Part shown: positions 1 to 64,000 of the stretch, piece by piece | Layout of the letters: the number at the start of each line of letters is the position of its first letter | How positions within the stretch are numbered: position 1 is the stretch's first letter | Assembly (NCBI RefSeq): GCF_024298845.1 | Contig: NZ_CP101156.1 | Location: forward strand, 1,922,001 to 1,986,000 | Source: Natronosalvus amylolyticus | GTDB lineage: Archaea; Halobacteriota; Halobacteria; Halobacteriales; Natrialbaceae | DNA length: 64,000 nt | Direction: 5' to 3' | Position numbers and translations under genes: made by a program | The notes under the pieces: generated by a model | The model's input: only the letters and a program-made list of their open reading frames with translations | The model's database searches: none | Told to the model about the DNA's origin: nothing

Positions 1-1
1 C

Positions 2-1948
2 CCGCTCGAGTTACCACAGGCGTTCTGGATGCGTGTGGCGATGGGGCTTGCAATCGACGAAGACGAGCCCCAACGGCGGGCAAAAGAGTTCTACGACGTT
101 CTCTCGACACTCGAGTTTACCCCCTCGACGCCCACCCTGTTCCACAGCGGCACCGCTCACCCGCAGCTTTCCTCGTGTTATTTGACGACCGTCAAGGACG
201 ACCTCGAGCACATTTTCGAGTCCTACAAACACCACGCCAAGCTATCGAAGTGGAGTGGCGGGCTGGGTACCGACTGGAGCAATCTTCGAGCAGACGGGGC
301 CCTCATCCAGAGCACCGGCGTCGAATCGACCGGAACGGTCCCGTTTCTCAAAATTTCGAACGACGTCACCGCCGCGATCAACCGCTCCGGAAAACGGCGT
401 GGGGCGGCCTGTGCCTATCTCGAGTGCTGGCACCTCGACTTCCCCGCGTTCCTGGATCTGCGACGGAATACGGGGGACGAGCGCCGGCGGACCCACGACA
501 TGAATACGGCTGCCTGGATTCCCGACCTCTTCATGAAACGCGTCGAGACGGACGACCACTGGACGCTGTTCAGCCCTGACGAAGTTCCCGACCTCCATGG
601 CTGTTACGGGAAGGAGTTCGAACGACGGTATCGTGCCGCCGAACAGCGTGCTGAGGCTGGTGAACTCCGTCAGTACGAGCGGGTCGAGGCGGCCACACTG
701 TGGCGAACGATGCTGACACGGCTGTTCGAAACCGGCCATCCGTGGCTCACGTTCAAAGACCCCTGTAACGTTCGCTCTCCACAGGATCACGCCGGGGCGG
801 TCCACTCCTCGAATCTCTGTACCGAGATTACGCTCAACACGAGCCCCGAGGAACACGCCGTCTGTAATCTGGGTTCAGTCAACCTCGCCACCCACGTCAC
901 GGACGGCGAACTCGATCGCGAGCGACTGGCCACAACCATCGAAACGGCGATGCGGATGCTCGACAATGTCGTGGACCGGTGTTTCTACCCGACCGAAGCG
1001 GCCGAACGGGCCAACATGCGTCACCGACCAGTCGGCCTCGGAGTAATGGGCTTTCACGACGCGTTGATGGCTCTGGAGATACCGATGGCCTCCGAACGAG
1101 CGATCGAAACCGCCAACCGCTGGCAGGAGTTCGTCTCCTACCACGCCATCCTCGGAAGTTCGAAACTGGCCGCCGAACGGGAACCGTATCCCTCCTTCGA
1201 CGGGTCGAAATGGGACCGCGGACTGCTGCCACAGGATACGGTCGATCGCCTCGAGGACGAACGCGGCACGGAGATTCCAACCGACCGGACGGAAACTCTC
1301 GAGTGGGACCGCGTTCGATCCCACGTGGCCGAGCACGGGATGCGAAACTCGAACACGATGGCAATCGCACCGACGGCGACCGTCTCGACGATCAACGGAA
1401 CGACACCCTCCATCGAGCCGATGTACTCGAACCTGTACGTCAAATCCAATATGTCGGGTGAGTTCACCGTCATCAACGATCAGCTGGTCGCAGACCTGCG
1501 GGCCCGGGGCTGCTGGGACGACGAGATGGTCGATCGAATCAAGTACCACGACGGGTCCATACAGGAAATCGATGTCGTCCCCGACGACTGCAAGGAGCTA
1601 TACCGGGGGGCCTTCGAAATCGATCCGCGCCACCAGATGCGACTGACTGCTCACCGACAGACGTGGATCGACCAGTCCGTCTCCCACAACGTATTTTTCC
1701 CGTCCACCGACGGCTCGCTGCTCGATGACGTGTACAAGACGGCGTGGCGACTCGGCCTCAAGACGACCTACTACTTGCGAACGCTGGGTGCGTCACAGAT
1801 CGAGAAATCGACGCTGGATATGGGCGAATACGGCAAGACACAACACCGAGACGCGACGCCGACAACTGAAACGGGTCGCGACACAGTGGATAGCGAATCG
1901 AACGACCTCTGTACGGTCGAAGATCCGACGTGTGATGCCTGTCAGTAA
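2..1948 (+). CDS. nrdA: Ribonucleoside-diphosphate reductase, large (alpha) subunit, 3' part only
   Basis: This is the catalytic subunit of class I ribonucleotide reductase, which makes deoxynucleotides from ribonucleotides in the cytoplasm. The frame is open from base 2, so the N-terminus (including any ATP-cone) lies outside the window. Visible marks are the conserved [14 protein letters not shown] segment, the redox cysteine pair (SSCYLT near residue 60 of the visible part and VCNLGSVNL later), the catalytic loop NLCTEI with its Asn, thiyl Cys and Glu, the nucleotide-binding PTATVSTI stretch, and a C-terminal CxxC-type tail ([12 protein letters not shown]) that would relay electrons from thioredoxin. 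The stop is 9 nt before nrdB, so the two form an operon. Identification is secure; only the missing start is uncertain. Confidence 0.96.
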
Positions 1949-1957
1949 CACCTACCA

Positions 1958-2950
1958 ATGGCTCTCATCGACACCAACACCGAACACGACCCGAACAAGA
2001 TACTGCCGATCGAGTACAACTGGGCCCGCGAGTATTACACTGCGGGTGTCGCAAACAACTGGGTCCCCGAAGAAATCCCGATGCAAGCAGATATTTCCCA
2101 GTGGGACGGAGACGAACTATCTGACGCCGAACGGCAACTCATCGAGTGGAACCTCGGTTTTTTCTCGACGGCCGAATCGCTGACCGCTAACAACATCGTC
2201 CTCGCGCTGTACGAGTACGTGACCGCTCCCGAATGCCGACAGTACCTGCTCCGACAGGCTTACGAGGAGGCCATCCACACGGACACGTTCATCTACTGCT
2301 GTGATAGCCTCGGCTTCGAACCAGAATATCTATACGGAATGTACGACCGGATCCCGTCGATAGCCGAAAAAGACGCCTTCGTCGTCGATCTCACCAAAGC
2401 GATCGATCGACCCGATTTCACCCTCGAGACGGACGCCGACATCCGCGCGTTCGTGCGCGACCTCATCGGCTTTTACGTCATCATGGAAGGCATCTTCTTT
2501 TATGCCGGCTTCGCGATGATGCTCGGCCTCAAACGCCAGAACAAGATGGTCGGGATCGGCCAGCAGTTCGAGTACATCATGCGCGATGAGTCACTGCACG
2601 TCGGGTTCGGCGTCGATCTCATCAATCAGATCCGTCGCGAACATCCCGGGGTGTGGACCGATCGATTCGAGCGAGAGGTCATCGACCTGATCGCCGAAGC
2701 GGTCCGTCTCGAAAAGCTCTACGCACAGAAAGCGTGTCCGGAGGGCATTCTGGGCATGAGTGCAGCACAGTTCGCCGAGTACGTCGAATACATCGCCGAC
2801 CGTCGACTGGATCAACTCGAGATTCCAACCCAGTACGGAACCGAAAATCCGTTCCCGTGGCTGTCCGAACAGGTCGACCTCAACAAGGAGAAGAACTTCT
2901 TCGAGACTCAGGTCACCGAGTACCAGAGCGGCGGCAACCTCGAGTGGTGA
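1958..2950 (+). CDS. nrdB: Ribonucleoside-diphosphate reductase, small (beta/R2) subunit, class Ic-like
   Basis: The radical-storing dimetal subunit partnering the upstream NrdA; 330 residues, a normal length for an R2. The six metal ligands can be placed as Glu73, Glu104, His107, Glu177, Glu211 and His214. The position that carries the radical tyrosine in class Ia enzymes (four residues after the first His) is Phe111, and the first ligand is Glu rather than Asp. Both are the marks of class Ic R2 proteins, as in Chlamydia trachomatis, which use a Mn(IV)/Fe(III) centre instead of a tyrosyl radical. The metal content is inferred, not seen. It follows nrdA after 9 nt and is probably co-transcribed. 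Confidence 0.96.
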   Translation: MALIDTNTEHDPNKILPIEYNWAREYYTAGVANNWVPEEIPMQADISQWDGDELSDAERQLIEWNLGFFSTAESLTANNIVLALYEYVTAPECRQYLLRQAYEEAIHTDTFIYCCDSLGFEPEYLYGMYDRIPSIAEKDAFVVDLTKAIDRPDFTLETDADIRAFVRDLIGFYVIMEGIFFYAGFAMMLGLKRQNKMVGIGQQFEYIMRDESLHVGFGVDLINQIRREHPGVWTDRFEREVIDLIAEAVRLEKLYAQKACPEGILGMSAAQFAEYVEYIADRRLDQLEIPTQYGTENPFPWLSEQVDLNKEKNFFETQVTEYQSGGNLEW

Positions 2951-3130
2951 GCCAACCGCCCACGTTATTCCTTGGCTGCACCGGTTCGTGTACGCCTCGT
3001 TGCCGAAGCGGTCCTGAATCGACCAGTCTCCGCGGTTCCCGCCGTTGTCACGTCAATAATATACTGTGGTTGCTACGATCTGCAGTCAGATACACCTCCC
3101 TCGAGCAGCGGACGACAGCCAGCAGAATAG

Positions 3131-3138
3131 TTTATATA
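3131..3138 (+). promoter_or_regulatory. TATA box of the 3162 membrane-protein gene
   Basis: TTTATATA lies about 27 nt before the ATG at 3162. This is the spacing expected if transcription starts at or next to the start codon, so the mRNA is probably leaderless. The box fixes the start of the downstream gene. Confidence 0.6.
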
Positions 3139-3161
3139 TCCAGACTGTAATCAGCCTGTAA

Positions 3162-3824
3162 ATGGGGAAGTCAGGCAGCGATTACGCAGCTTCGACCGCC
3201 GACGAGGTAGAGGACGCCCTCCACCGACTGTTTCGAAGCAGTCGGCTCAACGCGATGGTCGCGTGGGTGTTCGTCGGTCTCCTCGGGCTGGTCTTCCTCG
3301 AGAGTGTCCTCGATTTCGACCGGTTGTGGATACTGTTCGTCGCAACAACTGGCGTCATCGTTCTCGTTCCACCGATCGCTCACCGCGACTGGCGAATGAT
3401 GTTACCCTGGGAAGTCCTCGTCATCGCACTGCTTCCAATTCTCGTCCGAGCACTCTTTGGTGGCGAACTCGGTACGTTCGGCTACTACCTCTCAGTGGCC
3501 GGGCTAGCACTGATCGTCACCGTCGAACTCCAGATGTTCACGACGCTGCGACTCACCCACTGGTTCGCCGTCATCTTCGTCGTCCTCACGACGCTTGCAT
3601 CGGGCGCGGCCTGGGCGATTATCCGGTGGAACATGGACCAGTTCGGTGGGACGACTTTCCTGCTCGATGGCGAGATTTCACAGGATACCGCGAACGCGGT
3701 GCTCATGGAGGAGTTCCTCTGGGTGGCCCTCGCAGGGCTCGCCGCCGGCATCCTCTTCGATGCGTACTTCCGGCGGCGCGGTCGACGACTGCGTCGCCGA
3801 CTTCGACAGGTGGTTCGACGATGA
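3162..3824 (+). CDS. Hypothetical membrane protein (about six helices)
   Basis: A 220-residue protein with a short soluble N-terminus, five or six hydrophobic segments between about residues 30 and 205, and a very basic C-terminus (RRRGRRLRRRLRQVVRR) that should lie in the cytoplasm. I do not recognise a family. The ATG sits 27 nt after a clear TATA box. The stop overlaps the next start in an ATGA arrangement, so the two membrane proteins are translationally coupled and probably act together. Function unknown. Confidence 0.75.
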   Translation: MGKSGSDYAASTADEVEDALHRLFRSSRLNAMVAWVFVGLLGLVFLESVLDFDRLWILFVATTGVIVLVPPIAHRDWRMMLPWEVLVIALLPILVRALFGGELGTFGYYLSVAGLALIVTVELQMFTTLRLTHWFAVIFVVLTTLASGAAWAIIRWNMDQFGGTTFLLDGEISQDTANAVLMEEFLWVALAGLAAGILFDAYFRRRGRRLRRRLRQVVRR

Positions 3825-4453
3825 CGCTGCTGCCACGCCCCTCCGTTCGGAATCAGCGACGACTCACTCGAGGCATGCAACTCCTGCTGGTGGGCATCAT
3901 CGTCTACGGGGTCCTCTACTCCCAACCCAAAGCGATCACGAACGGCTCGCTCGCCCTCCTCATTACGTTCGCCCCGGCAATTCTCGAGCGTAACTATCGG
4001 GTTCCACTCGACCCGTGGCTCGGCCTCTGGATCACGCTGGCCGTGTTCTTGCACACGATGGGGTCGGCCGGCCTCTACGGCGCAATCGGCTGGTGGGACC
4101 ACCTCACCCACGCGATGTCCGCCTCGGTCGTTGCTGGCATCGGCTACACCTTCGCTCGAGCGATCCACCTCCACCACGAGGATATTCACATCCCCAGTCG
4201 GTTCGCCTTCGTCTTCATCCTCATTTTCGTGATGGCCTTCGGCGTCATCTGGGAACTGTTCGAGTTCGGGCTGGACGTCGCCGCAGCGGGAACCGGGATT
4301 CAGATGCCCCTCTCACAGCACGGTATCGACGACACCGTTCGTGACATGATGTTCAACACCCTCGGCGCACTGGTCGTTGCCACGTTCGGACAGGTGCACC
4401 TCTCTGGGGTCGCCGAATCGGTCCTCGAGTCGCTCGGCGCTCCCGACAGGTAG
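3821..4453 (+). CDS. Membrane protein of the DUF2238/YjdF-like type
   Basis: A 210-residue integral membrane protein. The start at 3821 is chosen because it overlaps the previous stop (ATGA) and gives MTLLPRPSVRNQRR before the first helix; the frame remains open upstream but that part is a shadow of the previous gene. The conserved-looking segment WWDHLTHAMSAS, a HHED motif and WELFEFGLD resemble predicted membrane proteins of the DUF2238 group, whose function is unknown. Family assignment is from memory of these motifs and is moderate. Confidence 0.7.
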   Translation: MTLLPRPSVRNQRRLTRGMQLLLVGIIVYGVLYSQPKAITNGSLALLITFAPAILERNYRVPLDPWLGLWITLAVFLHTMGSAGLYGAIGWWDHLTHAMSASVVAGIGYTFARAIHLHHEDIHIPSRFAFVFILIFVMAFGVIWELFEFGLDVAAAGTGIQMPLSQHGIDDTVRDMMFNTLGALVVATFGQVHLSGVAESVLESLGAPDR

Positions 4454-4776
4454 CGATTCGAGAACACTCGAGACTACCGCTCTCAGCTCGAAAAACGACG
4501 AACCCTCTAGCGCCTCCCCCAGACGTCGAGCGATGCGTGAAACCGGATCCCCACAATCAGTGTTATACCGTCGGACAGAACGGTTGGTAGATTCACCGGA
4601 GGCCGTTCCCGGTGACAGTATATCAAAGCATCTGTCCGACGGTATAGTATCCGTTCAGGGCTGGAAACCCACGCAGTGAACTATCGCTCTTCCGTCGAGG
4701 AGAGTATATTGGACCGCTCGAAAAGGATCAGTGTCGGTTCGTTGAGCGTCGAAGATGATGTATTAGCAGCCGTCGT
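4454..4776. other. Intergenic region between convergent genes
   Basis: 323 bp between the DUF2238-like gene and the 3' end of the thermosome gene. No convincing coding sequence is visible. It holds an inverted-repeat element at 4564-4646, listed separately, and a lone copy of ATGCGTGAAACC at 4533-4544. The same 12-mer forms half of the hairpin beside glnA at 45825. Confidence 0.6.
4564..4646. repeat. 83-bp element with perfect 16-bp terminal inverted repeats
   Basis: TATACCGTCGGACAGA at 4564-4579 is matched perfectly in reverse complement at 4631-4646. The 51 bp between the arms contains a smaller hairpin (CACCGG at 4594-4599 with CCGGTG at 4609-4614). The arms, size and intergenic position resemble a miniature inverted-repeat transposable element, but no target-site duplication is evident and no transposase with these ends is in the window. 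A bidirectional terminator or an operator pair is an alternative. Confidence 0.5.
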
Positions 4777-6441
<1,665 letters not shown>

Positions 6442-6799
6442 AGTCACTCGATTCATTGTTTGCCCTTCTATATAAATATACCGTTACCGAGCGAGTTCGG
6501 ACCCCGCCTCGAGCGGACACCAATGTGAGTGAAAACACCCGACATGGGCGCCACAGGAGTGTGTTATTGACTATCAATGGCGTAGGTTACGCTCCATAGG
6601 AGTCCCCCGGTCACGCCGCTTTTATATATCTACGATAGCACGCTGATCGACGGCGATAGCGATCGCCGTCCGAGGGGTTCCAAACCGTGGTCTTTCTCCC
6701 CCGAACCGTAGACCGCCGCGCCAATCCGTAGCTATCTTCCCGGACCTATGACTCCCACCCCGAACGGCGAACACGGTCAGGACCGTGGTCGAGAGCAGG
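6442..6799. other. Intergenic region upstream of the thermosome gene
   Basis: No gene is seen. The thermosome TATA box (TTTATATA on the minus strand) is at 6470-6477. A second TATA-like string, TTTATATATC at 6621-6630, has no assigned gene. An imperfect hairpin lies at about 6571-6600. Chaperonin promoters in haloarchaea are heat-induced, so the extra box could be a distal promoter, but nothing in the sequence proves it. Confidence 0.45.
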
Positions 6800-7543
6800 T
6801 CACTCGAGAGGGTCGACCAGCGACGGCTCGTCGACTGCTGGACTGTTGACCGCGGTCGAAACCGGATACGCCCGCATCTCTGCCGACTGATACGGCTGAA
6901 GCAGTGACGACGGATCCGCCGCGGAGAGCCACTCTCGCTCACGACCGGGCTCGAGTATCGCCGCCATCCGATGGTGATACTCGCCGATCAGGTCGTTCGG
7001 TTCGGTCGTCACGACGGTAAACGTCTCGCGTGGCCCCTCGGGTTCGTCGTCCGTCTCGCTCGAGCCGCCACCGAACGCATCGAGCCCAGTCTGCGTCGTC
7101 TCGGCAGACGGTTCCCAGCGCGTCCAGAGTCCAGCCATGGCGAAGGGCCGATCGTCCTCGAAGGCTACCCGAAAGGGTTGTTTGCCGTCGTCAGTCTCGA
7201 CCCACTCGTAAAAGCCGTTTGCCGGCACCAGACACCGGCCGGCCTGCACCGTTCCCTTCGAACCGTCTCGCTTTCCCGGGTTTTCGTAGGCCTCACGAAA
7301 ACTCGGCTTCGTCGACACGGTCTCCGCGCGGGCGTTGATCAACCCACCAGTGTCGTCCTCAGCCCAATCAGGGATGAGTCCCCACTCGAGGTGGCGAAAA
7401 CGCTCCGGATCATCAGCGCGAATCACCGGCAGTTCCTGACCGGGCGCCATATTGTATCGCGGCGAAAACGGCTCCGAAAACCTGGCATCAAAGCGTTCCT
7501 CGAGGTCAGCTTGCTCGAGAAACAGGGTGTACCGTCCACACAT
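6800..7543 (-). CDS. SOS-response-associated peptidase (SRAP/HMCES/YedK family)
   Basis: Proteins of this family sense abasic sites in single-stranded DNA and protect them by forming a thiazolidine crosslink through the amino-terminal cysteine. The start at 7543 is chosen because it yields MCGRYTLF, so removal of Met exposes Cys2; an upstream in-frame start would bury it. Other family marks visible are NARAETV, the CLVPANGFYEW active-site region and the EYHHRMAAIL histidine motif. At 247 residues it has the usual length, with an insertion of Gly/Ser/Glu before the last third. It has no operon partner. Confidence 0.9.
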   Translation of the reverse strand: MCGRYTLFLEQADLEERFDARFSEPFSPRYNMAPGQELPVIRADDPERFRHLEWGLIPDWAEDDTGGLINARAETVSTKPSFREAYENPGKRDGSKGTVQAGRCLVPANGFYEWVETDDGKQPFRVAFEDDRPFAMAGLWTRWEPSAETTQTGLDAFGGGSSETDDEPEGPRETFTVVTTEPNDLIGEYHHRMAAILEPGREREWLSAADPSSLLQPYQSAEMRAYPVSTAVNSPAVDEPSLVDPLE

Positions 7544-7724
7544 GGTATACCCGAGGGGAGGGACCGACAAATCGTTGATGCCCACAGTAGGCAGTTCCTA
7601 TCCGAACAGCGTGGGATAAAAGGAGTGCCTACCACAACACCATTGCGAATAATCACCCCATACCAACCTCGAGTGTGGCGGTAACTCCCTCGTACTCACA
7701 TAGGCTCTCGTGGCTCCTCGAGAT

Positions 7725-7850
7725 ATGTCAGCAGAGCGCTCCCGTGCGTACGAAGCCAGTTTCACGGCCGATGGTCGCCTCGAGATCAGCGAATACGACG
7801 AGCCGGATCGGTGGATTGCGACGGATGCCCCCGTCGAGTGTCGCCGGTAG
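7725..7850 (+). CDS. Very small acidic haloarchaeal protein (41 residues)
   Basis: A 41-codon frame starting ATGTCAGCAGAG encodes an acidic peptide with the segment LEISEYDEPDRWIATDAPV. The codon use and acidity match real haloarchaeal genes, and the Y-DEPDRWI pattern resembles small conserved haloarchaeal proteins (DUF7331-like), though I cannot confirm this without a search. It lies head to head with the SRAP gene and 28 nt from the 3' end of the convergent MFS gene. Function unknown. Confidence 0.6.
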   Translation: MSAERSRAYEASFTADGRLEISEYDEPDRWIATDAPVECRR

Positions 7851-7878
7851 TCGAATGCTCCGGTCTGAAACAGCCAGT

Positions 7879-9039
7879 TCAGGCCGTTGATTGGTCACGC
7901 CCACTCGAGACGGTGCCCATTCGCCAGACGACGAGGACGAGGAGGACCGCAAGTCCCACTGGTATCCACATCGCTTCGTCGATCGAGTACCCTTCGGCAA
8001 CGACACCCATTACCGTCGGGACAACGGCGATACCGCCGTACGTCGCTGCCGTCGCCAGCGAACTCACCGGGCCGCTGTAGGCCGGTGCAAGCTCCACGCC
8101 GTAGGCCGAAAGCAACGGAAACAGTGCCGAGAGCAATAGCCCTGTGAGGAAGGCCGCGACGAGCAAGCCGACGGTCGAGGTGGTCCAGACGGCCGCCGCA
8201 AGCGCCGGTACAGCGAGCACCGTGGTCAGTATCGCCAGTCTGAGGTAGGGCATCGATCCGATCACACGAGCGTACAGATACCGACCAGGAACGTACGCCA
8301 ACAGGTACGCCGAAAGCGCTAGCGGTGCAATCGCACCGTCCATAATCGTCAGAGCGTAGTAGGGCAACCACGTGAAAATCGCCCCCTCGATGCCGCCCAC
8401 GAGCGCCATCCCAACGAGCGTCCCGCGAATCCCCGGCCTCGAGAGCAGTTCTCGAAGGGCAGCCCGCTCGAGGGGCTGTTCGTTCCAACCCGAAGGTGGT
8501 GACGAACGCCAGACGACGGCGACGATGGGGAGGAAAAGCAGCCCGATCAGCACGTACACCCACTCCCAGGAGGCGACCAGCAAAACCCCGCTCACGATAA
8601 TCGGCCCGGTGACAGCACCGAGCGCCCACGCCAGCGCGTACAGGACGAACACACGACCGAGTCGGTCGGCATAGAGGTGGCTCAACAGCGGGCGGTCCAT
8701 CGCCCGAAAGATTCCTGCCGCCGCCCCCTGGGCGAGTAACGCGAACAGAAAGAGCCAGTACGTCGGCGCGAGCGCAATCGTGAACAGAAACGTCGCCATC
8801 GCGATAGCTCCGACGACCATCGTCCGCCGGACGTCGAGTCGCCCGGCAAGCAAGCCCACGAGGACGATAGCGACCACGAATCCGACGGTTCCGGCCGGGG
8901 CGACGAGCCCCAGAAGCGACTCCGTAACCCCGAAATCCGCCTCGAACCGCGAGAGCAGCGCGCCTCGAGACTGCATCGCCATCGCATCGCCAGCGACGAA
9001 ACAACACGCCGCCAGTAACCACTTCGTTCGAGCGTGCAC
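7879..9039 (-). CDS. Major facilitator superfamily (MFS) transporter
   Basis: A 386-residue polytopic membrane protein with about twelve hydrophobic helices and the usual internal repeat of two six-helix halves. Small-residue-rich helices, and the loop RLDVRR after the second helix (an MFS loop 2-3 signature region), support the assignment. The GTG at 9039 (MHARTKWLL) is chosen because a TATA-like TTAGATAT is about 27 nt upstream; a TTG two codons earlier is possible. Substrate cannot be inferred. It has no operon partner. Confidence 0.85.
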   Translation of the reverse strand: MHARTKWLLAACCFVAGDAMAMQSRGALLSRFEADFGVTESLLGLVAPAGTVGFVVAIVLVGLLAGRLDVRRTMVVGAIAMATFLFTIALAPTYWLFLFALLAQGAAAGIFRAMDRPLLSHLYADRLGRVFVLYALAWALGAVTGPIIVSGVLLVASWEWVYVLIGLLFLPIVAVVWRSSPPSGWNEQPLERAALRELLSRPGIRGTLVGMALVGGIEGAIFTWLPYYALTIMDGAIAPLALSAYLLAYVPGRYLYARVIGSMPYLRLAILTTVLAVPALAAAVWTTSTVGLLVAAFLTGLLLSALFPLLSAYGVELAPAYSGPVSSLATAATYGGIAVVPTVMGVVAEGYSIDEAMWIPVGLAVLLVLVVWRMGTVSSGRDQSTA

Positions 9040-9195
9040 GGCCAATGCGAGACGACTGGTCTATCTAATATCTTCGGTCTCGAGGCTCCCGGCGCTGGTT
9101 CTCGAGGGCCGGGCGTACCACGGTGGACCGATGCGTGTTCAGGTCGCGGGTTGTTCGCGAGGCTACACACTGCACACGAGTGTTGTGTCGGAAAA

Positions 9196-9277
9196 CGCCA
9201 GGACAGGGATTTGAACCCTGAATCCCGAAAGGGAACACGCTTTCCAGGCGTGCGCCTTACCGTTCGGCCATCCTGGC
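9196..9277 (-). tRNA. tRNA-Ser (anticodon GGA)
   Basis: Read on the minus strand, the 7-bp acceptor stem GCCAGGA pairs with TCCTGGC. The D-arm, an anticodon loop CTGGAAA, a long variable arm (TTCCCTTTCGGGAT region) and the T-arm GGTTCAAAT complete a class II tRNA. The anticodon GGA decodes UCC and UCU. The discriminator base is G (position 9196). No intron is present and CCA is not encoded. Confidence 0.95.
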
Positions 9278-9326
9278 TCACTCGAGCATAGCCGGGTCGG
9301 TCGTTTAACTGTTACGTATCGGCCCG

Positions 9327-9572
9327 TCACTCATCGTCCGACTCGGCGTCTGCACCCGTTCTCACAGCCCGCTTTGCTGACCACGCAGCCACCCGATGCT
9401 CGAGAGCGTAGGCCAGCGCGGCCGTCCCGACAGCCACGGCGACAGCGATAGCGAACCCCTGCATGATTGAGACCAGCGGCTCCCGAAACAGGGCGTACCC
9501 CTGTACGAGCACCAGGAAGGTCATGAAACCGACGGCACCCCACAGCACGGCGGATTTCTGTCGCGGCTCCAC
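9327..9572 (-). CDS. Small two-helix membrane protein downstream of ridA
   Basis: An 81-residue protein with two hydrophobic segments (about residues 8-30 and 37-58) and an acidic tail (ADAESDDE). The GTG at 9572 is chosen because it follows the ridA stop by only 4 nt and gives MEPRQKSAVLW; the frame remains open further upstream but that part overlaps ridA. It is probably co-transcribed with ridA. No family recognised. Confidence 0.6.
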   Translation of the reverse strand: MEPRQKSAVLWGAVGFMTFLVLVQGYALFREPLVSIMQGFAIAVAVAVGTAALAYALEHRVAAWSAKRAVRTGADAESDDE

Positions 9573-9576
9573 GGCC

Positions 9577-9957
9577 TTACTCGAGGCTGGCGATCGCTTC
9601 GATTTCGATACCGACACCTTTCGGGAGTCGAGCAACCTCGAAGGCGCTACGGGCCGGTGGTTCGTCGTCAAAGTATCCTGCGTACACCTCGTTCATCGCC
9701 TCGAAATCCTCGATGTCGGCGAGCAGAACAGTCACCTTGAGGACGTCGTCCATACTCGCGCCGGCCTCCTCCAGAACGGCCGTGACGTTGTCCAGTGACT
9801 GTTCGGTCTGGACGTCGATTGGCTCGTCGTCGAGCAACTCTCCGTCGGGAGTCAGTGGAATCTGTCCCGCGGTAAACACCAGCGAGTCGTCGGTGGTTCC
9901 CTGGCTGTACGCGCCAACGGCGGCCGGTGCATCGTCCGTGCTGATGATTCGTTTCAT
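9577..9957 (-). CDS. ridA: RidA family reactive-intermediate (enamine/imine) deaminase
   Basis: A 126-residue protein of the YjgF/YER057c/UK114 family. RidA hydrolyses 2-aminoacrylate-type enamines released by PLP enzymes such as threonine dehydratase. Seen here are the AYSQG segment, GQIPLTPDGEL, and PPARSAFEVARLPKG with the conserved catalytic Arg, followed by EIEAIA. The ATG at 9957 has a TATA-like GTTTAAGTT about 27 nt before it. The neighbour upstream is ilvA, whose product generates the toxic enamine. The adjacency therefore makes functional sense, although ridA has its own promoter. Confidence 0.92.
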   Translation of the reverse strand: MKRIISTDDAPAAVGAYSQGTTDDSLVFTAGQIPLTPDGELLDDEPIDVQTEQSLDNVTAVLEEAGASMDDVLKVTVLLADIEDFEAMNEVYAGYFDDEPPARSAFEVARLPKGVGIEIEAIASLE

Positions 9958-10072
9958 GTCGAAATCGTCTCGCCAGGGTAACTTAAACACCGACGAAATC
10001 GCTCGAGTGACCCTCGAGTGGCGTGTGTTGAACGTAACTATCCCTGCAGAATCCGAGGCCGCCTTACTTCGT

Positions 10073-10096
10073 TACCCATAGCATTAACTATGGGTA
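10073..10096. terminator. 9-bp inverted repeat downstream of ilvA
   Basis: TACCCATAG at 10073-10081 and CTATGGGTA at 10088-10096 form a perfect 9-bp inverted repeat with a 6-nt loop. It sits 26 bp beyond the ilvA stop and more than 110 bp upstream of ridA. It may end the ilvA transcript or separate the two units. No strong T-run follows on the minus strand, so terminator is a tentative call. Confidence 0.4.
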
Positions 10097-10121
10097 TGAT
10101 ACCAAAATCGCACAATCCGAA

Positions 10122-11333
10122 TCAAATCAGCACTTCGACGGCGTAGCCTTCGGACTCGAGTGCCTCGAGCAACGCTTCGACGTGGTCGTGGCCACGGGTC
10201 TCGAGATCGATTTCGACCTCGGTGTCGCTCATGCCGATATCCCTCGAGGTGCGGTCGTGCTGGATTGCGTAAATGTTCGCGCGGTGGCCCGAGAGAATTG
10301 CCAACAGATCCTCGAGCGCGCCGGGTCGGTCCTTGAGCACAGTTTTGATCTTCAGATAGCGTCCGGTTTCGACCAGGCCACGGACGATGACGGTCGTCAA
10401 CATGTTCAGATCGATGTTGCCGCCACACAGCGCCGGGACGATCACCTCACCGGGTTCGTACTCGAAGCGGTCGAACAGGAGCGCGGCAAGGGCAACGGCA
10501 CCGGCGCCTTCGACGACAGTTTTGGAACGCTCGAGCAAGTGGACGACGGCCATGGCGATCTGTTCGTCGGTGACGGTGACGACCTCGTCGACCCGCTCCT
10601 GGATGATCGGGAACGTTTTCTCGCCGACGCTCCGGGTCGCGATACCGTCGGCGATGGTGTCGACTCCATCCAGCGAAACGACTTCCCCTTTCTCGAGCGA
10701 ACTGGCGACGCTGGAGGCACCGGCCGACTGGACACCGATGATTCTGACATCCGGCTTTTCGGTCTTGATGGCTGTCGCGATTCCCGAAATTAACCCGCCA
10801 CCGCCGATCGGAACGACGACGGTGTCGACGTCGGGACAGTCCTCGAGTATCTCGAGGCCGATGGTTCCCTGACCGGCCATCACGAACTCGTCGTCGAAGG
10901 CATGGACGTACGTCCGGCCCTCTTCGCGTTCGATCTCGTGAGCGCGTTCGGCCGCCTCGTCGTAATCCGCCCCCGAGAGGACGACCTCGGCCCCGTAGCT
11001 CTGAGTGGCTTTGACCTTGGAAATCGGAGCGTTCTCGGGCATCACGATCTTCGAATCCACGTCGGCGCGGGTGGCCGCGAGCGCAACGCCCTGGGCGTGG
11101 TTACCAGCGCTCGCGGTGACGACACCGGCGGCCTGTTCGTCGGGCGAAAGCGTCTGAATGCGGTTGGTCGCCCCCCGTATTTTGAACGCGCCGGTGCGCT
11201 GGAAGTTCTCGAGTTTCAGGTGCACCTCAGCACCGGTCATATCTGAGTAGGTATAGGAGTACGAAAGCGGCGTATGACGGGAGGTTTCACGCACCCGTTC
11301 AGCAGCCTCGAGGATGGCAGTACGGTCGAGCAT
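10122..11333 (-). CDS. ilvA: Threonine ammonia-lyase (threonine dehydratase), with C-terminal ACT domain
   Basis: This is a PLP enzyme that deaminates threonine to 2-oxobutanoate, the first step of isoleucine synthesis. The 403-residue protein shows the PLP lysine motif GAFKIRGA near residue 56, the SAGNHAQG phosphate-side loop, and the glycine-rich PIGGGGLISG loop. A C-terminal ACT-like regulatory domain (about 325-403) contains KDRPGALEDLL. The ATG at 11333 (MLDRTAILEAAERV) matches the normal family start. The frame stays open upstream to a GTG at 11480, but that part looks non-coding. It neighbours ridA. Confidence 0.94.
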   Translation of the reverse strand: MLDRTAILEAAERVRETSRHTPLSYSYTYSDMTGAEVHLKLENFQRTGAFKIRGATNRIQTLSPDEQAAGVVTASAGNHAQGVALAATRADVDSKIVMPENAPISKVKATQSYGAEVVLSGADYDEAAERAHEIEREEGRTYVHAFDDEFVMAGQGTIGLEILEDCPDVDTVVVPIGGGGLISGIATAIKTEKPDVRIIGVQSAGASSVASSLEKGEVVSLDGVDTIADGIATRSVGEKTFPIIQERVDEVVTVTDEQIAMAVVHLLERSKTVVEGAGAVALAALLFDRFEYEPGEVIVPALCGGNIDLNMLTTVIVRGLVETGRYLKIKTVLKDRPGALEDLLAILSGHRANIYAIQHDRTSRDIGMSDTEVEIDLETRGHDHVEALLEALESEGYAVEVLI

Positions 11334-11351
11334 GACCGCGACTACTCGGCA

Positions 11352-11366
11352 AGTATTGTAAATACT
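11352..11366. promoter_or_regulatory. Palindromic operator/promoter candidate upstream of ilvA
   Basis: AGTATTGTAAATACT is a perfect inverted repeat of AGTATT arms around GTA. On the minus strand it contains TATTTACAATA about 27 nt before the ilvA ATG at 11333, so the palindrome overlaps the TATA position. A regulator bound here would block TBP. This is an inference from position. Confidence 0.45.
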
Positions 11367-11420
11367 GTTGATCGGTGGTCGGAGAAACGGGCACACGTCG
11401 CTCGAGAGCGGTTGGAAAAC

Positions 11421-11443
11421 GTGCTGTCGGGCGCAGACAGCAC
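11421..11443. repeat. 8-bp perfect hairpin in the ilvA upstream region
   Basis: GTGCTGTC at 11421-11428 pairs perfectly with GACAGCAC at 11436-11443 across a 7-nt loop. If a minus-strand transcript starts from the TATA string at 11501-11510 (start near 11480), this hairpin would lie in a 145-nt ilvA leader. A role in attenuation is only a possibility. Confidence 0.4.
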
Positions 11444-11740
11444 GAAGGGAATACAGGTGTGCACGGCGTGTGACGTGCACCTGTATACGGGACCGGGAGG
11501 TATATAAAACTCATCCCTGCGCGGTGGAAGTGTAACCGCAAGCAGGAAGCGAGGTGAAACTGTTGTCTGACGGTCAGCAGACGGTCGTCATTCGAGTGTG
11601 AGTGACATAGCCATATTCAGTGTGTTTGGCAAATTTGTGTTCCACAGTATCAACGATACGGCCTGCAGACTGGACTCGAGTGCTCAATCGAGAACGTCTC
11701 GAGTCGATAGACCCTAAGCAGTGCCCACCAAGGCGAACGT

Positions 11741-13150
11741 ATGGCCGGACGCGACACCGCTGGAAACAAAAGCGACCAGTCGCTTCACGAGCGCGTCCGT
11801 GCCGTCTGGATCCGCGTATTGGCCCTCGCCTGGCCGATCATGGCCGAGCAGACGACCCGGACGCTCATGCGGACCGTCGACATCATCGTCACGGGGCTGC
11901 TTTCGCCGGCGGCAATCGCCGCGATTGGGCTCGCAGACTTGTATGCCAGACTCCCGCTGCGAATCGGCCTGGGACTCGGTGGTGGCGCGATTGCTCTCTC
12001 GAGTCAGGACACCGGGAGCGGAGCCACGGACACGCGAGACGAGGCGATTACCCAGGCAGTCCTGCTCGGTGCCGTTGCCGGGATTCCGTTCGTCATCTTT
12101 GGCTTCCTGCTGAGCGAACTCGCCATCGAAGTGCTCGGCGCCGAAGCAGACGTGGTCACCTACGGCGCAATCTATCTGGCGATTATTATGGCGACGGCCC
12201 CCGCCCGACACGTCTCGATAATCGCCGGTCGAGCGCTCCAGGGAACCGGCGACACCGTCTCCCCAATGGTCGTCAACGTCATCGCAAACCTGCTCAACGT
12301 GAGTGGATCGGTCGTGCTCGGCCTCGGCCTGTTCGGTGCCCCCCGCCTCGAGGTGGTCGGCGTCGGTCTTGCAACCGCGGTCGCAAACGTGTTTACCGCA
12401 CTGGCGCTCTGTGTCGTGATCGCCGGCCCGTGGCGTGAAGCCGGGTTCGTCCGGCCGACAGATCCCGTAATCGCCCGTCAGTTGCTCACCGTGAGTGCAC
12501 CGCGGGTCGCCGAGGGGATGGTCGCGACGGCCATCGAGTTCCCGTTCAACTCCATCTTGCTCATGATCAGTACGGAAGCCAACGCAGCCTACCAGATCGG
12601 TCGTCGCGTCTACCAGCAGTTCTCGAGCCCTCTCTCACGCGGCTACAACGTCGCGGCGAGCATCGTGGTCGGCCAGTACCTCGGCGAGGGAGACCCAGCA
12701 GAAGCGCGCTTCAACGGGTGGGCCATCGCCGGGCTTGGGCTGGCCACTGTCGGCGTGATCGGCATCCTCCTCGCCATCTTCGCCGAAACGTTCGTCTCGG
12801 TTTTTACGAGCGATCCGAAGACGGCCGACCATGCGGTTACGTTCGCTCAGGTGTACGGGATCAGTGCACCCCTGCTGGTCGTTTACATCGCCATCGCCGG
12901 CTCGCTACAGGGAGCCAGTGAAACCACGATCCCGTTTCTCGCTCGAGCGAGCGGCCTCTTTCTGTGGTATCTCTGTTTCTCCTACATTGCCGCCATCCAA
13001 CTCGGGTACGGCGTCGTCGGCGTCGCCGCCGGGATCTTCCTCTATTATCTCTGGGCCCTGCTGGTCGTCGCCTGGGGCTACCACTCGAGTGATTGGGCCG
13101 GCAAAGCAGCGCGAATGATGGCCGAACGCGGGAGCGTCTCGGACGACTGA
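11741..13150 (+). CDS. MATE family efflux transporter
   Basis: A 469-residue inner-membrane antiporter of the multidrug and toxic compound extrusion family, which exports drugs or metabolites using Na+ or H+ gradients. About twelve hydrophobic helices are visible. The N-terminal WPIMAEQTTRTLMRTVDIIVTG region and the mid-protein GRALQGTGDTVSPMVVNVI match MATE patterns, and the second half repeats the fold. The ATG follows a TATA-like box by about 27 nt. It stands alone between ilvA and the convergent citrate synthase gene. Confidence 0.9.
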   Translation: MAGRDTAGNKSDQSLHERVRAVWIRVLALAWPIMAEQTTRTLMRTVDIIVTGLLSPAAIAAIGLADLYARLPLRIGLGLGGGAIALSSQDTGSGATDTRDEAITQAVLLGAVAGIPFVIFGFLLSELAIEVLGAEADVVTYGAIYLAIIMATAPARHVSIIAGRALQGTGDTVSPMVVNVIANLLNVSGSVVLGLGLFGAPRLEVVGVGLATAVANVFTALALCVVIAGPWREAGFVRPTDPVIARQLLTVSAPRVAEGMVATAIEFPFNSILLMISTEANAAYQIGRRVYQQFSSPLSRGYNVAASIVVGQYLGEGDPAEARFNGWAIAGLGLATVGVIGILLAIFAETFVSVFTSDPKTADHAVTFAQVYGISAPLLVVYIAIAGSLQGASETTIPFLARASGLFLWYLCFSYIAAIQLGYGVVGVAAGIFLYYLWALLVVAWGYHSSDWAGKAARMMAERGSVSDD

Positions 13151-13225
13151 TAGTCCCTATGAGACGGGCAATCAGCCTGGGAACGAACGTTCGCATCGAA
13201 AAACGAGCGACATCGATGATTCAGT

Positions 13226-14374
13226 CTACCGCTCTTCGAGCGGAACGAACTCCTGGCTTTCGGGACCGGTATAACGGGCGCGTGGCCGTATGAGACGGTT
13301 TTCGTTCTGATATTCGAGCACGTGGGCAATCCAGCCGCCGGCACGGCTCATCGCGAAGATTGGGGTGTACATGTCGATCGGAATACCGAGCTGGTAGTAC
13401 ACTGAACCCGAGTAAAAGTCGACGTTCGGGGCGATGCCTTTGTCGACGAGACCTTTCTCCTCGGTGAGGTAGCGCTCGATGGTCGTCGTAATTTCGTACC
13501 ACTTGGCGTCGCCGCTTGCGGCGAGTTCCTCACTACGCTGCTGGAGGATGTGTGCGCGAGGATCCTTCACGTTGTAGACGCGGTGGCCGAAGCCGGGAAT
13601 GCGTCGGCCTTCGTCGGTCGCCTGTTCGACCCAGTCGCGGGGGTCGAGGTCGCTCTCGTCGATTTCGATAAGGACCTCCATGACGTCCTGATTTGCCCCA
13701 CCGTGCAGCGGTCCGGAGAGCGCGCCGATACCACCGGTGATCGCACTGTACACGTCGGCCATGGTCGAAGCGATGACCATCGACGTAAACGTCGAGGCGT
13801 TCAATCCGTGATCGGCGTGGAGGATAAGTGCCTGATCGAAGGTCTCGGCGGCGACCTCGTCGGGTTCGGTCCCCGTGAACATATACAGGAAGTTCGCTGC
13901 CAGTCCGAGTTCTGGGTCCGGGTCGACCGGCTCATCGCCCTGCCGGTATCGCTCGAACGCCGCCAGTACGGTCGGGATTTTCGCGGTGATACGCCGTCCC
14001 TTCCGGAGCGAAGCGTCCAGATCTTCGGCATGGGCATCGCCCTCGGGTTCGGTCGCAGAGAGCATCGAGGTCGCTGTTCGAAGCGCCGCCATCGGCTCCT
14101 CATCGGCTTCTGCGAGACGACGAACCGTCTCGAGAATCGCGTCGTCGACCTCTCGTTCGGCAACCATCGCCTCGGTGAACGACGACAGTTCGCGTTCATC
14201 GGGCAGGTGGCCATGCCAGAGCAGATACAGTACTTCCTCGTAGCTTGCCCCCTCGGCCAGCGTTTCGATCGGGTAGCCGCGATAGATCAGCCGACCGACA
14301 TCACCGTCGATCGAGCTGAGTTCTGATTCAGCGACTAAAACACCCTCGAGCCCTTTCTTGAGGTCGTCAGCCAT
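13226..14374 (-). CDS. Citrate synthase
   Basis: This enzyme condenses oxaloacetate and acetyl-CoA to citrate at the entry of the TCA cycle. The 382-residue protein is a short, archaeal/Gram-positive-type (dimeric) citrate synthase. The three catalytic residues fall in LHGGANQDV (His), GFGHRVY (His) and NVDFYSG (Asp), with substrate arginine in SRAGGW. The ATG at 14374 (MADDLKKGLEGV) is preferred over an in-frame start 63 nt upstream because family members begin with this segment. Transcribed alone. The symbol is usually citZ or gltA, and the sequence does not settle which. Confidence 0.95.
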   Translation of the reverse strand: MADDLKKGLEGVLVAESELSSIDGDVGRLIYRGYPIETLAEGASYEEVLYLLWHGHLPDERELSSFTEAMVAEREVDDAILETVRRLAEADEEPMAALRTATSMLSATEPEGDAHAEDLDASLRKGRRITAKIPTVLAAFERYRQGDEPVDPDPELGLAANFLYMFTGTEPDEVAAETFDQALILHADHGLNASTFTSMVIASTMADVYSAITGGIGALSGPLHGGANQDVMEVLIEIDESDLDPRDWVEQATDEGRRIPGFGHRVYNVKDPRAHILQQRSEELAASGDAKWYEITTTIERYLTEEKGLVDKGIAPNVDFYSGSVYYQLGIPIDMYTPIFAMSRAGGWIAHVLEYQNENRLIRPRARYTGPESQEFVPLEER

Positions 14375-14491
14375 AGCGAGAACTTTTGTGGGGGACTGGA
14401 AAAGTATTGCCGTTTGGTCGTTGACAGCGACGAACATGTTTCGGGAAGCAATCCCGTAGAACGAACGGCCGAGTGGGCAGAAACCAACGCG

Positions 14492-14767
14492 CTATTCGAT
14501 ATCTTCGAGTTCTCTCGAGAGCTGTATCGTCCGATAAACGGTGAGGACAATCAGCACGCTACCGGCGGTCGTCGCTGCGAGAACGAACCCGAGTGCGAGT
14601 AAATAGTTCGTCTGACTTGAGCCTGGAATCACGACGAAAAACAGGAATACGACGACCGTGAAACCGACTCCGATGACGAGCGAGATAGCCGCGTTTCGCT
14701 TGACCCGTAGCGCCTCGAACAGTCGGGCCGTCGGTGGCCGGTCGGGACGGTCAGCAGTGGAAGACAC
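14492..14767 (-). CDS. Small two-helix haloarchaeal membrane protein
   Basis: A 91-residue protein with a proline-rich cytoplasmic start (DRPDRPPTARLF), a basic patch VKRN, two hydrophobic helices, and an acidic end RELEDIE. It belongs to a group of short haloarchaeal membrane proteins of unknown role (DUF7536-like, from memory). The GTG at 14767 is preferred because TTTAGT at 14792-14797 is about 27 nt upstream; an ATG at 14782 is the alternative. It is unlinked to the MgtE-like pair that follows. Confidence 0.6.
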   Translation of the reverse strand: MSSTADRPDRPPTARLFEALRVKRNAAISLVIGVGFTVVVFLFFVVIPGSSQTNYLLALGFVLAATTAGSVLIVLTVYRTIQLSRELEDIE

Positions 14768-14833
14768 GAGTGTAACTAGCATCTCGAGGCACTAAATCGC
14801 GTCGGACCCGGTCGAAGAGGGACCACCAGACGT

Positions 14834-15415
14834 CTAGAAGACGACGACGTAGGAGACGCTGATGAAGATGATCATGCCGAACACGTCGACGACGTTAGTG
14901 ACGATCGGGATCGTCGTATCGTCGGGATCGATACCGAGATGGTACGAGGCGTAGGTGGTAGCGAAACTGAAGACGATTGCAATGAGAGCGACAGACATGC
15001 CGCTGACCAGCGAAATCGTCAACAGCGTCGTAAGCGCGAGCGTACTTCCGATCAGGGACCCGAGCAGCCACGCTCCGATGGCGAGCGCAGTGAAAATGGT
15101 CGCCGCAAGCGCCAGAATAGCGAGAACGTTCCCAATGAGTTCCGTATCACGCAGGTCGAACGAGGTCGTCCCCAGGTGGAGGCGACTCGAGAGACGGGAA
15201 CTCAATATCGCGCCGAGGTTGCCACCCATGTCGACCATCGTCGGAACCATTATCGCCAGAATGCCGTACTGCTCGAGCATCTCCTCGGCGTTCTCGAGGG
15301 TGATGCCCGCAGCGAGGACGATAATCGAGAGGACGATCAACAGTGGGAACATATTCGAGACGATGGCTTTGGTGTCCCACGTCCCGAGCGAGCCGCTGGG
15401 GCTTCCACCGATCAT
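14834..15415 (-). CDS. MgtE-type divalent cation transporter, half-size membrane domain (second gene)
   Basis: A 193-residue integral membrane protein of about five helices matching the transmembrane domain of MgtE/SLC41 Mg2+ channels. The key segment is MVPTMVDMGGNLGAILSSR, like the MgtE pore helix with its conserved Asp/Gly/Asn. There is no cytoplasmic N-domain and no CBS pair. Its start overlaps the stop of the previous gene by 1 nt (TGATG), so two half-proteins are made together and probably pair to form one channel. Confidence 0.85.
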   Translation of the reverse strand: MIGGSPSGSLGTWDTKAIVSNMFPLLIVLSIIVLAAGITLENAEEMLEQYGILAIMVPTMVDMGGNLGAILSSRLSSRLHLGTTSFDLRDTELIGNVLAILALAATIFTALAIGAWLLGSLIGSTLALTTLLTISLVSGMSVALIAIVFSFATTYASYHLGIDPDDTTIPIVTNVVDVFGMIIFISVSYVVVF

Positions 15416-15984
15416 CAGACGAGCACCTCCACGAGGCCGACGGCCAGCAACAGGAACAGCATGCCGAAGATGTCACCCAGCGTGGTGACGATGGGGCCGA
15501 CGAGGTTGTCGGGGTCGTAACCGTACTTGTAGCCGGCGAAGATGATCGCGAGCAGGCCGAATATCAGGACGACCGACGTGAGCACCCCGGAGATGAGCAT
15601 AATCGCGAGGAACTCGTACCACTCGGCGGCCGGCCAGCCGATGAGAGCGAGGGCGCCCCAGGTTACGAAAGCGATGACAACCGAGATGCCAATACCGTTG
15701 ATGAACGAGGCAAGAACGGCGTTTATCAGGCGCTCGTCGCGTTGGAATCGTGGTTCGATCAGCCCCTGGTGGAGCCCGCTCGCGATGCGCCCGCCGAGTG
15801 CACCGTAGACGTTCCCTCGAGTCGCCAGAAACACGGGAACCATCACGAGCAATCCGGGGAATCGCTGGACACTTTCCACCAGTCCCTCGAGGACGAGCCC
15901 AGCGAAGAGCCCGCCGCCAAGCGCGATAAGCAAGACTGGCAGCGCCTGTCGATAGATCGACCAGAATTCGGTTTTGATGGTCAT
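15415..15984 (-). CDS. MgtE-type divalent cation transporter, half-size membrane domain (first gene)
   Basis: A 189-residue membrane protein homologous in layout to the gene that follows it. The pore-like segment here is MVPVFLATRGNVYGALGGR, where the MgtE motif has Thr-Arg in place of the Asp seen in the partner. It likewise has five helices and no CBS domains. In eukaryotic SLC41 proteins two such halves are fused in one chain; here they are two genes coupled by TGATG. Mg2+ is the likely ion from family knowledge, but Co2+ or another divalent is possible. Confidence 0.85.
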   Translation of the reverse strand: MTIKTEFWSIYRQALPVLLIALGGGLFAGLVLEGLVESVQRFPGLLVMVPVFLATRGNVYGALGGRIASGLHQGLIEPRFQRDERLINAVLASFINGIGISVVIAFVTWGALALIGWPAAEWYEFLAIMLISGVLTSVVLIFGLLAIIFAGYKYGYDPDNLVGPIVTTLGDIFGMLFLLLAVGLVEVLV

Positions 15985-16455
15985 CGACGTTCACCTCCCG
16001 TGGTGACGGGCACCGTCATTTAGACGACCACTCGAGGGCCTCAGGCAGTCGGGCCGTGGTCCTAGACAGCCCCCAGTCGTCGACTGTACAGACCTCCCAG
16101 TGCGCGTCCGTTCAACAGCCTCCATAGACCTCACCACGGACGTGTGACCGGATAATTCCGGCGAACTCGCCCTGTAACAGGTCGAGAATCAGTTCCTCGA
16201 GACTGCGACCCAGCTCTCGAGCCTTCACGGGTGATTTGGCTGGCACCGAACCAATGATTGAATCGACCGGACGTATCCGATATTGTGACAGAGAAAGCAA
16301 CATTGGTGCAATATGGTCAGTGGCATCTGATAGGTGTTTTCCTCTCCACCCTAATACGGTACAATTTAGCACACCACAGTTTCGGGCAGGTTTTGTCAGT
16401 GAATCGCCTCGATGGCCGAAAAGGCTGCATAGTTGACTGTTTGCGCAGATCGGTT
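15985..16455. other. Intergenic region with relaxed composition
   Basis: 471 bp between the MgtE-like pair and the fluoride channel genes. The segment from about 16240 to 16450 is visibly richer in A and T than its neighbours and shows no coding pattern. A short minus-strand frame is listed separately at 16112-16303. The region looks like a decayed insertion or gene remnant, but no inverted repeats or transposase match could be recognised. Confidence 0.4.
16112..16303 (-). pseudogene. Possible small gene or gene remnant (63 codons)
   Basis: A 63-codon frame ends in the readable protein-like stretch SLEELILDLLQGEFAGII followed by RSHVRGEVYGGC. Codon choice in that second half is haloarchaeal, but the first part is not acidic and the start is weak. 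It may be the tail of a degraded gene. I recognise no family. Confidence 0.25.
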
Positions 16456-16863
16456 CTAGAAGCCGTTCACGAGAAGCCAGGCAAACGCGATCCCGGCGAG
16501 TGCGCTCACGAGATTGATCCCGGCGTTGAACGCGGCCCGTCGCCGCTGACCGCGCTCCCACAACTGGACAGTTTCGACCGAAAACGATGAAAACGTCGTG
16601 AACGCACCACAGGCACCGATTCCAATCAGGTAGAACGCACTTGCACCCGCATCCCCAAACGCGACCAACGCGAACACGAAGCTCCCGACGGTGTTGACCG
16701 TCAGCGTTGCGAGCGGAAACGCTTCCCAGGCGAGTCGCTGATAGACGAGATGTCGACAGATCGCTCCGATGGCACCGCCCGTTCCCACCAGGTGTGCGGG
16801 TTCGGCCTCGAGTGTGAGCCAGACGAGCACGGCCACAGTCTCGAATTCGAGCATCGTCGTCAC
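16456..16863 (-). CDS. crcB: Fluoride ion channel subunit (CrcB/Fluc), second gene
   Basis: A 135-residue, four-helix protein of the Fluc family, which exports toxic fluoride as a dual-topology dimer. Visible marks are GTGGAIGAICRHL, TVNTVGSFVFAL with the pore Asn, and CGAFTTFSSFSVET with the conserved Phe box. The GTG start overlaps the preceding stop (GTGA). Tandem Fluc genes normally make antiparallel heterodimers, one subunit in each orientation, and this pair fits that pattern. Confidence 0.92.
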   Translation of the reverse strand: MTTMLEFETVAVLVWLTLEAEPAHLVGTGGAIGAICRHLVYQRLAWEAFPLATLTVNTVGSFVFALVAFGDAGASAFYLIGIGACGAFTTFSSFSVETVQLWERGQRRRAAFNAGINLVSALAGIAFAWLLVNGF

Positions 16864-17255
16864 GAGCGGTCACCTCGCTTTCGGGTAACTCGAGCGATTT
16901 GCCGACCAACGAGGACGCCGACGAATCCGAGGGCGTAGTTCCCGACGACGATGCCGCCGAGTGCTAGCGGGCCGCCGGCAGTCGCCGTCTGGAACGCGAA
17001 GCCGCTGTAGGTCGTCAACGAGGAGAGAAACCCGGTGGTGAAGACGAGGCGCGATTTCCGGTCGACGAGACCGGTGTACTGCGCCTCGTAGACCAGAAAT
17101 CCGAGGACGGTGCTTCCGAGGACGTTGACGACGAGCAGTGCCACCTCCTCGGGGAGGACTCCGAGGGTAAAATATCGGAGGTTCGACCCGGCGAATCCGC
17201 CGATGCCGATCAGGGCGAGCATCTCGAGTCGACCGAGGACGGTATCTGTGGACAT
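16860..17255 (-). CDS. crcB: Fluoride ion channel subunit (CrcB/Fluc), first gene
   Basis: A 131-residue four-helix Fluc subunit with GGFAGSNLRYF, VVNVLGSTVLGFL and GFLSSLTTYSGFAFQT. It overlaps its partner by 4 nt and is translated first. The start at 17255 (MSTDTVLGRLEML) is chosen because the longer open frame upstream is basic and unlike the family. The partner's charge pattern in the loops differs, as expected of opposite membrane orientation. No fluoride riboswitch is evident upstream. Confidence 0.92.
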   Translation of the reverse strand: MSTDTVLGRLEMLALIGIGGFAGSNLRYFTLGVLPEEVALLVVNVLGSTVLGFLVYEAQYTGLVDRKSRLVFTTGFLSSLTTYSGFAFQTATAGGPLALGGIVVGNYALGFVGVLVGRQIARVTRKRGDRS

Positions 17256-17598
17256 GGCTGACGAACAGGGACCGTCAGCCGGATTCAGGTTATCCACTCG
17301 AGGACCGATGCCGGCGGTTGGGTCGGGCGGGCCCCATCGCCCGGTTACACCACGGTTACAAACGGACCGGCATGATAGTTTTGGCTTCGTCACCCTGACG
17401 GCGACTGCACGAAGGCGTACACAACCGCAAAACCGCTATATACGATGGTTACATCCATCTATAGTAGCCAGTGAAAGTCATTGCACACCCTACCGCAAGA
17501 CGACGTCGGGATAGGTGTGTGAATCGTGTCAATGGCTACTATATTCGACCTATCGTCTTCACGCGCCGTCGAAATTCCATCTCACTCACAGCCCACAG
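17256..17598. other. Intergenic region upstream of crcB, containing a MITE-like hairpin
   Basis: 343 bp between the divergent fluoride channel genes and the 69-residue gene at 17599. The MITE-like sequence at 17460-17543 is the main content. A short hairpin (GATGG...CCATC, about 17444-17459) abuts it. No other gene is visible. Confidence 0.5.
17460..17543. mobile_element. 84-bp MITE-like imperfect hairpin
   Basis: TATAGTAGCCA at 17460-17470 is matched in reverse complement at 17533-17543. The similarity continues inward with mismatches (TGA-A-G-CATTGCACACC against TGACACGATTCACACACC) to a palindromic centre CGACGTCG near 17500. The whole element can fold on itself and encodes nothing. Such 80-90 bp hairpins are typical of non-autonomous elements mobilised by a transposase elsewhere. 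No clear target duplication is seen. Confidence 0.55.
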
Positions 17599-17808
17599 AT
17601 GAACACGCTCACGAAATTCGTCCGAACCGTGCAGAACAGACTGTCGAACACCGACGATACCGACGAGCAAGAGCGCTCGAGGAAGCAATCCCGCAATCGA
17701 TGGTATACCGGTCCCGAAGCGGCGGTGCCGGCCTCCGACACGTGGAACGATCCAGCGATCAAGTACCAGGAGTCCTGTTGTCGCCGAATATCCGACCCGG
17801 ACGAGTGA
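17599..17808 (+). CDS. Hypothetical protein, 69 residues
   Basis: A short soluble protein with a mixed-charge N-terminus (TKFVRTVQNRLSNTDDTDEQ), a central RNRWYTGPEAAVPASDTWND and two adjacent cysteines near the end (ESCCRR). The composition suits a haloarchaeal protein, and the tryptophan-containing core suggests selection. I do not recognise a family. It begins 56 bp after the MITE-like hairpin, whose right end may have displaced its original promoter. Confidence 0.45.
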   Translation: MNTLTKFVRTVQNRLSNTDDTDEQERSRKQSRNRWYTGPEAAVPASDTWNDPAIKYQESCCRRISDPDE

Positions 17809-17895
17809 ATCCGGTCACAATCGAACTGGGGTCTTTCGTGGTCTTGTCGCCGGTGTCTTTTGTGGATCTGGGTCTGTTCCCGTAGACACCTCGAG

Positions 17896-17927
17896 TATAA
17901 AGACTGAAGTTTAGACTGGATCTAAAC
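17896..17927 (+). promoter_or_regulatory. TATA box and DtxR-like palindrome of the CDF gene
   Basis: TATAAAG at 17896-17902 is followed by the perfect inverted repeat GTTTAGA (17909-17915), five spacer bases, and TCTAAAC (17921-17927). The repeat covers the expected transcription start, six bases before the ATG at 17933. TTTAG/CTAAA half-sites around a short spacer resemble DtxR/MntR/IdeR-family metal-regulator operators; that match is an inference. Confidence 0.6.
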
Positions 17928-17932
17928 CAACC

Positions 17933-18856
17933 ATGATCGAGGGCGAGCCACTCGAGGCATCGGCGGGCACACAGCAGGCTGCCTTCAGCCGAGCAGCCTG
18001 GGTGAACGTCCTCGGAAACACCGCCAAAATCGTCGTCGAGGGCGCTGCAGGCCTGGCATTTGGCTCCTTTTCGTTACTCGCTGACGCCGCTCACTCCGTC
18101 GCCGACCTGGTTGCCAGCGTGGTCGTCCTCGTCTGGGGAACGAGCAGTTACGACGAACCCGACGCCACCCATCCACACGGCCACGACCGAATCGAACCGC
18201 TGACGGCGCTGTTCGTCGGTGCCGTCATCGCCTTGCTCGGCCTCACGCTGTTGTACGAATCGACCCGAGGACTGCTCGCTGGTACCGAGGTCACCTTCAG
18301 TCCGATCTTGCTCGGAGCGCTCGCGTTCGCGATCGTCGATATGTACCTCGTCTATCGGTATACCGATGCCGTCAACCAGACGATCGGATCGACCGCGCTC
18401 GAGGCACTCGCGATCGACTGCCTGAACGATATTTACACCTCCCTGGCGGCCGTAGTCGGCGTGCTTGGCGTGTTTTTCGGCGTCTCGGCGCTGGACGCCG
18501 TTGCCGGTGGGTTGGTGAGTCTCCTCGTCATCTCACAGGGCGTTTCGATCGGGCGAGAAAACGTGACGTATCTGGTCGGTGCCGCTCCGCCCCCAGAAAA
18601 GCGCGAAGCCATCGCTTCACTCCTTCGAAACCATCCCGGCGTCGAAGGCATCCACGACCTCACCGTCTACTACGAAGGCACCGTCCTCGAGGTCGAAGTC
18701 CACGTCGAAGTCGACGGCGAAATGCCCCTTCGCGATGCCCACGACCTCGAGACCAGCCTCGTCGACGAACTCCGGCGTCAGGAAGACGTCGGGGATGCAC
18801 ACGTCCACCTCGATCCGTCTGGAATCGGCGAGTGGAAAGACTCCGTCGATACGTGA
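17933..18856 (+). CDS. Cation diffusion facilitator (CDF) metal exporter
   Basis: A 307-residue divalent-metal/proton antiporter. About six helices are followed by a cytoplasmic ferredoxin-like domain (about 205-300). The metal site residues are visible in LLADAAHSVADLVAS (Asp and His-x3-Asp) and HPHGHDRIEP, with the second half-site in ALAIDCLNDIYTS. The His/Asp pattern in the first site and Asp-x3-Asp in the second fits Fe2+, Mn2+ or Zn2+ exporters. A palindrome over the transcription start suggests metal-dependent control. Stands alone. Confidence 0.9.
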   Translation: MIEGEPLEASAGTQQAAFSRAAWVNVLGNTAKIVVEGAAGLAFGSFSLLADAAHSVADLVASVVVLVWGTSSYDEPDATHPHGHDRIEPLTALFVGAVIALLGLTLLYESTRGLLAGTEVTFSPILLGALAFAIVDMYLVYRYTDAVNQTIGSTALEALAIDCLNDIYTSLAAVVGVLGVFFGVSALDAVAGGLVSLLVISQGVSIGRENVTYLVGAAPPPEKREAIASLLRNHPGVEGIHDLTVYYEGTVLEVEVHVEVDGEMPLRDAHDLETSLVDELRRQEDVGDAHVHLDPSGIGEWKDSVDT

Positions 18857-19019
18857 CGGTGATCGTTGTGCCCGTGTACCGGTCAGCGACGAATCGGCAC
18901 AACCGCTGACGGGTGAGATGCCAACAGACGTTATACCGAAAAAGCCCAGTTTGAACTCGAGTCGCGAACGGCGATCAGTGTGGTGACCGGAACGACGGTG
19001 GCTACAGTCGCGATACCCG

Positions 19020-19163
19020 TTACTCGATTGGCATCGCCGTATTTCGGTAGGCCACGTCACAGACGGGACAGCTACCGGGGTTCGTTCGCGATCGAACCGT
19101 TCGACCGCATTCGAGGCACTCGTATGCCGATTCGTCCTCAGGGTTGTATGGTGCGTCCTTCAT
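19020..19163 (-). CDS. Rubrerythrin-like zinc-ribbon miniprotein (47 residues)
   Basis: A 47-residue protein with two CxxC knuckles, YECLECG and SCPVCD, which would bind one Zn or Fe ion as in rubredoxin-like ribbons. The start MKDAPYNPEDESAYECLEC and the end RNTAMPIE match a widespread family of short haloarchaeal proteins called rubrerythrin-like (DUF7129, from memory). A TATA-like GATATAG lies about 35-40 nt upstream. It lies directly downstream of the Bat-type regulator on the same strand; the function of the family is unknown. Confidence 0.75.
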   Translation of the reverse strand: MKDAPYNPEDESAYECLECGRTVRSRTNPGSCPVCDVAYRNTAMPIE

Positions 19164-19176
19164 AATCACGAGGGCG

Positions 19177-19192
19177 CCTCCTCTGGAGGAGG
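19177..19192. repeat. Short hairpin upstream of the zinc-ribbon gene
   Basis: CCTCCTC and GAGGAGG face each other at 19177-19192. In the minus-strand transcript it falls at or close to the 5' end of the zinc-ribbon mRNA and could mask the start region. Confidence 0.3.
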
Positions 19193-19272
19193 GGCTATAT
19201 CGTACCAATATTTGCGTAGCGGGATGGGTAGTGCGGTTCAATAATACACCAACCCACACAGAAGAGGGTTTA

Positions 19273-22206
19273 TTATTCAACCCTCCGAGGGTGTGCCTCG
19301 TCGAAGAGTACCGAAAACAGTGTGCGCTCGACGGCACGAACGTGCTTGGAAAACGCCGTCGGGGAAATATCGAGGGTTGACGCAACCTCTGCGCCGGAGT
19401 TGGTTCGCGGAGTTTCGAAAAAACCGGCATGATAAGCCGTTCGCACAACCTCGAGTTGCCGGTCAGTGAGCGAGTTTCGCACTTCCGATTCCAGTCGGTC
19501 GCCGGTCGTCGGGGCACCCCCTCGCTCTCTGCGGGCGACGAGGGTCGCATCGGAGTAGACGGTTCGAACGAGGTCGTCGACAGAGGCCGTTTCAACGGTC
19601 GAAGGGATTTCAATCGACAAGGTCGTCCCGGACGGTGTCGCCGTCAACGCCGTGATCACCGCACCGTGTTCTGCGAGACGGGTAACCAGCAGCGGGTCGA
19701 CGAGTGTGAGTCGAACCAACCCACCGTCTTCGGTTGCACTGACGACCTGAGCGGACGCTACGCTCACCAGCGTCGAGGCCTGTTCGACGACCCGGTGGGC
19801 CGCACACCCCGTTACCGTAATAAACGCCAGTACCCCCGAATCCAACCGCTGTACGCCGCCCTCGAGGTCGAGTTGACACTCGAGGGTTCGGGCGAGTCGA
19901 CCAACAGTCGTACTCGCCGTCTCGCTCTCGTAGGTCAGTTCGACGGCCCGACCGCCGAGTAAGGCGTGGGTCCGTTCGACCGACCCGATCGCCGAGGCGA
20001 TCATCTCACCCAGTTCTCGCAAGACGGCCTGAGCCGTCTCGTCGACCGCCCCCGCCTGCGTCCCGTAGACGGTCAGTGCACCGTAGCCGAACTCGTCGTA
20101 CGCGAGCGGGACGCTGACGACCGACTGGAACCCGCGTGTGAGTGCGACAGAACGCCAGGGATCGGCCCGTAAATCGTCGGCAACGTTCTCGACGACGGTG
20201 GGTTCACCGGTCTCGAGCGTCCGCTGACCGGGTTCGGTCGTTATCGACTCCGTCTCGAGAGCGTCGAGATATGTCTCGTCGTCGCCGGCCCACGCCCGCG
20301 GCGTGAGCGAACCAGTGTGACGATCACGTGAACCGATCCAGGCGAAGGCAAACCGGTCGTCAGCCGTGAGTCGAGCACAGACGGCTTCCTCGATAGCGCT
20401 TCGCGTTTCCGCCTGCACGAGTTCCTGGCCGATTTCACGGATGATTTCGTTGATTCGGTTGAGGGCACTCAATCGCTGATTTTGCTCGTTGAGTTCCCGA
20501 TCACGTTCACGAAGCGCCATGTCCCGTTCGACCCGGTCGAGAGCCGCTTCTGCCGTTGCGGCGAGTAAATTTGCCACTTCGCTCGTCACCGTATCGATCG
20601 ACTCCTCACGTGTGGTTCCGGCGACGAAGACGCCGTGGTCGCCCAACGGGATTACGACACCAGACTCGAGCCGGTCCATCGGTGATGCGTTCCCCTCGAA
20701 GTTCTCGATGACGAAGTGTTCGTCCTCGACGAACGACGTGGCAACGACATCGTCAGCACCCGGCCAGGTGGCTTCCGGTTTCCCCCGGTCCGGGCCCTCG
20801 CGGTGTCCCGTGAACGCACTCGGCCGAAGTACGTTTTCGTCCGCATCAAACAGATACATCGCCGCGCTAGGCAGATCTAACACGGGGCCGGCATCGTCGA
20901 CAACCCGCGTGGCAACCTCGTGTCGCGTTTCGGCGTACAACAACGCCTGTGCCGTCTCCTGAAGCGACGTCAACGCCTGCTCGCGTTGCTTTCGGGTCGT
21001 TACGTCACGGCAGCTAAACAGCGTTCGACCGTCCTGAATCGAGACCTCTCGAATGTTGACAAGGAGATGGTGTTCCGTGCCGCTCCGGTCGGTCGCTGTA
21101 CATTCGACGTTGGTCAACACGCCTGAGCGAGCGAGGTCGTCCTCATCGTAGAGGTCCTCACCAAGCAGCGCATCGATTGTACCCAGTTCGTATATCTCCT
21201 CGGCCGTGTAGCCGAAGATGAAATGGACGTTCGGACAGACGTAGGTGAACGCACCCGTCTCGTCGGTGAGCAACACCGTATCCGTCATATGGGCGAGGGT
21301 CACGCGGTGTAACTCCTCTGATCGGCGCAGTTCGCGAATCGTCGAGACCCGCTCGCTGATATCGCGTCCCACGACGACGACCCCGTCATCGCCGTTCGAA
21401 ACCGGATACAGTGCAAGCGAGAGCGTTCGGTCACCGTCCTCGAGCGTTACCTCTTGGCTGGAAAATTCGCCCTCGAGTGCCGCCTCGACGGCAGTCTCGA
21501 GCGGTCGACCGGCAGACACCGGCCACCAACTCGCCGCCGGAAACGGGCGTCCGTTCGCGTCGCTCGCCCCCTCGAGTTCGGTCCGAACCGTGTCGTTAGC
21601 CTCGACTATCGTGCCGTCGCGCTCGAGAATCCACAGGAACTCGGGCCCGCTTTCGATAGCGTCGAAGTACGGCGAACGGTCTCGGTGGGTTGGTAACACA
21701 TCCGCCTCTCGAGGCGGTGATTCATCAGCCTCGATTGGTGCGCGTTCATCAGCGTCGAGTGTCGGGGACTCCTCCCTTCGGGCCGTCGACGTGGAAGGTA
21801 CATCGAGCGATGCTTCCAGCGCGCTGTCGAGTGCTCCCTCGAGCAGCGACTCCCGTTCATCGAAGGGGACGTACCCGGTCGCCCCCGCTGCAAGCACTGC
21901 TCCGGCGAGTGATTCGCCACCCTCACGCGGAACACAGATGAGCGGACAGGCAGGCCATCGATCGCGAACGGCCTCGGCGAAGGCGACCGCGCCGTCCGGC
22001 GTCGCTGTGGGTTCGAACACGATACTCCCGGCCCGCTCGCTATCGAGTACCGACGCGGCCGTTTCCCGACGTGTCTCGAGGTCGAAATCGGTCTCGCTCA
22101 CCGTCGTTTCGATCGCTTCGGCCCACGAACCGTCGCCGACGAGGGAAAGCGGTCCACTGGCGTTCCCACTTCGGACGTCCGCCGCGGTGCCGAATCCATC
22201 GTCCAT
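19273..22206 (-). CDS. Bat-type multidomain sensor/transcription regulator (receiver-like, PAS, GAF, HTH-10)
   Basis: A 977-residue soluble regulator of the bacterio-opsin activator type. In order: a degenerate receiver-like domain (about 15-140, ending ATGYVPFDERESLLEGAL), a PAS domain (about 180-290), a second PAS/PAC (about 300-410), a GAF domain (about 420-560), a coiled stretch, a second GAF (about 600-740), the Bat central domain, and a C-terminal HTH-10 helix-turn-helix (about 915-970, LTDRQLEVVRTAYHAGFFE). It likely senses redox, light or a ligand and activates genes. The ATG follows a TTTAGTGG box by about 27 nt. Target genes cannot be read from the sequence. Confidence 0.9.
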   Translation of the reverse strand: MDDGFGTAADVRSGNASGPLSLVGDGSWAEAIETTVSETDFDLETRRETAASVLDSERAGSIVFEPTATPDGAVAFAEAVRDRWPACPLICVPREGGESLAGAVLAAGATGYVPFDERESLLEGALDSALEASLDVPSTSTARREESPTLDADERAPIEADESPPREADVLPTHRDRSPYFDAIESGPEFLWILERDGTIVEANDTVRTELEGASDANGRPFPAASWWPVSAGRPLETAVEAALEGEFSSQEVTLEDGDRTLSLALYPVSNGDDGVVVVGRDISERVSTIRELRRSEELHRVTLAHMTDTVLLTDETGAFTYVCPNVHFIFGYTAEEIYELGTIDALLGEDLYDEDDLARSGVLTNVECTATDRSGTEHHLLVNIREVSIQDGRTLFSCRDVTTRKQREQALTSLQETAQALLYAETRHEVATRVVDDAGPVLDLPSAAMYLFDADENVLRPSAFTGHREGPDRGKPEATWPGADDVVATSFVEDEHFVIENFEGNASPMDRLESGVVIPLGDHGVFVAGTTREESIDTVTSEVANLLAATAEAALDRVERDMALRERDRELNEQNQRLSALNRINEIIREIGQELVQAETRSAIEEAVCARLTADDRFAFAWIGSRDRHTGSLTPRAWAGDDETYLDALETESITTEPGQRTLETGEPTVVENVADDLRADPWRSVALTRGFQSVVSVPLAYDEFGYGALTVYGTQAGAVDETAQAVLRELGEMIASAIGSVERTHALLGGRAVELTYESETASTTVGRLARTLECQLDLEGGVQRLDSGVLAFITVTGCAAHRVVEQASTLVSVASAQVVSATEDGGLVRLTLVDPLLVTRLAEHGAVITALTATPSGTTLSIEIPSTVETASVDDLVRTVYSDATLVARRERGGAPTTGDRLESEVRNSLTDRQLEVVRTAYHAGFFETPRTNSGAEVASTLDISPTAFSKHVRAVERTLFSVLFDEAHPRRVE

Positions 22207-22288
22207 CGTCCGTCATTGGCGACCCAGACCACTAAATCGTTCGTGGTCGATTGGCAGGATTTATCGCCACTGGCGAACGCCAGTGTGT

Positions 22289-23218
22289 ATGGAACCGGGA
22301 GCCGTCCACGAGGTGACCGCCGGCAGTTGTAGCGATCTGTACTATGTCGACACCGAGATGTACGAAACCACCGAGTACGGTGCCGCATACGTTCTCGATG
22401 CCGACCGACCAGCTATCGTCGAAACCGGCATCGGAACCAATCACGAACGACTGCTCGAGGCGCTCGAGACACTCGATATCGAGCGCGGCGACCTCGAGGC
22501 GATCGTCGTCACACACATCCACCTCGATCACGCGGGCGGCGCTGGCTTCCTGGCCGACGCCTGCCCGAACGCCGACGTCTACGCCCACCACGTCGGCGCA
22601 CCCCACCTGGTCGACCCCGAGCGGCTCGTCGCCGGCACCAAAGCCGCCGTCGGCGACCAGTGGGATCACTACGCCGACCCCCTTCCCGTCCCCGACGACC
22701 GCATCGTCGAACTCGAGGACGGGTCGGAGATCGACCTCGGTAATTATCGCCTTCGCGCACACGAGGCCCCCGGACACGCACCCCACCAGGTCGTCTTCGA
22801 GGTCCCCGAATTCGACGCCGTGTTCACCGGCGACGCCGCCGGCATCTGGGTGCCGACGCTCGAACGCATCCGCGAAACGTCGCCACCGGCACAGTTCGAT
22901 CTCGAAGGCTGTCTCGAAGACCTCGAAACGATTCGCGATATCGAGCCCGAGGTCCTCCTGTACACGCACTTCGGTCCCCGAGAAGTCGACGATCTGGAGC
23001 GGGCACTCGAGACCTACGGAACCGTTCTCAGCGACTGGGTCGAAACCGTCACCTCGACTCGCGAATCCCTGGAGTCGGACGACGCCGTCGTCGAACAGTT
23101 AGCCGACGACGTCGATCCCGCGTTCGTCTCCATATGGGGGCCCGAAAAGACGCGGGCGGAGACGGCGATGAACGTCCGAGGCGTGCTCGGCTACCTCGAG
23201 TGGAAAGCGGGCCAGTAG
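22289..23218 (+). CDS. Metallo-beta-lactamase-fold hydrolase
   Basis: A 309-residue protein with the MBL metal motif THIHLDHAGG (about residue 75), a second site in APGHAPHQ, the bridging Asp in FTGDAAG, and a last His in THFGP. These bind two metal ions in glyoxalase-II-like hydrolases. A C-terminal helical extension of about 80 residues may determine substrate. The ATG at 22289 is 82 bp from the divergent Bat-type regulator, so the regulator may control it. Exact substrate unknown. Confidence 0.88.
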   Translation: MEPGAVHEVTAGSCSDLYYVDTEMYETTEYGAAYVLDADRPAIVETGIGTNHERLLEALETLDIERGDLEAIVVTHIHLDHAGGAGFLADACPNADVYAHHVGAPHLVDPERLVAGTKAAVGDQWDHYADPLPVPDDRIVELEDGSEIDLGNYRLRAHEAPGHAPHQVVFEVPEFDAVFTGDAAGIWVPTLERIRETSPPAQFDLEGCLEDLETIRDIEPEVLLYTHFGPREVDDLERALETYGTVLSDWVETVTSTRESLESDDAVVEQLADDVDPAFVSIWGPEKTRAETAMNVRGVLGYLEWKAGQ

Positions 23219-23259
23219 CGGTTTTCGAAAACAGCTGACCGATTCCATCTACCGATAAG

Positions 23260-23299
23260 CAAGGCGAGTGCCCCGGGGCTTGTCCCCGAGGTACTTCAC
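23260..23299 (+). repeat. Orphan IS200/IS605-like right-end (omega-RNA scaffold-like) block, copy 1
   Basis: A 40-bp block begins CAAGGCGAGTGCC, contains the palindrome CCCCGGGGCTTGTCCCCGAG and ends GTACTTCAC. It matches 35 of 40 positions with the block at 26171-26210 on the opposite strand, while the flanks differ completely. GC-rich hairpins ending in a CTTCAC-like string are what I would expect at the right end of haloarchaeal IS605/TnpB elements. No tnpA or tnpB is adjacent. Confidence 0.5.
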
Positions 23300-23396
23300 A
23301 AGTCGACGGACCGGAGTTGTCGTAATTCATGGAACATCGAGACACTCGAGTGGTGATGGTCTCGCTCGAGTGTCTCAGGACTTCCAAGCGTCCCGA

Positions 23397-24302
23397 TTAG
23401 CTCGAGTCGGATTCGGCTTCCGTAATCGCACTCGAGACGTCGTCGTGGGAGGCCGCCCGTCCCTCGTCATCCGTTTCGGTGGTAGTTTCGTCACCGTCTG
23501 GCGGTGATTCGCTCGTCTGTTCGAGGTCAGCGGTCGCTTCCTCGGCCACAGCATCGCCAGACGCCGATTTCGAACCGGGTTCGGCACTGATCTCGAGGTC
23601 AGCGAGCGAAACGGCGAGTTCGCGGTAGGCGATGGCGGCTGGGCTGTCGGGTTCGTGAACGACCAGCGGCGTGCCTGCGTAGACGCTCCCCCGGACGGCC
23701 GGGTCGTCCGGAATCGTACCGAGGAGTTCGAGATCGAGTCGATCAGCGATTTCCTCGTACGAGACGTCGCCGTTGGGTCGGGTTCGGGTGATGACGAGTC
23801 CCTCGACCGCACCGTTGGCGCTGTTGGTCAGTTCGATCGTCTTTTTTGCGTCGTGTACCGATGCCGGCTCGGGCGTCGAAATGAGTAAGACGGCATCCGC
23901 GAGCCCGAGCGGGAGCACCGTCTCGTGGCTGACGCCAGCCCCGACGTCGAGCAGGACGTAGTCGAAGTCCTCGCGAAGCGAGTCGATCGCCTCGCGAAGC
24001 CCTTCCGGCGAGGTTTTGGCGTACTCATCCAGTTTCGTGCCGCTCGGGATGGCGACAATGTTTTCGGCGAGTCGATACGTGGCTTCCTCGATCGTCGCAG
24101 TAGATGCCAGCACGTCGTGGAGGGTGACGTCGTCCGGAGAAAGGCTGACGAACCCAGCGAGGTTCGCCATCCCAAGATCGACGTCGACGATAGCGACACG
24201 CTTGCCTGCCTGGGCAAGTGCCGTCCCGAGGTTTACCGTCGTCGTCGTCTTCCCGACACCGCCTTTTCCACTCGCAATGGCGTAGACCGTCTCGTGGGAC
24301 AT
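23397..24302 (-). CDS. minD: MinD/ParA-type deviant Walker ATPase
   Basis: A 301-residue P-loop ATPase. The N-terminus carries the deviant Walker A motif SGKGGVGKTT with the signature lysine, then IVDVDLGMANLAG and a Walker B region DYVLLDVGAG. Residues from about 235 form an acidic, disordered tail rich in Glu, Ser and Thr. MinD homologues in haloarchaea organise polar structures such as archaella and chemoreceptors rather than division, with membrane or partner binding through the C-terminus. Stands alone, divergent from purC. Which MinD paralogue this is cannot be told. Confidence 0.85.
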   Translation of the reverse strand: MSHETVYAIASGKGGVGKTTTTVNLGTALAQAGKRVAIVDVDLGMANLAGFVSLSPDDVTLHDVLASTATIEEATYRLAENIVAIPSGTKLDEYAKTSPEGLREAIDSLREDFDYVLLDVGAGVSHETVLPLGLADAVLLISTPEPASVHDAKKTIELTNSANGAVEGLVITRTRPNGDVSYEEIADRLDLELLGTIPDDPAVRGSVYAGTPLVVHEPDSPAAIAYRELAVSLADLEISAEPGSKSASGDAVAEEATADLEQTSESPPDGDETTTETDDEGRAASHDDVSSAITEAESDSS

Positions 24303-24481
24303 ACTCGGTTACTATCCGGACAGTGTGGCGGGAAGACCTTAAATCGTGAGTACACGCGCCGTGTCCAAATCGACAGTGCGTTGAGGACTTACTGGAGACG
24401 CACCCGAACGACCACGGACGAAATCCTCGCCGTCGCGACGTGAAATGAAACCTTCTTAGGCGATGGCCACGGCATCTCGAG

Positions 24482-24490
24482 TATGCACGG
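24482..24490 (-). promoter_or_regulatory. Purine-locus motif CCGTGCATA, purC copy
   Basis: TATGCACGG on the plus strand is CCGTGCATA on the minus strand and extends as CGTGCATACTC. It ends 46 bp before the purC GTG at 24536. The same 8-bp core lies at a similar distance before purB and before the purN-purH gene. Confidence 0.5.
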
Positions 24491-24535
24491 TGGCTCTGTG
24501 GCTTCGACCACGGTGACGGCAACGAGGTGGCTCGC

Positions 24536-25555
24536 GTGACCAGCGTCAAGGAGTTCCGCATCGACGACACGGCGACCCCCACGGCACTCGGCCGTGGTGC
24601 GTTCGTCTTTACCGACGACTACTCCGTTTTTGATTGGGGGAAAATGCCCGACACGATACCCGACAAGGGGGCAAGTCTGTGTACGATGGGCGCGTACAAT
24701 TTCGAACTGCTCGAGGCCGCCGGCGTCCCGACGCATTATCGCGGCGTCGTCGAGGACGGCTCGGTGTGCTCGCTCGGTGAAACCGAACGACCACCAACCG
24801 AGATGGCCATCGACCTCACGCAGGTGCCCGACCTGCCACACGAGGGACGAACCTACGACTACGACACCTATCACGCAAACGCGGGCGATAACTACCTCGT
24901 TCCCCTCGAGATTATCTTCCGCAACCGGGTCCCCGTTGGCTCGAGCCTTCGACGCCGAACCGACCCGGCTGACCACGGCCTCGCGTTCGACGAGTGGCCC
25001 GAGGAAGTCGTCGACCTCGAGGAACCGATCGTCGAGTTCTCGACGAAATACGAGAAGGGCGACCGATATCTCGAGCGCGAGGAGGCCGACGCCATTGCTG
25101 GCGTTGCAGGGATCGAGGAACTCGAGTCCGTCGCTCGTGCGGTCAACCGCGTCGTGACTGAGCAGGCCGAATCGGCGGGCCTGGTCCACGAGGACGGAAA
25201 GATCGAGTGCCTGTACTACGACGGGGAGATCAGAGTCGCCGACGTCGTCGGGACGTTCGACGAAAATCGGTTCAGCTACGAGGGAACCCAGCTCTCGAAG
25301 GAGGTCATCCGCCAGTACCACAAACGAACCCAGCCCGACTGGGTTGATGCGGTCTCGACCGCAAAGTCCCAGGCCAAAGCCGAAGACATCGCTGACTGGA
25401 AATCCCTCTGTGAGCGAGACCCCGAACCGCTCGAGAACGAGGTTATCGACGTCGCTCGAGGGATGTACTGTGCCGGTACGAACGCCTACATTGGCGAGGA
25501 GGTTTTCGATGCGCCACCGCTCTCGAGTGCTATCGGTGCCGTTCAGCGGCTCTAG
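24536..25555 (+). CDS. purC: Phosphoribosylaminoimidazole-succinocarboxamide synthase (SAICAR synthase)
   Basis: This enzyme catalyses the ATP-dependent joining of CAIR with aspartate in purine synthesis. The 339-residue protein begins MTSVKEFRI and contains the substrate loop GRGAFVFTDDYSVFDWGKMP, NAGDNYLVPLEIIFRN, and SKEVIRQYHK, all of the SAICAR synthase fold. The GTG at 24536 is chosen over GTG at 24527 because haloarchaeal homologues begin at this point. An 18-residue open frame (24483-24539) ends in an overlapping GTGA, which may be coincidence. Transcribed alone. Confidence 0.92.
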   Translation: MTSVKEFRIDDTATPTALGRGAFVFTDDYSVFDWGKMPDTIPDKGASLCTMGAYNFELLEAAGVPTHYRGVVEDGSVCSLGETERPPTEMAIDLTQVPDLPHEGRTYDYDTYHANAGDNYLVPLEIIFRNRVPVGSSLRRRTDPADHGLAFDEWPEEVVDLEEPIVEFSTKYEKGDRYLEREEADAIAGVAGIEELESVARAVNRVVTEQAESAGLVHEDGKIECLYYDGEIRVADVVGTFDENRFSYEGTQLSKEVIRQYHKRTQPDWVDAVSTAKSQAKAEDIADWKSLCERDPEPLENEVIDVARGMYCAGTNAYIGEEVFDAPPLSSAIGAVQRL

Positions 25556-25828
25556 TGGCGTCTCGAGGACTACCTACGCAGTTTTTCAGACTCAGTACTA
25601 GTTCCTAGAACTGGACGACCAGTGCGAACGACTGACCACAGAAAACGGTCTGGTATTGTTTCAATAGCAAATAGTGAAACCGTAGTAGGTAACGATTCCT
25701 CGAGCGAGATCAGTTACCAGCCGATCAACAGGCATGTTAGCAATCAACAATCACAATCTCTCACACACGTCACGCGACAAAGTAACGCTGATATGGGATT
25801 CGTTCATACCCCTTTCCAAGAGCACACC

Positions 25829-26014
25829 ATGATACCACTGTTTGTCGACCCAATCGTCGGCGTGACCATCCTCTCGAGCATCGCACTCGTCGTATTTATC
25901 GGGATTATCACCTTCCTCGCAGTTGCCCCAGTCGTTTCGGACACCTGGGCTGAGCGTCTCGACCACGGCGCCCAGGTGCATGTTCCCGAAGGGGAGTCGG
26001 TCGCAGACGACTAA
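25829..26014 (+). CDS. Small single-helix membrane protein (61 residues)
   Basis: A 61-residue protein starting MIPLFVDPIVGVTIL with one long hydrophobic segment (about 5-38) followed by an acidic, probably cytoplasmic, tail (WAERLDHGAQVHVPEGES). The ATG at 25829 is preferred, as the upstream open frame looks non-coding. Composition is typical of real small haloarchaeal genes. No family recognised. Confidence 0.6.
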   Translation: MIPLFVDPIVGVTILSSIALVVFIGIITFLAVAPVVSDTWAERLDHGAQVHVPEGESVADD

Positions 26015-26354
26015 CTGCGCTGTCGTCTTTTCCCGGCGGAACGAATAATAGGGACCGACATCGCGAGTAACGTACACCCGCCTGACATCAGACCGTGCGA
26101 GCGATTTCTGGGCGGTTTCGGTTGTTCGAGTCACACCGGGTTCCAACAATCAAGATACGTAGGGATTGGAGTGAAGTGCCTCGGGGTCAAGCCCCGTGGC
26201 GTTCGCCTTGTAATTCTCAAACCGAACAGCCGTGAGTACGTGAGCATTTCTGAGAACAGTGTGTGCCTACAGCGCTGTCGTGATGGGAAATCAGGCCCAA
26301 ATCGGTGGAACTGAGTCGCTGGTTTATCCCCATTCCGGCCCCCTCCTCGAGTGC
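26015..26354. other. Intergenic region with an orphan IS605-like end
   Basis: 340 bp with no supported gene. It holds the IS605-like block at 26171-26210 and, near its end, the TATA string GGTTTATCC at 26321-26329 that serves the DUF4397 gene. Confidence 0.5.
26171..26210 (-). repeat. Orphan IS200/IS605-like right-end (omega-RNA scaffold-like) block, copy 2
   Basis: Read on the minus strand, the block begins CAAGGCGAACGCC, contains the hairpin CGGGGCTTGACCCCG and ends GAGGCACTTCAC. It aligns without gaps to 23260-23299 with five mismatches, two of which fall in the hairpin loop or closing pairs. The sequences outside the 40 bp are unrelated. No transposase or tnpB remains alongside. Confidence 0.5.
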
Positions 26355-27506
26355 ATGACGACATCACGACGCACGACACTGAAAGCACTCGGTACCCTGG
26401 GCGCGGGGGCCGTCCTCGCGGGCGGAAGCGTCTACGCAGTGGGCGAGCACGATGACGACGAACGAGAGGACGAGAACGACGAGCATAACGGCGCACCACA
26501 GGCGGGAATCCGAGTCGTACACGCCGCACCGGACGCACCGAACGTGGACGTCTACGTCGACGACGAACAGGTCCTGACCGACGTCCCCTACGAGGAGGTG
26601 AGTCCGTATCTCGAGGTCGAGCCCGGAACCTACTCGGTGAAAGTGACGGCTGCCGGTGACGAGGACACCGTCGTCTACGACGAAGAGCTCGAGGTCGGCG
26701 AGGCCTTTTACACGCTCGCCGCGATTGGCGAACTCGAGGCGGACACCTTCGAAGTGCTGGCGCTCACCGACGCCGGTTCCTCGCTGGTCAGACTCCTCCA
26801 CGCCTCGCCGGACGCCCCCGACGTCGACGTCCGTGAAAGCGAAACCGGCGCAGCGCTGTTCGAGACGGTTGGCTTCGGCGAAAGCACGAATTACGTGGCC
26901 GTCCCCGCCGGCTCGTACACTCTCGAGGTCGTCCCCTCGAGTGAAGCGAACGGTGTCGATGACGACAACGGCATTGACGACGATGAAAATGGCGTCGATG
27001 ACGATGAGAACGGCGTCGAGGACGAGAACGACATCGATGACGATGAAAACGGTGTCGAGGACGATGAAAATGGCGTCGATGACGATGAGAACGGCGTCGA
27101 TGAGGACGATGACGAAGTCGGGATGGACGACGATGCCGAGGATGTCGACACCGATGACGAAAACGACGTCGACGATGAGAACGGTGTCGACGATGACGAC
27201 GAGATGGATGACGAGGATGACATGGACGAACACGATGACGATGTCGTTGCCAGCGTCGACGTCGACCTCGAGGCTGGCACCGCGTACACTGCCTTCGCCA
27301 TCGGCTACCTCGAGCCACCGAACGGGGAGGATCGCGAGTTCGCCGTCAACCTCGCCGTCGACGGGCCAGAGTCACTCGAGGACGAGGTAGACGACGAGAA
27401 CGGCATCGACGATGATGACGAGATGGACGACGATGACGACATGAACGACGACACTGACGACGATGACGACATGAACGACGACACTGACGACGAAAACGAT
27501 TACTGA
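26355..27506 (+). CDS. Secreted DUF4397-domain protein with an Asp-rich repeat insertion
   Basis: A 383-residue exported protein. The N-terminus has a twin-arginine signal (SRRTTLKALG followed by a hydrophobic stretch to about residue 30). Two DUF4397 domains follow, each with the signature HAAPDAPNVDVYV or HASPDAPDVDV: the first spans about 50-139 and the second starts near 143. The second domain is interrupted at about 198-296 by roughly 100 residues of near-tandem DDENGV units, then resumes with VDVDLEAGTAYTAFAIGYL. A similar acidic repeat forms the C-terminus (about 344-383). The TATA box at 26321 supports the ATG at 26355. The function of DUF4397 is unknown; the repeats could bind Ca2+. 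Confidence 0.85.
   Translation: MTTSRRTTLKALGTLGAGAVLAGGSVYAVGEHDDDEREDENDEHNGAPQAGIRVVHAAPDAPNVDVYVDDEQVLTDVPYEEVSPYLEVEPGTYSVKVTAAGDEDTVVYDEELEVGEAFYTLAAIGELEADTFEVLALTDAGSSLVRLLHASPDAPDVDVRESETGAALFETVGFGESTNYVAVPAGSYTLEVVPSSEANGVDDDNGIDDDENGVDDDENGVEDENDIDDDENGVEDDENGVDDDENGVDEDDDEVGMDDDAEDVDTDDENDVDDENGVDDDDEMDDEDDMDEHDDDVVASVDVDLEAGTAYTAFAIGYLEPPNGEDREFAVNLAVDGPESLEDEVDDENGIDDDDEMDDDDDMNDDTDDDDDMNDDTDDENDY
26949..27242 (+). repeat. Degenerate tandem repeat encoding Asp/Asn/Gly-rich units
   Basis: About 290 bp built from variants of a 21-24 bp unit (GACGATGAAAATGGCGTCGA and relatives) inside the DUF4397 gene. The copies differ mainly at third positions, indicating age or selection on the protein. 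The unit encodes DDENGVD-like motifs. Confidence 0.75.
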
Positions 27507-27831
27507 AGGTCACGAAACACTCGAGCAGTCCTCGAGACAGATTCGGCGATCGAATCGGGCGACCGTCGTAGCGGTCAGTAGTTGGATCGGACGGCGAGAT
27601 ACCAGCCGGTAGCCGTTTTGCCAGCAGCCATACCAGTCGATACTCACGCCGGCCTTACCGGTCGGCAAGCCTTCAAGCGACCGCAGTATCGCGCTGCCGC
27701 GGCTCGAGCGAAATCGGGAGAACCGAACGCTCGGTCAGTGCGGGTTCCTCCACCACCCAACCGCTGCCTGCCACCGACCGATAGCTGCCCCAAGTCCCAA
27801 TCACGCTCGTCGCACGGGGCACCAACACACC
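27507..27831. other. Intergenic region with nothing recognised
   Basis: 325 bp between the convergent DUF4397 and PadR genes. Both strands were read; no acidic protein-like frame, tRNA, repeat or strong promoter was found. Confidence 0.5.
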
Positions 27832-28107
27832 CTAGGCGTCGACGTAGCGATTTACCCACTCCTGTCGCCGCTCGAGTTCCCGTTTTCCCTTCGGCGTCAA
27901 CGCGTAGTAGTTCGTCCGACGATCCAGTTGACCCTTTTCGATCAGTTCGTGTTCGACCAGTGTATCCAGGTTCGGATACAGCCGACCGTGTGTGACCGGC
28001 TGGTCGATGTACTCGTTGATATCGTCGAGAATCCGCTGTCCCGACGGACGGTCCATCCCTGCGATGACGTACAGCAAATCGCGCTGGAATCCGGTTAATT
28101 GGTCCAT
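27832..28107 (-). CDS. PadR-family transcriptional regulator
   Basis: A 91-residue winged-helix protein consisting of only the PadR DNA-binding domain: FQRDLLYVIAGMDRPSGQRIL, then THGRLYPNLDTLVEHELIEKG and the wing RRTNYYALTPKGKREL. The short length (no C-terminal dimerisation domain) is usual for one haloarchaeal subgroup. A TATA-like GTATAAC is about 40 nt upstream. It is divergent from the NUDIX gene, which it might control. The ligand is unknown. Confidence 0.85.
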   Translation of the reverse strand: MDQLTGFQRDLLYVIAGMDRPSGQRILDDINEYIDQPVTHGRLYPNLDTLVEHELIEKGQLDRRTNYYALTPKGKRELERRQEWVNRYVDA

Positions 28108-28285
28108 GGATCACCCTCTGAGAACGGACCTTCACCGATCTGTGGCTTTGTTATACCGAGAGTACACAGTAGAACGGACTCCATCACGACCGGTGTGGCC
28201 CGCCAGCAGTTGCTTCTCGCTCGCGGTCGCTGCCGCGTTCGCCGGAGACAGGAGGTTTTTGCCCTACAGCGCGTTACTGGACGGT

Positions 28286-28843
28286 ATGCCGGCCGACCCA
28301 CTCGCCTGGGAAACCCTCGAATCAGACGTCGCCTACACCTGTCCCGGGTTCGACATCATTACGCAGACCGTACGCCTCCCAGACGGCGAGCGAACCGATT
28401 TCGATTTTCTCTCGGAGCCACCCAGCGTCTGCATCCTTCCGTTCACCAACGACGGCGACGTCGTCTGTATCGAGGAGTGGCGACAGGCCGTGGGCCGGCT
28501 CAACCACGGGTTGCCGGTCGGAACGACCGAACCCGATGATGAAGACCTCGAGACGGCTGCCAGACGCGAACTCCGGGAGGAAACCGGCCACGAAGCGACC
28601 ACTATCGAACGATTGGTCACCGTGGAACCAGCCAACGGACTCGCCGACTCAGTAATGCACTTTTTCGTCGCTCGAGGCTGTGCGCCGACGGGCGAACAGC
28701 AACTCGATGCCGACGAGAGTATCCGAGTGGCCCCACAGCCCTACGACGACCTGCTCGAGGCCGTCCGTGCAGGCGACGTTCGCGACGGGCGGACGGTGCT
28801 CGCAGTGTCACACTACGAGTTGCGAACGACGGAAGCACAGTGA
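28286..28843 (+). CDS. NUDIX hydrolase, ADP-ribose pyrophosphatase-like
   Basis: A 185-residue protein whose Nudix box is ETAARRELREETGHEA with the preceding Gly-rich part, giving the REx2EE metal-binding core. The N-terminal segment (DIITQTVRLPDGERTDF, then a beta-strand reading VCILPFTNDGDVVCIEEWRQ) is like ADP-ribose pyrophosphatases, which hydrolyse ADP-ribose to AMP and ribose-5-phosphate. The ATG gives MPADPLAWETLES. The substrate is inferred from the EEWRQ pattern only. Confidence 0.85.
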   Translation: MPADPLAWETLESDVAYTCPGFDIITQTVRLPDGERTDFDFLSEPPSVCILPFTNDGDVVCIEEWRQAVGRLNHGLPVGTTEPDDEDLETAARRELREETGHEATTIERLVTVEPANGLADSVMHFFVARGCAPTGEQQLDADESIRVAPQPYDDLLEAVRAGDVRDGRTVLAVSHYELRTTEAQ

Positions 28844-28910
28844 CGAGCGACGGGGGCGCACGAACGGGACGATGGTCGTCTTTTTGCCTGTCGAATCCCA
28901 ACCTCGAGCC

Positions 28911-29843
28911 ATGCGTATCGTCACCACGCTTCCCTCGGCGACCGAAATCGTCGCGGCCCTCGGTCTCGAGCCCGTCGGCGTCTCCCACGGGTGCGACTAC
29001 CCGCCGCCCGTTCGCGAGATTCCCTCGATCACGCGGTCGCGCATCGACACCGACGCCTCGAGCGAGGCCATCGACGCCCAGGTGCTCGAGGCGGCGGCCG
29101 AAGACGGCGTCTACGGTATCGATGTCGAGACGCTCGATGCACTCGAGCCGGAACTGGTCGTCACACAGGGAATGTGTGACGTCTGTGCGGTCGACGAGGT
29201 CGTCATCGAGCGTGCGCTCGAGACAATCGCTGCCGAGCCGACTGTCCTCACCACCGACCCGCACACCGTCGCCGACGTGCTCGAGGATATCAGACAAATC
29301 GGTCGCACTGCCGGCGTCGAATCGCGTGCCGAAACCGTCGTGACCGAGCTCGAGGCTCGACTCGAGGCAGTGCGAGAGCGAACAGCAGACATTCCAACAG
29401 GTGAACGACCGCGCGTGGCGGTTTTCGACTGGACCGAGCCCGCGATGATCGCGGGCCACTGGACGACCGAACTCGTCGAGTGGGCCGGCGGCTCCTATGG
29501 GCTGGCGGACGTCGGTGAGCGTTCGCGACCCCGCGAGTGGGCGGAAATCCAGGCCTACGATCCGGAGGTTATCGTCATTGCCCCCTGTGGGTTCGACCTC
29601 GAGCAAACGGCTCGAAACCGCTCGGATCTGACCGACCGCGACGGCTGGGCGGAGTTATCGGCAGTCCGAGAGGGGCGTGTCTGGGCACTCGACGGCAACC
29701 ACTATTGCAACCGGCCGGGGCCACGACTGGTCGATACCTGCGAGGTTCTGGCCCAGATTATCCAGCCCGAGCGATTCGGCGATGACCCGGACGAAACGAT
29801 TGCCGTGCCGGTAGCCGACCTGTCGGGTCGGCTCGAGGCGTGA
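28911..29843 (+). CDS. Cobalamin-binding protein, BtuF-like, without signal peptide
   Basis: A 310-residue protein with the two-lobe periplasmic-binding-protein fold, starting MRIVTTLPSATEIVAALGL with no signal peptide or lipobox, so it should stay in the cytoplasm. The GVSHGCDYPP segment and the QGMCDVCAVD cysteine motif are typical of a widespread group of cytosolic BtuF-like proteins annotated as cobalamin-binding. No ABC permease or ATPase is adjacent. Its stop overlaps the next start in a GTGA arrangement, so the two are coupled. The role is uncertain. Confidence 0.8.
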   Translation: MRIVTTLPSATEIVAALGLEPVGVSHGCDYPPPVREIPSITRSRIDTDASSEAIDAQVLEAAAEDGVYGIDVETLDALEPELVVTQGMCDVCAVDEVVIERALETIAAEPTVLTTDPHTVADVLEDIRQIGRTAGVESRAETVVTELEARLEAVRERTADIPTGERPRVAVFDWTEPAMIAGHWTTELVEWAGGSYGLADVGERSRPREWAEIQAYDPEVIVIAPCGFDLEQTARNRSDLTDRDGWAELSAVREGRVWALDGNHYCNRPGPRLVDTCEVLAQIIQPERFGDDPDETIAVPVADLSGRLEA

Positions 29844-30343
29844 CCGACGCACACGCCCCCCAGCCGGTGCTCGTCGTCCCGGACTCGATTCGGGAGGCAC
29901 TGGTCGAGGCTGCTCGAGACGCCAGCCCCGAAGAGTGCTGTGGCGTCCTCGGCGGTGCGTTCGACCCCAAGCACAGTCGCGTCACGTCGTGGTACCCTGC
30001 AGCCAACGCTGCCGAGGAGCCTCGAGAGCGATATCTGATCGACCCGACGGTCCAACTCGATATATTCGAGACGCTGGAGGCTCGAGGCGAGGAAATCGTC
30101 GGCTTCTATCACTCACACCCCCGCGGCCCGCCTGTTCCAAGTCAAACCGACGTCGACGCCGCCGCGTGGCCTGACCGGTCGTACGTCATCGTCGTCGGCC
30201 CCTTCGAATACGAGGGAGCGGGGAAACGGGCAACTGTCCGCTCGTGGCGGTGGCGTGCTGGAGACGAAACCGGCCAGTTCGAACGCGAGCGCCTCGAATC
30301 GCCTCTAGGAGGTCCCGACGACGCGTCATCGACCCACGACTGA
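29840..30343 (+). CDS. JAMM/MPN+ metalloprotease (desampylase-like)
   Basis: A 167-residue zinc isopeptidase-type protein. The JAMM motif is complete: Glu in PEECCGVLGG near residue 31 and HSHPRGPPVPSQTD with His-x-His-x7-Ser-x2-Asp. In Haloferax such enzymes (HvJAMM1 type) remove ubiquitin-like SAMP modifiers; bacterial relatives cut other small-protein conjugates. The GTG start overlaps the previous stop. The last codons form a hairpin shared with the terminator-like region at 30336. Confidence 0.85.
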   Translation: MTDAHAPQPVLVVPDSIREALVEAARDASPEECCGVLGGAFDPKHSRVTSWYPAANAAEEPRERYLIDPTVQLDIFETLEARGEEIVGFYHSHPRGPPVPSQTDVDAAAWPDRSYVIVVGPFEYEGAGKRATVRSWRWRAGDETGQFERERLESPLGGPDDASSTHD

Positions 30344-30349
30344 AGTCGT
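30336..30349. terminator. Hairpin over the JAMM stop codon
   Basis: ACGACT at 30336-30341 and AGTCGT at 30344-30349 form a perfect 6-bp inverted repeat with the stop codon in the loop (flanks CCC/AGGG extend it imperfectly). It may end the transcript or be a relic of an insertion-sequence end. Confidence 0.35.
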
Positions 30350-30442
30350 AGGGCACCTCCTTGCAGTCATATGACGTTGAGATCACGACGCTACCGACAT
30401 GACGGAACGTTTAGTACAATCACGTGACTCTATCACACAGAG

Positions 30443-32464
30443 ATGGATCCGTGGGCCGTCTGGCAGTGGCAGTATACGCCGTACACGCTCGTCTTGCTCG
30501 GCAGCGGCGCGCTTATGGCGGCTATCAGCCTCTTCGCGTGGCGAAACCGAGACGTCACCGGCGCGAGTAGCTTCGCCGTCCTCGCCGGCGCCACCGCGCT
30601 GTGGTCTGCCGCCTACGCCCTCCAGATCGCCACGGCGACACCGGAACTGACCGCATTCTGGGCCAACGTCAACCACGTCGGTGTCGCCATGGTACCCGTC
30701 GCCTGGGTGTACTTCGCGCTGCAGTTTACCGCTCGAGAGCGCTGGATAACCAAACGGTCAGTCTTCGCACTGTCGCTCGTCCCGGCGGTGTACGTTGGCC
30801 TGGTCTGGACCAACGGCTTTCACTTTCTGGTTCGTGACCCCATCGACCTTCAGCCCGTCGCCGACGGCACGCTCCTCGTTTCTCAGCACGGATTCGGCCC
30901 CGCGTTCTGGTTTCACGCCGCCTACGGCTACGGACTGATGCTCGTCGGTTTTCTGTTGCTGGCACACTTGCTCATCTGGTCACCACGAGTGTACCGACGG
31001 CAGGTCGCGCTGCTTCTCTTCGGGGCCCTGTTTGCCATACTGACGAACGTGGCCTTCCACCTGGGCTTCGGGCCGGCCCCCTATCTCGATCTGACCCCAT
31101 TCAGCTTCGTCATTACGGGCACTATATTCTTCGTCGCCATCTACCGCTACCGGCTGTTCGACCTGACGCCGATCGCTCGACCGCTAGTCCTCGATACCCT
31201 GCACGAGGGTATCATCGTCGTCGATATGGACCGTCGTGTCGTCGACAGTAACCGCTCGGCCGAAGGGCTGCTCGAGATCGACCCGAGGCTGGTCATCGGC
31301 CACCAGTTCGAACGTCTCCCGATGGCACAACACACCTTCGTCGACGACGATAGCGACATCGACCCCCTTACAGCCCAGTCTGTCGGCACAGTTGCCGACG
31401 AAACCACTCGAGAGACCGACGGCGTGTCCGAGACCCGAACGACCACTCTCGGCTCCCAGTCGTTCCCTATCGAGGGTGTCATGATTCTCCAGGAAGGCAA
31501 CGAACACCGGTATCTCGAGGTAACCTCACGCGTGGTGGCCGACGTGGGTGGCAAAGCCCTCGGCTGGTCACTCACGTTTCGCGACGTCACCGAGACGCGG
31601 CGACTGCAGGCCGAAATCGAGGCCACGCTCGAGCAACTGCGTCGATCGAACGACGAACTCGACTCCTTTGCCAGCGTCGTCTCCCACGACCTGCGTGAAC
31701 CCCTCCGAACGACCGAACGATATCTGTCCATGCTCGAGGAAACACACGCGCACGCCCTCGAGAGAGATGGTGAGGAACTGCTCGAAGTGGCCCACCGAAA
31801 CACCCGACGGGCCCAGGCCATGATCGACGATTTGCTCGCTTACTCCCGAATCGATGGCGGGAACCACTCGTTCGACGCCGTCGATTGCGAAGCGCTCCTC
31901 GAGGAACTCTGTACCACCCTGCAGTTCGAAATCGAAGACCGCGACGCGACCGTCGACGTCGGCACGCTCCCCACCGTGTACGGGGTCGAACACCTGGTTC
32001 GGCGGCTGTTCCAGAATCTCCTGACGAACGCGCTCGAGTACGCTGGCGACGAGCCCCCGGAGATCACGGTTCGTGGCGAGCACACGGACGACGGGGTACG
32101 AATAACCGTCAGCGACACCGGAATCGGTATCGATCCGGCACACGCCGATCACGTCTTCGAGTTGTTCAACCGCGGCGACCGGACCGACACCGACGGCGGC
32201 ACCGGCATGGGCCTCGCGATCTGTCAGAAGATCGTCTCGGTCCACGACGGATCGATTTCCCTCGAGTCGACACCCGGCGTGGGGACGACGTTCACGGTTG
32301 CCCTTCCGAGCGAACCTAGCACCGAAACTGCTAGTGTCTCGACCCGGAACCCACACGCGGAACGAGAATTGGGACTCGAGGATGAGACACTGCTCGAGGA
32401 CAACACCGTCACCAAAGGTGACGCCGGGGGCGAGATGGCCACCGACAACTCCATCGGCCGGTGA
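30443..32464 (+). CDS. Membrane sensor histidine kinase (7TM, PAS, HisKA, HATPase)
   Basis: A 673-residue kinase. Residues 1-230 form seven hydrophobic helices of the histidine-kinase 7TM sensor type, followed by a PAS-like domain (about 245-390, IVVDMDRRVVDSNRSAEG), a HisKA dimerisation domain with the phosphorylated His415 in SVVSHDLREPL, and a HATPase domain (about 510-630) with the N box LLTNALEYA, G1 DTGIGID and G2 GGTGMGLAIC. An acidic tail ends the protein. The ATG at 30443 gives MDPWAVWQWQY. No response regulator is adjacent; the signal is unknown. Confidence 0.92.
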   Translation: MDPWAVWQWQYTPYTLVLLGSGALMAAISLFAWRNRDVTGASSFAVLAGATALWSAAYALQIATATPELTAFWANVNHVGVAMVPVAWVYFALQFTARERWITKRSVFALSLVPAVYVGLVWTNGFHFLVRDPIDLQPVADGTLLVSQHGFGPAFWFHAAYGYGLMLVGFLLLAHLLIWSPRVYRRQVALLLFGALFAILTNVAFHLGFGPAPYLDLTPFSFVITGTIFFVAIYRYRLFDLTPIARPLVLDTLHEGIIVVDMDRRVVDSNRSAEGLLEIDPRLVIGHQFERLPMAQHTFVDDDSDIDPLTAQSVGTVADETTRETDGVSETRTTTLGSQSFPIEGVMILQEGNEHRYLEVTSRVVADVGGKALGWSLTFRDVTETRRLQAEIEATLEQLRRSNDELDSFASVVSHDLREPLRTTERYLSMLEETHAHALERDGEELLEVAHRNTRRAQAMIDDLLAYSRIDGGNHSFDAVDCEALLEELCTTLQFEIEDRDATVDVGTLPTVYGVEHLVRRLFQNLLTNALEYAGDEPPEITVRGEHTDDGVRITVSDTGIGIDPAHADHVFELFNRGDRTDTDGGTGMGLAICQKIVSVHDGSISLESTPGVGTTFTVALPSEPSTETASVSTRNPHAERELGLEDETLLEDNTVTKGDAGGEMATDNSIGR

Positions 32465-32656
32465 TCGTCACCCGTCGTTTCGATAGGGGGTTGCGAAGGC
32501 GTTCGTCGGTTCCATTCTCCGAGGTCGAACACGTGATCTGCTTCCACGAGTTGATATTCCCGGTTGATTACACCCCCTACGAGTACACAGCCAGGTTTCT
32601 CCAGCCAATGCCGCCGACACCCAAGTAGCCAAATCCCGCGAAACGAATACCCGACT

Positions 32657-33565
32657 ATGACCCGGACCGCCGAATCGATTCCCAACCTGTCAGACCGGCG
32701 CTTCGTCGTCACCGGAGCCAACAGCGGCATCGGACTCGAGACAACGCGCGAACTCGCTCGAGCGGGCGCGACCGTGGTGATGGCCTGTCGGAGCCGTGAC
32801 CGGGCAGAAGCCGCCGCCGGCGAGATTTACGCCGACGTGGGGCATGCCGACCTCGTCATCGAATCGCTCGATCTGGCGAGTCTCGAGTCGATCCGATCCT
32901 TCGCTGCGGAACTCGACGGGACGGTCGACGTCCTGGTAAACAACGCGGGGGTCATGGGCATCCCGCGCGGAGAAACGGAAGATGGGTTCGAAAAACAGCT
33001 CGGCATCAACCACCTCGGCCATTTCGTCCTGACTGCACACCTGTCCGACCAACTCGCCGCCGACGGCCGGGTCGTGACAGTCTCGAGCGCGATGCACGAA
33101 CGGGGCCAGATTGATTTCGGCGACCTCCACAGTCGACACTCCTACGGCCCGTGGGAGGCATACAGCCAGTCGAAACTGGCGAACGTCCTGTTCGCACGGG
33201 AGTTACAGCGTCGGTTCGAGGCTGCCGGAACCGACCAGCGGAGTCTGGCCGTCCATCCGGGCTACGCCGACACCGATTTGCAGCCTCGAGTCGCTCGAGC
33301 GAAGGGGTCACGAATTCAGCTCGGGATGATGTGGGCGGCGAACGCCGTCTTCGCCCAGCCGGCGTCGATGGGGGCGTTGCCGACGCTGTACGCCGCAACC
33401 GCCCCGGACGTCAACGGCGGCGGCTACTACGGACCCGGCGGCCTGCTGAACATGCGAGGCTACCCGGAGCGCCAGGAACCCTCGAAACGCGCACAGAATC
33501 CGAAAACGGCGAAACGACTCTGGGACGTTTCGGAAGGGGAAACCGACATCGACTTTTCGCTCTGA
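32657..33565 (+). CDS. Short-chain dehydrogenase/reductase (SDR), retinol-dehydrogenase-like
   Basis: A 302-residue NAD(P)-dependent oxidoreductase of the classical SDR fold. The cofactor motif TGANSGIG is at about residue 19, NNAGVMG at about 95, the catalytic Tyr-x3-Lys in YSQSKLANV, and the following VHPGYADTDL. The C-terminus resembles retinol/WW-domain-type dehydrogenases that often act on steroids, retinoids or lipids. The start at 32657 is chosen from the haloarchaeal-like N-terminus MTRTAESIP; upstream frame is unlike the family. Substrate unknown. Confidence 0.88.
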   Translation: MTRTAESIPNLSDRRFVVTGANSGIGLETTRELARAGATVVMACRSRDRAEAAAGEIYADVGHADLVIESLDLASLESIRSFAAELDGTVDVLVNNAGVMGIPRGETEDGFEKQLGINHLGHFVLTAHLSDQLAADGRVVTVSSAMHERGQIDFGDLHSRHSYGPWEAYSQSKLANVLFARELQRRFEAAGTDQRSLAVHPGYADTDLQPRVARAKGSRIQLGMMWAANAVFAQPASMGALPTLYAATAPDVNGGGYYGPGGLLNMRGYPERQEPSKRAQNPKTAKRLWDVSEGETDIDFSL

Positions 33566-33590
33566 CACCTTTGTGAACGTCGGTCAGATA

Positions 33591-33675
33591 GCCACAGATC
33601 GCCCTACTCGAGACACCTCCCGCCACAGATCGCCCTACTCGAGACACCTCCCGCCACAGATCGCCCTACTCGAGG
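33591..33675. repeat. 31-bp tandem repeat, two full copies and a third partial, at the purB 3' end
   Basis: The 31-bp unit beginning GCCACAGATCGCCCTACTCG occurs at 33591-33621 and 33622-33652 with no differences. A third copy begins at 33653 and runs about 23 bp into the last codons of purB, including its stop at 33666-33668. The repeat is therefore a recent duplication of the purB 3' end. Being contiguous with no spacers, it is not a CRISPR array. Confidence 0.85.
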
Positions 33676-35051
33676 TCGTCGACCAGATCACTCGCGATCC
33701 CGACGTATCCAGTGGGTGTCAGCGCCTGCAAGTCAGCGCGAACGTCCTCGCTAACGTCGAGTTCGGCGAACAGTTCCTGGAAGTCCTCGAGGGTGACCTC
33801 GCGGCCGCGGGTGAGCGCCTTGACCTGTTCGTAGGCGTCGTCCTGGCCTTCACGGCGGAGAATCGTCTGGACGGCTTCGCCGATAATCGCCGGCGTGTTC
33901 TCTAGGTCCTCGCGCATGACCTGTTCGTTAGGGACGACTTTCTCGAGGCCCGCCGTCGTCTTGGTGTAGCCGATGAGACAGTGTGCGAACGCCGCGCCGA
34001 TATTACGTTTGACCGTCGAATCCGAGAGATCCCGCTGGAGTCTCGAGGTCGTGACGTAGTCGGCGAGGAACGTCAGGTCCGAGTTCGCCTTCGAGAGGTT
34101 GCCTTCGCTGTTCTCGAAGTCGATAGGGTTGACCTTGTGGGGCATGGTCGAGGAACCGGTTTCCCCTTCGACGGCCTGTTGGCCGAGATATCGGTCGGAG
34201 ACGTACAGCCAGATGTCGAGGTCCAGGTCCAGCAGGACCGAGTTCGCCCGACGGAACGAATCGAACACCGCTGCCAGGTCGTCACAGGGGTTGACCTGGG
34301 TCGAAAGGGGCGTAAACTCGAGGCCCAGACCGGAAACGAAGTCGCGTACGAAGGCTTGCCAGTCGACCTCGGGGTAGGCCGCAACGTGGGCCGCGTAGGT
34401 TCCCGACGCGCCGGCGAGTTTACCCGAGAGGGCGTCCGTAGCGGTCCGAATCTCGCCCGTCGCACGCCCCAGTCGGGCGGCATAAACCGCCATCTCCTTG
34501 CCGAAGGTGGTCGGCGTCGCCGGCTGCCCGTGGGTGCGAGCCAGCATCGGCAGGTCCCGGTGGGCGCGAGCCATCTCGGCCAAGGCGTCCTGTACCTCGA
34601 ACAGCGCCGGCAACAGGACGTCGTCGACGGCGTCTCGAACCAGCAGGCGGTGGGCGAGGTTGTTCACGTCCTCGCTCGTCAACCCGAAGTGAATCCACGG
34701 TGAGGCGTCGCTGCCCTCCGGCAGGTGATACCGGAGGAAGTACTCGACGGCCTTGACGTCGTGGTTGGTCGCGTCGAAGCCCGCGTACCCCTCCGTCTCG
34801 AGGGTCTTGACCAGTCGGGCGTCCTCCTCGTCGAAGTCCTCGTACAGGCCTCGCAGGTGGGTTCGCTCGTCGGCGTCGATCTCGAGGGGCGTCGCCTCGA
34901 GGTCGGCCAGCGCGAGCAGGTACTCGACTTCGACGCGAACGCGAGCGCGCATGAGCGCGGCCTCGCTGGCGTACGGCGACAGCGGTGCCGTCCGGGAGCC
35001 ATAGCGCCCATCGAGGGGCGAGACGGCGTACAGTTCGTGGCGGTGAGTCAT
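33666..35051 (-). CDS. purB: Adenylosuccinate lyase
   Basis: This enzyme cleaves SAICAR and adenylosuccinate, releasing fumarate, in purine synthesis. The 461-residue protein has the helical fumarase-fold, the TSEDVNNLAHR motif, HGQPATPTTFGKEM, and the signature catalytic loop GSSTMPHKVNPIDFEN. The ATG at 35051 (MTHRHELYAVSPLDGRYGSRT) is the family start; the frame stays open upstream but is basic and unlike the family. It is divergent from the purN-purH gene with 167 bp between them carrying two purine motifs. Confidence 0.95.
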   Translation of the reverse strand: MTHRHELYAVSPLDGRYGSRTAPLSPYASEAALMRARVRVEVEYLLALADLEATPLEIDADERTHLRGLYEDFDEEDARLVKTLETEGYAGFDATNHDVKAVEYFLRYHLPEGSDASPWIHFGLTSEDVNNLAHRLLVRDAVDDVLLPALFEVQDALAEMARAHRDLPMLARTHGQPATPTTFGKEMAVYAARLGRATGEIRTATDALSGKLAGASGTYAAHVAAYPEVDWQAFVRDFVSGLGLEFTPLSTQVNPCDDLAAVFDSFRRANSVLLDLDLDIWLYVSDRYLGQQAVEGETGSSTMPHKVNPIDFENSEGNLSKANSDLTFLADYVTTSRLQRDLSDSTVKRNIGAAFAHCLIGYTKTTAGLEKVVPNEQVMREDLENTPAIIGEAVQTILRREGQDDAYEQVKALTRGREVTLEDFQELFAELDVSEDVRADLQALTPTGYVGIASDLVDDLE

Positions 35052-35103
35052 GTGCGAGCGTGCACCTGCGGCGTGCAAAAGCGTGTCGGAATGCGTTCCA
35101 CAG

Positions 35104-35112
35104 CCGTGCATA
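35104..35112 (+). promoter_or_regulatory. Purine-locus motif CCGTGCATA, purB side
   Basis: CCGTGCATACAC is centred about 57 bp upstream of the purB ATG (transcribed leftward), just beyond a TTTTGC-type box. It shares the CGTGCATA core with the copies at 35157 and 24482. Confidence 0.5.
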
Positions 35113-35156
35113 CACTTACGCCCATAGCTCCGTTTCGGCACAGAACAAATACACGA

Positions 35157-35165
35157 ACGTGCATA
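35157..35165 (+). promoter_or_regulatory. Purine-locus motif ACGTGCATA, purN-purH side
   Basis: ACGTGCATAAAC lies 54-62 bp upstream of the purN-purH ATG at 35219, upstream of a TATA-like ACTTTGAG. Its distance to the start equals that of the purB copy, which makes chance less likely. Confidence 0.5.
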
Positions 35166-35218
35166 AACAGTGGCTCGAGACCGCAACCACTTTGAGGGTC
35201 GCAGGTGGGATATCGACT

Positions 35219-36853
35219 ATGACACGTCTCGCCGGTCTCGCCGGAAATCGCGGACGAAACCTGATGAATATCGCCGACAGAGCCCCGGGTGGTGTCGAAC
35301 TCGGCGTCATCCTGACGAACAACCCCGACGCGCCCGTACTCGAGACCGCGGCCGAACGCGACATTCCGACCGAAGTCGTTCCCCTCGAAGACGGAATGGA
35401 TCGCCGAGCGCACGAGGAAGCCGTCAACGCCGCACTCGAGGAGTACGACTACGACCTCGTCTGTCTGGACGGCTACATGCGCATTCTCTCCGACACCTTC
35501 CTCGATGTTCAGCCGACGACGCTGAACGTCCACCCCTCCTTGCTGCCCGCGTTCCCCGGCATGGACGCCTGGGGCGACGCGCTCGAGGCCGGCGTCTCGG
35601 TCACCGGCTGTACCGTCCACGTCGTGACCGACGCGACCGACGAGGAGGGCAACGTCGTCGAGGGTGAGGTCGACGGCGGTCCCATCCTCACGCAGGAACC
35701 CGTCCCGATTTACGACGGCGATAGCGCGGCCGACCTCAAAGCCCGCGTCCTGTACGACGGCGAGTTCCGCGCGTACCCACGAGCCGTCAAGTGGTTCGCC
35801 GAGGGTGTGGTCGACGTCGACCTCGAGGCCGGCGAGGTCTCGGTCCCTGGCGACGCAAGCGGTTCGGAGTCCGACGACGACGGCCTTCCGGCGCGACGAC
35901 TCACCTCGAGCGACCGCCTCGCGACGCTTCGCTACGGCGAGAACCCACACCAGAACGCGGCCGTCTACGCCGACTACACCTGTGAAGAGGCGTCGGTGGT
36001 CCACGCCGATCAACTGAACGAGGGTGCGAAGGCACTCAGCTACAACAATTACAACGACGCCGACGGCGCGCTCAACCTGATCAAGGAGTTCGACGAACCC
36101 GCAGCAGCGGTCATCAAGCACACCAATCCTGCGGGCTGTGCGACGGCCGAGACGGTCGCCGACGCCTACGACCGCGCGCTTTCGACGGACCCCATGAGTG
36201 CCTTCGGCGGCATCGTCGCCCTGAACCGCGAGTGTGACGCCGAGACGGCCGAAGCGATCACCGACTCGTTCAAGGAAGTCGTCGTCGCCCCCGGCTACAC
36301 CGACGTCGCCCTCGAGGTGCTGTGCGAAAAGAAGAACCTGCGAGTGCTTGACGTCGGGGACCTCGGTGCACAGACGGAACGCTTCACCGAGAAACCCATC
36401 GTCGGCGGCCGACTGGTCCAGGAACGCGACGATCAGCACGTTTCCGTCGACGATCTCGAGGTCGTCACCGAGCGCGAACCCACCGACGAGCAACTCGAGT
36501 CGATGGTATTCGCCTGGCAGACGCTCAAACACGTCAAGTCAAACGGCATCCTGTTCACGAAAGGCACCGAAACCGTCGGCGTCGGCATGGGGCAGGTCTC
36601 GCGCGTCGACGCGGTTCGACTCGCGGCGATGAAAGCCGAGGAACACGCCGAAGGCAAGTCAGCCGAAGGAGCGGTGATGGCCTCCGATGCGTTCTTCCCG
36701 TTCCCCGATGGCCTCGAGGAAGCCGCGAAGGCGGGTATCGAGGCGGTGATTCAGCCCGGTGGCTCGGTGAACGACGACGACGTGATCGAGGCCGCGGACG
36801 AACACGGAATGACGATGGTGTTCACGGGCCAGCGGTCGTTTAGACACGATTGA
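35219..36853 (+). CDS. PurN-PurH fusion: GAR formyltransferase joined to AICAR formyltransferase
   Basis: A 544-residue protein in two parts. Residues 1-205 are a glycinamide-ribonucleotide formyltransferase-like domain, with GNRGRNLMNI at the start, Asn103 and His105 in TLNVHPSLLPAFPG and Asp152 in EVDGGPIL. Residues about 226-544 are the AICAR formyltransferase domain of PurH, with LRYGENPHQNAAVY and Lys300-His301 in IKHTNPAGCA. The usual IMP cyclohydrolase domain is absent, as in archaea where PurO does that step. An acidic linker (about 207-225) joins the domains. Both reactions would use 10-formyl-tetrahydrofolate. The ATG at 35219 has a TATA-like box about 27 nt before it. Confidence 0.92.
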   Translation: MTRLAGLAGNRGRNLMNIADRAPGGVELGVILTNNPDAPVLETAAERDIPTEVVPLEDGMDRRAHEEAVNAALEEYDYDLVCLDGYMRILSDTFLDVQPTTLNVHPSLLPAFPGMDAWGDALEAGVSVTGCTVHVVTDATDEEGNVVEGEVDGGPILTQEPVPIYDGDSAADLKARVLYDGEFRAYPRAVKWFAEGVVDVDLEAGEVSVPGDASGSESDDDGLPARRLTSSDRLATLRYGENPHQNAAVYADYTCEEASVVHADQLNEGAKALSYNNYNDADGALNLIKEFDEPAAAVIKHTNPAGCATAETVADAYDRALSTDPMSAFGGIVALNRECDAETAEAITDSFKEVVVAPGYTDVALEVLCEKKNLRVLDVGDLGAQTERFTEKPIVGGRLVQERDDQHVSVDDLEVVTEREPTDEQLESMVFAWQTLKHVKSNGILFTKGTETVGVGMGQVSRVDAVRLAAMKAEEHAEGKSAEGAVMASDAFFPFPDGLEEAAKAGIEAVIQPGGSVNDDDVIEAADEHGMTMVFTGQRSFRHD

Positions 36854-36941
36854 GGGGACAGCATGTCGTAGAGTTGTTTACAACGAACAGTATAGAGGGG
36901 TACTGAGCAAGACTTATTAGTATTTTAACTTACACTACTGC

Positions 36942-37118
36942 ATGGGGAGCTCGGATGAGTCAGATAGACGCATTATCCTTATCAGCGTGGCTATGGCCAT
37001 CGCCGGGGGCGCCATGCTGGTGAGAATTATACAAGGTGATGGTGATATTTGGGCAGTTATCAGTGTGATTGGAGCGTTTGTAGTGTTGGCAGTAGGGATT
37101 TTCCAGTTGGTACACTGA
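36942..37118 (+). CDS. Small two-helix membrane protein (58 residues)
   Basis: A 58-residue protein starting MGSSDESDRR with two hydrophobic helices (about 11-29 and 36-57). Its A+T content is visibly above that of the neighbours, suggesting recent acquisition or weak selection. A TTATTAG box about 27 nt before the ATG supports expression. No family recognised. A hairpin with a T-run at about 37257-37287 could end its transcript. Confidence 0.6.
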   Translation: MGSSDESDRRIILISVAMAIAGGAMLVRIIQGDGDIWAVISVIGAFVVLAVGIFQLVH

Positions 37119-37256
37119 TTCTTATAGGCTTAGACGGTATGTCCTACACCTGTACTGTCCGTTTTCAAAATCCATACGAAGGGTCCTATTATACGACTGA
37201 GCGGAGCGAAAATCGGTTTTTTCGTCTCTCGTCGAACAAAGCGAGACGATGGTCAG

Positions 37257-37287
37257 CGAGCGCTTGCGCTCGTCAGACAGCTTTTTT
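37257..37287 (+). terminator. Hairpin followed by a T-run
   Basis: CGAGCGC (37257-37263) and GCGCTCG (37266-37272) form a stem with a minimal loop, followed ten bases later by TTTTTT at 37282-37287. This fits a plus-strand terminator downstream of the 58-residue gene and close to the end of the convergent PadR gene. Confidence 0.45.
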
Positions 37288-37343
37288 CGGCGAGGGGTTG
37301 GCGAGTAAAGCGACCGAACTCGAGCGGAAAAGGTGGAGGGAAA

Positions 37344-37865
37344 CTACTCCTCGTCGATACCGTGACGCTCGTAAAACTCCTCGGGGGTGTCCTCGATGCG
37401 TTCGAACTCGGTGTCGAAGTAGTACTCGTGGTGGCGCACGACCTGTTCGACCACCCAGGCGCTGAACTCCTCGTTGAAACGCCACTGGTCCTCGAGGTCG
37501 GGGACTTCGAAGCGTTCGTCGGTCGAAAACGCCGCGTAGACGTGGAAAAAGCCGAGGATGACGTCGGCGAAGTCGCGAGCTTTCTCCGCACTCGATTCGC
37601 GGCGTTCCTCGAGTTCGGCTTGCCCCTCTGGTGTCAACTCGAAGTACTTCCGGTCGGGTTCGTCCTCGCGTTCGATGCGCTCTGCCCAGCCTTTCTCCTC
37701 GAACTTGTACAGGATGGGGTACACCGAGCCATAGGATGGCTCCCAGTGACCACCGCTGATATCACGGATCTCTTTCAGAATCTCGTAGCCGTATCGGGGT
37801 TTTTCCTCGAGCAACTCGAGAACGAGGTACGCGATAAGTCCTTTCGGCGGCCCACTTTTCCGCAT
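37344..37865 (-). CDS. PadR-family transcriptional regulator with C-terminal domain
   Basis: A 173-residue PadR regulator: the winged helix covers about residues 8-90 (LELLEEKPRYGYEILKEI, SYGSVYPILYKFEEKGW, RKYFELTPEGQAEL), followed by a helical C-terminal domain for dimerisation with an acidic, aromatic end (HHEYYFDTEFERIEDTPEEF). PadR proteins repress exporters or stress genes and release on ligand binding. The start codon follows a TTTATG box by about 27 nt. Targets unknown; it is convergent with the small gene and divergent from the PitA-type gene. Confidence 0.9.
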   Translation of the reverse strand: MRKSGPPKGLIAYLVLELLEEKPRYGYEILKEIRDISGGHWEPSYGSVYPILYKFEEKGWAERIEREDEPDRKYFELTPEGQAELEERRESSAEKARDFADVILGFFHVYAAFSTDERFEVPDLEDQWRFNEEFSAWVVEQVVRHHEYYFDTEFERIEDTPEEFYERHGIDEE

Positions 37866-38149
37866 TATGCGCCTGATTTAAACCGGCGAGCATAAAGGGT
37901 TTCGGTCATCGGCAGCCACTGTGCCCAACTGGCGAAAGGCTGATACACATTCGCTGAAACATATAAGTACGAATTTTGTATTTTCTCGGTATGCTTTTTA
38001 TTGTGTTTGGTATCGGCTCGGTAGTATAGCAGAACCAAGATTTCAGTGCCCCCGCTCGAGGGTGCAAGTGGGGCAATCGGTAGGTGACAGCCCTCGACAC
38101 CACCGACCGAAACCGTTCGTTATTCACTGCTGGACACGAACGCCTCCGT

Positions 38150-39655
38150 ATGGAGCGACGCAAACCACCACAGACCGAAGAAGGTTGGTACGTCCTGCAC
38201 GACTTCCGAACGGTCGACTGGGACGCCTGGCGAGACGCCCCCGAACGCCGACGCGCTATCGCCCTCGAGGAGGGAATCGGCTATCTCTCGAGTGCGATTG
38301 CCCTCGAAGACGTCGACGGAGACGACGGCGACACCGCGCTGTTTTCGGTCGTGGGACACGAGGCAGACCTGCTCATCTTGCACCTGCGACCGACGATTGC
38401 CGACCTCGAGGTCCTCGAGCGCCGGTTCGAAGGGACGGCGCTGGCCGAGTTCACCGAGCAGACGGATTCGTACCTCTCGGTGACCGAAGTCTCGGGCTAC
38501 ATGTCCGAGGAGTATTTCGAAGACGGGGAGGACGCCGACACCGGCATTTCGCGATACATTCAGTCACGTCTCGAGCCCGAAATCCCGGACGCCGAGTACG
38601 TCAACTTCTATCCGATGGACAAGCGTCGCGACGCCGAGTGGAACTGGTACGACCTCTCGTTCGAGGAGCGAAAGGAGTACATGTCCGCCCACGGCGACAT
38701 CGGCCGCGACTACGCCGGCAAGGTCACCCAGATCATCTCCGGCAGCGTCGGCCTGGACGACCACGAGTGGGGCGTCACCCTGTTCGCCGACGACCCCGCC
38801 GACATCAAGGACCTGCTCTACGAGATGCGCTTTGACCCCTCGAGTTCGCGCTTCGGCGAGTTCGGTCGCTTCCGCTTCGGCCGACGGTTCGCCCCCGAAA
38901 ACCTGCGCGCGTACTTCGCCGGGCAGCGAGTTTCGACTGATCCGACCGACGGGAAGCCTGTGGAGGGGGCCGCAAGCGGCCACCACGGCCACGACGGCTC
39001 GGGCCACAGTGGCGGACACCATCACAGTGACACCAGCGGTCACGAAGAGGAAGCCGGCACGAGCGATGACGCCGACGTTCGACCCGAACTCGAGGAACTG
39101 GGCGTGTACGCCGGTAAACCACACGGGGAGGACATCCACGCGGTCGTGCTCTACTCCGAAGCGGACCCCGAGGGACTGTTCGAGGAGGTTGACGGTCTCC
39201 GAACGAACTTCGATCACTACGACAGTCACGTTAAAACGGCCGTCTACGACACCGATGGCGACGAAGCGGCGGTCGTCAGCCTCTGGCAAACTGAACGCGC
39301 CGCGAACACGGCCGCTGGCTTCCTCAGCGACCTGCCAGACATCGTCCGCCAGGCCGGCGACGACGAGGCCGAGTCCTGGGGCACGATGGGGATGTTCTAC
39401 ACCGTCAAACCGGAACACCGTGAAGACTTCGTGAGCACCTTCGCCGACGTCGGTGGGTTGCTCGAGGAGATGGACGGCCATCGAAAGACGTCGCTGTTGG
39501 CCAACCTCGAGGACGAAAACGATATGTTCATCGCCAGTCGCTGGGACTCCCGCGAGGACGCGATGGAATTCTTCAGGAGCGACGCGTTCGGCGACACCGT
39601 CGAGTGGGGTCGGGACGTGCTAGCCGACCGTCCACGACACGTCTTTTTGGCCTGA
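38150..39655 (+). CDS. pitA: PitA-type heme protein: chlorite-dismutase-like (HemQ) domain fused to an ABM domain
   Basis: A 501-residue two-domain protein. Residues 1-250 match the chlorite-dismutase/HemQ family, which converts coproheme to heme b; the conserved segment MSAHGDIGRDYAGKVTQII, with the likely heme-ligand region, and DDHEWGVTLFADD are clear. A His-rich linker (about 277-301) follows, then an antibiotic-biosynthesis-monooxygenase-like domain (about 312-501) ending HVFLA. This layout is known from haloarchaeal PitA. Heme synthesis or heme-derived chemistry is the likely role; the function of the second domain is open. The ATG gives MERRKPPQTEEGWYVLHDF. Confidence 0.9.
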   Translation: MERRKPPQTEEGWYVLHDFRTVDWDAWRDAPERRRAIALEEGIGYLSSAIALEDVDGDDGDTALFSVVGHEADLLILHLRPTIADLEVLERRFEGTALAEFTEQTDSYLSVTEVSGYMSEEYFEDGEDADTGISRYIQSRLEPEIPDAEYVNFYPMDKRRDAEWNWYDLSFEERKEYMSAHGDIGRDYAGKVTQIISGSVGLDDHEWGVTLFADDPADIKDLLYEMRFDPSSSRFGEFGRFRFGRRFAPENLRAYFAGQRVSTDPTDGKPVEGAASGHHGHDGSGHSGGHHHSDTSGHEEEAGTSDDADVRPELEELGVYAGKPHGEDIHAVVLYSEADPEGLFEEVDGLRTNFDHYDSHVKTAVYDTDGDEAAVVSLWQTERAANTAAGFLSDLPDIVRQAGDDEAESWGTMGMFYTVKPEHREDFVSTFADVGGLLEEMDGHRKTSLLANLEDENDMFIASRWDSREDAMEFFRSDAFGDTVEWGRDVLADRPRHVFLA

Positions 39656-39712
39656 CAGCGGTTTCTGGAGGGCCTCTCCTCGTTATTTTGTACTCGAAAT
39701 AGCTGAATGAAT

Positions 39713-39907
39713 TTATATCTGACCGGCGTTGCCCTCGGTATTCGGATCGTAAAAGAAGTAACCGGCAATTCCGGCGAGACCAAAGGCAAGCGTGATCAAC
39801 GGCCACTTACCCGGATTTCGGTCAGTGAGTTTCGCGTGAAGTGTCACGAAAATCGCAAAGCCGATGTGAGCGGTCAGCGTCGCCACCGCGAACGTCTGAA
39901 GATCCAT
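39713..39907 (-). CDS. Small two-helix membrane protein (64 residues)
   Basis: A 64-residue protein starting MDLQTFAVATLTAHIGFAIF with two hydrophobic segments (about 5-22 and 34-52) and an acidic C-terminus. The ATG at 39907 lies about 27 nt after CCATAAG, supporting the start. It is convergent with the PitA-type gene and divergent from the lipoprotein gene. Codon use is normal for the genome. No family recognised. Confidence 0.6.
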   Translation of the reverse strand: MDLQTFAVATLTAHIGFAIFVTLHAKLTDRNPGKWPLITLAFGLAGIAGYFFYDPNTEGNAGQI

Positions 39908-40026
39908 TACTCGAGGGTTCGAGAGCGGACGCTTATGGATTTCGGGATTCGACACCACTGACCTGGGGTGTGCAGACCAAAGTACAGGGAGAAAGGTACT
40001 CCTGTCTCGAGGAAAAATCCGTAGCC

Positions 40027-40509
40027 GTGAACCGTCGCGCGGTGCTCGCTGGCGTTCCGGTAGTCGGTCTCGCCGGCTGTCTGGAACGGCTGGGACTCTC
40101 CGAAGCGGTCGTCGTCCTCGAGAAGAGCCTCGAGGCGACCGAAGTCGACTTCGAGACCGGCGAGCAACGGGACCTGGTACTGGCACGCAGACGGGATGCG
40201 CCGGACGGTCCGGTGTACGAGGAGCTGGCCGACCATCGAGCCCTCGAGTCACTCGACGCAGACAGTCCGCTCGTCGTCGACGATACCCTCCAGGCAGCGC
40301 TGGATGAGGCATTTTTCGAGATTCGGCTCCGTGCGCAGGTCTGTGACCACGCGCCGGTCGGCGATCCGGAGGCGGCCGAGGGCTGTCACGATGTTAGTGT
40401 CGTGCGGAGTGATTTCAACGAGATACGAGTCGGTGACGAAATCGAGGTGCGCTCGAGTGACGACGGGATCGGATTACTCGAGGTACGCCGACGGCGCGAA
40501 GAGCGATAG
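40027..40509 (+). CDS. Putative lipoprotein of unknown function
   Basis: A 160-residue exported protein. The GTG start gives MNRRAVLAGVPVVGLAGC, with a twin-arginine pair and a lipobox LAGC in which Cys18 would be lipidated, so it is anchored outside the cell membrane. The mature part is acidic, contains two cysteines (QVCDHAPVG and AEGCHD) that could form a disulfide, and ends very basic. I do not recognise a domain. Confidence 0.65.
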   Translation: MNRRAVLAGVPVVGLAGCLERLGLSEAVVVLEKSLEATEVDFETGEQRDLVLARRRDAPDGPVYEELADHRALESLDADSPLVVDDTLQAALDEAFFEIRLRAQVCDHAPVGDPEAAEGCHDVSVVRSDFNEIRVGDEIEVRSSDDGIGLLEVRRRREER

Positions 40510-40752
40510 CTGTCTTCGACACCGGCCCCGATAGCATAATGAGGCCCGTGCTTACAAGCATCGAACCCGTGGCCGCGAGCGAGAATCGCGTCGTCAGCGA
40601 TTCTCGGAAGTCGGGGGAGGGCAGGCTGCTGAGGTGTATGCGGGCCAGTAGCCACACCGCGAGCGAGACACCGTCGAGCGAGCGGCTTTTTTGGTCCAGA
40701 TTTTTGTCGTGAGCGGTCGGCTGCGCCGACCCGAGCGATAAAAAGGTGGGTT

Positions 40753-41136
40753 CTAGAAGTCGTGATCCGGGTCGTCTTCGACCGAGCGCTTGAGTGACTC
40801 GCGACGGGACTTGGCGTCACGACCGGTCGCCTCGAGCAGGAAGTCGTTTTTCGCGGAAACGGCCTCGCCCGCGGCCTCGAGTTCGTCGGGGCCGAGTTCG
40901 GTGGGGTCGCGTTCGACGAAGTCGACGGCGAGTTTGTCCTTTTTACCGGAGTAGGCTACCGCACCGACGACGATGCGTTCGAAGACTGGATTCTCGGGCG
41001 AGTCGATCACGTAGAGGTCGCTGCCTTTGAACTCCTCGGTGCCCGAAATCGAGCCGAAATACTCCTCGACAGTCGCTTCCAGGTCGGGGATTCGCTCCTC
41101 GAGATATTCACCGCGACGCATCTTGTACTCCTTCAT
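40753..41136 (-). CDS. DUF5611-family conserved haloarchaeal protein
   Basis: A 127-residue soluble protein starting MKEYKMRRGEYLEERIPD. The start at 41136 is preferred over a GTG nine bases upstream because a GGAGG Shine-Dalgarno-like string sits directly before this ATG. A compact alpha/beta region follows with GVVGAVAYSGKKDKLAVDF-like strands and an acidic end. It matches a family seen widely in haloarchaea (DUF5611, from memory). Function unknown. Confidence 0.75.
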   Translation of the reverse strand: MKEYKMRRGEYLEERIPDLEATVEEYFGSISGTEEFKGSDLYVIDSPENPVFERIVVGAVAYSGKKDKLAVDFVERDPTELGPDELEAAGEAVSAKNDFLLEATGRDAKSRRESLKRSVEDDPDHDF

Positions 41137-41318
41137 CGCCTCCACATATACGGGGGGAGTGTTTACCTTTTTTCATCGCTCACAGCGCGTGTCGGTGAGG
41201 AAGAGAATCGATTCGCGGAATCGGCGTGTACTCACGAACGGACTTCGGTCGAATCGACGAACGCACTCGAGGGAGCTGGTCACAACAAACGATACCTGGA
41301 AGCTGGAACGCAGCGCCC

Positions 41319-42341
41319 CTATCGCTCGCGCTCGCCGAGATAACCACGTTTGCACTCCGGACAGATGTCACCCTGGCGAAGCGACCCGCGGTCGCCGGGA
41401 GCGACGAACGAACACTGCGGGCAGAAAAACTCGGTCGCGACACCATCTCGAGCGGTGCTCTCGCCGGGGTTCGGGGCGGACTGAGCGCTCTCGATACCGG
41501 TGTACGAACCCGACGCTGCCTCGACCGGTTCGTCTTCGGCATCGACGAACACGGCATCGTCAGTAACAGGTTCGTCACCTCCAGCTGCCGGTGGCTGGGA
41601 TGCTTTGTCGGACGAGTCGCGAGGGGCAGTCGACTCGACCGATTCGCCGGCAGTGGCCTGCTGGTGGGTGACGTCAGCTGAATCGTCGGTTCCCTCGTCG
41701 TCGGGCCAGGCCGTCGGTTCGTTTGCCGCCCCAACCGGTGGGCCGACGTCGTCCGAATCGGGCCATTCGCCGTGACCGCGGTCGCCATCTCGTGGGGGTT
41801 CGGTCTCGTCGAGGATTTCCGCATCGTCGGTAATTGGTTCGCCATCCTCGTCGGTCGGAACGTCGGCTTCGTCCGCGTTGGCTTCACCAGCGACAGCGGT
41901 ATCGGCCTCTACAACCGGTTCAGTCGTCCGCCCGGGGTCAGCCTCGCTCGAGGGGGTGTCAGACGTGTCCGCTTCGGAATCCAGAATTTCCACGTCTTCA
42001 TCCAGCGGCGTGTCAGCCTCGGATTCGGGAGCGGTGTCGGCCGCCACGACGTCGTCTCCGTCGTCACTGTCCGGCGTTGGGTCTGACGCCTCCGCCGGGT
42101 GCTCATCACCGACGGAGTCGTGCTCGCCCTCGGCTACCGGCGTCGCCGCACCCGAGAGGTCGTGGCCGTTCTCGAGTGAGGTCACTTCGGTGTTTTCACT
42201 GAGAATTTTCTCGACACCGCAGCGTTGACAGCGTTGGAACTCGGTAACGGTCAAGACGACCTCGCTCCCCCGTTCTTCGCGGTCGCGTTTGACCGTTGGA
42301 TCATCATAGTCGTGTCCGAGCAGCGAACATCGCAGAGCCAT
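41319..42341 (-). CDS. Zinc-ribbon protein with a long acidic linker (DUF7093-like)
   Basis: A 340-residue protein with a zinc knuckle at each end. The N-terminal part is MALRCSLLGHDYDDPTVKRD with CQRCG at about 36-40; the C-terminal part has FFCPQCS and DICPECKRGYLGE. Between about residues 60 and 290 lies an acidic, Ser/Thr/Pro-rich, presumably disordered linker with many short repeats. TTTTTTATG is about 27 nt before the ATG, so the mRNA is leaderless. The role is unknown; the terminal ribbons suggest a protein or nucleic-acid scaffold. Confidence 0.75.
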   Translation of the reverse strand: MALRCSLLGHDYDDPTVKRDREERGSEVVLTVTEFQRCQRCGVEKILSENTEVTSLENGHDLSGAATPVAEGEHDSVGDEHPAEASDPTPDSDDGDDVVAADTAPESEADTPLDEDVEILDSEADTSDTPSSEADPGRTTEPVVEADTAVAGEANADEADVPTDEDGEPITDDAEILDETEPPRDGDRGHGEWPDSDDVGPPVGAANEPTAWPDDEGTDDSADVTHQQATAGESVESTAPRDSSDKASQPPAAGGDEPVTDDAVFVDAEDEPVEAASGSYTGIESAQSAPNPGESTARDGVATEFFCPQCSFVAPGDRGSLRQGDICPECKRGYLGERER

Positions 42342-42520
42342 TGTCCAATCGTACCAAGCCGCGGCATAAAAAACGTACTGCAAAGGCAGGTTGGTTTCGA
42401 GTGATTTGATTGTCGAAACGCGACGGTGAACGATGTGAAGGCACTCTCGAGTGGTGCAACCTGTTCGAGGGTCCTCGTAACGACAAACGTCAAATCCCGG
42501 TACCGCCAATAGGATAGTAG

Positions 42521-42823
42521 ATGAGAGCAAAACAGGAGTACCGAAATCGGCCGGAAACGGAGGTGATGGTACTCGACGTCCTCGTCAACCGGAGTGAAAA
42601 CGGGATGTCCGTCTTCGAGCTCCGTGCTGCCGTTTCCGTCGAAATCGACAGTCTCGAGGACGCACTGGCGGCGCTCAAAGACGATAACCTGATCGTCGTC
42701 GAGTCGCCTGCGACGAGCAGTCGAACGGTGATCAAACCAGCCGATCGAGTGATTCCGGACGAAGCCGACCTCGATTCGGATACATCGTTGCTCGAGCAAC
42801 TCCGCGAGCGATTTCCGTTGTGA
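42521..42823 (+). CDS. Small winged-helix protein (DUF6432-like)
   Basis: A 100-residue acidic protein starting MRAKQEYRNRPETEVMVLDVL. It has the pattern of a winged helix-turn-helix: GMSVFELRAAV, then IDSLEDALAALKDDNLIVVES and a beta-wing SSRTVIKPADRVIPDE. It resembles a small haloarchaeal family (DUF6432, from memory). Divergent from the zinc-ribbon gene. DNA binding is plausible but not shown. Confidence 0.7.
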   Translation: MRAKQEYRNRPETEVMVLDVLVNRSENGMSVFELRAAVSVEIDSLEDALAALKDDNLIVVESPATSSRTVIKPADRVIPDEADLDSDTSLLEQLRERFPL

Positions 42824-42891
42824 TCGAGTCAGACCGGCATTCATCGGTGATCGGTCCGTGCCAGCGCGAATCTGGCTGAATCCGGCTGGCC

Positions 42892-42903
42892 TGGTTCGAA
42901 CCA
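42892..42903. repeat. 12-bp perfect palindrome TGGTTCGAACCA
   Basis: A perfect 12-bp palindrome in the 295-bp gap before the flippase-like gene. The gap holds no other gene-like feature. It could be an operator or a chance restriction-type palindrome. Confidence 0.3.
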
Positions 42904-43118
42904 ATGGATTAGGGGCGTCGACTGATAGATTATCAATCCACCGACAGCGTTTTGGCCAGAGCCGAACATATCAACAATTATTATCGCTGCGTGAGTTGCT
43001 TCCGATTGCGAACTAACGGACCAATGCCCAATCGCTTCCCTGGAGATCTCCGCGACGACGTTCGAGACGTGTTCGCGCAGTGGCCAGTACGATTGGCGAC
43101 CGCCACTCGAGGTGAGCG

Positions 43119-44162
43119 GTGGTGAAACGACGTGCCGCAATTGCGCTCGCACTCTCGATTCTCTTGCTCCTCATCTTCATCACGTTAGTCGGGTGGGAAG
43201 ACGTGCTGGATTCCATCGAACGAGCGTCCCTGCCAGTGTACGCGGTCGCCGTTCTCGGCTCGCTCGGGACACTCGTGTTCCGCAGTGCGGTCTGGCACCG
43301 CGTCCTGATCGTCGTGGATAAACGCCGGCCCTACTGGCTGGTCGGGTTGATTTTCGCCACCGCTTCGTTCATCAAGTACGTCACGCCCTACGGCCAGATC
43401 GCCTCGGGCGTCGGTAACGCCGCCATCGTCAACCGCTATACAGGCACCAGTTATGAGGAGAGTCTCGCGGCCGTCGTGAGCGCCGACGCACTCACATATA
43501 TGCCGTACTACACCTTCGGGTTCGTCGGACTATTATACGTGTTCGGCCGCCTGCCACCGCCAATCGATCCGAGACCGTACATCCTCCCCTCGATCACCGT
43601 TCTCGGTGCCGTCGTCGTCGGGGCCGCCCTGCTATGGTGGGGTCGCTCGAGGCTCGCTAATGCGTTCGTAACCGCACTCCTCGGTGTCCGCCGACTGGTC
43701 GCTCGCGTCTCGCCGAAACTGGCCCAGCGGCTAACGCGAGAGAACATCGAAAACCGCCTCGAGGGATTTGCCGTCACGCTCGAACTCGTCTCGAGAGATC
43801 GCCGCGCAATGGGGATCGCGATGGTGGCTGCCCACCTTGGCTGGCTTGGGCTCGCTCTCGCGCTGTACGCTTCGGCGAGTGCCGTCGGATCGCCGATTCC
43901 GTTCGGCGTCGCCTTGCTCGTGGTCGCCCTGAGTAAAATCGGCTTTATCGTGCCGACACCGGGTGGGCTCGGCGGCGTCGAAGCCACACTCGCGGCGTCC
44001 GTGTATCTGCTTGCACCGAGTGCCGTCGGCATGACGGTCGCCACCGCAACGGCGATTGCGATTCTGTACCGGTTTGCGACCTACTGGTTCACCATCGCGG
44101 TCGGCGGCACGGCCTCGCTCGGACTGACCGTCCTCGATCCACAGCCACCAGTGAGCGAGTAA
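43119..44162 (+). CDS. Flippase-like lysylphosphatidylglycerol-synthase TM-domain protein
   Basis: A 347-residue polytopic membrane protein of the UPF0104/LPG_synthase_TM family, with seven to eight helices. Marks include FIKYVTPYGQIASGVGNA and PTPGGLGGVEATLAASVYLL. Relatives transfer or flip lipid-linked groups; in archaea many lie near glycosyltransferases, but none is here. GTG at 43119 is used as start (a GTG three bases later is equally possible). Confidence 0.85.
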   Translation: MVKRRAAIALALSILLLLIFITLVGWEDVLDSIERASLPVYAVAVLGSLGTLVFRSAVWHRVLIVVDKRRPYWLVGLIFATASFIKYVTPYGQIASGVGNAAIVNRYTGTSYEESLAAVVSADALTYMPYYTFGFVGLLYVFGRLPPPIDPRPYILPSITVLGAVVVGAALLWWGRSRLANAFVTALLGVRRLVARVSPKLAQRLTRENIENRLEGFAVTLELVSRDRRAMGIAMVAAHLGWLGLALALYASASAVGSPIPFGVALLVVALSKIGFIVPTPGGLGGVEATLAASVYLLAPSAVGMTVATATAIAILYRFATYWFTIAVGGTASLGLTVLDPQPPVSE

Positions 44163-44194
44163 CGTTCTTAGGGCGAGCCCACACACGTTTGTGT

Positions 44195-44614
44195 ATGCCG
44201 ACGATATTCAGTCAGATCGCCGCAGGCGAGATTCCCGCTCGAGTCGTGTACGAAGACGAGACGACGATGGCGTTTCTCGACGCCACGCCGCTCGCTCCCG
44301 GGCACACCCTCGTCATCCCGAAAGACGAGTATCCCCGATTGAACGACGTGCCCGCAGACGTCGCGAACGACCTGTACGCGACGATTCACCAGCTCGTGCC
44401 AGCCGTCGAGGCAGCCGTCGACGCGGACGCGAGCACCGTCGCGTTCAACAACGGGGAAGCGGCCGGACAGGAAGTGCCCCACGTCCACTGTCACATTCTG
44501 CCTCGGTTCGAAGGTGACGGCGGGAGTAACGTCCACGGCATTGCAGGCGACCTTCCCGACCTCTCGGATGACGAACTCGATTCGATCGCCGAGGATATCG
44601 AGTCTCGGGCCTGA
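44195..44614 (+). CDS. HIT-family nucleotide hydrolase/transferase
   Basis: A 139-residue histidine-triad protein: MPTIFSQIAAGEIPARVVYED at the start and the triad HVHCHILPR near residue 98. HIT proteins hydrolyse nucleoside phosphoramidates or dinucleoside polyphosphates. The ATG at 44195 is chosen over a TTG six bases upstream because TTCTTAGG lies about 27 nt before it. Stands alone. Confidence 0.92.
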   Translation: MPTIFSQIAAGEIPARVVYEDETTMAFLDATPLAPGHTLVIPKDEYPRLNDVPADVANDLYATIHQLVPAVEAAVDADASTVAFNNGEAAGQEVPHVHCHILPRFEGDGGSNVHGIAGDLPDLSDDELDSIAEDIESRA

Positions 44615-44823
44615 GTGAATCGAACCGATAGTGATTCTCGAGTTCGACCCACACGTCGACGCGTGACGGAGTACTGAAAGCGAGTTTTACGTCGGGGCGA
44701 CCGAGTCGGTCACACGACGAACTGACCGTTCCCGAGATGCAGGCAACTCGCGTCCCAACGCACAACCGACGGCTCGAGACACCCGCCGAGAAGGTTTTAT
44801 CTCTCGAGTGTGAGCCTCGAGGT

Positions 44824-45063
44824 ATGCTTGGACTCGCCGGATTTGCCGAACGCTTCCGGGCCCATCCGGTCGCCGCCACCATCGAACTCGCCAGCTTTCT
44901 GGGCTGTTTTGTATTGGCGATTGGAACGTTTGTCGCCATCTCGAGTGGAGCACCCACCGGTTCGCCCGGTGACGACTGGCTCTGGCTGGCCGTCATCGCC
45001 GGTGGCGGCGTTTTCGTCGTCTTCTGGACGGCACTCGTCCCACTATACGAGCGAGGGCTGTAG
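44824..45063 (+). CDS. Small two-helix membrane protein (79 residues)
   Basis: A 79-residue protein starting MLGLAGFAERFRAHP with two hydrophobic helices separated by a Gly/Pro-rich, acidic turn (SGAPTGSPGDDW). A TTTTATCT box at 44795-44802 sits about 27 nt before the ATG, fixing the start and a leaderless mRNA. No family recognised. Confidence 0.65.
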   Translation: MLGLAGFAERFRAHPVAATIELASFLGCFVLAIGTFVAISSGAPTGSPGDDWLWLAVIAGGGVFVVFWTALVPLYERGL

Positions 45064-45222
45064 CCAGCGTTCGACGAACGGTGTGAGAAGCGATCGTCAG
45101 CGCCCGTATTTCACGGAAACCCACTGAACACCGTACTGTCGGCGGACTCGAGGCCACCGGCGCCCGTTGACGAGGACCGGCAGCTACAAAGTCTCGGACC
45201 ACAACAGGTTTCGACAGAAGCG

Positions 45223-45666
45223 ATGTCCGAGGACGTTACGGGAACTGATGACCGAGACGGAGCCGAGCGGGCCGACGCGCGAACCCGTGATCGGGCCGAC
45301 GACCCCGCGGCCCTGCGCGAAGAGATCCGCCAGCTCGAGGACCGACTGGCCGAGTTCGAAACGTCGGTCGAAGAGCGGACCGTGCGCAAGGAGTCCCTCG
45401 AGGGCGAACTCAAACGCTACGTCCGCTGGCGAGTGCGTCGCGGTCACGCACACGGCTGGGGTCCGTACCTCGTCTTGCTGTACGGCACGGCGATGACGAT
45501 TGCCGCGTTTTACTTCCTCGAGGGGCTCTGGGCCGTCCTCTCGATGCTCGTTATCTGGACCTCGACGCTCGGCGTCTACGTCCTCATGGTGCTGTTCGGC
45601 GCTGGCATCTCGATTCTGAACGTGCCCGGTCGACTGCGAAACCGCGTCGGCGAGTGGCGAACCTGA
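45223..45666 (+). CDS. Coiled-coil membrane protein of unknown function
   Basis: A 147-residue protein: an acidic disordered N-terminus, a coiled coil at about 28-66 (LREEIRQLEDRLAEFETSVE), a basic amphipathic stretch RYVRWRVRRGHAHGWG, then two or three hydrophobic helices. It appears conserved-type haloarchaeal, but I do not recognise a family. Stands alone between the 79-residue gene and glnA. Confidence 0.7.
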   Translation: MSEDVTGTDDRDGAERADARTRDRADDPAALREEIRQLEDRLAEFETSVEERTVRKESLEGELKRYVRWRVRRGHAHGWGPYLVLLYGTAMTIAAFYFLEGLWAVLSMLVIWTSTLGVYVLMVLFGAGISILNVPGRLRNRVGEWRT

Positions 45667-45824
45667 TTGTAAAACGTCGAGCCGACAGAACCGCTCGTTC
45701 GATTGCCAACGGAGAGTCGAACCTCGAGTACCGTCGTTCGGACACTCGAATAAAAGATTACAGCGGCCGGGGACCCGTTTTTGTCCCCTCAGCTACGCCC
45801 TAGTGGCTTCCCAACCCTGAACGA

Positions 45825-45851
45825 ATGCGTGAAACCGATGGTTTCACGCAT
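45825..45851. terminator. 12-bp perfect hairpin beyond the glnA stop
   Basis: ATGCGTGAAACC (45825-45836) and GGTTTCACGCAT (45840-45851) form a perfect 12-bp stem with a 3-nt loop, 22 bp beyond the glnA stop. Its core GAAACCGATGGTTTC recurs at 48033-48051. It may terminate glnA or be a dispersed repeat. Confidence 0.5.
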
Positions 45852-45872
45852 CCGTCGACGTTTGGGAGGGGA

Positions 45873-47228
45873 CTAGAACGTCTCGAGGTACTCGTCGAGT
45901 TCCCACTGGGAGACGTCGACTAGGTAGTCGCCGAACTCCTGTTTTTTGGCTTCGACGAACTTCGGCCCAACGTGGTCACCGAGTGCGTTGAAAATAACCT
46001 CGTCTTCCTCGAGGGCGTCGACGGCTTCGCCAAGGTTCGTCGGTAGCGTTTCGATACCGTACTCCTCGCGTTTTGCCTCGTCGAACTCGTAGATGTTCTC
46101 TCGGATCGGATCGGGGCACTCGAGATCGTTCTCGATACCCTCCAGTCCGGCGTGAATGAGGGCGGCAAACGCCAGGTACGGGTTACACGATGGATCGGGG
46201 AACCGCGCCTCGATACGCGAGGCCGCGGGGACGCGTGCTGCCGGTTTGCGGATCAGTGCCGAGCGGTTGCGGTCGGACCACGCCACGTAGACGGGCGCCT
46301 CGTAGCCGGGCACCAGGCGTTTGTAACTGTTGACAGTCGGGTTCGAAACGGCCGTGATCGCGGGCGCGTGCTCGAGGATCCCGGCGAGGAACGACTTGGC
46401 GGTGTCCGAGAGGTCGAACTCGTCGTCACCGTCGTGGAACGCGTTCGTGCCGTCTTCGGTCATCAGCGAGAGGTGCGTGTGCATTCCCGACCCGTTGATG
46501 CGCGGGATCGGCTTCGGCATGAACGTCGCGTGCAGGTCGTGTTCGGCCGCGATGGCGCGGACGACCGTGCGGAACGTCCCGACGTTGTCGGCCGTCGTGA
46601 GCGCGTCGTCGTACTCGAAGTTGATCTCGTACTGGCCCTCGGCAACTTCGTGGTGGCTGGCTTCGATCTCGAAGCCCATCGCCTCGAGGCCGTAGATGAT
46701 GTCGCGACGGACGTCGCTCGCGAGGTCCTTGGGTGCGAGGTCGAAGTAACCGCCGACGTCGGCGGTTTTCGTCGTCGCACGACCATCCTCGTCCTCCTCG
46801 AACATGAAGAACTCCGGTTCAGGGGCAGCGTTGATCGAATACCCCATCTCCTCAGCACGCTCGATCGCCTGTTTGAGGACGTAGCGTGGATCGCCCTCGA
46901 ACGGTTCGCCCGTCGAGGTGTTGATCACGTCACAGATCATCCGGGCGGCGGCACTCTCTTCGGTGTCGCGCCATGGCAAGACAGCGAACGTTTCCGGGTC
47001 GGGCTTGAGGCGCATGTCCGATTCCTGGATACGGACGAAGCCTTCTATGGACGACCCGTCGAAGTAAATGCCCTCAGTAAACGCTTTTTCTGCCTGGCGG
47101 GCGGGGACGGCGACGTTTTTGACGACGCCAAGAATATCAGTAAACTGCAGGCGAAGGAAGTCGACGCCTTTCTCTTCGATTTCGTCTAGAACGGCCTGTT
47201 CTGTCGCAGTAAGTTTTCCGCTTGTCAT
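45873..47228 (-). CDS. glnA: Glutamine synthetase, type I
   Basis: This enzyme makes glutamine from glutamate, ammonia and ATP, the main ammonium assimilation step. The 451-residue protein has the GS-I marks: the FDGSSIEGF segment, [10 protein letters not shown] with metal ligands, [17 protein letters not shown] and the Arg-rich active-site region. The ATG at 47228 ([13 protein letters not shown]) is chosen because GATTTTAG lies about 27 nt upstream. It is divergent from an Lrp-type regulator with a 7-bp inverted repeat in the shared promoter region. Confidence 0.96.
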
Positions 47229-47233
47229 CTTCT

Positions 47234-47253
47234 GGTCGTCTTCAACGACGACC
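47234..47253. promoter_or_regulatory. Inverted repeat between glnA and the Lrp gene
   Basis: GGTCGTC at 47234-47240 and GACGACC at 47247-47253 flank six bases, overlapping the glnA promoter and transcription start region. This is a candidate operator for the divergent Lrp-type regulator or another nitrogen regulator. Confidence 0.4.
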
Positions 47254-47353
47254 TCCACTACTAAAATCCTGCTGTTCCGAGCAAATCTTCTCTCTTCGTG
47301 CCGAAATTGGATATTCGTAAAGTTCTAATGGGTGTAGTGTGTTGGTGAGCGTG

Positions 47354-47812
47354 ATGACGTACGAAAATCTCGATGCAAAGTTGGTGAATGCACTGCTCGG
47401 CGATGGCCGAGCCAGTCTTCGCAGCCTCGCCGAAGAACTCGATGTCTCCGTCACGACGATCTCGAATCACCTCTCCGATCTCGAAGAGCAAGGAGTCATC
47501 CAGGGCTACTCACCCATCGTCGACTACGACGCCCTCGAGTACGACGTAACCGCCATTATTCAGCTCAAAGTCGAGGGTAACGCACTGCCTGACATCACCG
47601 AGACGCTGAAAGAACACCGCCAGATGATCTCGGTGTACGAAGTGACCGGCGACTACGACGTAATCGCCGTCGGCAAGTTCAGAGACACCGATGGCATGAA
47701 CGATCAGATCAAAGCGCTGCTCACCGATCCCGATATCAAAGAGTCGAACACCAGCGTCGTTCTCAACGCCGTCACCGAAAACGAACAGTTCGAACTGGAT
47801 ATCGACGAATAG
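47354..47812 (+). CDS. Lrp/AsnC-family transcriptional regulator beside glnA
   Basis: A 152-residue regulator: an N-terminal winged HTH (about 5-55, [20 protein letters not shown] and [15 protein letters not shown]) and a C-terminal RAM/ACT-like ligand domain (about 70-140). Lrp proteins bind amino acids and control amino-acid metabolism; the divergent glnA makes glutamine the obvious candidate signal. The ATG at 47354 is chosen from the family-like start [15 protein letters not shown]. Confidence 0.92.
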
Positions 47813-48205
47813 CGCTCCCGACGCTATCTCGAGTCACCCCACTCGAGATCCCGACATTTCTCGGCCAGGTGCAAGAGACCTAGCGTGTCGTTCGGGGAAG
47901 GCACGAACGCGTGCGATGGAACGGCTCTCGAGCGACACACGGTTCGACAGAAAGAGCAGGCCGAGTGTCTCTGGGCTGTTCGGAAAATCCTCGATCGTCC
48001 GTGACTGAGCGAAGCAAAGCCTCGCGATGTCCGCGAAACCGATGGTTTCGCTCGATAACGAAATGCCCGAGGCCTTTCGAACCTCTTTCCCCGAGGCGGT
48101 TCACGGGGTGACAATTCCTTTTGCCGACGCCGCCACACCCTTTCGAAGCCACACTATTCGAGAGCAACCGGAGCGCTAACACTCCTGGCCCGCAGAGTGA
48201 CGAGC
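47813..48205. other. Intergenic region with a hairpin
   Basis: 393 bp between the Lrp gene and the phosphohexomutase gene. It contains the GCGAAACC/GGTTTCGC hairpin at 48033-48051 but no convincing coding sequence on either strand. Confidence 0.5.
48033..48051. repeat. 8-bp hairpin sharing the GAAACCGATGGTTTC core
   Basis: GCGAAACC (48033-48040) and GGTTTCGC (48044-48051) form a perfect stem around GAT. The inner 15 bp are identical to the hairpin beside glnA at 45825, about 2.2 kb away, suggesting a dispersed repeat or common terminator type. Confidence 0.5.
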
Positions 48206-49543
48206 ATGTTTGGAACGAGCGGTATCCGCGGCCCGGTCGGCTCGACAGTCACCGCCGAACTCGCACTCGAGGTCGGCCGAGCCCTCGCCTCCGACGGCTA
48301 CGAACGCGTCGTTCTCGGTCGTGATGTCAGAGACAGCGGGAAGGTACTCGGGACGACCCTCGCGGCAGGCGCACGCGAGTGCGGCTCGGACGTGATCGAT
48401 CTTGGTGTGGCCGCGACGCCGACGGTCGCCCGTAGCGTCGGCTGGTTCGACGCCGACGCAGGCGTCGTCATCACCGCCTCACACAATCCCTCGACGGACA
48501 ACGGAATCAAGCTCTGGACACCATCCGGGAAGGCCTTCGGCCCCGATCAGCGCGAGACCATCGCTTCGCGAATCGAACGCGAGGACTACACCCTGGCCGA
48601 CTGGGACGGCCACGGGACACAACGGTCGACCAACGACGGAAACCGGCTACACCTCGACGCACTCCAGGAATCCGTCAGCCTCGAGACCCCTCTGGACGTG
48701 GTCGTCGACCTGGGGAACGGAGCCGGCCGAGTGACCGCCGACGTCCTGACCGCCCTCGGCTGTCGCGTCCGCACGATCAACGGTCACCCCGACGGTGCGT
48801 TTCCCGGTCGACCGAGCGAACCGAACGAGGAGACACTCGAGGACCTCCAGGTAATGGTCGGGAGCACCGACGCCGACCTGGGAATCGCCCACGACGGGGA
48901 CGCAGATCGCATGGTCGCAGTCGACGAGACGGGCACGTTCGTCCCGAAAGACGTCCTCCTGGCGCTGTTCGCCCGCGACGCAGCGGGCGAAGGCGACCAG
49001 GTCGCCGCACCCGTCGACACCAGTCTCTCTGTCGACGACGCCCTGGCCGACGTCGGTGCCACGCTCACGAAGACTCGTGTTGGGGACGTGTACGTTGCCG
49101 AACGAGCGACCGAGCCGGACGTGGTCTTCGGTGGGGAGCCAAGCGGGGCCTGGATCTGGCCCGAAGAAACGCTGTGTCCCGACGGACCGTTAGCTGCCTG
49201 CCGACTCGTCGAACTGGTCGCCGACGCGGGACCGCTGTCGGCACTCGTCGACTCGGTCGACACGTATCCGATTCGTCGGGACTCACTCGAGGTCGCGGAC
49301 AACACGGCCGTGATGGCGACGATCACCGACCGCGTGACCGAGCGCTACGACGACGAGGACGTGGACACGCTTGACGGCGTCCGCGTCGACTGCGGCGACG
49401 GCTGGTTCCTCCTCCGGGCGAGTGGGACCCAGCCGCTCGTTCGCGTCACCGCCGAAGCCCGCACGGCCGAGCGAGCCGACGCGCTCGAGCGCGAAGCGAT
49501 GGCGATTCTCGAGGATGCTATTTCGGCGTCGGTAGAGGGATAG
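48206..49543 (+). CDS. Phosphohexomutase (phosphoglucosamine/phosphomannomutase family)
   Basis: A 445-residue enzyme interconverting hexose 1- and 6-phosphates. The phosphoserine loop is TASHNPSTD near residue 93, the metal loop DGDADRM near 235, the sugar-binding FGGEPSGAW near 310 and the phosphate-binding RASGTQPLVRV near 410. The ATG at 48206 (MFGTSGIRGPVG) matches the family start. The FGTSGIRG and GEPSG patterns fit GlmM or ManB; which sugar is used cannot be told. Confidence 0.93.
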   Translation: MFGTSGIRGPVGSTVTAELALEVGRALASDGYERVVLGRDVRDSGKVLGTTLAAGARECGSDVIDLGVAATPTVARSVGWFDADAGVVITASHNPSTDNGIKLWTPSGKAFGPDQRETIASRIEREDYTLADWDGHGTQRSTNDGNRLHLDALQESVSLETPLDVVVDLGNGAGRVTADVLTALGCRVRTINGHPDGAFPGRPSEPNEETLEDLQVMVGSTDADLGIAHDGDADRMVAVDETGTFVPKDVLLALFARDAAGEGDQVAAPVDTSLSVDDALADVGATLTKTRVGDVYVAERATEPDVVFGGEPSGAWIWPEETLCPDGPLAACRLVELVADAGPLSALVDSVDTYPIRRDSLEVADNTAVMATITDRVTERYDDEDVDTLDGVRVDCGDGWFLLRASGTQPLVRVTAEARTAERADALEREAMAILEDAISASVEG

Positions 49544-49684
49544 GAACTGGTGTGCTGCGTTTCCGGCGAGCACCACCCCATAGCGAGCGCTCGCCGGTAC
49601 GCGACTCGACAGTCCTCCACGACACGGGTCGAAGAATATCGTCTCGAGAAGCGGACAGGTCGGCAGTCGGATTGACGGGGGAGC

Positions 49685-49867
49685 CTACGTCAGTGCAGTA
49701 AACGCGAAGTAGACCAGGCCAGCGATGATCGCGAGGAGGACCAGACTGACGAGTAAGCTGACGATCGTCGAGACGATGCTGAAGACGATCCCGACGAGCT
49801 GGAGGAGAACCCAGAGCGCGATGATCGCGAGGACGCCCATCCCGACGAGCTGGAGTGTCGAACTCAT
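49685..49867 (-). CDS. Small hydrophobic membrane protein (60 residues)
   Basis: A 60-residue protein that is almost wholly hydrophobic, starting MSSTLQLVGMGVLAIIALWV and containing two helices joined by Ser/Thr. Short proteins of this type are common in haloarchaea with no known role. Codon use supports a real gene, but no family is recognised. Confidence 0.6.
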   Translation of the reverse strand: MSSTLQLVGMGVLAIIALWVLLQLVGIVFSIVSTIVSLLVSLVLLAIIAGLVYFAFTALT

Positions 49868-50006
49868 ACTCGAGACTTTTTCATCAACACCTATGAACGT
49901 TATGTACGGCTGGCGTGAACGTACGAACCCATCACACGAGAGCCGTATTTAAAACGTCCACATGACCAGCCTCGAGCATAGGGGATCGACGTGAGTGCCA
50001 GCGTGT

Positions 50007-50339
50007 ATGGTCTCCGCCGATGAGCCGCCAACAGCGTCGTCCCCACGAAAACGGTATACCGACTCGTTCGACCCAGCAGTCGGCCCCGTCGAGACGATCG
50101 TCGACCTGGTCGCGGAAGCGACCGGTCAGTCAGTCTTCGAACTCCCGCCAATCTACGACGTTACGGATCCTGATGCCCTCAATGCCCTCTTCTCGAGCCC
50201 TCTCGAGGACGGGTCGAACAGCCAACCACAGCGATTCGAGTTCACCTTCGAGGGCTTTCGCGTGCACGTAACTGGCGACGGCCAGGTGACCGTGGTCCGA
50301 CCGAAACATCCCGCGAAGATTACCGATCCGCTCGAGTGA
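50007..50339 (+). CDS. HalOD1-type output-domain protein
   Basis: A 110-residue soluble protein with the pattern of the haloarchaeal output domain HalOD1: VGPVETIVDLVAEATGQSVFE, then LPPIYDVTDPDALNALF and an acidic end with FEGFRVHVTGDGQVTVV. HalOD1 domains are found in signalling proteins as outputs or partners; the function is unknown. The ATG at 50007 gives MVSADEPPTASSP. Confidence 0.8.
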   Translation: MVSADEPPTASSPRKRYTDSFDPAVGPVETIVDLVAEATGQSVFELPPIYDVTDPDALNALFSSPLEDGSNSQPQRFEFTFEGFRVHVTGDGQVTVVRPKHPAKITDPLE

Positions 50340-50396
50340 GCGGGACGACAACGTCCCCTCTCACGTACTCGCTTTCAGCACCCACTCGCTTTCCGC

Positions 50397-51266
50397 TCAC
50401 ACACTCGCGGGCGTCGCCTCGAGTTCCCGCAAAAACGACAGCAACCGGTCGGTCACCTGCTCGGCGTGTTCGACCCCACAGGCGTGTGAACCGCCCTCGA
50501 TCTCGAAGTACTGACTCGCGGGTAGCTTGATATCGAGCAGGCGCCCGTTCCACACCGGAATCACTCGGTCGTCCGACCCGTGGATGACGAGCGTCGGCAC
50601 CCGGATTTCCTCGAGGCGGTCGCCAACGTCGAAGGACTCGAGCGCACCCAGCTGGGCCTCGAGTGCCGGGTCCGGCGCACCGTACTCGCGTTGCCACTCG
50701 ATGATGCGGTCCAGAAGGTGTGGGTTGCGATTGGTAAAGCGGTCACTGAATACGGGCCGTAGCCGCTCTCTGGTAGACGCACGCGGGGAACCCGTCGTCG
50801 ACAGCAACTGTGCGGGAACGTCTTCGTCAATCGCCACCGCATCGACACCGCCGTGGCTCGTCCCGATGAGCGTTAGCGAAGACGCACGTCGGTACTCGAG
50901 AGCGTACTGCAAGGCGATCATCCCACCGAGGTCGGCCCCGACGAGGTGGGCGTTGTAGACCCCGGCATCGTCGAGGACGGCCTCGAGGTTAGCCGCCAGC
51001 CCCTCGACGCCGTAGCGAAATCGGGAGCGAAGCAGCCGCGAACGGAGCCGACGCGGGAGGCGAGGGACCAATAGCGGTAACCCTGCCTCGGAGCGACCCG
51101 TGCCGCGGGTGTCCGGGACGATAACGTCGTACCCGGCGAGACCGTCGCGTTGCCAGCGCCACATCCAGCGGCCAAAACCGAGCCCGCTTAGCAGGACGAC
51201 TGCGGGGCCATCACCGCGGTCGCGTTCGTAGCTGATCGACACACCGTCGCTCGAGACCCGTGGCAT
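50397..51266 (-). CDS. Alpha/beta-fold hydrolase with an Asp nucleophile position
   Basis: A 289-residue alpha/beta hydrolase. The oxyanion region is LLSGLGFGRWMW, and the nucleophile elbow, usually GxSxG, reads VGADLGGM, placing Asp112 where Ser normally sits. The likely acid lies in GSDDRVIP (Asp232/233) and the catalytic His is His261 in GGSHACGVEH. An Asp nucleophile is the mark of haloalkane dehalogenases, fluoroacetate dehalogenases and epoxide hydrolases rather than esterases. The ATG at 51266 gives MPRVSSDGVSISYERD. Substrate unknown. Confidence 0.88.
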   Translation of the reverse strand: MPRVSSDGVSISYERDRGDGPAVVLLSGLGFGRWMWRWQRDGLAGYDVIVPDTRGTGRSEAGLPLLVPRLPRRLRSRLLRSRFRYGVEGLAANLEAVLDDAGVYNAHLVGADLGGMIALQYALEYRRASSLTLIGTSHGGVDAVAIDEDVPAQLLSTTGSPRASTRERLRPVFSDRFTNRNPHLLDRIIEWQREYGAPDPALEAQLGALESFDVGDRLEEIRVPTLVIHGSDDRVIPVWNGRLLDIKLPASQYFEIEGGSHACGVEHAEQVTDRLLSFLRELEATPASV

Positions 51267-51361
51267 ACGCCCACCGACGAGCGCGATCACCTTGAACGGA
51301 CACGGTCCGCTCCGAGAAACAATCCGTGAACTTAACCACCCCCAGTAGAATATACAGATCG

Positions 51362-52456
51362 ATGAAGCGGCTGCACGCCAGATACCCGTTCCTCGAAGGC
51401 GCCCGGGAAGCCGTCGCGACTGAGGCCGTCGATCTGGCAACTATCGTCGAGCAAGATCAGGCGGTCGTCGACCGCGCCCGAGAGCGCGTGCTCTCCTCGC
51501 TCGAGGACGGCGAAACGGGCGAACCCAGTCGTGACAGCCGCGTCGAGTTGCTCTCGTATCCGGTCGCTCGCGTGCTCGTCTCGCTGGTCGCCGAACGAAT
51601 CCTGGTTCGGAAGTACGCCCGAGCGGAGGCCGAAGCCGCATTCGACCGGTTTACCGCCGACTTCACCGATACGACCGAACTCAAAAGCGTCGAATCGAGC
51701 GGCGTCGATCTCGAAGACCTGCTCGCAGAGTTCGACCTCGTCGACGCCGTCCATCCCATCGGCGACGTCGACGATCCCGATGGCTATCGCGTGAATGTCG
51801 GCGCGTATCTCCCGCTTGCGAGCGATCTCTGGGGTGACGAGTGGCTGCTGGTCAACCGCGCTCTGGCCGACGGTCGGGTGCCGGTCTCCGAAGCCGAACT
51901 ACTGACGCTCGTTCGCGAGGCCGTTCGCGAGCGCGTCGAAGACGGCCTCCCGTTCGACGTCCCCGAGTCGATCGCCGAGAGCCTCGAGCCCGAAGCCCAG
52001 GCTATCCGTGAGGTGCTCGCCGACCTCGACCTCACCCGCGAGATCGATACCGTCGTCCCGGACCTGTTCCCGCCGTGTATGAAGGCACTGCTCGACGACA
52101 TCCAGAAGGGCGAGCACTTGCCCCACCACTCCCGATTTGCGATCACGTCGTTTCTGACGAGCATTGGCATGGACACCGACGAAATCGTCGATCTCTACCG
52201 GGTTAACTCGAGTTTCGGCGAGGAAATGACCCGCTATCAGACCGACCACATCCGCGGCGATACGTCGCCAACCGACTACTCGCCCCCCTCGTGTGCGACG
52301 ATGCAGTCGTACGGGGACTGTGTGAACAAAGACGACCTCTGTGAGCGAATTCCCCATCCAATGGCGTACTACGAAAACCGTATCGACGACGCCGACGACG
52401 ACGAACTCGAGGACTGGCGGGAGGGCAACGCCGAAGAAGAGGAAGCAGACGCCTGA
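51362..52456 (+). CDS. priL: DNA primase large subunit
   Basis: The non-catalytic, iron-sulfur subunit of the archaeal/eukaryotic-type primase that makes RNA primers with PriS. The 364-residue protein has four conserved cysteines: FPPCMKALL near residue 240 and the C-terminal cluster SCATMQSYGDC and DLCERIPHPMAYY, which bind a [4Fe-4S] cluster. The ATG at 51362 (MKRLHARYPFLEGAREAV) is preferred, as AACTTAACC sits about 27 nt before it; an ATG 36 bases upstream lacks support. It is divergent from the hydrolase. PriS is not in the window. Confidence 0.93.
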   Translation: MKRLHARYPFLEGAREAVATEAVDLATIVEQDQAVVDRARERVLSSLEDGETGEPSRDSRVELLSYPVARVLVSLVAERILVRKYARAEAEAAFDRFTADFTDTTELKSVESSGVDLEDLLAEFDLVDAVHPIGDVDDPDGYRVNVGAYLPLASDLWGDEWLLVNRALADGRVPVSEAELLTLVREAVRERVEDGLPFDVPESIAESLEPEAQAIREVLADLDLTREIDTVVPDLFPPCMKALLDDIQKGEHLPHHSRFAITSFLTSIGMDTDEIVDLYRVNSSFGEEMTRYQTDHIRGDTSPTDYSPPSCATMQSYGDCVNKDDLCERIPHPMAYYENRIDDADDDELEDWREGNAEEEEADA

Positions 52457-52512
52457 TCAGGTCGAACCGTTGTCCGAGGTCGATTTCCGGTTCGAAACTG
52501 CAGACTCGATCG

Positions 52513-53757
52513 TCAGACGAACGCAAAAGTCACCGCAGTGACGACCGCTCCGACGCCGATGAGCACCAGACTGGCGAGACCGACCGGTTTGATGAGCGAG
52601 CGGTCGACCGTCGCCGCCAGTCCGATTTTGACCAGAATACTGGCTGAGGTGGCAACGACGACGCCGGCGGCTGCCTCCGTCACCGAGAGCTGTCCGGAGC
52701 CGACCAGAACCACAGCGGTCGTCGCGACCGAGCCGCTCGAGACCAGGCCACTGAAAAAGGCCGTCACCAGAAACCCGGTCGAGCCGAACGTGGCCTGGGC
52801 GGCCGCGGAGAGTATCAGGACCAACAAGAACAGCGAGCCGAATTTGAGCGCGCTACGTAGGCTGAACGGGGATTTCAGTTCGGCGTCGAACGCCTCACTC
52901 CAGCTTCCCATGACCACCGAGAGCCCGATGCCGGCGACGGTGATCGCGAGCAGCGGGGTGCCGATGACCGGCGCGAGTTCCGGCAGGAAAAACACGATGA
53001 TGAGCGTGTTCCGAAACGCCATTGCGGCATCAGCGAGCAAGATACCACTCACGGCGAGGCCGGCGAATGCCTCGTTTCGATTCGATCGGGAGGCGATTTC
53101 GCCGACGACGGCCGTCGAGTTGACGAGACCGCCGACGAAACCACTCACGCCGATGCCTCGAGTGCCGTACTTCTGGATGATGATGTAGTTCACGAAGCCG
53201 ATAGCACTCATGGCGATGACGAGTAACCAGACGACACGCGGGTTGATCGCGTCCCAGGGACCGAGCTGTTCGTCGGGTAACAACGGATAGATCACGAACG
53301 CCAGGATGGCGAGTTCGCTGGCGCTGCGAACCTCCTCTTTCGAGAGGTCCTGGGCGAATCCGTGCAGTTCACGGCGCAAGACCAACAACAGTGAGGAAAG
53401 CAATGCGACGACGACACCCTCGATGAACAGCCCCGAGGCGACGAGAATCCCTACCCCGTAAGCGACCATCATGCTGATCGACGTGGTCAACGAGAGTCCC
53501 GCTTCGTCGGCGAAAATACCTCGAATACCGAGCATAATCCCCTGTGCCAGAACGAGTACACCAGCGATGATCAACAGTGCCGGTAGCTCGAGGATCGTAA
53601 ACACCGCGCCGGCGAGCGTGATGAGCGCGAACGTCCGAATGCCGGCGTCCTTTTCGGACCACTCGCGCTCGAGGCCGAGAAACATCCCGAGAGCAACGGC
53701 AACCAGCAGTTTCACGACGTCGGGCGGTAGCCAGGAGATCCAGGGTTCAGAGAGCAT
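52513..53757 (-). CDS. MgtC/SapB-DUF4010 family membrane transporter
   Basis: A 414-residue polytopic membrane protein. The N-terminal half is MgtC/SapB-like ([20 protein letters not shown] and [16 protein letters not shown]), the C-terminal half is a DUF4010 domain ([19 protein letters not shown] and [18 protein letters not shown]). Fusions of this type are predicted Mg2+-homeostasis or small-ion transporters; the substrate is not established. The ATG at 53757 is family-like. Divergent from the amino-acid permease. Confidence 0.88.
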
Positions 53758-53877
53758 GGTTTGTCGTCGGTATCGAGTACGTCCGTTCGGATATTCCCTT
53801 TCGATATCCTGTCGTATAAGGTATCTGTTCGATGGGCTAGCAAAACGCCCTTTCGTCAGTGCATCAAACAGTCACGT

Positions 53878-55278
53878 ATGAGTGAAGAGCCCCCACCTGA
53901 CAACCGGACTGTCACCGAGGAGGCCACGAAACACGAGGAGGGGACCGAACTAGAGCGAACCATCGGCCTCACCGGTGGACTCACCATCGGTATCGGAACG
54001 ATGATCGGGGCCGGGATATTCGTCTTTCCAGGGCTGGCAGCCGGCGAGGCAGGCCCCGCCGCGATGGGGTCGTTTGCCATCGGGGCAGTGATCGCCTTAC
54101 TCGTCGCGATCCCGACGGCCGAACTCGCCACCGCGATGCCCAGAAGCGGCGGCGGCTACTTTTTCATCTCGCGAGGTATGGGCACCGCCTTCGGCGCCAT
54201 CGTCGGCATCAGTCTGTGGCTCGGCCTGGTCTTCGCCTCGGCGTTTTACCTCGTCGGCTTCGGGGAGTACGCCGTTGCCGTCTTCCTCGAGATGGGGATC
54301 GACATCGGCAACCGCGCCCTGTTCGTCGCCGGGCTGGGCGTCCTCGGGGCGGTCGGTCTGACGGCAATGAGTATGGGCGGGACCGAAAACACCGCTACGC
54401 TCCAGAACGCCATCGTCTCGTTGTTGCTCGTCATCCTCTCGATTTTCCTCCTGTATGGCATCCTTGACAGCGTCGGCGTCTTCGGCCGAGAGACGGTCCC
54501 CGAAGCGTTCGCGCCCGATGGGTACTTTCCGGTGTTGACGACGGCCGCCCTCGTCTTCACGTCGTACCTCGGCTTCGCGCAGGTCGCCACCGTCGCCGGC
54601 GAAATCAAAGATCCCGGACGTAACCTCCCGCTCGCGATGGTCGGTTCCGTGGTCATCGTCGGCGTCTTTTACGTACTCACCATCTTCGTCGCCACCAGCG
54701 CCCTCGGGACCGGCGAGCTCGAGCGGGCCGGCGAAACCGCCATCGTCGAAGTCACTCGCGAGTTCTTCGGTCTACCCGGTGCCGTCGCCATTCTCATCGC
54801 GGGCTTGCTCGCCACCGTCTCGAGTGCGAACGCCTCGATTCTGTCGGCCTCGCGAGCCCTGTACGCGACGAGTCGGGATGCCCTCGTTCCGCCACAGGCG
54901 AGTCGCGTCAACCTCAAATACGGCACGCCACACATCGCGCTAGCGCTCGTTGGCGGCCCCGTCATCGTGCTGGTCGCTACCGGCCAGACCGAACTGCTGG
55001 CAGAGGTCGCTTCCTTCCTGCATCTGGTGATGTACGGTCTGATCTGTGTCGCCTTGCTCGTGATTCGACGCGAGGATCCTGACTGGTACGACCCAACGTT
55101 CGTGACGCCTGGGTATCCGTTCGTGCCCGTGATCGGTGCGCTCTCGAGTTTCGGGCTCATCGCGTTCATGGACAGGCTCTCCCAGGCAATCGGCATCGTG
55201 GTCATGATCGGGGCCGCCGTGTGGTACCTCTATTACGCTCGAGACGTATCGCTACGAGGAGGGGTCACCGATGTCTAA
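53878..55278 (+). CDS. APC-superfamily amino-acid permease
   Basis: A 466-residue transporter with about twelve helices. The start of helix 1, [16 protein letters not shown], is the signature substrate-binding unwound region of APC/LeuT-fold amino-acid permeases; the second is [16 protein letters not shown]. The ATG at 53878 gives the acidic N-terminus [20 protein letters not shown]. It overlaps the downstream universal-stress gene by 8 nt, so the two are coupled. In related permeases the UspA domain is fused at the C-terminus. Substrate unknown. Confidence 0.92.
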
Positions 55279-56038
55279 CGCTCCACACCGGGTGCTGGTG
55301 CCGGTCGAGATACTTCGCGGCCAGATGGTGCCCGAAACGATAGTCGAAACGTTCAGTTCCGTCCCGGTAGTCCTGCTTGGCTACCACGAACTTCCCGACC
55401 AGACGGCACCGAGTCAGGCACGAAATCAGTTCGAAGACAAAGCACAGGACGAACTCGACGCCCTCGTCACCGCGTTCGAAAACGCCGGTGGCGACGTCAC
55501 GAAACGGCTGGTGTTCACCCACGACGCCATGAAAACGTTCGAGCGCCTCGCCGTCGAACACGCCTGCGATTCGGTCCTGTTGTTGAACCCCGCGCCAATT
55601 CTCGATGACGTCCTCGTCCCGATTCGTGGCGACGTCAACGTCGAACACATCGCCAGACTCGTGGGGTCCGTCGCCGCTGGCACGGATATTGCAATAACCC
55701 TCTTACACGTTGCCAGCGACGACGACGACGGACGGGCCGTCGGCGAGAGCCTGCTCGAGGAAGCCACAGCAACCCTCGAAGAGACGGGCGTCCACCGGTC
55801 CCGCGTCACGCAATCGGTCGTCGTCGACGACGACCCGCTCGAGGTGATCCTCGAGGCAGCCGACGACCACGACCTCGTCGTCCTCGGCGAGGACCGACCC
55901 TCCGTTCGCGAACTGATCTTCGGTGAAACCTCCGAGATCGTCGCCGAGCAGGCCGTCTGTCCCGTACTGGTCGTCAGACGCCGGTATCTCGAGTCGAACG
56001 GTGAGAACGCCTCGAGTAGCGGAGTCGACGGTCAGTAA
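55271..56038 (+). CDS. Universal stress protein (UspA), tandem domain, coupled to the permease
   Basis: A 255-residue cytoplasmic protein with a degenerate first Usp-like domain (about 7-110) and a second, better conserved Usp domain (about 115-235) ending [18 protein letters not shown], with an ATP-loop-like [15 protein letters not shown] segment. It starts inside the last codons of the APC permease. The arrangement suggests it regulates the permease; in related systems the Usp part binds ATP or AMP. The acidic tail is typical for haloarchaea. Confidence 0.88.
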
Positions 56039-56150
56039 CGACGTGACCGGGTACTGAAAAACCGAACCCGAGGAACGTTTTCGGCGACGCTGGTCGACAT
56101 CACTCGAGAGACTCGCCACTCGGCGTCTCGACACTCTCCATTCCTGGCCA

Positions 56151-56708
56151 CTATTCCGCTTCATCGAACGGGGCCGTCGCGTCTCGAGCCTCCGGCGTTA
56201 CCTCGACGAACAGTGAAAATACTGCCCCGAGGACGAGCCCCCACAGCAGGTGCCCGATCAGACTCTCGAACGCGACCGTCGGGAAGGTCGTGTCGGACAT
56301 CCCAGTGACGGTAATCCAGAACGTCTGGGCGATCACTGGCAGCAGTGCCCAGATTGCGAGGCCGTAGACGACGCCCGCCATCGTGATCCGAGCGCCAGGT
56401 CCCAGTGCCGCCAGCGCATCCGTCTCGACGGCCGCGGTGATCGTCCCCAACACGACCGGCCGGCTGATGAGAAGGCCGAACCCGATGCCGAGTACGAGGC
56501 CGTGCAGCAGGTGGAACCCCCATCCGACTGTTCCCGGCTCGAGGCCGTAGATGGCCGGTATCGTCTCGGTAATGATCGTCGGGTCGATCAGCCACAACAG
56601 CCCGCCAAACAGTGCCGTGCTGAATATCCCGCCGCCCGCGCCGCCGACCAGCCAGTAGAACCGACCACCGTAGCCATACGCCGCCACGCTGTCAGTCGCT
56701 GTCGTCAT
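56151..56708 (-). CDS. Membrane protein of unknown function (about five helices)
   Basis: A 185-residue polytopic membrane protein. It starts MTTATDSVAAYGYGGRFYWL; helices are rich in Gly and Ile, with HLLHGLVLGIGFGLLI and IGHLLWGLVLGAVFSLFVE near the ends, and the C-terminus is acidic (DATAPFDEAE). Two His residues in similar HLL-G-VLG contexts suggest an internal duplication. I do not recognise a named family. Convergent with the Usp gene. Confidence 0.7.
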   Translation of the reverse strand: MTTATDSVAAYGYGGRFYWLVGGAGGGIFSTALFGGLLWLIDPTIITETIPAIYGLEPGTVGWGFHLLHGLVLGIGFGLLISRPVVLGTITAAVETDALAALGPGARITMAGVVYGLAIWALLPVIAQTFWITVTGMSDTTFPTVAFESLIGHLLWGLVLGAVFSLFVEVTPEARDATAPFDEAE

Positions 56709-56901
56709 GGTGTCGCCGGACTACATCGACTCGAGGGAAAGATCTGTGGGGCGTCTTCTGCAAGGGATATGTGTGGGACGAGCGATTGGGACCGAAGAAT
56801 GTTGACAGCACAATGTTCACCAATTATTTGTCAGCACGTGGTATCGTCAAACGCCACAGCACCATGTCACAAAATTACACGCTATGCGGAGACCGATAAC
56901 G

Positions 56902-57243
56902 ATGGCATCCGCAATCGAAACACTCGACCTGGAAAACGACCTCGTTCAGTGGTTCGCCACGGAAGCGGTGAAAGTCGGCATGGGGTCACCACTCCGTGAT
57001 TCGATTCTCGAGGCTGTCGAAGAAACGACCGGCGAAACGCTCGAGACAGACCCACGAACGCCTGAAACAGACCCAGACAGGGCGGAAGAGCCACTCGAGG
57101 AGGCGGATACAGACGACTCGGTGGCCGAGGAGGAGAAAGACCGGCTCACCATGTTGTTGCAGGGAGGAACCGTTTTTCTCGTGCTGTTCGTCGTCCTGTA
57201 CGTCGTCCTGAGACGATTGACCAGGAGTGAATCGACGACGTGA
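56902..57243 (+). CDS. Tail-anchored hypothetical protein
   Basis: A 113-residue protein: a soluble N-terminal part (about 1-45, ENDLVQWFATEAVKVGMGSP), an acidic Thr/Asp/Glu-rich disordered linker (about 46-85), and one C-terminal hydrophobic helix ending in basic RRLTRSES. It should be anchored by its tail with the acidic part in the cytoplasm. The ATG at 56902 is preferred because AAAATTACAC lies about 27 nt before it; an ATG 18 bases upstream is possible. No family recognised. Confidence 0.6.
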   Translation: MASAIETLDLENDLVQWFATEAVKVGMGSPLRDSILEAVEETTGETLETDPRTPETDPDRAEEPLEEADTDDSVAEEEKDRLTMLLQGGTVFLVLFVVLYVVLRRLTRSESTT

Positions 57244-57292
57244 ACCGGGCTCCGATTTCTCGTTGAACGGTACGAGACGACAACAGTCGGTA

Positions 57293-57982
57293 TTAGTCGG
57301 TCACCGAGACGCCGCCGAAAGCGGCAAAGCCGGTCACGACGAGATCGACTTCCTCGTGTTCACCGTCACGGCGAGGACGGTCGTCAGAGGCCCCACCTAA
57401 CACGGGTAAGACGTCCATCTGGACCTTCCACTCGCGGGGAACGATAATGTCCACACCACCGAACATGGCGACGGCATTGATCCGTGCCGGACGGTCCACG
57501 ATTTCGGCATCCCGAAGGTCGAGTTCAGTCCCTCCGAAGACAGCGGTCAGTTCTGCCCCAGTGAAGGCCTTCGAACTGTTTCGTTTTTCGTTGCTGCCGA
57601 ACGCGGCGAACGCGGACGTGAAGACGTCGTCAGTCTGGTGGACTCGCGATCGGTACTGGCCGAGCACGATCGAGAGCCCAAACGCGATGACGAGGACTGG
57701 CCAGTAGACGACGACCTGTTCGACGGTGGCGTAACCGAGCGCGATCACCTGTGCCGCACCGGCGATACCGATCAACACGACGGGGCCGACGACGTTCCGG
57801 AAGCGACTCTGGACGAGTGCCCAGACGCCAACGGCGACGAACAGCAGCGGAACGTACAGCAATACGTTCCGCGTCGGGAAGACGCCAGTCGACTGCAACA
57901 GGAGCAATATTCCGACCAGTACAACGATAACACCGAGGATAAACTGGCTGGTTGGGAGCCGACGTGAGGATATCGTAGACAT
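57293..57982 (-). CDS. LiaF/DUF1707-like membrane-stress protein
   Basis: A 229-residue protein: three to four N-terminal hydrophobic helices (about 14-105), then a beta-rich C-terminal domain with repeated FAAFGS, AVFGG and AMFGGVDI motifs (about 120-229). This resembles the C-terminal domain of LiaF and other cell-wall-active-antibiotic-response proteins. In bacteria, LiaF restrains a two-component system; here no such system is adjacent. Stands alone. Confidence 0.78.
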   Translation of the reverse strand: MSTISSRRLPTSQFILGVIVVLVGILLLLQSTGVFPTRNVLLYVPLLFVAVGVWALVQSRFRNVVGPVVLIGIAGAAQVIALGYATVEQVVVYWPVLVIAFGLSIVLGQYRSRVHQTDDVFTSAFAAFGSNEKRNSSKAFTGAELTAVFGGTELDLRDAEIVDRPARINAVAMFGGVDIIVPREWKVQMDVLPVLGGASDDRPRRDGEHEEVDLVVTGFAAFGGVSVTD

Positions 57983-58339
57983 GAGAGAGTATACGATACG
58001 AACGGAGAAATACTATTCAGTCCGTTCCCGCCACCGGAGAATCAAAACGCCATGATCCCGACGCCCCCTACGGGTGAACACTCGAGCGAACTGCTCGCTA
58101 ACGTGGGCTCCACAGTGAAGACACGTCGAGTTCGCCTCGAGGCCACCGTGACTTACCGCCACGCAGACCACCCCATTTCGGCTACGAATTTCGCACGACA
58201 GCGACGACCCCCAAACAGTGACTGGTTCGGCTCCGGTTCAGACTCCGCTCGAGTTACAATAGAATTCGCTATCTCTGGGTTGGTGAATCCGTCAAAAACA
58301 GCCGATTCGATATCGGCCACACTACAGGTTTTTTGCGGA
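57983..58339. other. Intergenic region with a small zinc-finger-like frame
   Basis: 357 bp between the LiaF-like gene and tRNA-Met. The only gene-like signal is the short minus-strand frame at 58013-58162, listed separately. No other feature was recognised. Confidence 0.45.
58013..58162 (-). pseudogene. Probable remnant of a small zinc-finger gene
   Basis: A 49-residue frame (GTG start at 58162) contains STCLHCGAHVSEQFARVF, the N-terminal CxxC half of a short haloarchaeal zinc-finger family (DUF7563-like, from memory). The second CxxC expected about 15-20 residues later is missing, and the frame becomes Arg-rich. Another frame continues as SPVGGVGIMAF before a stop. A frameshift or truncation is the best explanation; a sequencing error is possible. 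Confidence 0.35.
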
Positions 58340-58447
58340 TGGGCCCTGCCGGATTTGAACCAACGACCACTCGGTATCCCCCACCATCTCACATCGAGCA
58401 GACGGTGATATGAGCCGAGCGCTCTAACCAGACTGAGCTAAGGGCCC
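58340..58447 (-). tRNA. Elongator tRNA-Met (CAT) with a 33-nt intron
   Basis: On the minus strand the acceptor GGGCCCT pairs with AGGGCCC and the discriminator is A. The anticodon stem CTCGG/CCGAG and loop CTCATAA give anticodon CAU. A 33-nt intron lies between positions 37 and 38 at 58376-58408, starting TCACC and ending GGGGAT; its CACC and GGTG segments can pair, as expected for archaeal bulge-helix-bulge introns. The T-arm GGTTCAAAT is normal. An Ile tRNA with modified CAU cannot be ruled out from sequence alone, but the intron favours elongator Met. Confidence 0.92.
58376..58408 (-). other. tRNA-Met intron
   Basis: 33 bp removed by the archaeal splicing endonuclease. It sits one base 3' of the anticodon. 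Boundaries are set by requiring the five-base-pair anticodon stem and a seven-base loop. Confidence 0.85.
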
Positions 58448-58475
58448 GTACGCGAAATAAAATCGGGCGGAGTAA

Positions 58476-59174
58476 TTAACGCTTGCTGTCTGTTTTCGGA
58501 TCTCCGAGCATCCCCGACCGATCACACTCGCGGTGTTCGGCGTACGCGAGGGTGTAATAATCGCGGTCAGCTAGCTCGCTCGGGTCGTCTGTGACGACCG
58601 TCTCCCCCTGCTCCATGAACAGCCGGCGACCAAACACGACGTCGTACCCGGCCGCCTCGAGTCCCCGCGCGGTTTCGGGTGCATCAGTAACCTTGAACAG
58701 AATCTGGCGGTCGGCAACCGTTGGGGCCGCACCGTCGGCCGCTTCGGCCAACGCGAGTTCGCTTCCGGCTTCGATTTCGATTCCCAGGGCCGTCGCGAAC
58801 GCGGTGACGGAGCTCACGCCGGGAACGACCTCGAGGTCGACCTCGGGATGGTCGCGCTCGAGGGTCCGTCGGAGGTGACCAAAGGTGGAGTAAACGTTCG
58901 GATCGCCGAGCGTGACGAACGCTACGTCACCCGTCTGCGCCTGTGGGGCGACGACGTCGGCGGCCTCGCGCCAGGCCGTCCGGAGGGTCTCGGGGTCTCG
59001 AGTCATCGGAAACTCGAGGTCGCCGATGCGCTCGTCGTCGACGTATTCGCGGGCGACCGACCGGGAGAGTCGGCCGGGCGAGTAGACGACGTCGACGGTC
59101 TCGAGCAATCGCTTCCCGCGGACGGTCACGAGGTCGGCCTGGCCGGGCCCCAGCCCGATGCCGTACAGCGTCAT
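58476..59174 (-). CDS. cbiL: Cobalt-factor II C20-methyltransferase
   Basis: A 232-residue SAM-dependent methyltransferase of the anaerobic cobalamin pathway that methylates C20 of cobalt-factor II. It begins MTLYGIGLGPGQADLVTVRGK, the signature of the precorrin methylase fold, and has GDVAFVTLGDPNVYSTFGHL and VVPGVSSVTAFATALG. Its start overlaps the moaB stop (ATGA). It is followed by tRNA-Met after 28 nt. No other cobalamin genes lie in the window on this side, so the main cluster is elsewhere or the gene is isolated. Confidence 0.92.
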   Translation of the reverse strand: MTLYGIGLGPGQADLVTVRGKRLLETVDVVYSPGRLSRSVAREYVDDERIGDLEFPMTRDPETLRTAWREAADVVAPQAQTGDVAFVTLGDPNVYSTFGHLRRTLERDHPEVDLEVVPGVSSVTAFATALGIEIEAGSELALAEAADGAAPTVADRQILFKVTDAPETARGLEAAGYDVVFGRRLFMEQGETVVTDDPSELADRDYYTLAYAEHRECDRSGMLGDPKTDSKR

Positions 59175-59761
59175 TGGTCGTCGGGCTCGAAGTCAGCGAG
59201 CGTCTGGGTGTCGGTCCCGACCCGGTGTTTGGTCGCCAGGCCTGCCAGGTGCGGGGCTTCGGGGACGATCAGTTTCTCGCAAGCAGTGCGACAGGCGTTG
59301 GTGCTCCCGGGGAGACAGAATACGGGGGTATCCGCGGCGATGCCCGCGGTTGCCCGGGAGGCCATCGCCCGCGTACCGACTTCGTCCCACGAGAGCGAGC
59401 GAAAGAGTTCGCCGAATCCGGGGAGTTCGCGTTCGAACAGCGCGCGGGTCGCCTCCGGCGAGACGTCGTCGGCGGTGACGCCCGTCCCGCCGGTCGTGAG
59501 CACCACGTCGATATCGGGCTGGACGACGAGGCTTCGAACGGCGGTTCGAATCGTCGCGTAGTCGTCCCGGACCAGTTCTCGAGCCCGTATTTCGTGCCCG
59601 TCGGCCTCGAAGCACTCGGCGATGGTGTCACCGCCAGGGTCTTCGGGCTCGCCCTCGGCCGTCGCCCGCGAGGTCGAGACGGTTACGATAGCGACGTGCA
59701 ATGGGTCGATGATATCGTGGCCATGCTCGTCGGTACTGCGTCGGTCGGTTGATTTTGTCAT
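59171..59761 (-). CDS. moaB: MoaB/Mog-family molybdenum cofactor protein
   Basis: A 196-residue MogA/MoaB-type protein that adenylates or binds molybdopterin. It has the VLTTGGTGVTADDVSPEA loop and VFCLPGSTNACRTACEKL near the C-terminus. An acidic, His-containing N-terminal extension precedes the fold. It is coupled to cbiL by an ATGA overlap and follows the two CobW genes on the same strand, 48 nt after the second. Confidence 0.9.
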   Translation of the reverse strand: MTKSTDRRSTDEHGHDIIDPLHVAIVTVSTSRATAEGEPEDPGGDTIAECFEADGHEIRARELVRDDYATIRTAVRSLVVQPDIDVVLTTGGTGVTADDVSPEATRALFERELPGFGELFRSLSWDEVGTRAMASRATAGIAADTPVFCLPGSTNACRTACEKLIVPEAPHLAGLATKHRVGTDTQTLADFEPDDQ

Positions 59762-59809
59762 AGATACTCTCTGGGTTCGGGGGCCTATAGTGATTGGTGG
59801 AACGCTCGG

Positions 59810-61117
59810 CTACCGGTTCGTCTCGCCGTCGTCCCGACTCGAGACGATGCGTCGTTCGTTCATGGCGGTTGGAGCCGGATTATCGAACGTCGACCAGTCG
59901 TCGTCCATCTCCGCGTCAGTGAGCAGGCACTCCTCGAGGCGTTCGATCACGGCCTCGAGATCGAGGTCGTGGCCGATAAGTGCGAGTCGGCTCTCGCGGT
60001 CACCCCACTGCTCGTCCCAGGCGAGATCGGGTTGCCCGGCGCGGTAAGTCTCTTGCTGGCGTTCGGAAAAGCTCGCTATCCAGCGGCCAGTGACCTCGAG
60101 GCTGGTCTCCGTGCCGGCCAGACTCGTCGTGATCGCCGCTCGTTCCCGCCCGGCGATCCAGGTGAGCCCTTTCGCCCGAACGAGTCCCGCGGGCGGGTTC
60201 TCGAGAAACGCGAGAAATCGTTCGGGATGGAACGGACGGACGCGGTGGAACGTTTCGACCGTGATGCCGTAGCGTTCGGGTGGGTGTGTGTGATCGTGGT
60301 CGTGGTCATCGTGGTCGTGGTCATCGTGGTCGTCCTGTTCATGCCCGTGTGCATGGCCCTCGTGCTCGTCACCACTCTTTGTGTGTTCGTGGCCGTCAGC
60401 GGCCGTCGATTCGATCGCTTGCTTCCAGCCAGCAGCCGCCCTCGCCGCCGAGAAGTCGAACAGTCCCGTCTCGAGCACGGCATCGGGCTCGAGGTCGCCG
60501 TACTCGGTGGTGACGACAGGGGCGTTCGGCTGAAGTGTCTCGAGGAGGGCGACGACGGCATCGCGTTCGGCCCCGTCCACGAGGTCGCACTTGTTGAGTA
60601 CCAGCAGGTCACAGAACTCGACTTGCTCGAGGAGGAGGTCAGCAAACGGCCGCGTACCATCTTCGTCGGGACCTTGCTGTGTTGGTTCGAGGTCGTCGCC
60701 GTCGACGAACGTGTCGTGGAACTGGCGAGCGTTGACGACGGTGACGATGGCGTCCAGGTCGTAGATGCCGCCAGGAGGGCCCCGGACGAACTGGTGAGCG
60801 ATGGGTTCGGGTTCGCCCACGCCAGAGGCCTCGACGATCAGGTACTCGAAATCGTAGCGCTTCCAGAGCCTGACCACCGACCGGGAGAGTTCGCCACCGA
60901 GGCTACAACAGATACAGCCGTTCTCGAGCGCCAGTACCTCCTCGCCGGTTTCGAGGTCGGTGTGTGCCTCCACGAGGTCCGCGTCGACGTTGACCGAGCC
61001 GACGTCGTTGACGACGACGGCGATTTCGCGGTCGCTCGCGCGCTCGAGAACCGTCGAGAGGAGGGTCGTCTTACCCGCACCGAGTGCGCCACAGAGGATC
61101 GTGACTGGAACTGCCAT
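59810..61117 (-). CDS. CobW/ZNG1-family metallochaperone GTPase with His-rich segment (second of pair)
   Basis: A 435-residue G3E GTPase. The P-loop is GALGAGKT (residues 10-17), the metal site ENGCICCSL (Cys68, 70, 71), and the Walker B/NKCD regions follow. A His/Asp-rich segment (about 246-285, for example HDDHDHDDHDHDHTH) precedes the C-terminal CobW domain. Such proteins deliver zinc, cobalt or nickel to targets. It starts directly after the stop of the partner gene with no gap. The His-rich stretch suggests metal buffering. Confidence 0.92.
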   Translation of the reverse strand: MAVPVTILCGALGAGKTTLLSTVLERASDREIAVVVNDVGSVNVDADLVEAHTDLETGEEVLALENGCICCSLGGELSRSVVRLWKRYDFEYLIVEASGVGEPEPIAHQFVRGPPGGIYDLDAIVTVVNARQFHDTFVDGDDLEPTQQGPDEDGTRPFADLLLEQVEFCDLLVLNKCDLVDGAERDAVVALLETLQPNAPVVTTEYGDLEPDAVLETGLFDFSAARAAAGWKQAIESTAADGHEHTKSGDEHEGHAHGHEQDDHDDHDHDDHDHDHTHPPERYGITVETFHRVRPFHPERFLAFLENPPAGLVRAKGLTWIAGRERAAITTSLAGTETSLEVTGRWIASFSERQQETYRAGQPDLAWDEQWGDRESRLALIGHDLDLEAVIERLEECLLTDAEMDDDWSTFDNPAPTAMNERRIVSSRDDGETNR

Positions 61118-62368
61118 CTAGTCGGTAGCGACGCCGAACTCACGTTTGTTTTCCGGTTCGGAGTCGGCATCCGATTCGCCAGCGGGTTCAGGTGGTTCGA
61201 AGGGGTCCGGATACGTCGACCAGGCTTCGTCCATCTCTCTGTCGGTGAGTAAACACGCATCGAGATCGTCGACGAAGGTGTCGTCGTCGAACGCTCGCCC
61301 GATAAAGACCAGACGAGTCATCCGATCACCCCACGTTTCGTCCCAGTCCGATTCGATCCCAGGACGCGCGGCAAAGAACTGCTCCCGTTTTGCTTTCGGG
61401 AGGGTAGCGATCCACTCGCCCGCCGGCCCCGCGCGAACGGACGTTCCCGCCTTGTCGACCCCCATCGCGACGTCCTCTCGCCCGGCGCTCCAGAAGTAGC
61501 CCTTCACGCGGACGAGTTCGTCGGGCAGTTGGGTGAGGGCGCTGGCGATTCGCTCCGGATGGAACGGGCGTTTTCGCTCGTAGACGAACGACGTCACGTC
61601 GTGTTCTTCCTGTGGGTCGTGGTGATGGTCGTGGTGGAGTTCGTGTTTCCAGCCGGCACCGCTCTGTGCGGCCTCGAAGTCGAACCGATCGGTCCCGAGT
61701 ATCTTCCCGGGGTCGATCCGGCCGAACTCCGTTCGAACGAGTTCCGCCCGGGGTTGGAGTTTCGAGAGGACCGCTTCGATCTCCTCGAGCGCGTCGTCGG
61801 GAACCAGGTCACACTTGTTGAGCAAAAGAACGTCACAGAACTCGATCTGATCGAGCAACACCTCCTCGGGGATACGGCCGGCTTCGGGCGCGAGTTCGTC
61901 GCTCGTCAGCGACGCACCCGAGTCGAACGACTCCCAGAACGCGTGGGCGTTCACGACGGTGACCATGGTATCGAGACGGTAGGTGTCAGTCGGGTCGAAC
62001 GCCGCGTCTTCGAATCCGAGGGCGAACGTCTGAGCGACCGGAATCGGCTCGGAGATACCCGACGATTCCACGAGCAAGTAATCGAAATCGCGTTGTTCCG
62101 CCAGTCGACCGACCTCCTCGAGCATATCTCCACGGAGACGGCAGCAGATACACCCGTTCGAGAGTTCGATAATCTCTTCGTCACCCCCAAGGTCCGTTTG
62201 TTGGGTGACGGCTTCGGCATCGATGTTTATCGAACCCATGTCGTTGACCACGACCGCCACCTCGTACCCGTGGTCAGCGGTCAGCACGTGGTTCAACGTC
62301 GTCGTCTTTCCCGCTCCGAGACTGCCACTGAGCACGGTGACCGGAATACGATTGTCACTTGCAACCAT
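61118..62368 (-). CDS. CobW/ZNG1-family metallochaperone GTPase (first of pair)
   Basis: A 416-residue G3E GTPase with P-loop GSLGAGKT (15-22), metal motif NGCICCRL (Cys73, 75, 76), LNKCDLV and a short His-rich loop HHDHHHDPQEEHD before the CobW domain. The ATG at 62368 (MVASDNRIPVTVLSG) is preferred over an upstream start, as GATTAATAAC lies about 27 nt before it. It is divergent from a NikR-type regulator with 91 bp between, so metal-dependent control is likely. Confidence 0.92.
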   Translation of the reverse strand: MVASDNRIPVTVLSGSLGAGKTTTLNHVLTADHGYEVAVVVNDMGSINIDAEAVTQQTDLGGDEEIIELSNGCICCRLRGDMLEEVGRLAEQRDFDYLLVESSGISEPIPVAQTFALGFEDAAFDPTDTYRLDTMVTVVNAHAFWESFDSGASLTSDELAPEAGRIPEEVLLDQIEFCDVLLLNKCDLVPDDALEEIEAVLSKLQPRAELVRTEFGRIDPGKILGTDRFDFEAAQSGAGWKHELHHDHHHDPQEEHDVTSFVYERKRPFHPERIASALTQLPDELVRVKGYFWSAGREDVAMGVDKAGTSVRAGPAGEWIATLPKAKREQFFAARPGIESDWDETWGDRMTRLVFIGRAFDDDTFVDDLDACLLTDREMDEAWSTYPDPFEPPEPAGESDADSEPENKREFGVATD

Positions 62369-62390
62369 ATTATGATGTTTACTGCAAGAG

Positions 62391-62434
62391 TTATTAATCC
62401 TTGTTTCTTCTAAAGTTGAAAGTAACAACTATTA
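62391..62434. promoter_or_regulatory. Divergent promoters and inverted repeat between cobW-like gene and NikR gene
   Basis: The leftward box GATTAATAAC (62391-62400, minus strand) and rightward AACTATTACC (62427-62436) flank AGTTG (62414-62418) and CAACT (62426-62430), an inverted repeat with a 7-bp spacer. The repeat lies between the two promoters, where the regulator could control both. Confidence 0.4.
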
Positions 62435-62459
62435 CCCCACCACTACTGAGTCCGACCGT

Positions 62460-62882
62460 ATGCCCGTCGTCAGCATCTCCATGCCCGACGAGTTGCTCGA
62501 GCAACTCGATACGTTCGCCGACCGCCACGAGTACACCGGCCGGAGCGAAGTCGTCCGAGAAGGAGCACGCTCATTGCTCGAAGAGTTCGAAGACGACCAC
62601 CCTACTTCTGAACCGCTCGCCGCCGTCATCACGATCCTGTACGAGTTTGGGTGCCAGTCCGTCGAGCACGAAGTCACTGGACTCCGACACGAGTACGAAG
62701 CCGCGATTGCGTCGAACACCCACAGTCACGTCGGCACCTACTGCCTCGAACTGTTCGTCCTCGAAACGAACCTCGAGAACATCGCACGGTTCGTCAACGA
62801 AGCGCGAGGCTACAGCGGTGTCGAAACAGTCGACTACTCCGTTCTCGAACTCGAAGAGGAGACAGCCATCGGTTTCCAGTGA
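62460..62882 (+). CDS. nikR: NikR-family metal-responsive regulator
   Basis: A 140-residue ribbon-helix-helix protein. The RHH domain is VSISMPDELLEQLDTFADRH (about 4-45), followed by a NikR/ACT-like metal domain. Ligands align as His77, His88, His90 and Cys95 (E. coli His76, His87, His89, Cys95), but the spacing from the second His to Cys is one residue shorter than in E. coli. The ATG at 62460 is 91 bp from the cobW-like start. Nickel, cobalt or zinc may be sensed. Confidence 0.85.
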   Translation: MPVVSISMPDELLEQLDTFADRHEYTGRSEVVREGARSLLEEFEDDHPTSEPLAAVITILYEFGCQSVEHEVTGLRHEYEAAIASNTHSHVGTYCLELFVLETNLENIARFVNEARGYSGVETVDYSVLELEEETAIGFQ

Positions 62883-63060
62883 CGGCGCTTTTTCGGCTGC
62901 CGTGTGTCGCTGAATGCGGGCAGTTTCATCGGCGAGGGCGGATGTACCTCCGGTAACGAGTGGAGCGCCACCGGTAACAGACGAATATATCGAAGGCTCC
63001 CGGCTCGAGTTCACACTCGCTGGCGGAGCCATCGCTTCGTGGGCAACGATACGAGAAAGG

Positions 63061-63133
63061 CGCCGAAGCCAGGACTCGAACCTGGGACCGCCTCGTTAAC
63101 AGCGAGGTGCTCTACCAACTGAGCTACTTCGGC
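63061..63133 (-). tRNA. tRNA-Asn (anticodon GTT)
   Basis: On the minus strand GCCGAAG pairs with CTTCGGC; the discriminator is G. The anticodon arm CCTCG-CTGTTAA-CGAGG gives anticodon GTT, decoding AAC and AAU. The T-arm GGTTCGAGTCC is normal. No intron. The CCA-adding enzyme gene begins 116 bp away. Confidence 0.95.
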
Positions 63134-63248
63134 TCATCTCCTCGTTGTCGGGTTGATTTGATAGGGCTTTCGTTTTTGCCCTCATGCTGTCATCGGTTCA
63201 CAGGCTGTGTCGACAGCCTTTCTATCACCCCTCGAGTACCATACGGAT

Positions 63249-64000
63249 ATGACCGAGGAGGGTGCCGACGAACCGGCCGAAGCCATGTCGTTCGAGGCCG
63301 TCACGGAGGCGATACGACGGGAGAGTACGCCTGATGCAACCGAACGCCAGCGTCTCGAGGAGGTGGCAACCACCCTCCGTGCACGAGCGACGGCTGCCGT
63401 CACCGAACGTATCCCCGACGCCGACGTCGTGCAGGTCGGCTCCACCGCCCGCAACACCTGGGTCAGTGGCGACCGAGACATCGACATCTTCGTTCGGTTT
63501 CCACCCGAAACCGACCGCGACACCCTCGAGCGCGTCGGCCTCGAGGTCGGCCACGAAACGCTCCCCTCGGGCCACGAGGAGTACGCCGAACACCCGTACG
63601 TCAAAGGCACCTACGACGGCTTCGACATCGACATTGTCCCCTGCTTTCGACTCGAGCGAGCGAGCGATATCCGCTCGGCCGTCGACCGCACACCGTTTCA
63701 CAACCGCTACCTCGATCGCCGACTGGACGAGACCCTGGCCGACGACAGCCGCGTCACCAAACAGTTCTTGAAAGGAATCGGCGTCTACGGCTCCAACCTC
63801 CGGACTGCGGGCTTTAGCGGGTATCTGACCGAACTGCTCGTCCTCGAATACGGCGGCTTCCGGCCGCTACTCGAGGCCGCCGCCGACTGGCACCCGCCGG
63901 TCGAACTCGACCCCGAAGATCACGGGTCGGTCAGCTTCGATGACCCACTGATCGTCATCGACCCAACAGACCCCACGCGAAACGTCGCTGCCGTCTGCTC
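63249..64000 (+). CDS. cca: Archaeal CCA tRNA nucleotidyltransferase, 5' part only
   Basis: The class I CCA-adding enzyme that completes tRNA 3' ends. About 250 residues are visible before the window ends. The nucleotidyltransferase motif is QVGSTARNTWVSGDRDIDIF with the catalytic Asp pair, followed by GTYDGFDIDIVPCF. The second visible region, KQFLKGIGVYGSNLRTAGFSGY, is typical of the archaeal helical domain. TTTCTATC is about 27 nt before the ATG. Fits with haloarchaeal tRNAs that do not encode CCA. Confidence 0.95.
   Translation, partial: MTEEGADEPAEAMSFEAVTEAIRRESTPDATERQRLEEVATTLRARATAAVTERIPDADVVQVGSTARNTWVSGDRDIDIFVRFPPETDRDTLERVGLEVGHETLPSGHEEYAEHPYVKGTYDGFDIDIVPCFRLERASDIRSAVDRTPFHNRYLDRRLDETLADDSRVTKQFLKGIGVYGSNLRTAGFSGYLTELLVLEYGGFRPLLEAAADWHPPVELDPEDHGSVSFDDPLIVIDPTDPTRNVAAVC

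Follow-up and report, generated by a model that had tools for sequence, protein, structure and literature searches.

Acidic peptide insertions in conserved folds have been described in haloarchaea, including an insertion in the Halobacterium CysRS and an N-terminal extension of the Haloarcula ferredoxin (PMC3787623). These extra segments are proposed there to serve flexibility, solvent exposure, and salt adaptation. Archaeal Borg elements carry fast-evolving, in-frame tandem repeats that make intrinsically disordered regions, and GAT (Asp) is among the codons enriched in them (PMC9879509). AlgF of Pseudomonas aeruginosa and the PepT1/PepT2 ectodomain each contain two tandem beta-sandwich domains, and both are reported to be protein-interaction modules (PMC10641220, PMC4597091). 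The AlgF paper names the PepT ectodomain as the closest structural class and describes AlgF as a mediator of protein interactions (PMC10641220). The PepT paper reports electrostatic binding of trypsin that is abolished at 0.5 M salt (PMC4597091). When we searched the literature for haloarchaeal proteins with acidic or disordered insertions, we found general precedents only.

We analyzed a 64,000-nucleotide stretch of the Natronosalvus amylolyticus genome (the window), which encodes a putatively secreted protein with a long acidic tract inside its second DUF4397 domain (Table 1). The tract resembles the haloarchaeal insertions in that an acidic segment, missing from homologues, lies within a conserved fold. 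It differs from the CysRS-type insertions, as they are described in PMC3787623, in being built from tandem repeats, in its size (about 98 compared with about 20 residues), in its hypervariable length between species, in its matching C-terminal tail, in its presumed secretion, and in the sequon-rich versions found in relatives. The tract shares with the Borg repeats of PMC9879509 the fast evolution of in-frame repeats in a segment predicted to be disordered, but it lies on a chromosomal-size contig of a haloarchaeon, belongs to a single gene, sits inside a folded domain, and has a strong negative-charge bias. What it adds to the known acidic insertions is repeat-driven turnover inside a folded domain of a protein with a predicted export signal, a matched tail, sequon versions, and a lead on the DUF4397 fold.

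Table 1. Features of the DUF4397 gene and its conserved neighbors (positions in the window)
Feature	Position	Strand	Basis
DUF4397 ORF, 383 aa	26355-27506	+	ORF list translation
Putative Tat-type signal sequence, residues 1-29 (SRRTTLK, hydrophobic stretch, VYA)	26355..26441	+	translation
First DUF4397 domain, about residues 46-141	26490..26777	+	Pfam PF14344, 1.2e-40; AF2 pLDDT about 90 or more
Second DUF4397 domain, N-terminal part, residues 142-198 (strands to 186-194)	26778..26948	+	domain matches, family profile, AF2
Acidic repeat insertion in the domain 2 hairpin, residues 199-296 (7 + 2 DDDENGV-type units around a DDDEVGMDDD landmark)	26949..27242	+	Tandem Repeats Finder, unit pattern; predicted disordered
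Second DUF4397 domain, C-terminal part, residues 297-341 (strands 299-305, 310-316, 330-336)	27243..27377	+	profile, AF2
Acidic C-terminal tail, residues 342-383 (one DDENGI unit), and stop codon	27378..27506	+	translation, unit pattern, AF2
PadR-like transcriptional regulator, convergent	27832..28107	-	Pfam PadR, 3.7e-13
NUDIX hydrolase gene, second conserved neighbor	28286..28843	+	Pfam NUDIX, 4.2e-13

The protein matches DUF4397 (PF14344) with 139.2 bits against a curated cut-off of 30.6 (E 1.2e-40). The source genome holds three DUF4397 genes with six domain matches. The secreted status of the window protein rests on the N-terminal SRRTTLK motif and the hydrophobic stretch that follows it; these features suggest export, and the Pfam TAT_signal match (E 0.16) is under its cut-off. 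There is no cysteine in the whole 383-residue protein and therefore no lipobox.

A sequence-only reading of this DNA had placed a 98-residue tract within the second DUF4397 domain, and our alignment bears this out to the residue. A profile built from insert-less relatives aligned over its positions 1-150 on the N-terminal side of the tract and over 147-196 on the C-terminal side (row L002). Both flanks are thus in register, and the second domain is truly interrupted. The tract contains 45 D, 16 E, 10 N, and 9 G among its 98 residues, with no lysine or arginine. Clear DDDENGV-type units number seven in the first half and two in the second; outside them the tract is acidic but degenerate, and it includes a landmark that does not belong to the repeat. 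Tandem Repeats Finder reported periods of 21, 60, and 81 bp at 26948-27142. The similar repeat noted earlier at the C-terminus is present as an acidic tail that carries one DENG-type unit. We searched the 4.2-Mb genome with a degenerate DNA pattern for DENG[VIM][DE]D and found six matches, all within this ORF: five fall in the loop and the sixth in the tail. The opposite strand and a reversed control pattern each gave none genome-wide, so the confinement of the matches to one gene is far above chance.

We used an AlphaFold2 model of the window protein, built from a 22-row alignment, to examine how the tract sits in the fold. The model shows two beta-sandwich domains whose core blocks have pLDDT values mostly of 85-96. 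Values are about 44-51 in the loop and about 43-52 in the tail, and both segments are predicted to be disordered. In the model predicted for L053, a relative that lacks the insertion (52% identical), the strands are unchanged and an eight-residue turn at 201-208 stands where the window protein has residues 195-298. These models place the insertion at the beta-hairpin turn of domain 2. The window model (residues 46-337) matched the PepT2 ectodomain (5a9i_A) with Z 15.8 and rmsd 3.2 over 174 aligned residues, and the insert-less model matched it with Z 15.6 over 173 residues. The AlgF domains gave Z 10.0/9.4 with the window model and 9.9/8.9 with the insert-less model. Because the two models match PepT2 and AlgF about equally well and share their strands, we predict that the domain stays whole despite the loop, which bears on a structural question that the sequence-only reading had raised.

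In the predicted models, DUF4397 in its tandem form thus has both the fold and the two-domain arrangement of AlgF and the PepT ectodomain. This gives a structural lead for a domain that was seldom mentioned in the literature we searched. Searches of the PDB with the single sequence or with the 22-row profile returned no sequences at E<=10, a result with which distant kinship stays compatible. We also found no transporter or alginate partner for the window protein. Cholesterol-binding cytolysin domains, HGSNAT, and transthyretin appeared in the fold lists as well, and we took them to reflect only a common sandwich fold.

We compared the insertion across relatives by searching 125 genomes of the family, of which 105 had a match. 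Of the match rows listed, 30 were taken as loci and 80 more were added. We aligned 149 distinct ORFs, 124 of them from Natrialbaceae, and omitting two with alignment scores <420 left 122. ORFs G042 C130 and G123 C180 were omitted as duplicates of L054 (loop and tail) and L053 (neither). A loop was defined as at least 15 inserted residues in the domain-2 hairpin and a tail as at least 20 residues; L097, with 12 residues inserted in the hairpin, was scored as loop-free. By these definitions, 33 of the 122 ORFs carry a hairpin loop, a fraction that is not an unbiased prevalence because the last 20 rows sampled leaned to partial matches and long frames. The loops span 17-104 residues and their repeat layouts differ strongly. 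These results support the variable surface loop proposed from the sequence, which an equal insertion length in all homologues would have spoken against. An insertion in a DUF4397 domain is therefore not peculiar to the window and is a recurrent trait of Natrialbaceae. None of the eight loci from other families in the order (L190-L197; best matches and a small sample) had a hairpin insertion.

Insertions in the alignment are confined to a few loops and the tail. A loop near position 80 is extended in 14 of the 122 ORFs, its domain-2 equivalent (by at least 10 residues) in 12, and the tail in 51, while the domain-1 hairpin equivalent to our insertion site is extended in none. One sub-group (L136-L141, L143, L145-L150, L054, L055) carries acidic insertions at several sites at once (positions about 80, 146, and 176, and the tail), each as long as 130 residues at most.

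The sister species N. hydrolyticus (AArc-curdl1, contig JAOPJZ010000002.1) provided the closest comparison. Its protein is 97% identical to the window protein over residues 1-197, and 5 of the 197 codons that precede the loop differ non-synonymously, as does 1 of the 45 that separate it from the tail. The loop itself is rearranged: seven units, the landmark, and two units in the window compared with three units, the landmark, and five units in N. hydrolyticus (99 and 97 residues, with the flanking Ala counted). Several of the loop units are identical in DNA, which indicates recent duplication. Congeneric orthologues at 73-75% identity (L009-L011) have loops of 34-56 residues without a DENG unit.

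Every loop protein also has a tail (33/33); 18 proteins have a tail only and none has a loop only. Loops share more 4-mers with their own tails (0.108) than with foreign tails (0.032), and 0 of 5000 permutations, which ignore kinship, gave a value as high. A loop's own tail ranked first in only 11 of the 33 cases. A tree of the core columns requires five changes in the loop, and only three independent loop-tail pairs fall on starred branches. These events are too few to make the coupling significant beyond kinship, so we dropped statistical coupling on the tree and claim co-occurrence only.

Gene neighborhoods indicated that the loop marks mainly one syntenic group of orthologues. A padR gene adjoins 30 of the 33 loop genes, 23 in short loci and seven in longer stretches (L162, L176-L181). 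It was not found beside L040 or L109 in their longer stretches (L174, L175); L106, where 1,074 bases downstream were read, also lies outside the 30. PadR is rare beside loop-free genes: it adjoins 1 of 89 in short loci (L142), 87 of which had at least 700 bases downstream, and 1 of 9 in loci with longer flanks (L182, in place of L050), the other eight being L165, L167, L183, L184, L185, L187, L188, and L189. These three counts rest on differing flank lengths. L050/L182 and L142 are thus members of the PadR-locus group without a hairpin insertion. In two genomes a second, diverged DUF4397 gene adjoins the first (L176 in G014, L097 in G015); in G014 this second gene separates the loop-type gene from padR.

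The composition of the loops is strongly biased. Together, the 33 loops contain 1790 residues, among them 554 D, 332 E, 103 N, 9 R, and 2 K, and the D+E fraction ranges from 0.28 to 0.68. The D:N ratio is 554:103 but the E:K ratio is 332:2, though GAY>AAY and GAR>AAR are one kind of transition. This imbalance suggests selection against lysine in the loops. By contrast, 195 of the 1323 tail residues of loop-free relatives are K. Two points weigh against reading this as selection on charge: haloarchaeal proteins are generally low in lysine, and the lysine-rich tails come mainly from one clade. This clade of 12 loop-free members (L110, L112, L114-L120, L122, L123, L144) has long Lys/Glu-rich polyampholyte tails, whereas the tails of loop-bearing relatives are nearly free of lysine.

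N-glycosylation sequons occur in 8 of the 33 loops. In several of these nearly every Asn lies in a sequon, beyond what shuffled sequences give (five sequons with five Asn in L029; six with eight in L027). Sequon density in loops and tails is correlated (rho 0.63), and loop D+E is inversely related to sequons (rho -0.66, n 33), with kinship uncorrected and part of the latter a trivial trade-off. Abstracts describe haloarchaeal N-glycans that contain sulfated sugars and uronic acids. It is therefore conceivable that carboxylate charge is exchanged for N-glycan charge. In its fullest form, this idea would make loop and tail one coupled, concertedly evolving polyanionic brush on a single AlgF/PepT-like scaffold, charged by Asp/Glu repeats in some lineages and by N-glycans on Asn-Glu-Thr repeats in others. 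We regard that form as doubtful. If true, the exchange would be a natural experiment in how haloarchaeal secreted proteins gain solubility.

The first reading of the tract raised possible Ca2+ or Mg2+ binding. EF-hand loops have 12 residues with the pattern DxDxDGxIxxxE, and the calcium repeats of thrombospondin type 3 (TSP3) and dockerin follow DxDxDGxxDxxD, with cysteine in TSP3. The window unit shares the DxDxNG spacing of all three, and the DDDENG units could accordingly be read as calcium or magnesium loops at the cell envelope that become ordered once metal is bound. The window loop contains four DxDx[DN]G motifs (shuffle mean 1.01, 68/5000 as high) and three DxDx[DN]GxxD motifs (mean 0.44, 35/5000), and the N. 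hydrolyticus loop contains six of the shorter form; these counts speak for metal binding. The unit departs from the known loops in having its hydrophobic residue at position 7 rather than 8, in lacking the acidic ligand at position 12, in having no Cys, and in not being conserved in orthologues. We found no EF-hand-like 12-residue pattern in the window loop and only one instance of the long TSP3/dockerin pattern (853/5000 shuffles as high). Neither the loop nor the tail matched a Pfam family at E<=10. Just 5 of the 33 loops contain DxDx[DN]G, and L009-L011 lack it, so specific metal sites are not a conserved property. The model, built without metal, predicts a disordered loop. A link to calcium scarcity in soda lakes is not simple either, since Saliphagus, which is neutrophilic (PMC10963439), bears a sequon-rich loop. 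The motif's rarity among loops, the Pfam searches, and the pattern counts led us to reject metal loops as the main reading, and we judge them improbable; loose binding of cations by carboxylates is possible. The tract is better described as part of a hypervariable, acidic loop-plus-tail, predicted to be disordered, than as calcium loops.

We consider it somewhat probable that loop and tail form a disordered polyanionic surface built by slippage, a salt-adapted bristle on an AlgF/PepT-ectodomain-like scaffold. On this view, a secreted protein with two beta-sandwich domains would have had a solvent-exposed beta-hairpin turn expanded by tandem duplication, and the resulting loop would be matched by an acidic, disordered tail of like composition. 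Slippage or recombination would quickly add and remove repeat units, while selection would preserve acidity, freedom from lysine, and flexibility and leave the exact sequence and repeat unit free. The hydrated, charged bristle would then maintain an AlgF/PepT-like interaction module in a soluble, extended state and prevent it from sticking, at the cell envelope or beyond it, in near-saturated salt. By analogy with other halophilic insertions, the loop may improve solubility or function at high salt. Since PepT loses trypsin binding at 0.5 M salt, a simple charge-docking role is improbable in a haloarchaeon. The two PadR-locus relatives without a loop count against the bristle, as they imply that the loop is dispensable over evolution. 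They fit an effectively neutral insertion, in which slippage in a GAY/GAR-rich gene swelled a tolerant surface turn and only harmful variants were purged, as do the free variation in length, unit, and layout and the restriction of insertions to a few loops and the tail. The near absence of lysine from loops, set against the lysine-bearing tails of loop-free relatives, and the retention of a tail in every loop protein argue otherwise. So does the unextended domain-1 turn, though plain intolerance could also explain it. We think neutrality rather unlikely. Diversifying selection on a variable surface segment (for example against viruses, or in adhesion), with N-glycans in some lineages, would account for the rapid rearrangement between sister species and for sequon enrichment in loops or tails of some relatives such as L029 and L027. 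It is very unlikely given that composition is held acidic and hydrophilic, that 25 of the 33 loops have no sequon, and that phase variation was not seen: frames were open in the search rows, and the comparison is one between species. On the bristle reading or any other, insert-less, acidic-repeat, and sequon-repeat versions coexist among relatives. Together they make up a natural series, largely from a single syntenic locus and with a single fold, for following how a folded domain acquires, reshuffles, and retains a disordered charged segment.

Three further features are recorded here. A second DUF4397 gene in the genome (L001:922-2094, minus strand; G000:C1, about 2757000) encodes two DUF4397 domains and a plastocyanin/azurin-type copper domain (Pfam 4.4e-14). 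The fusion connects DUF4397 with an electron-transfer domain; the signal is followed by a Cys, which suggests that the paralogue is a lipoprotein. Elsewhere in the window, a perfect 31-bp tandem repeat of 2.7 copies (33591-33674) lies between genes that we take to be SDR-like and purB-like, and the final, incomplete copy runs into the 3' end of the purB-like ORF. On the minus strand, a 15-bp repeat at 60293-60342 encodes a linker rich in His and Asp, DDHDHDDHDHDHTH, within the ORF at 59810-61117, presumably for a CobW-like GTPase.
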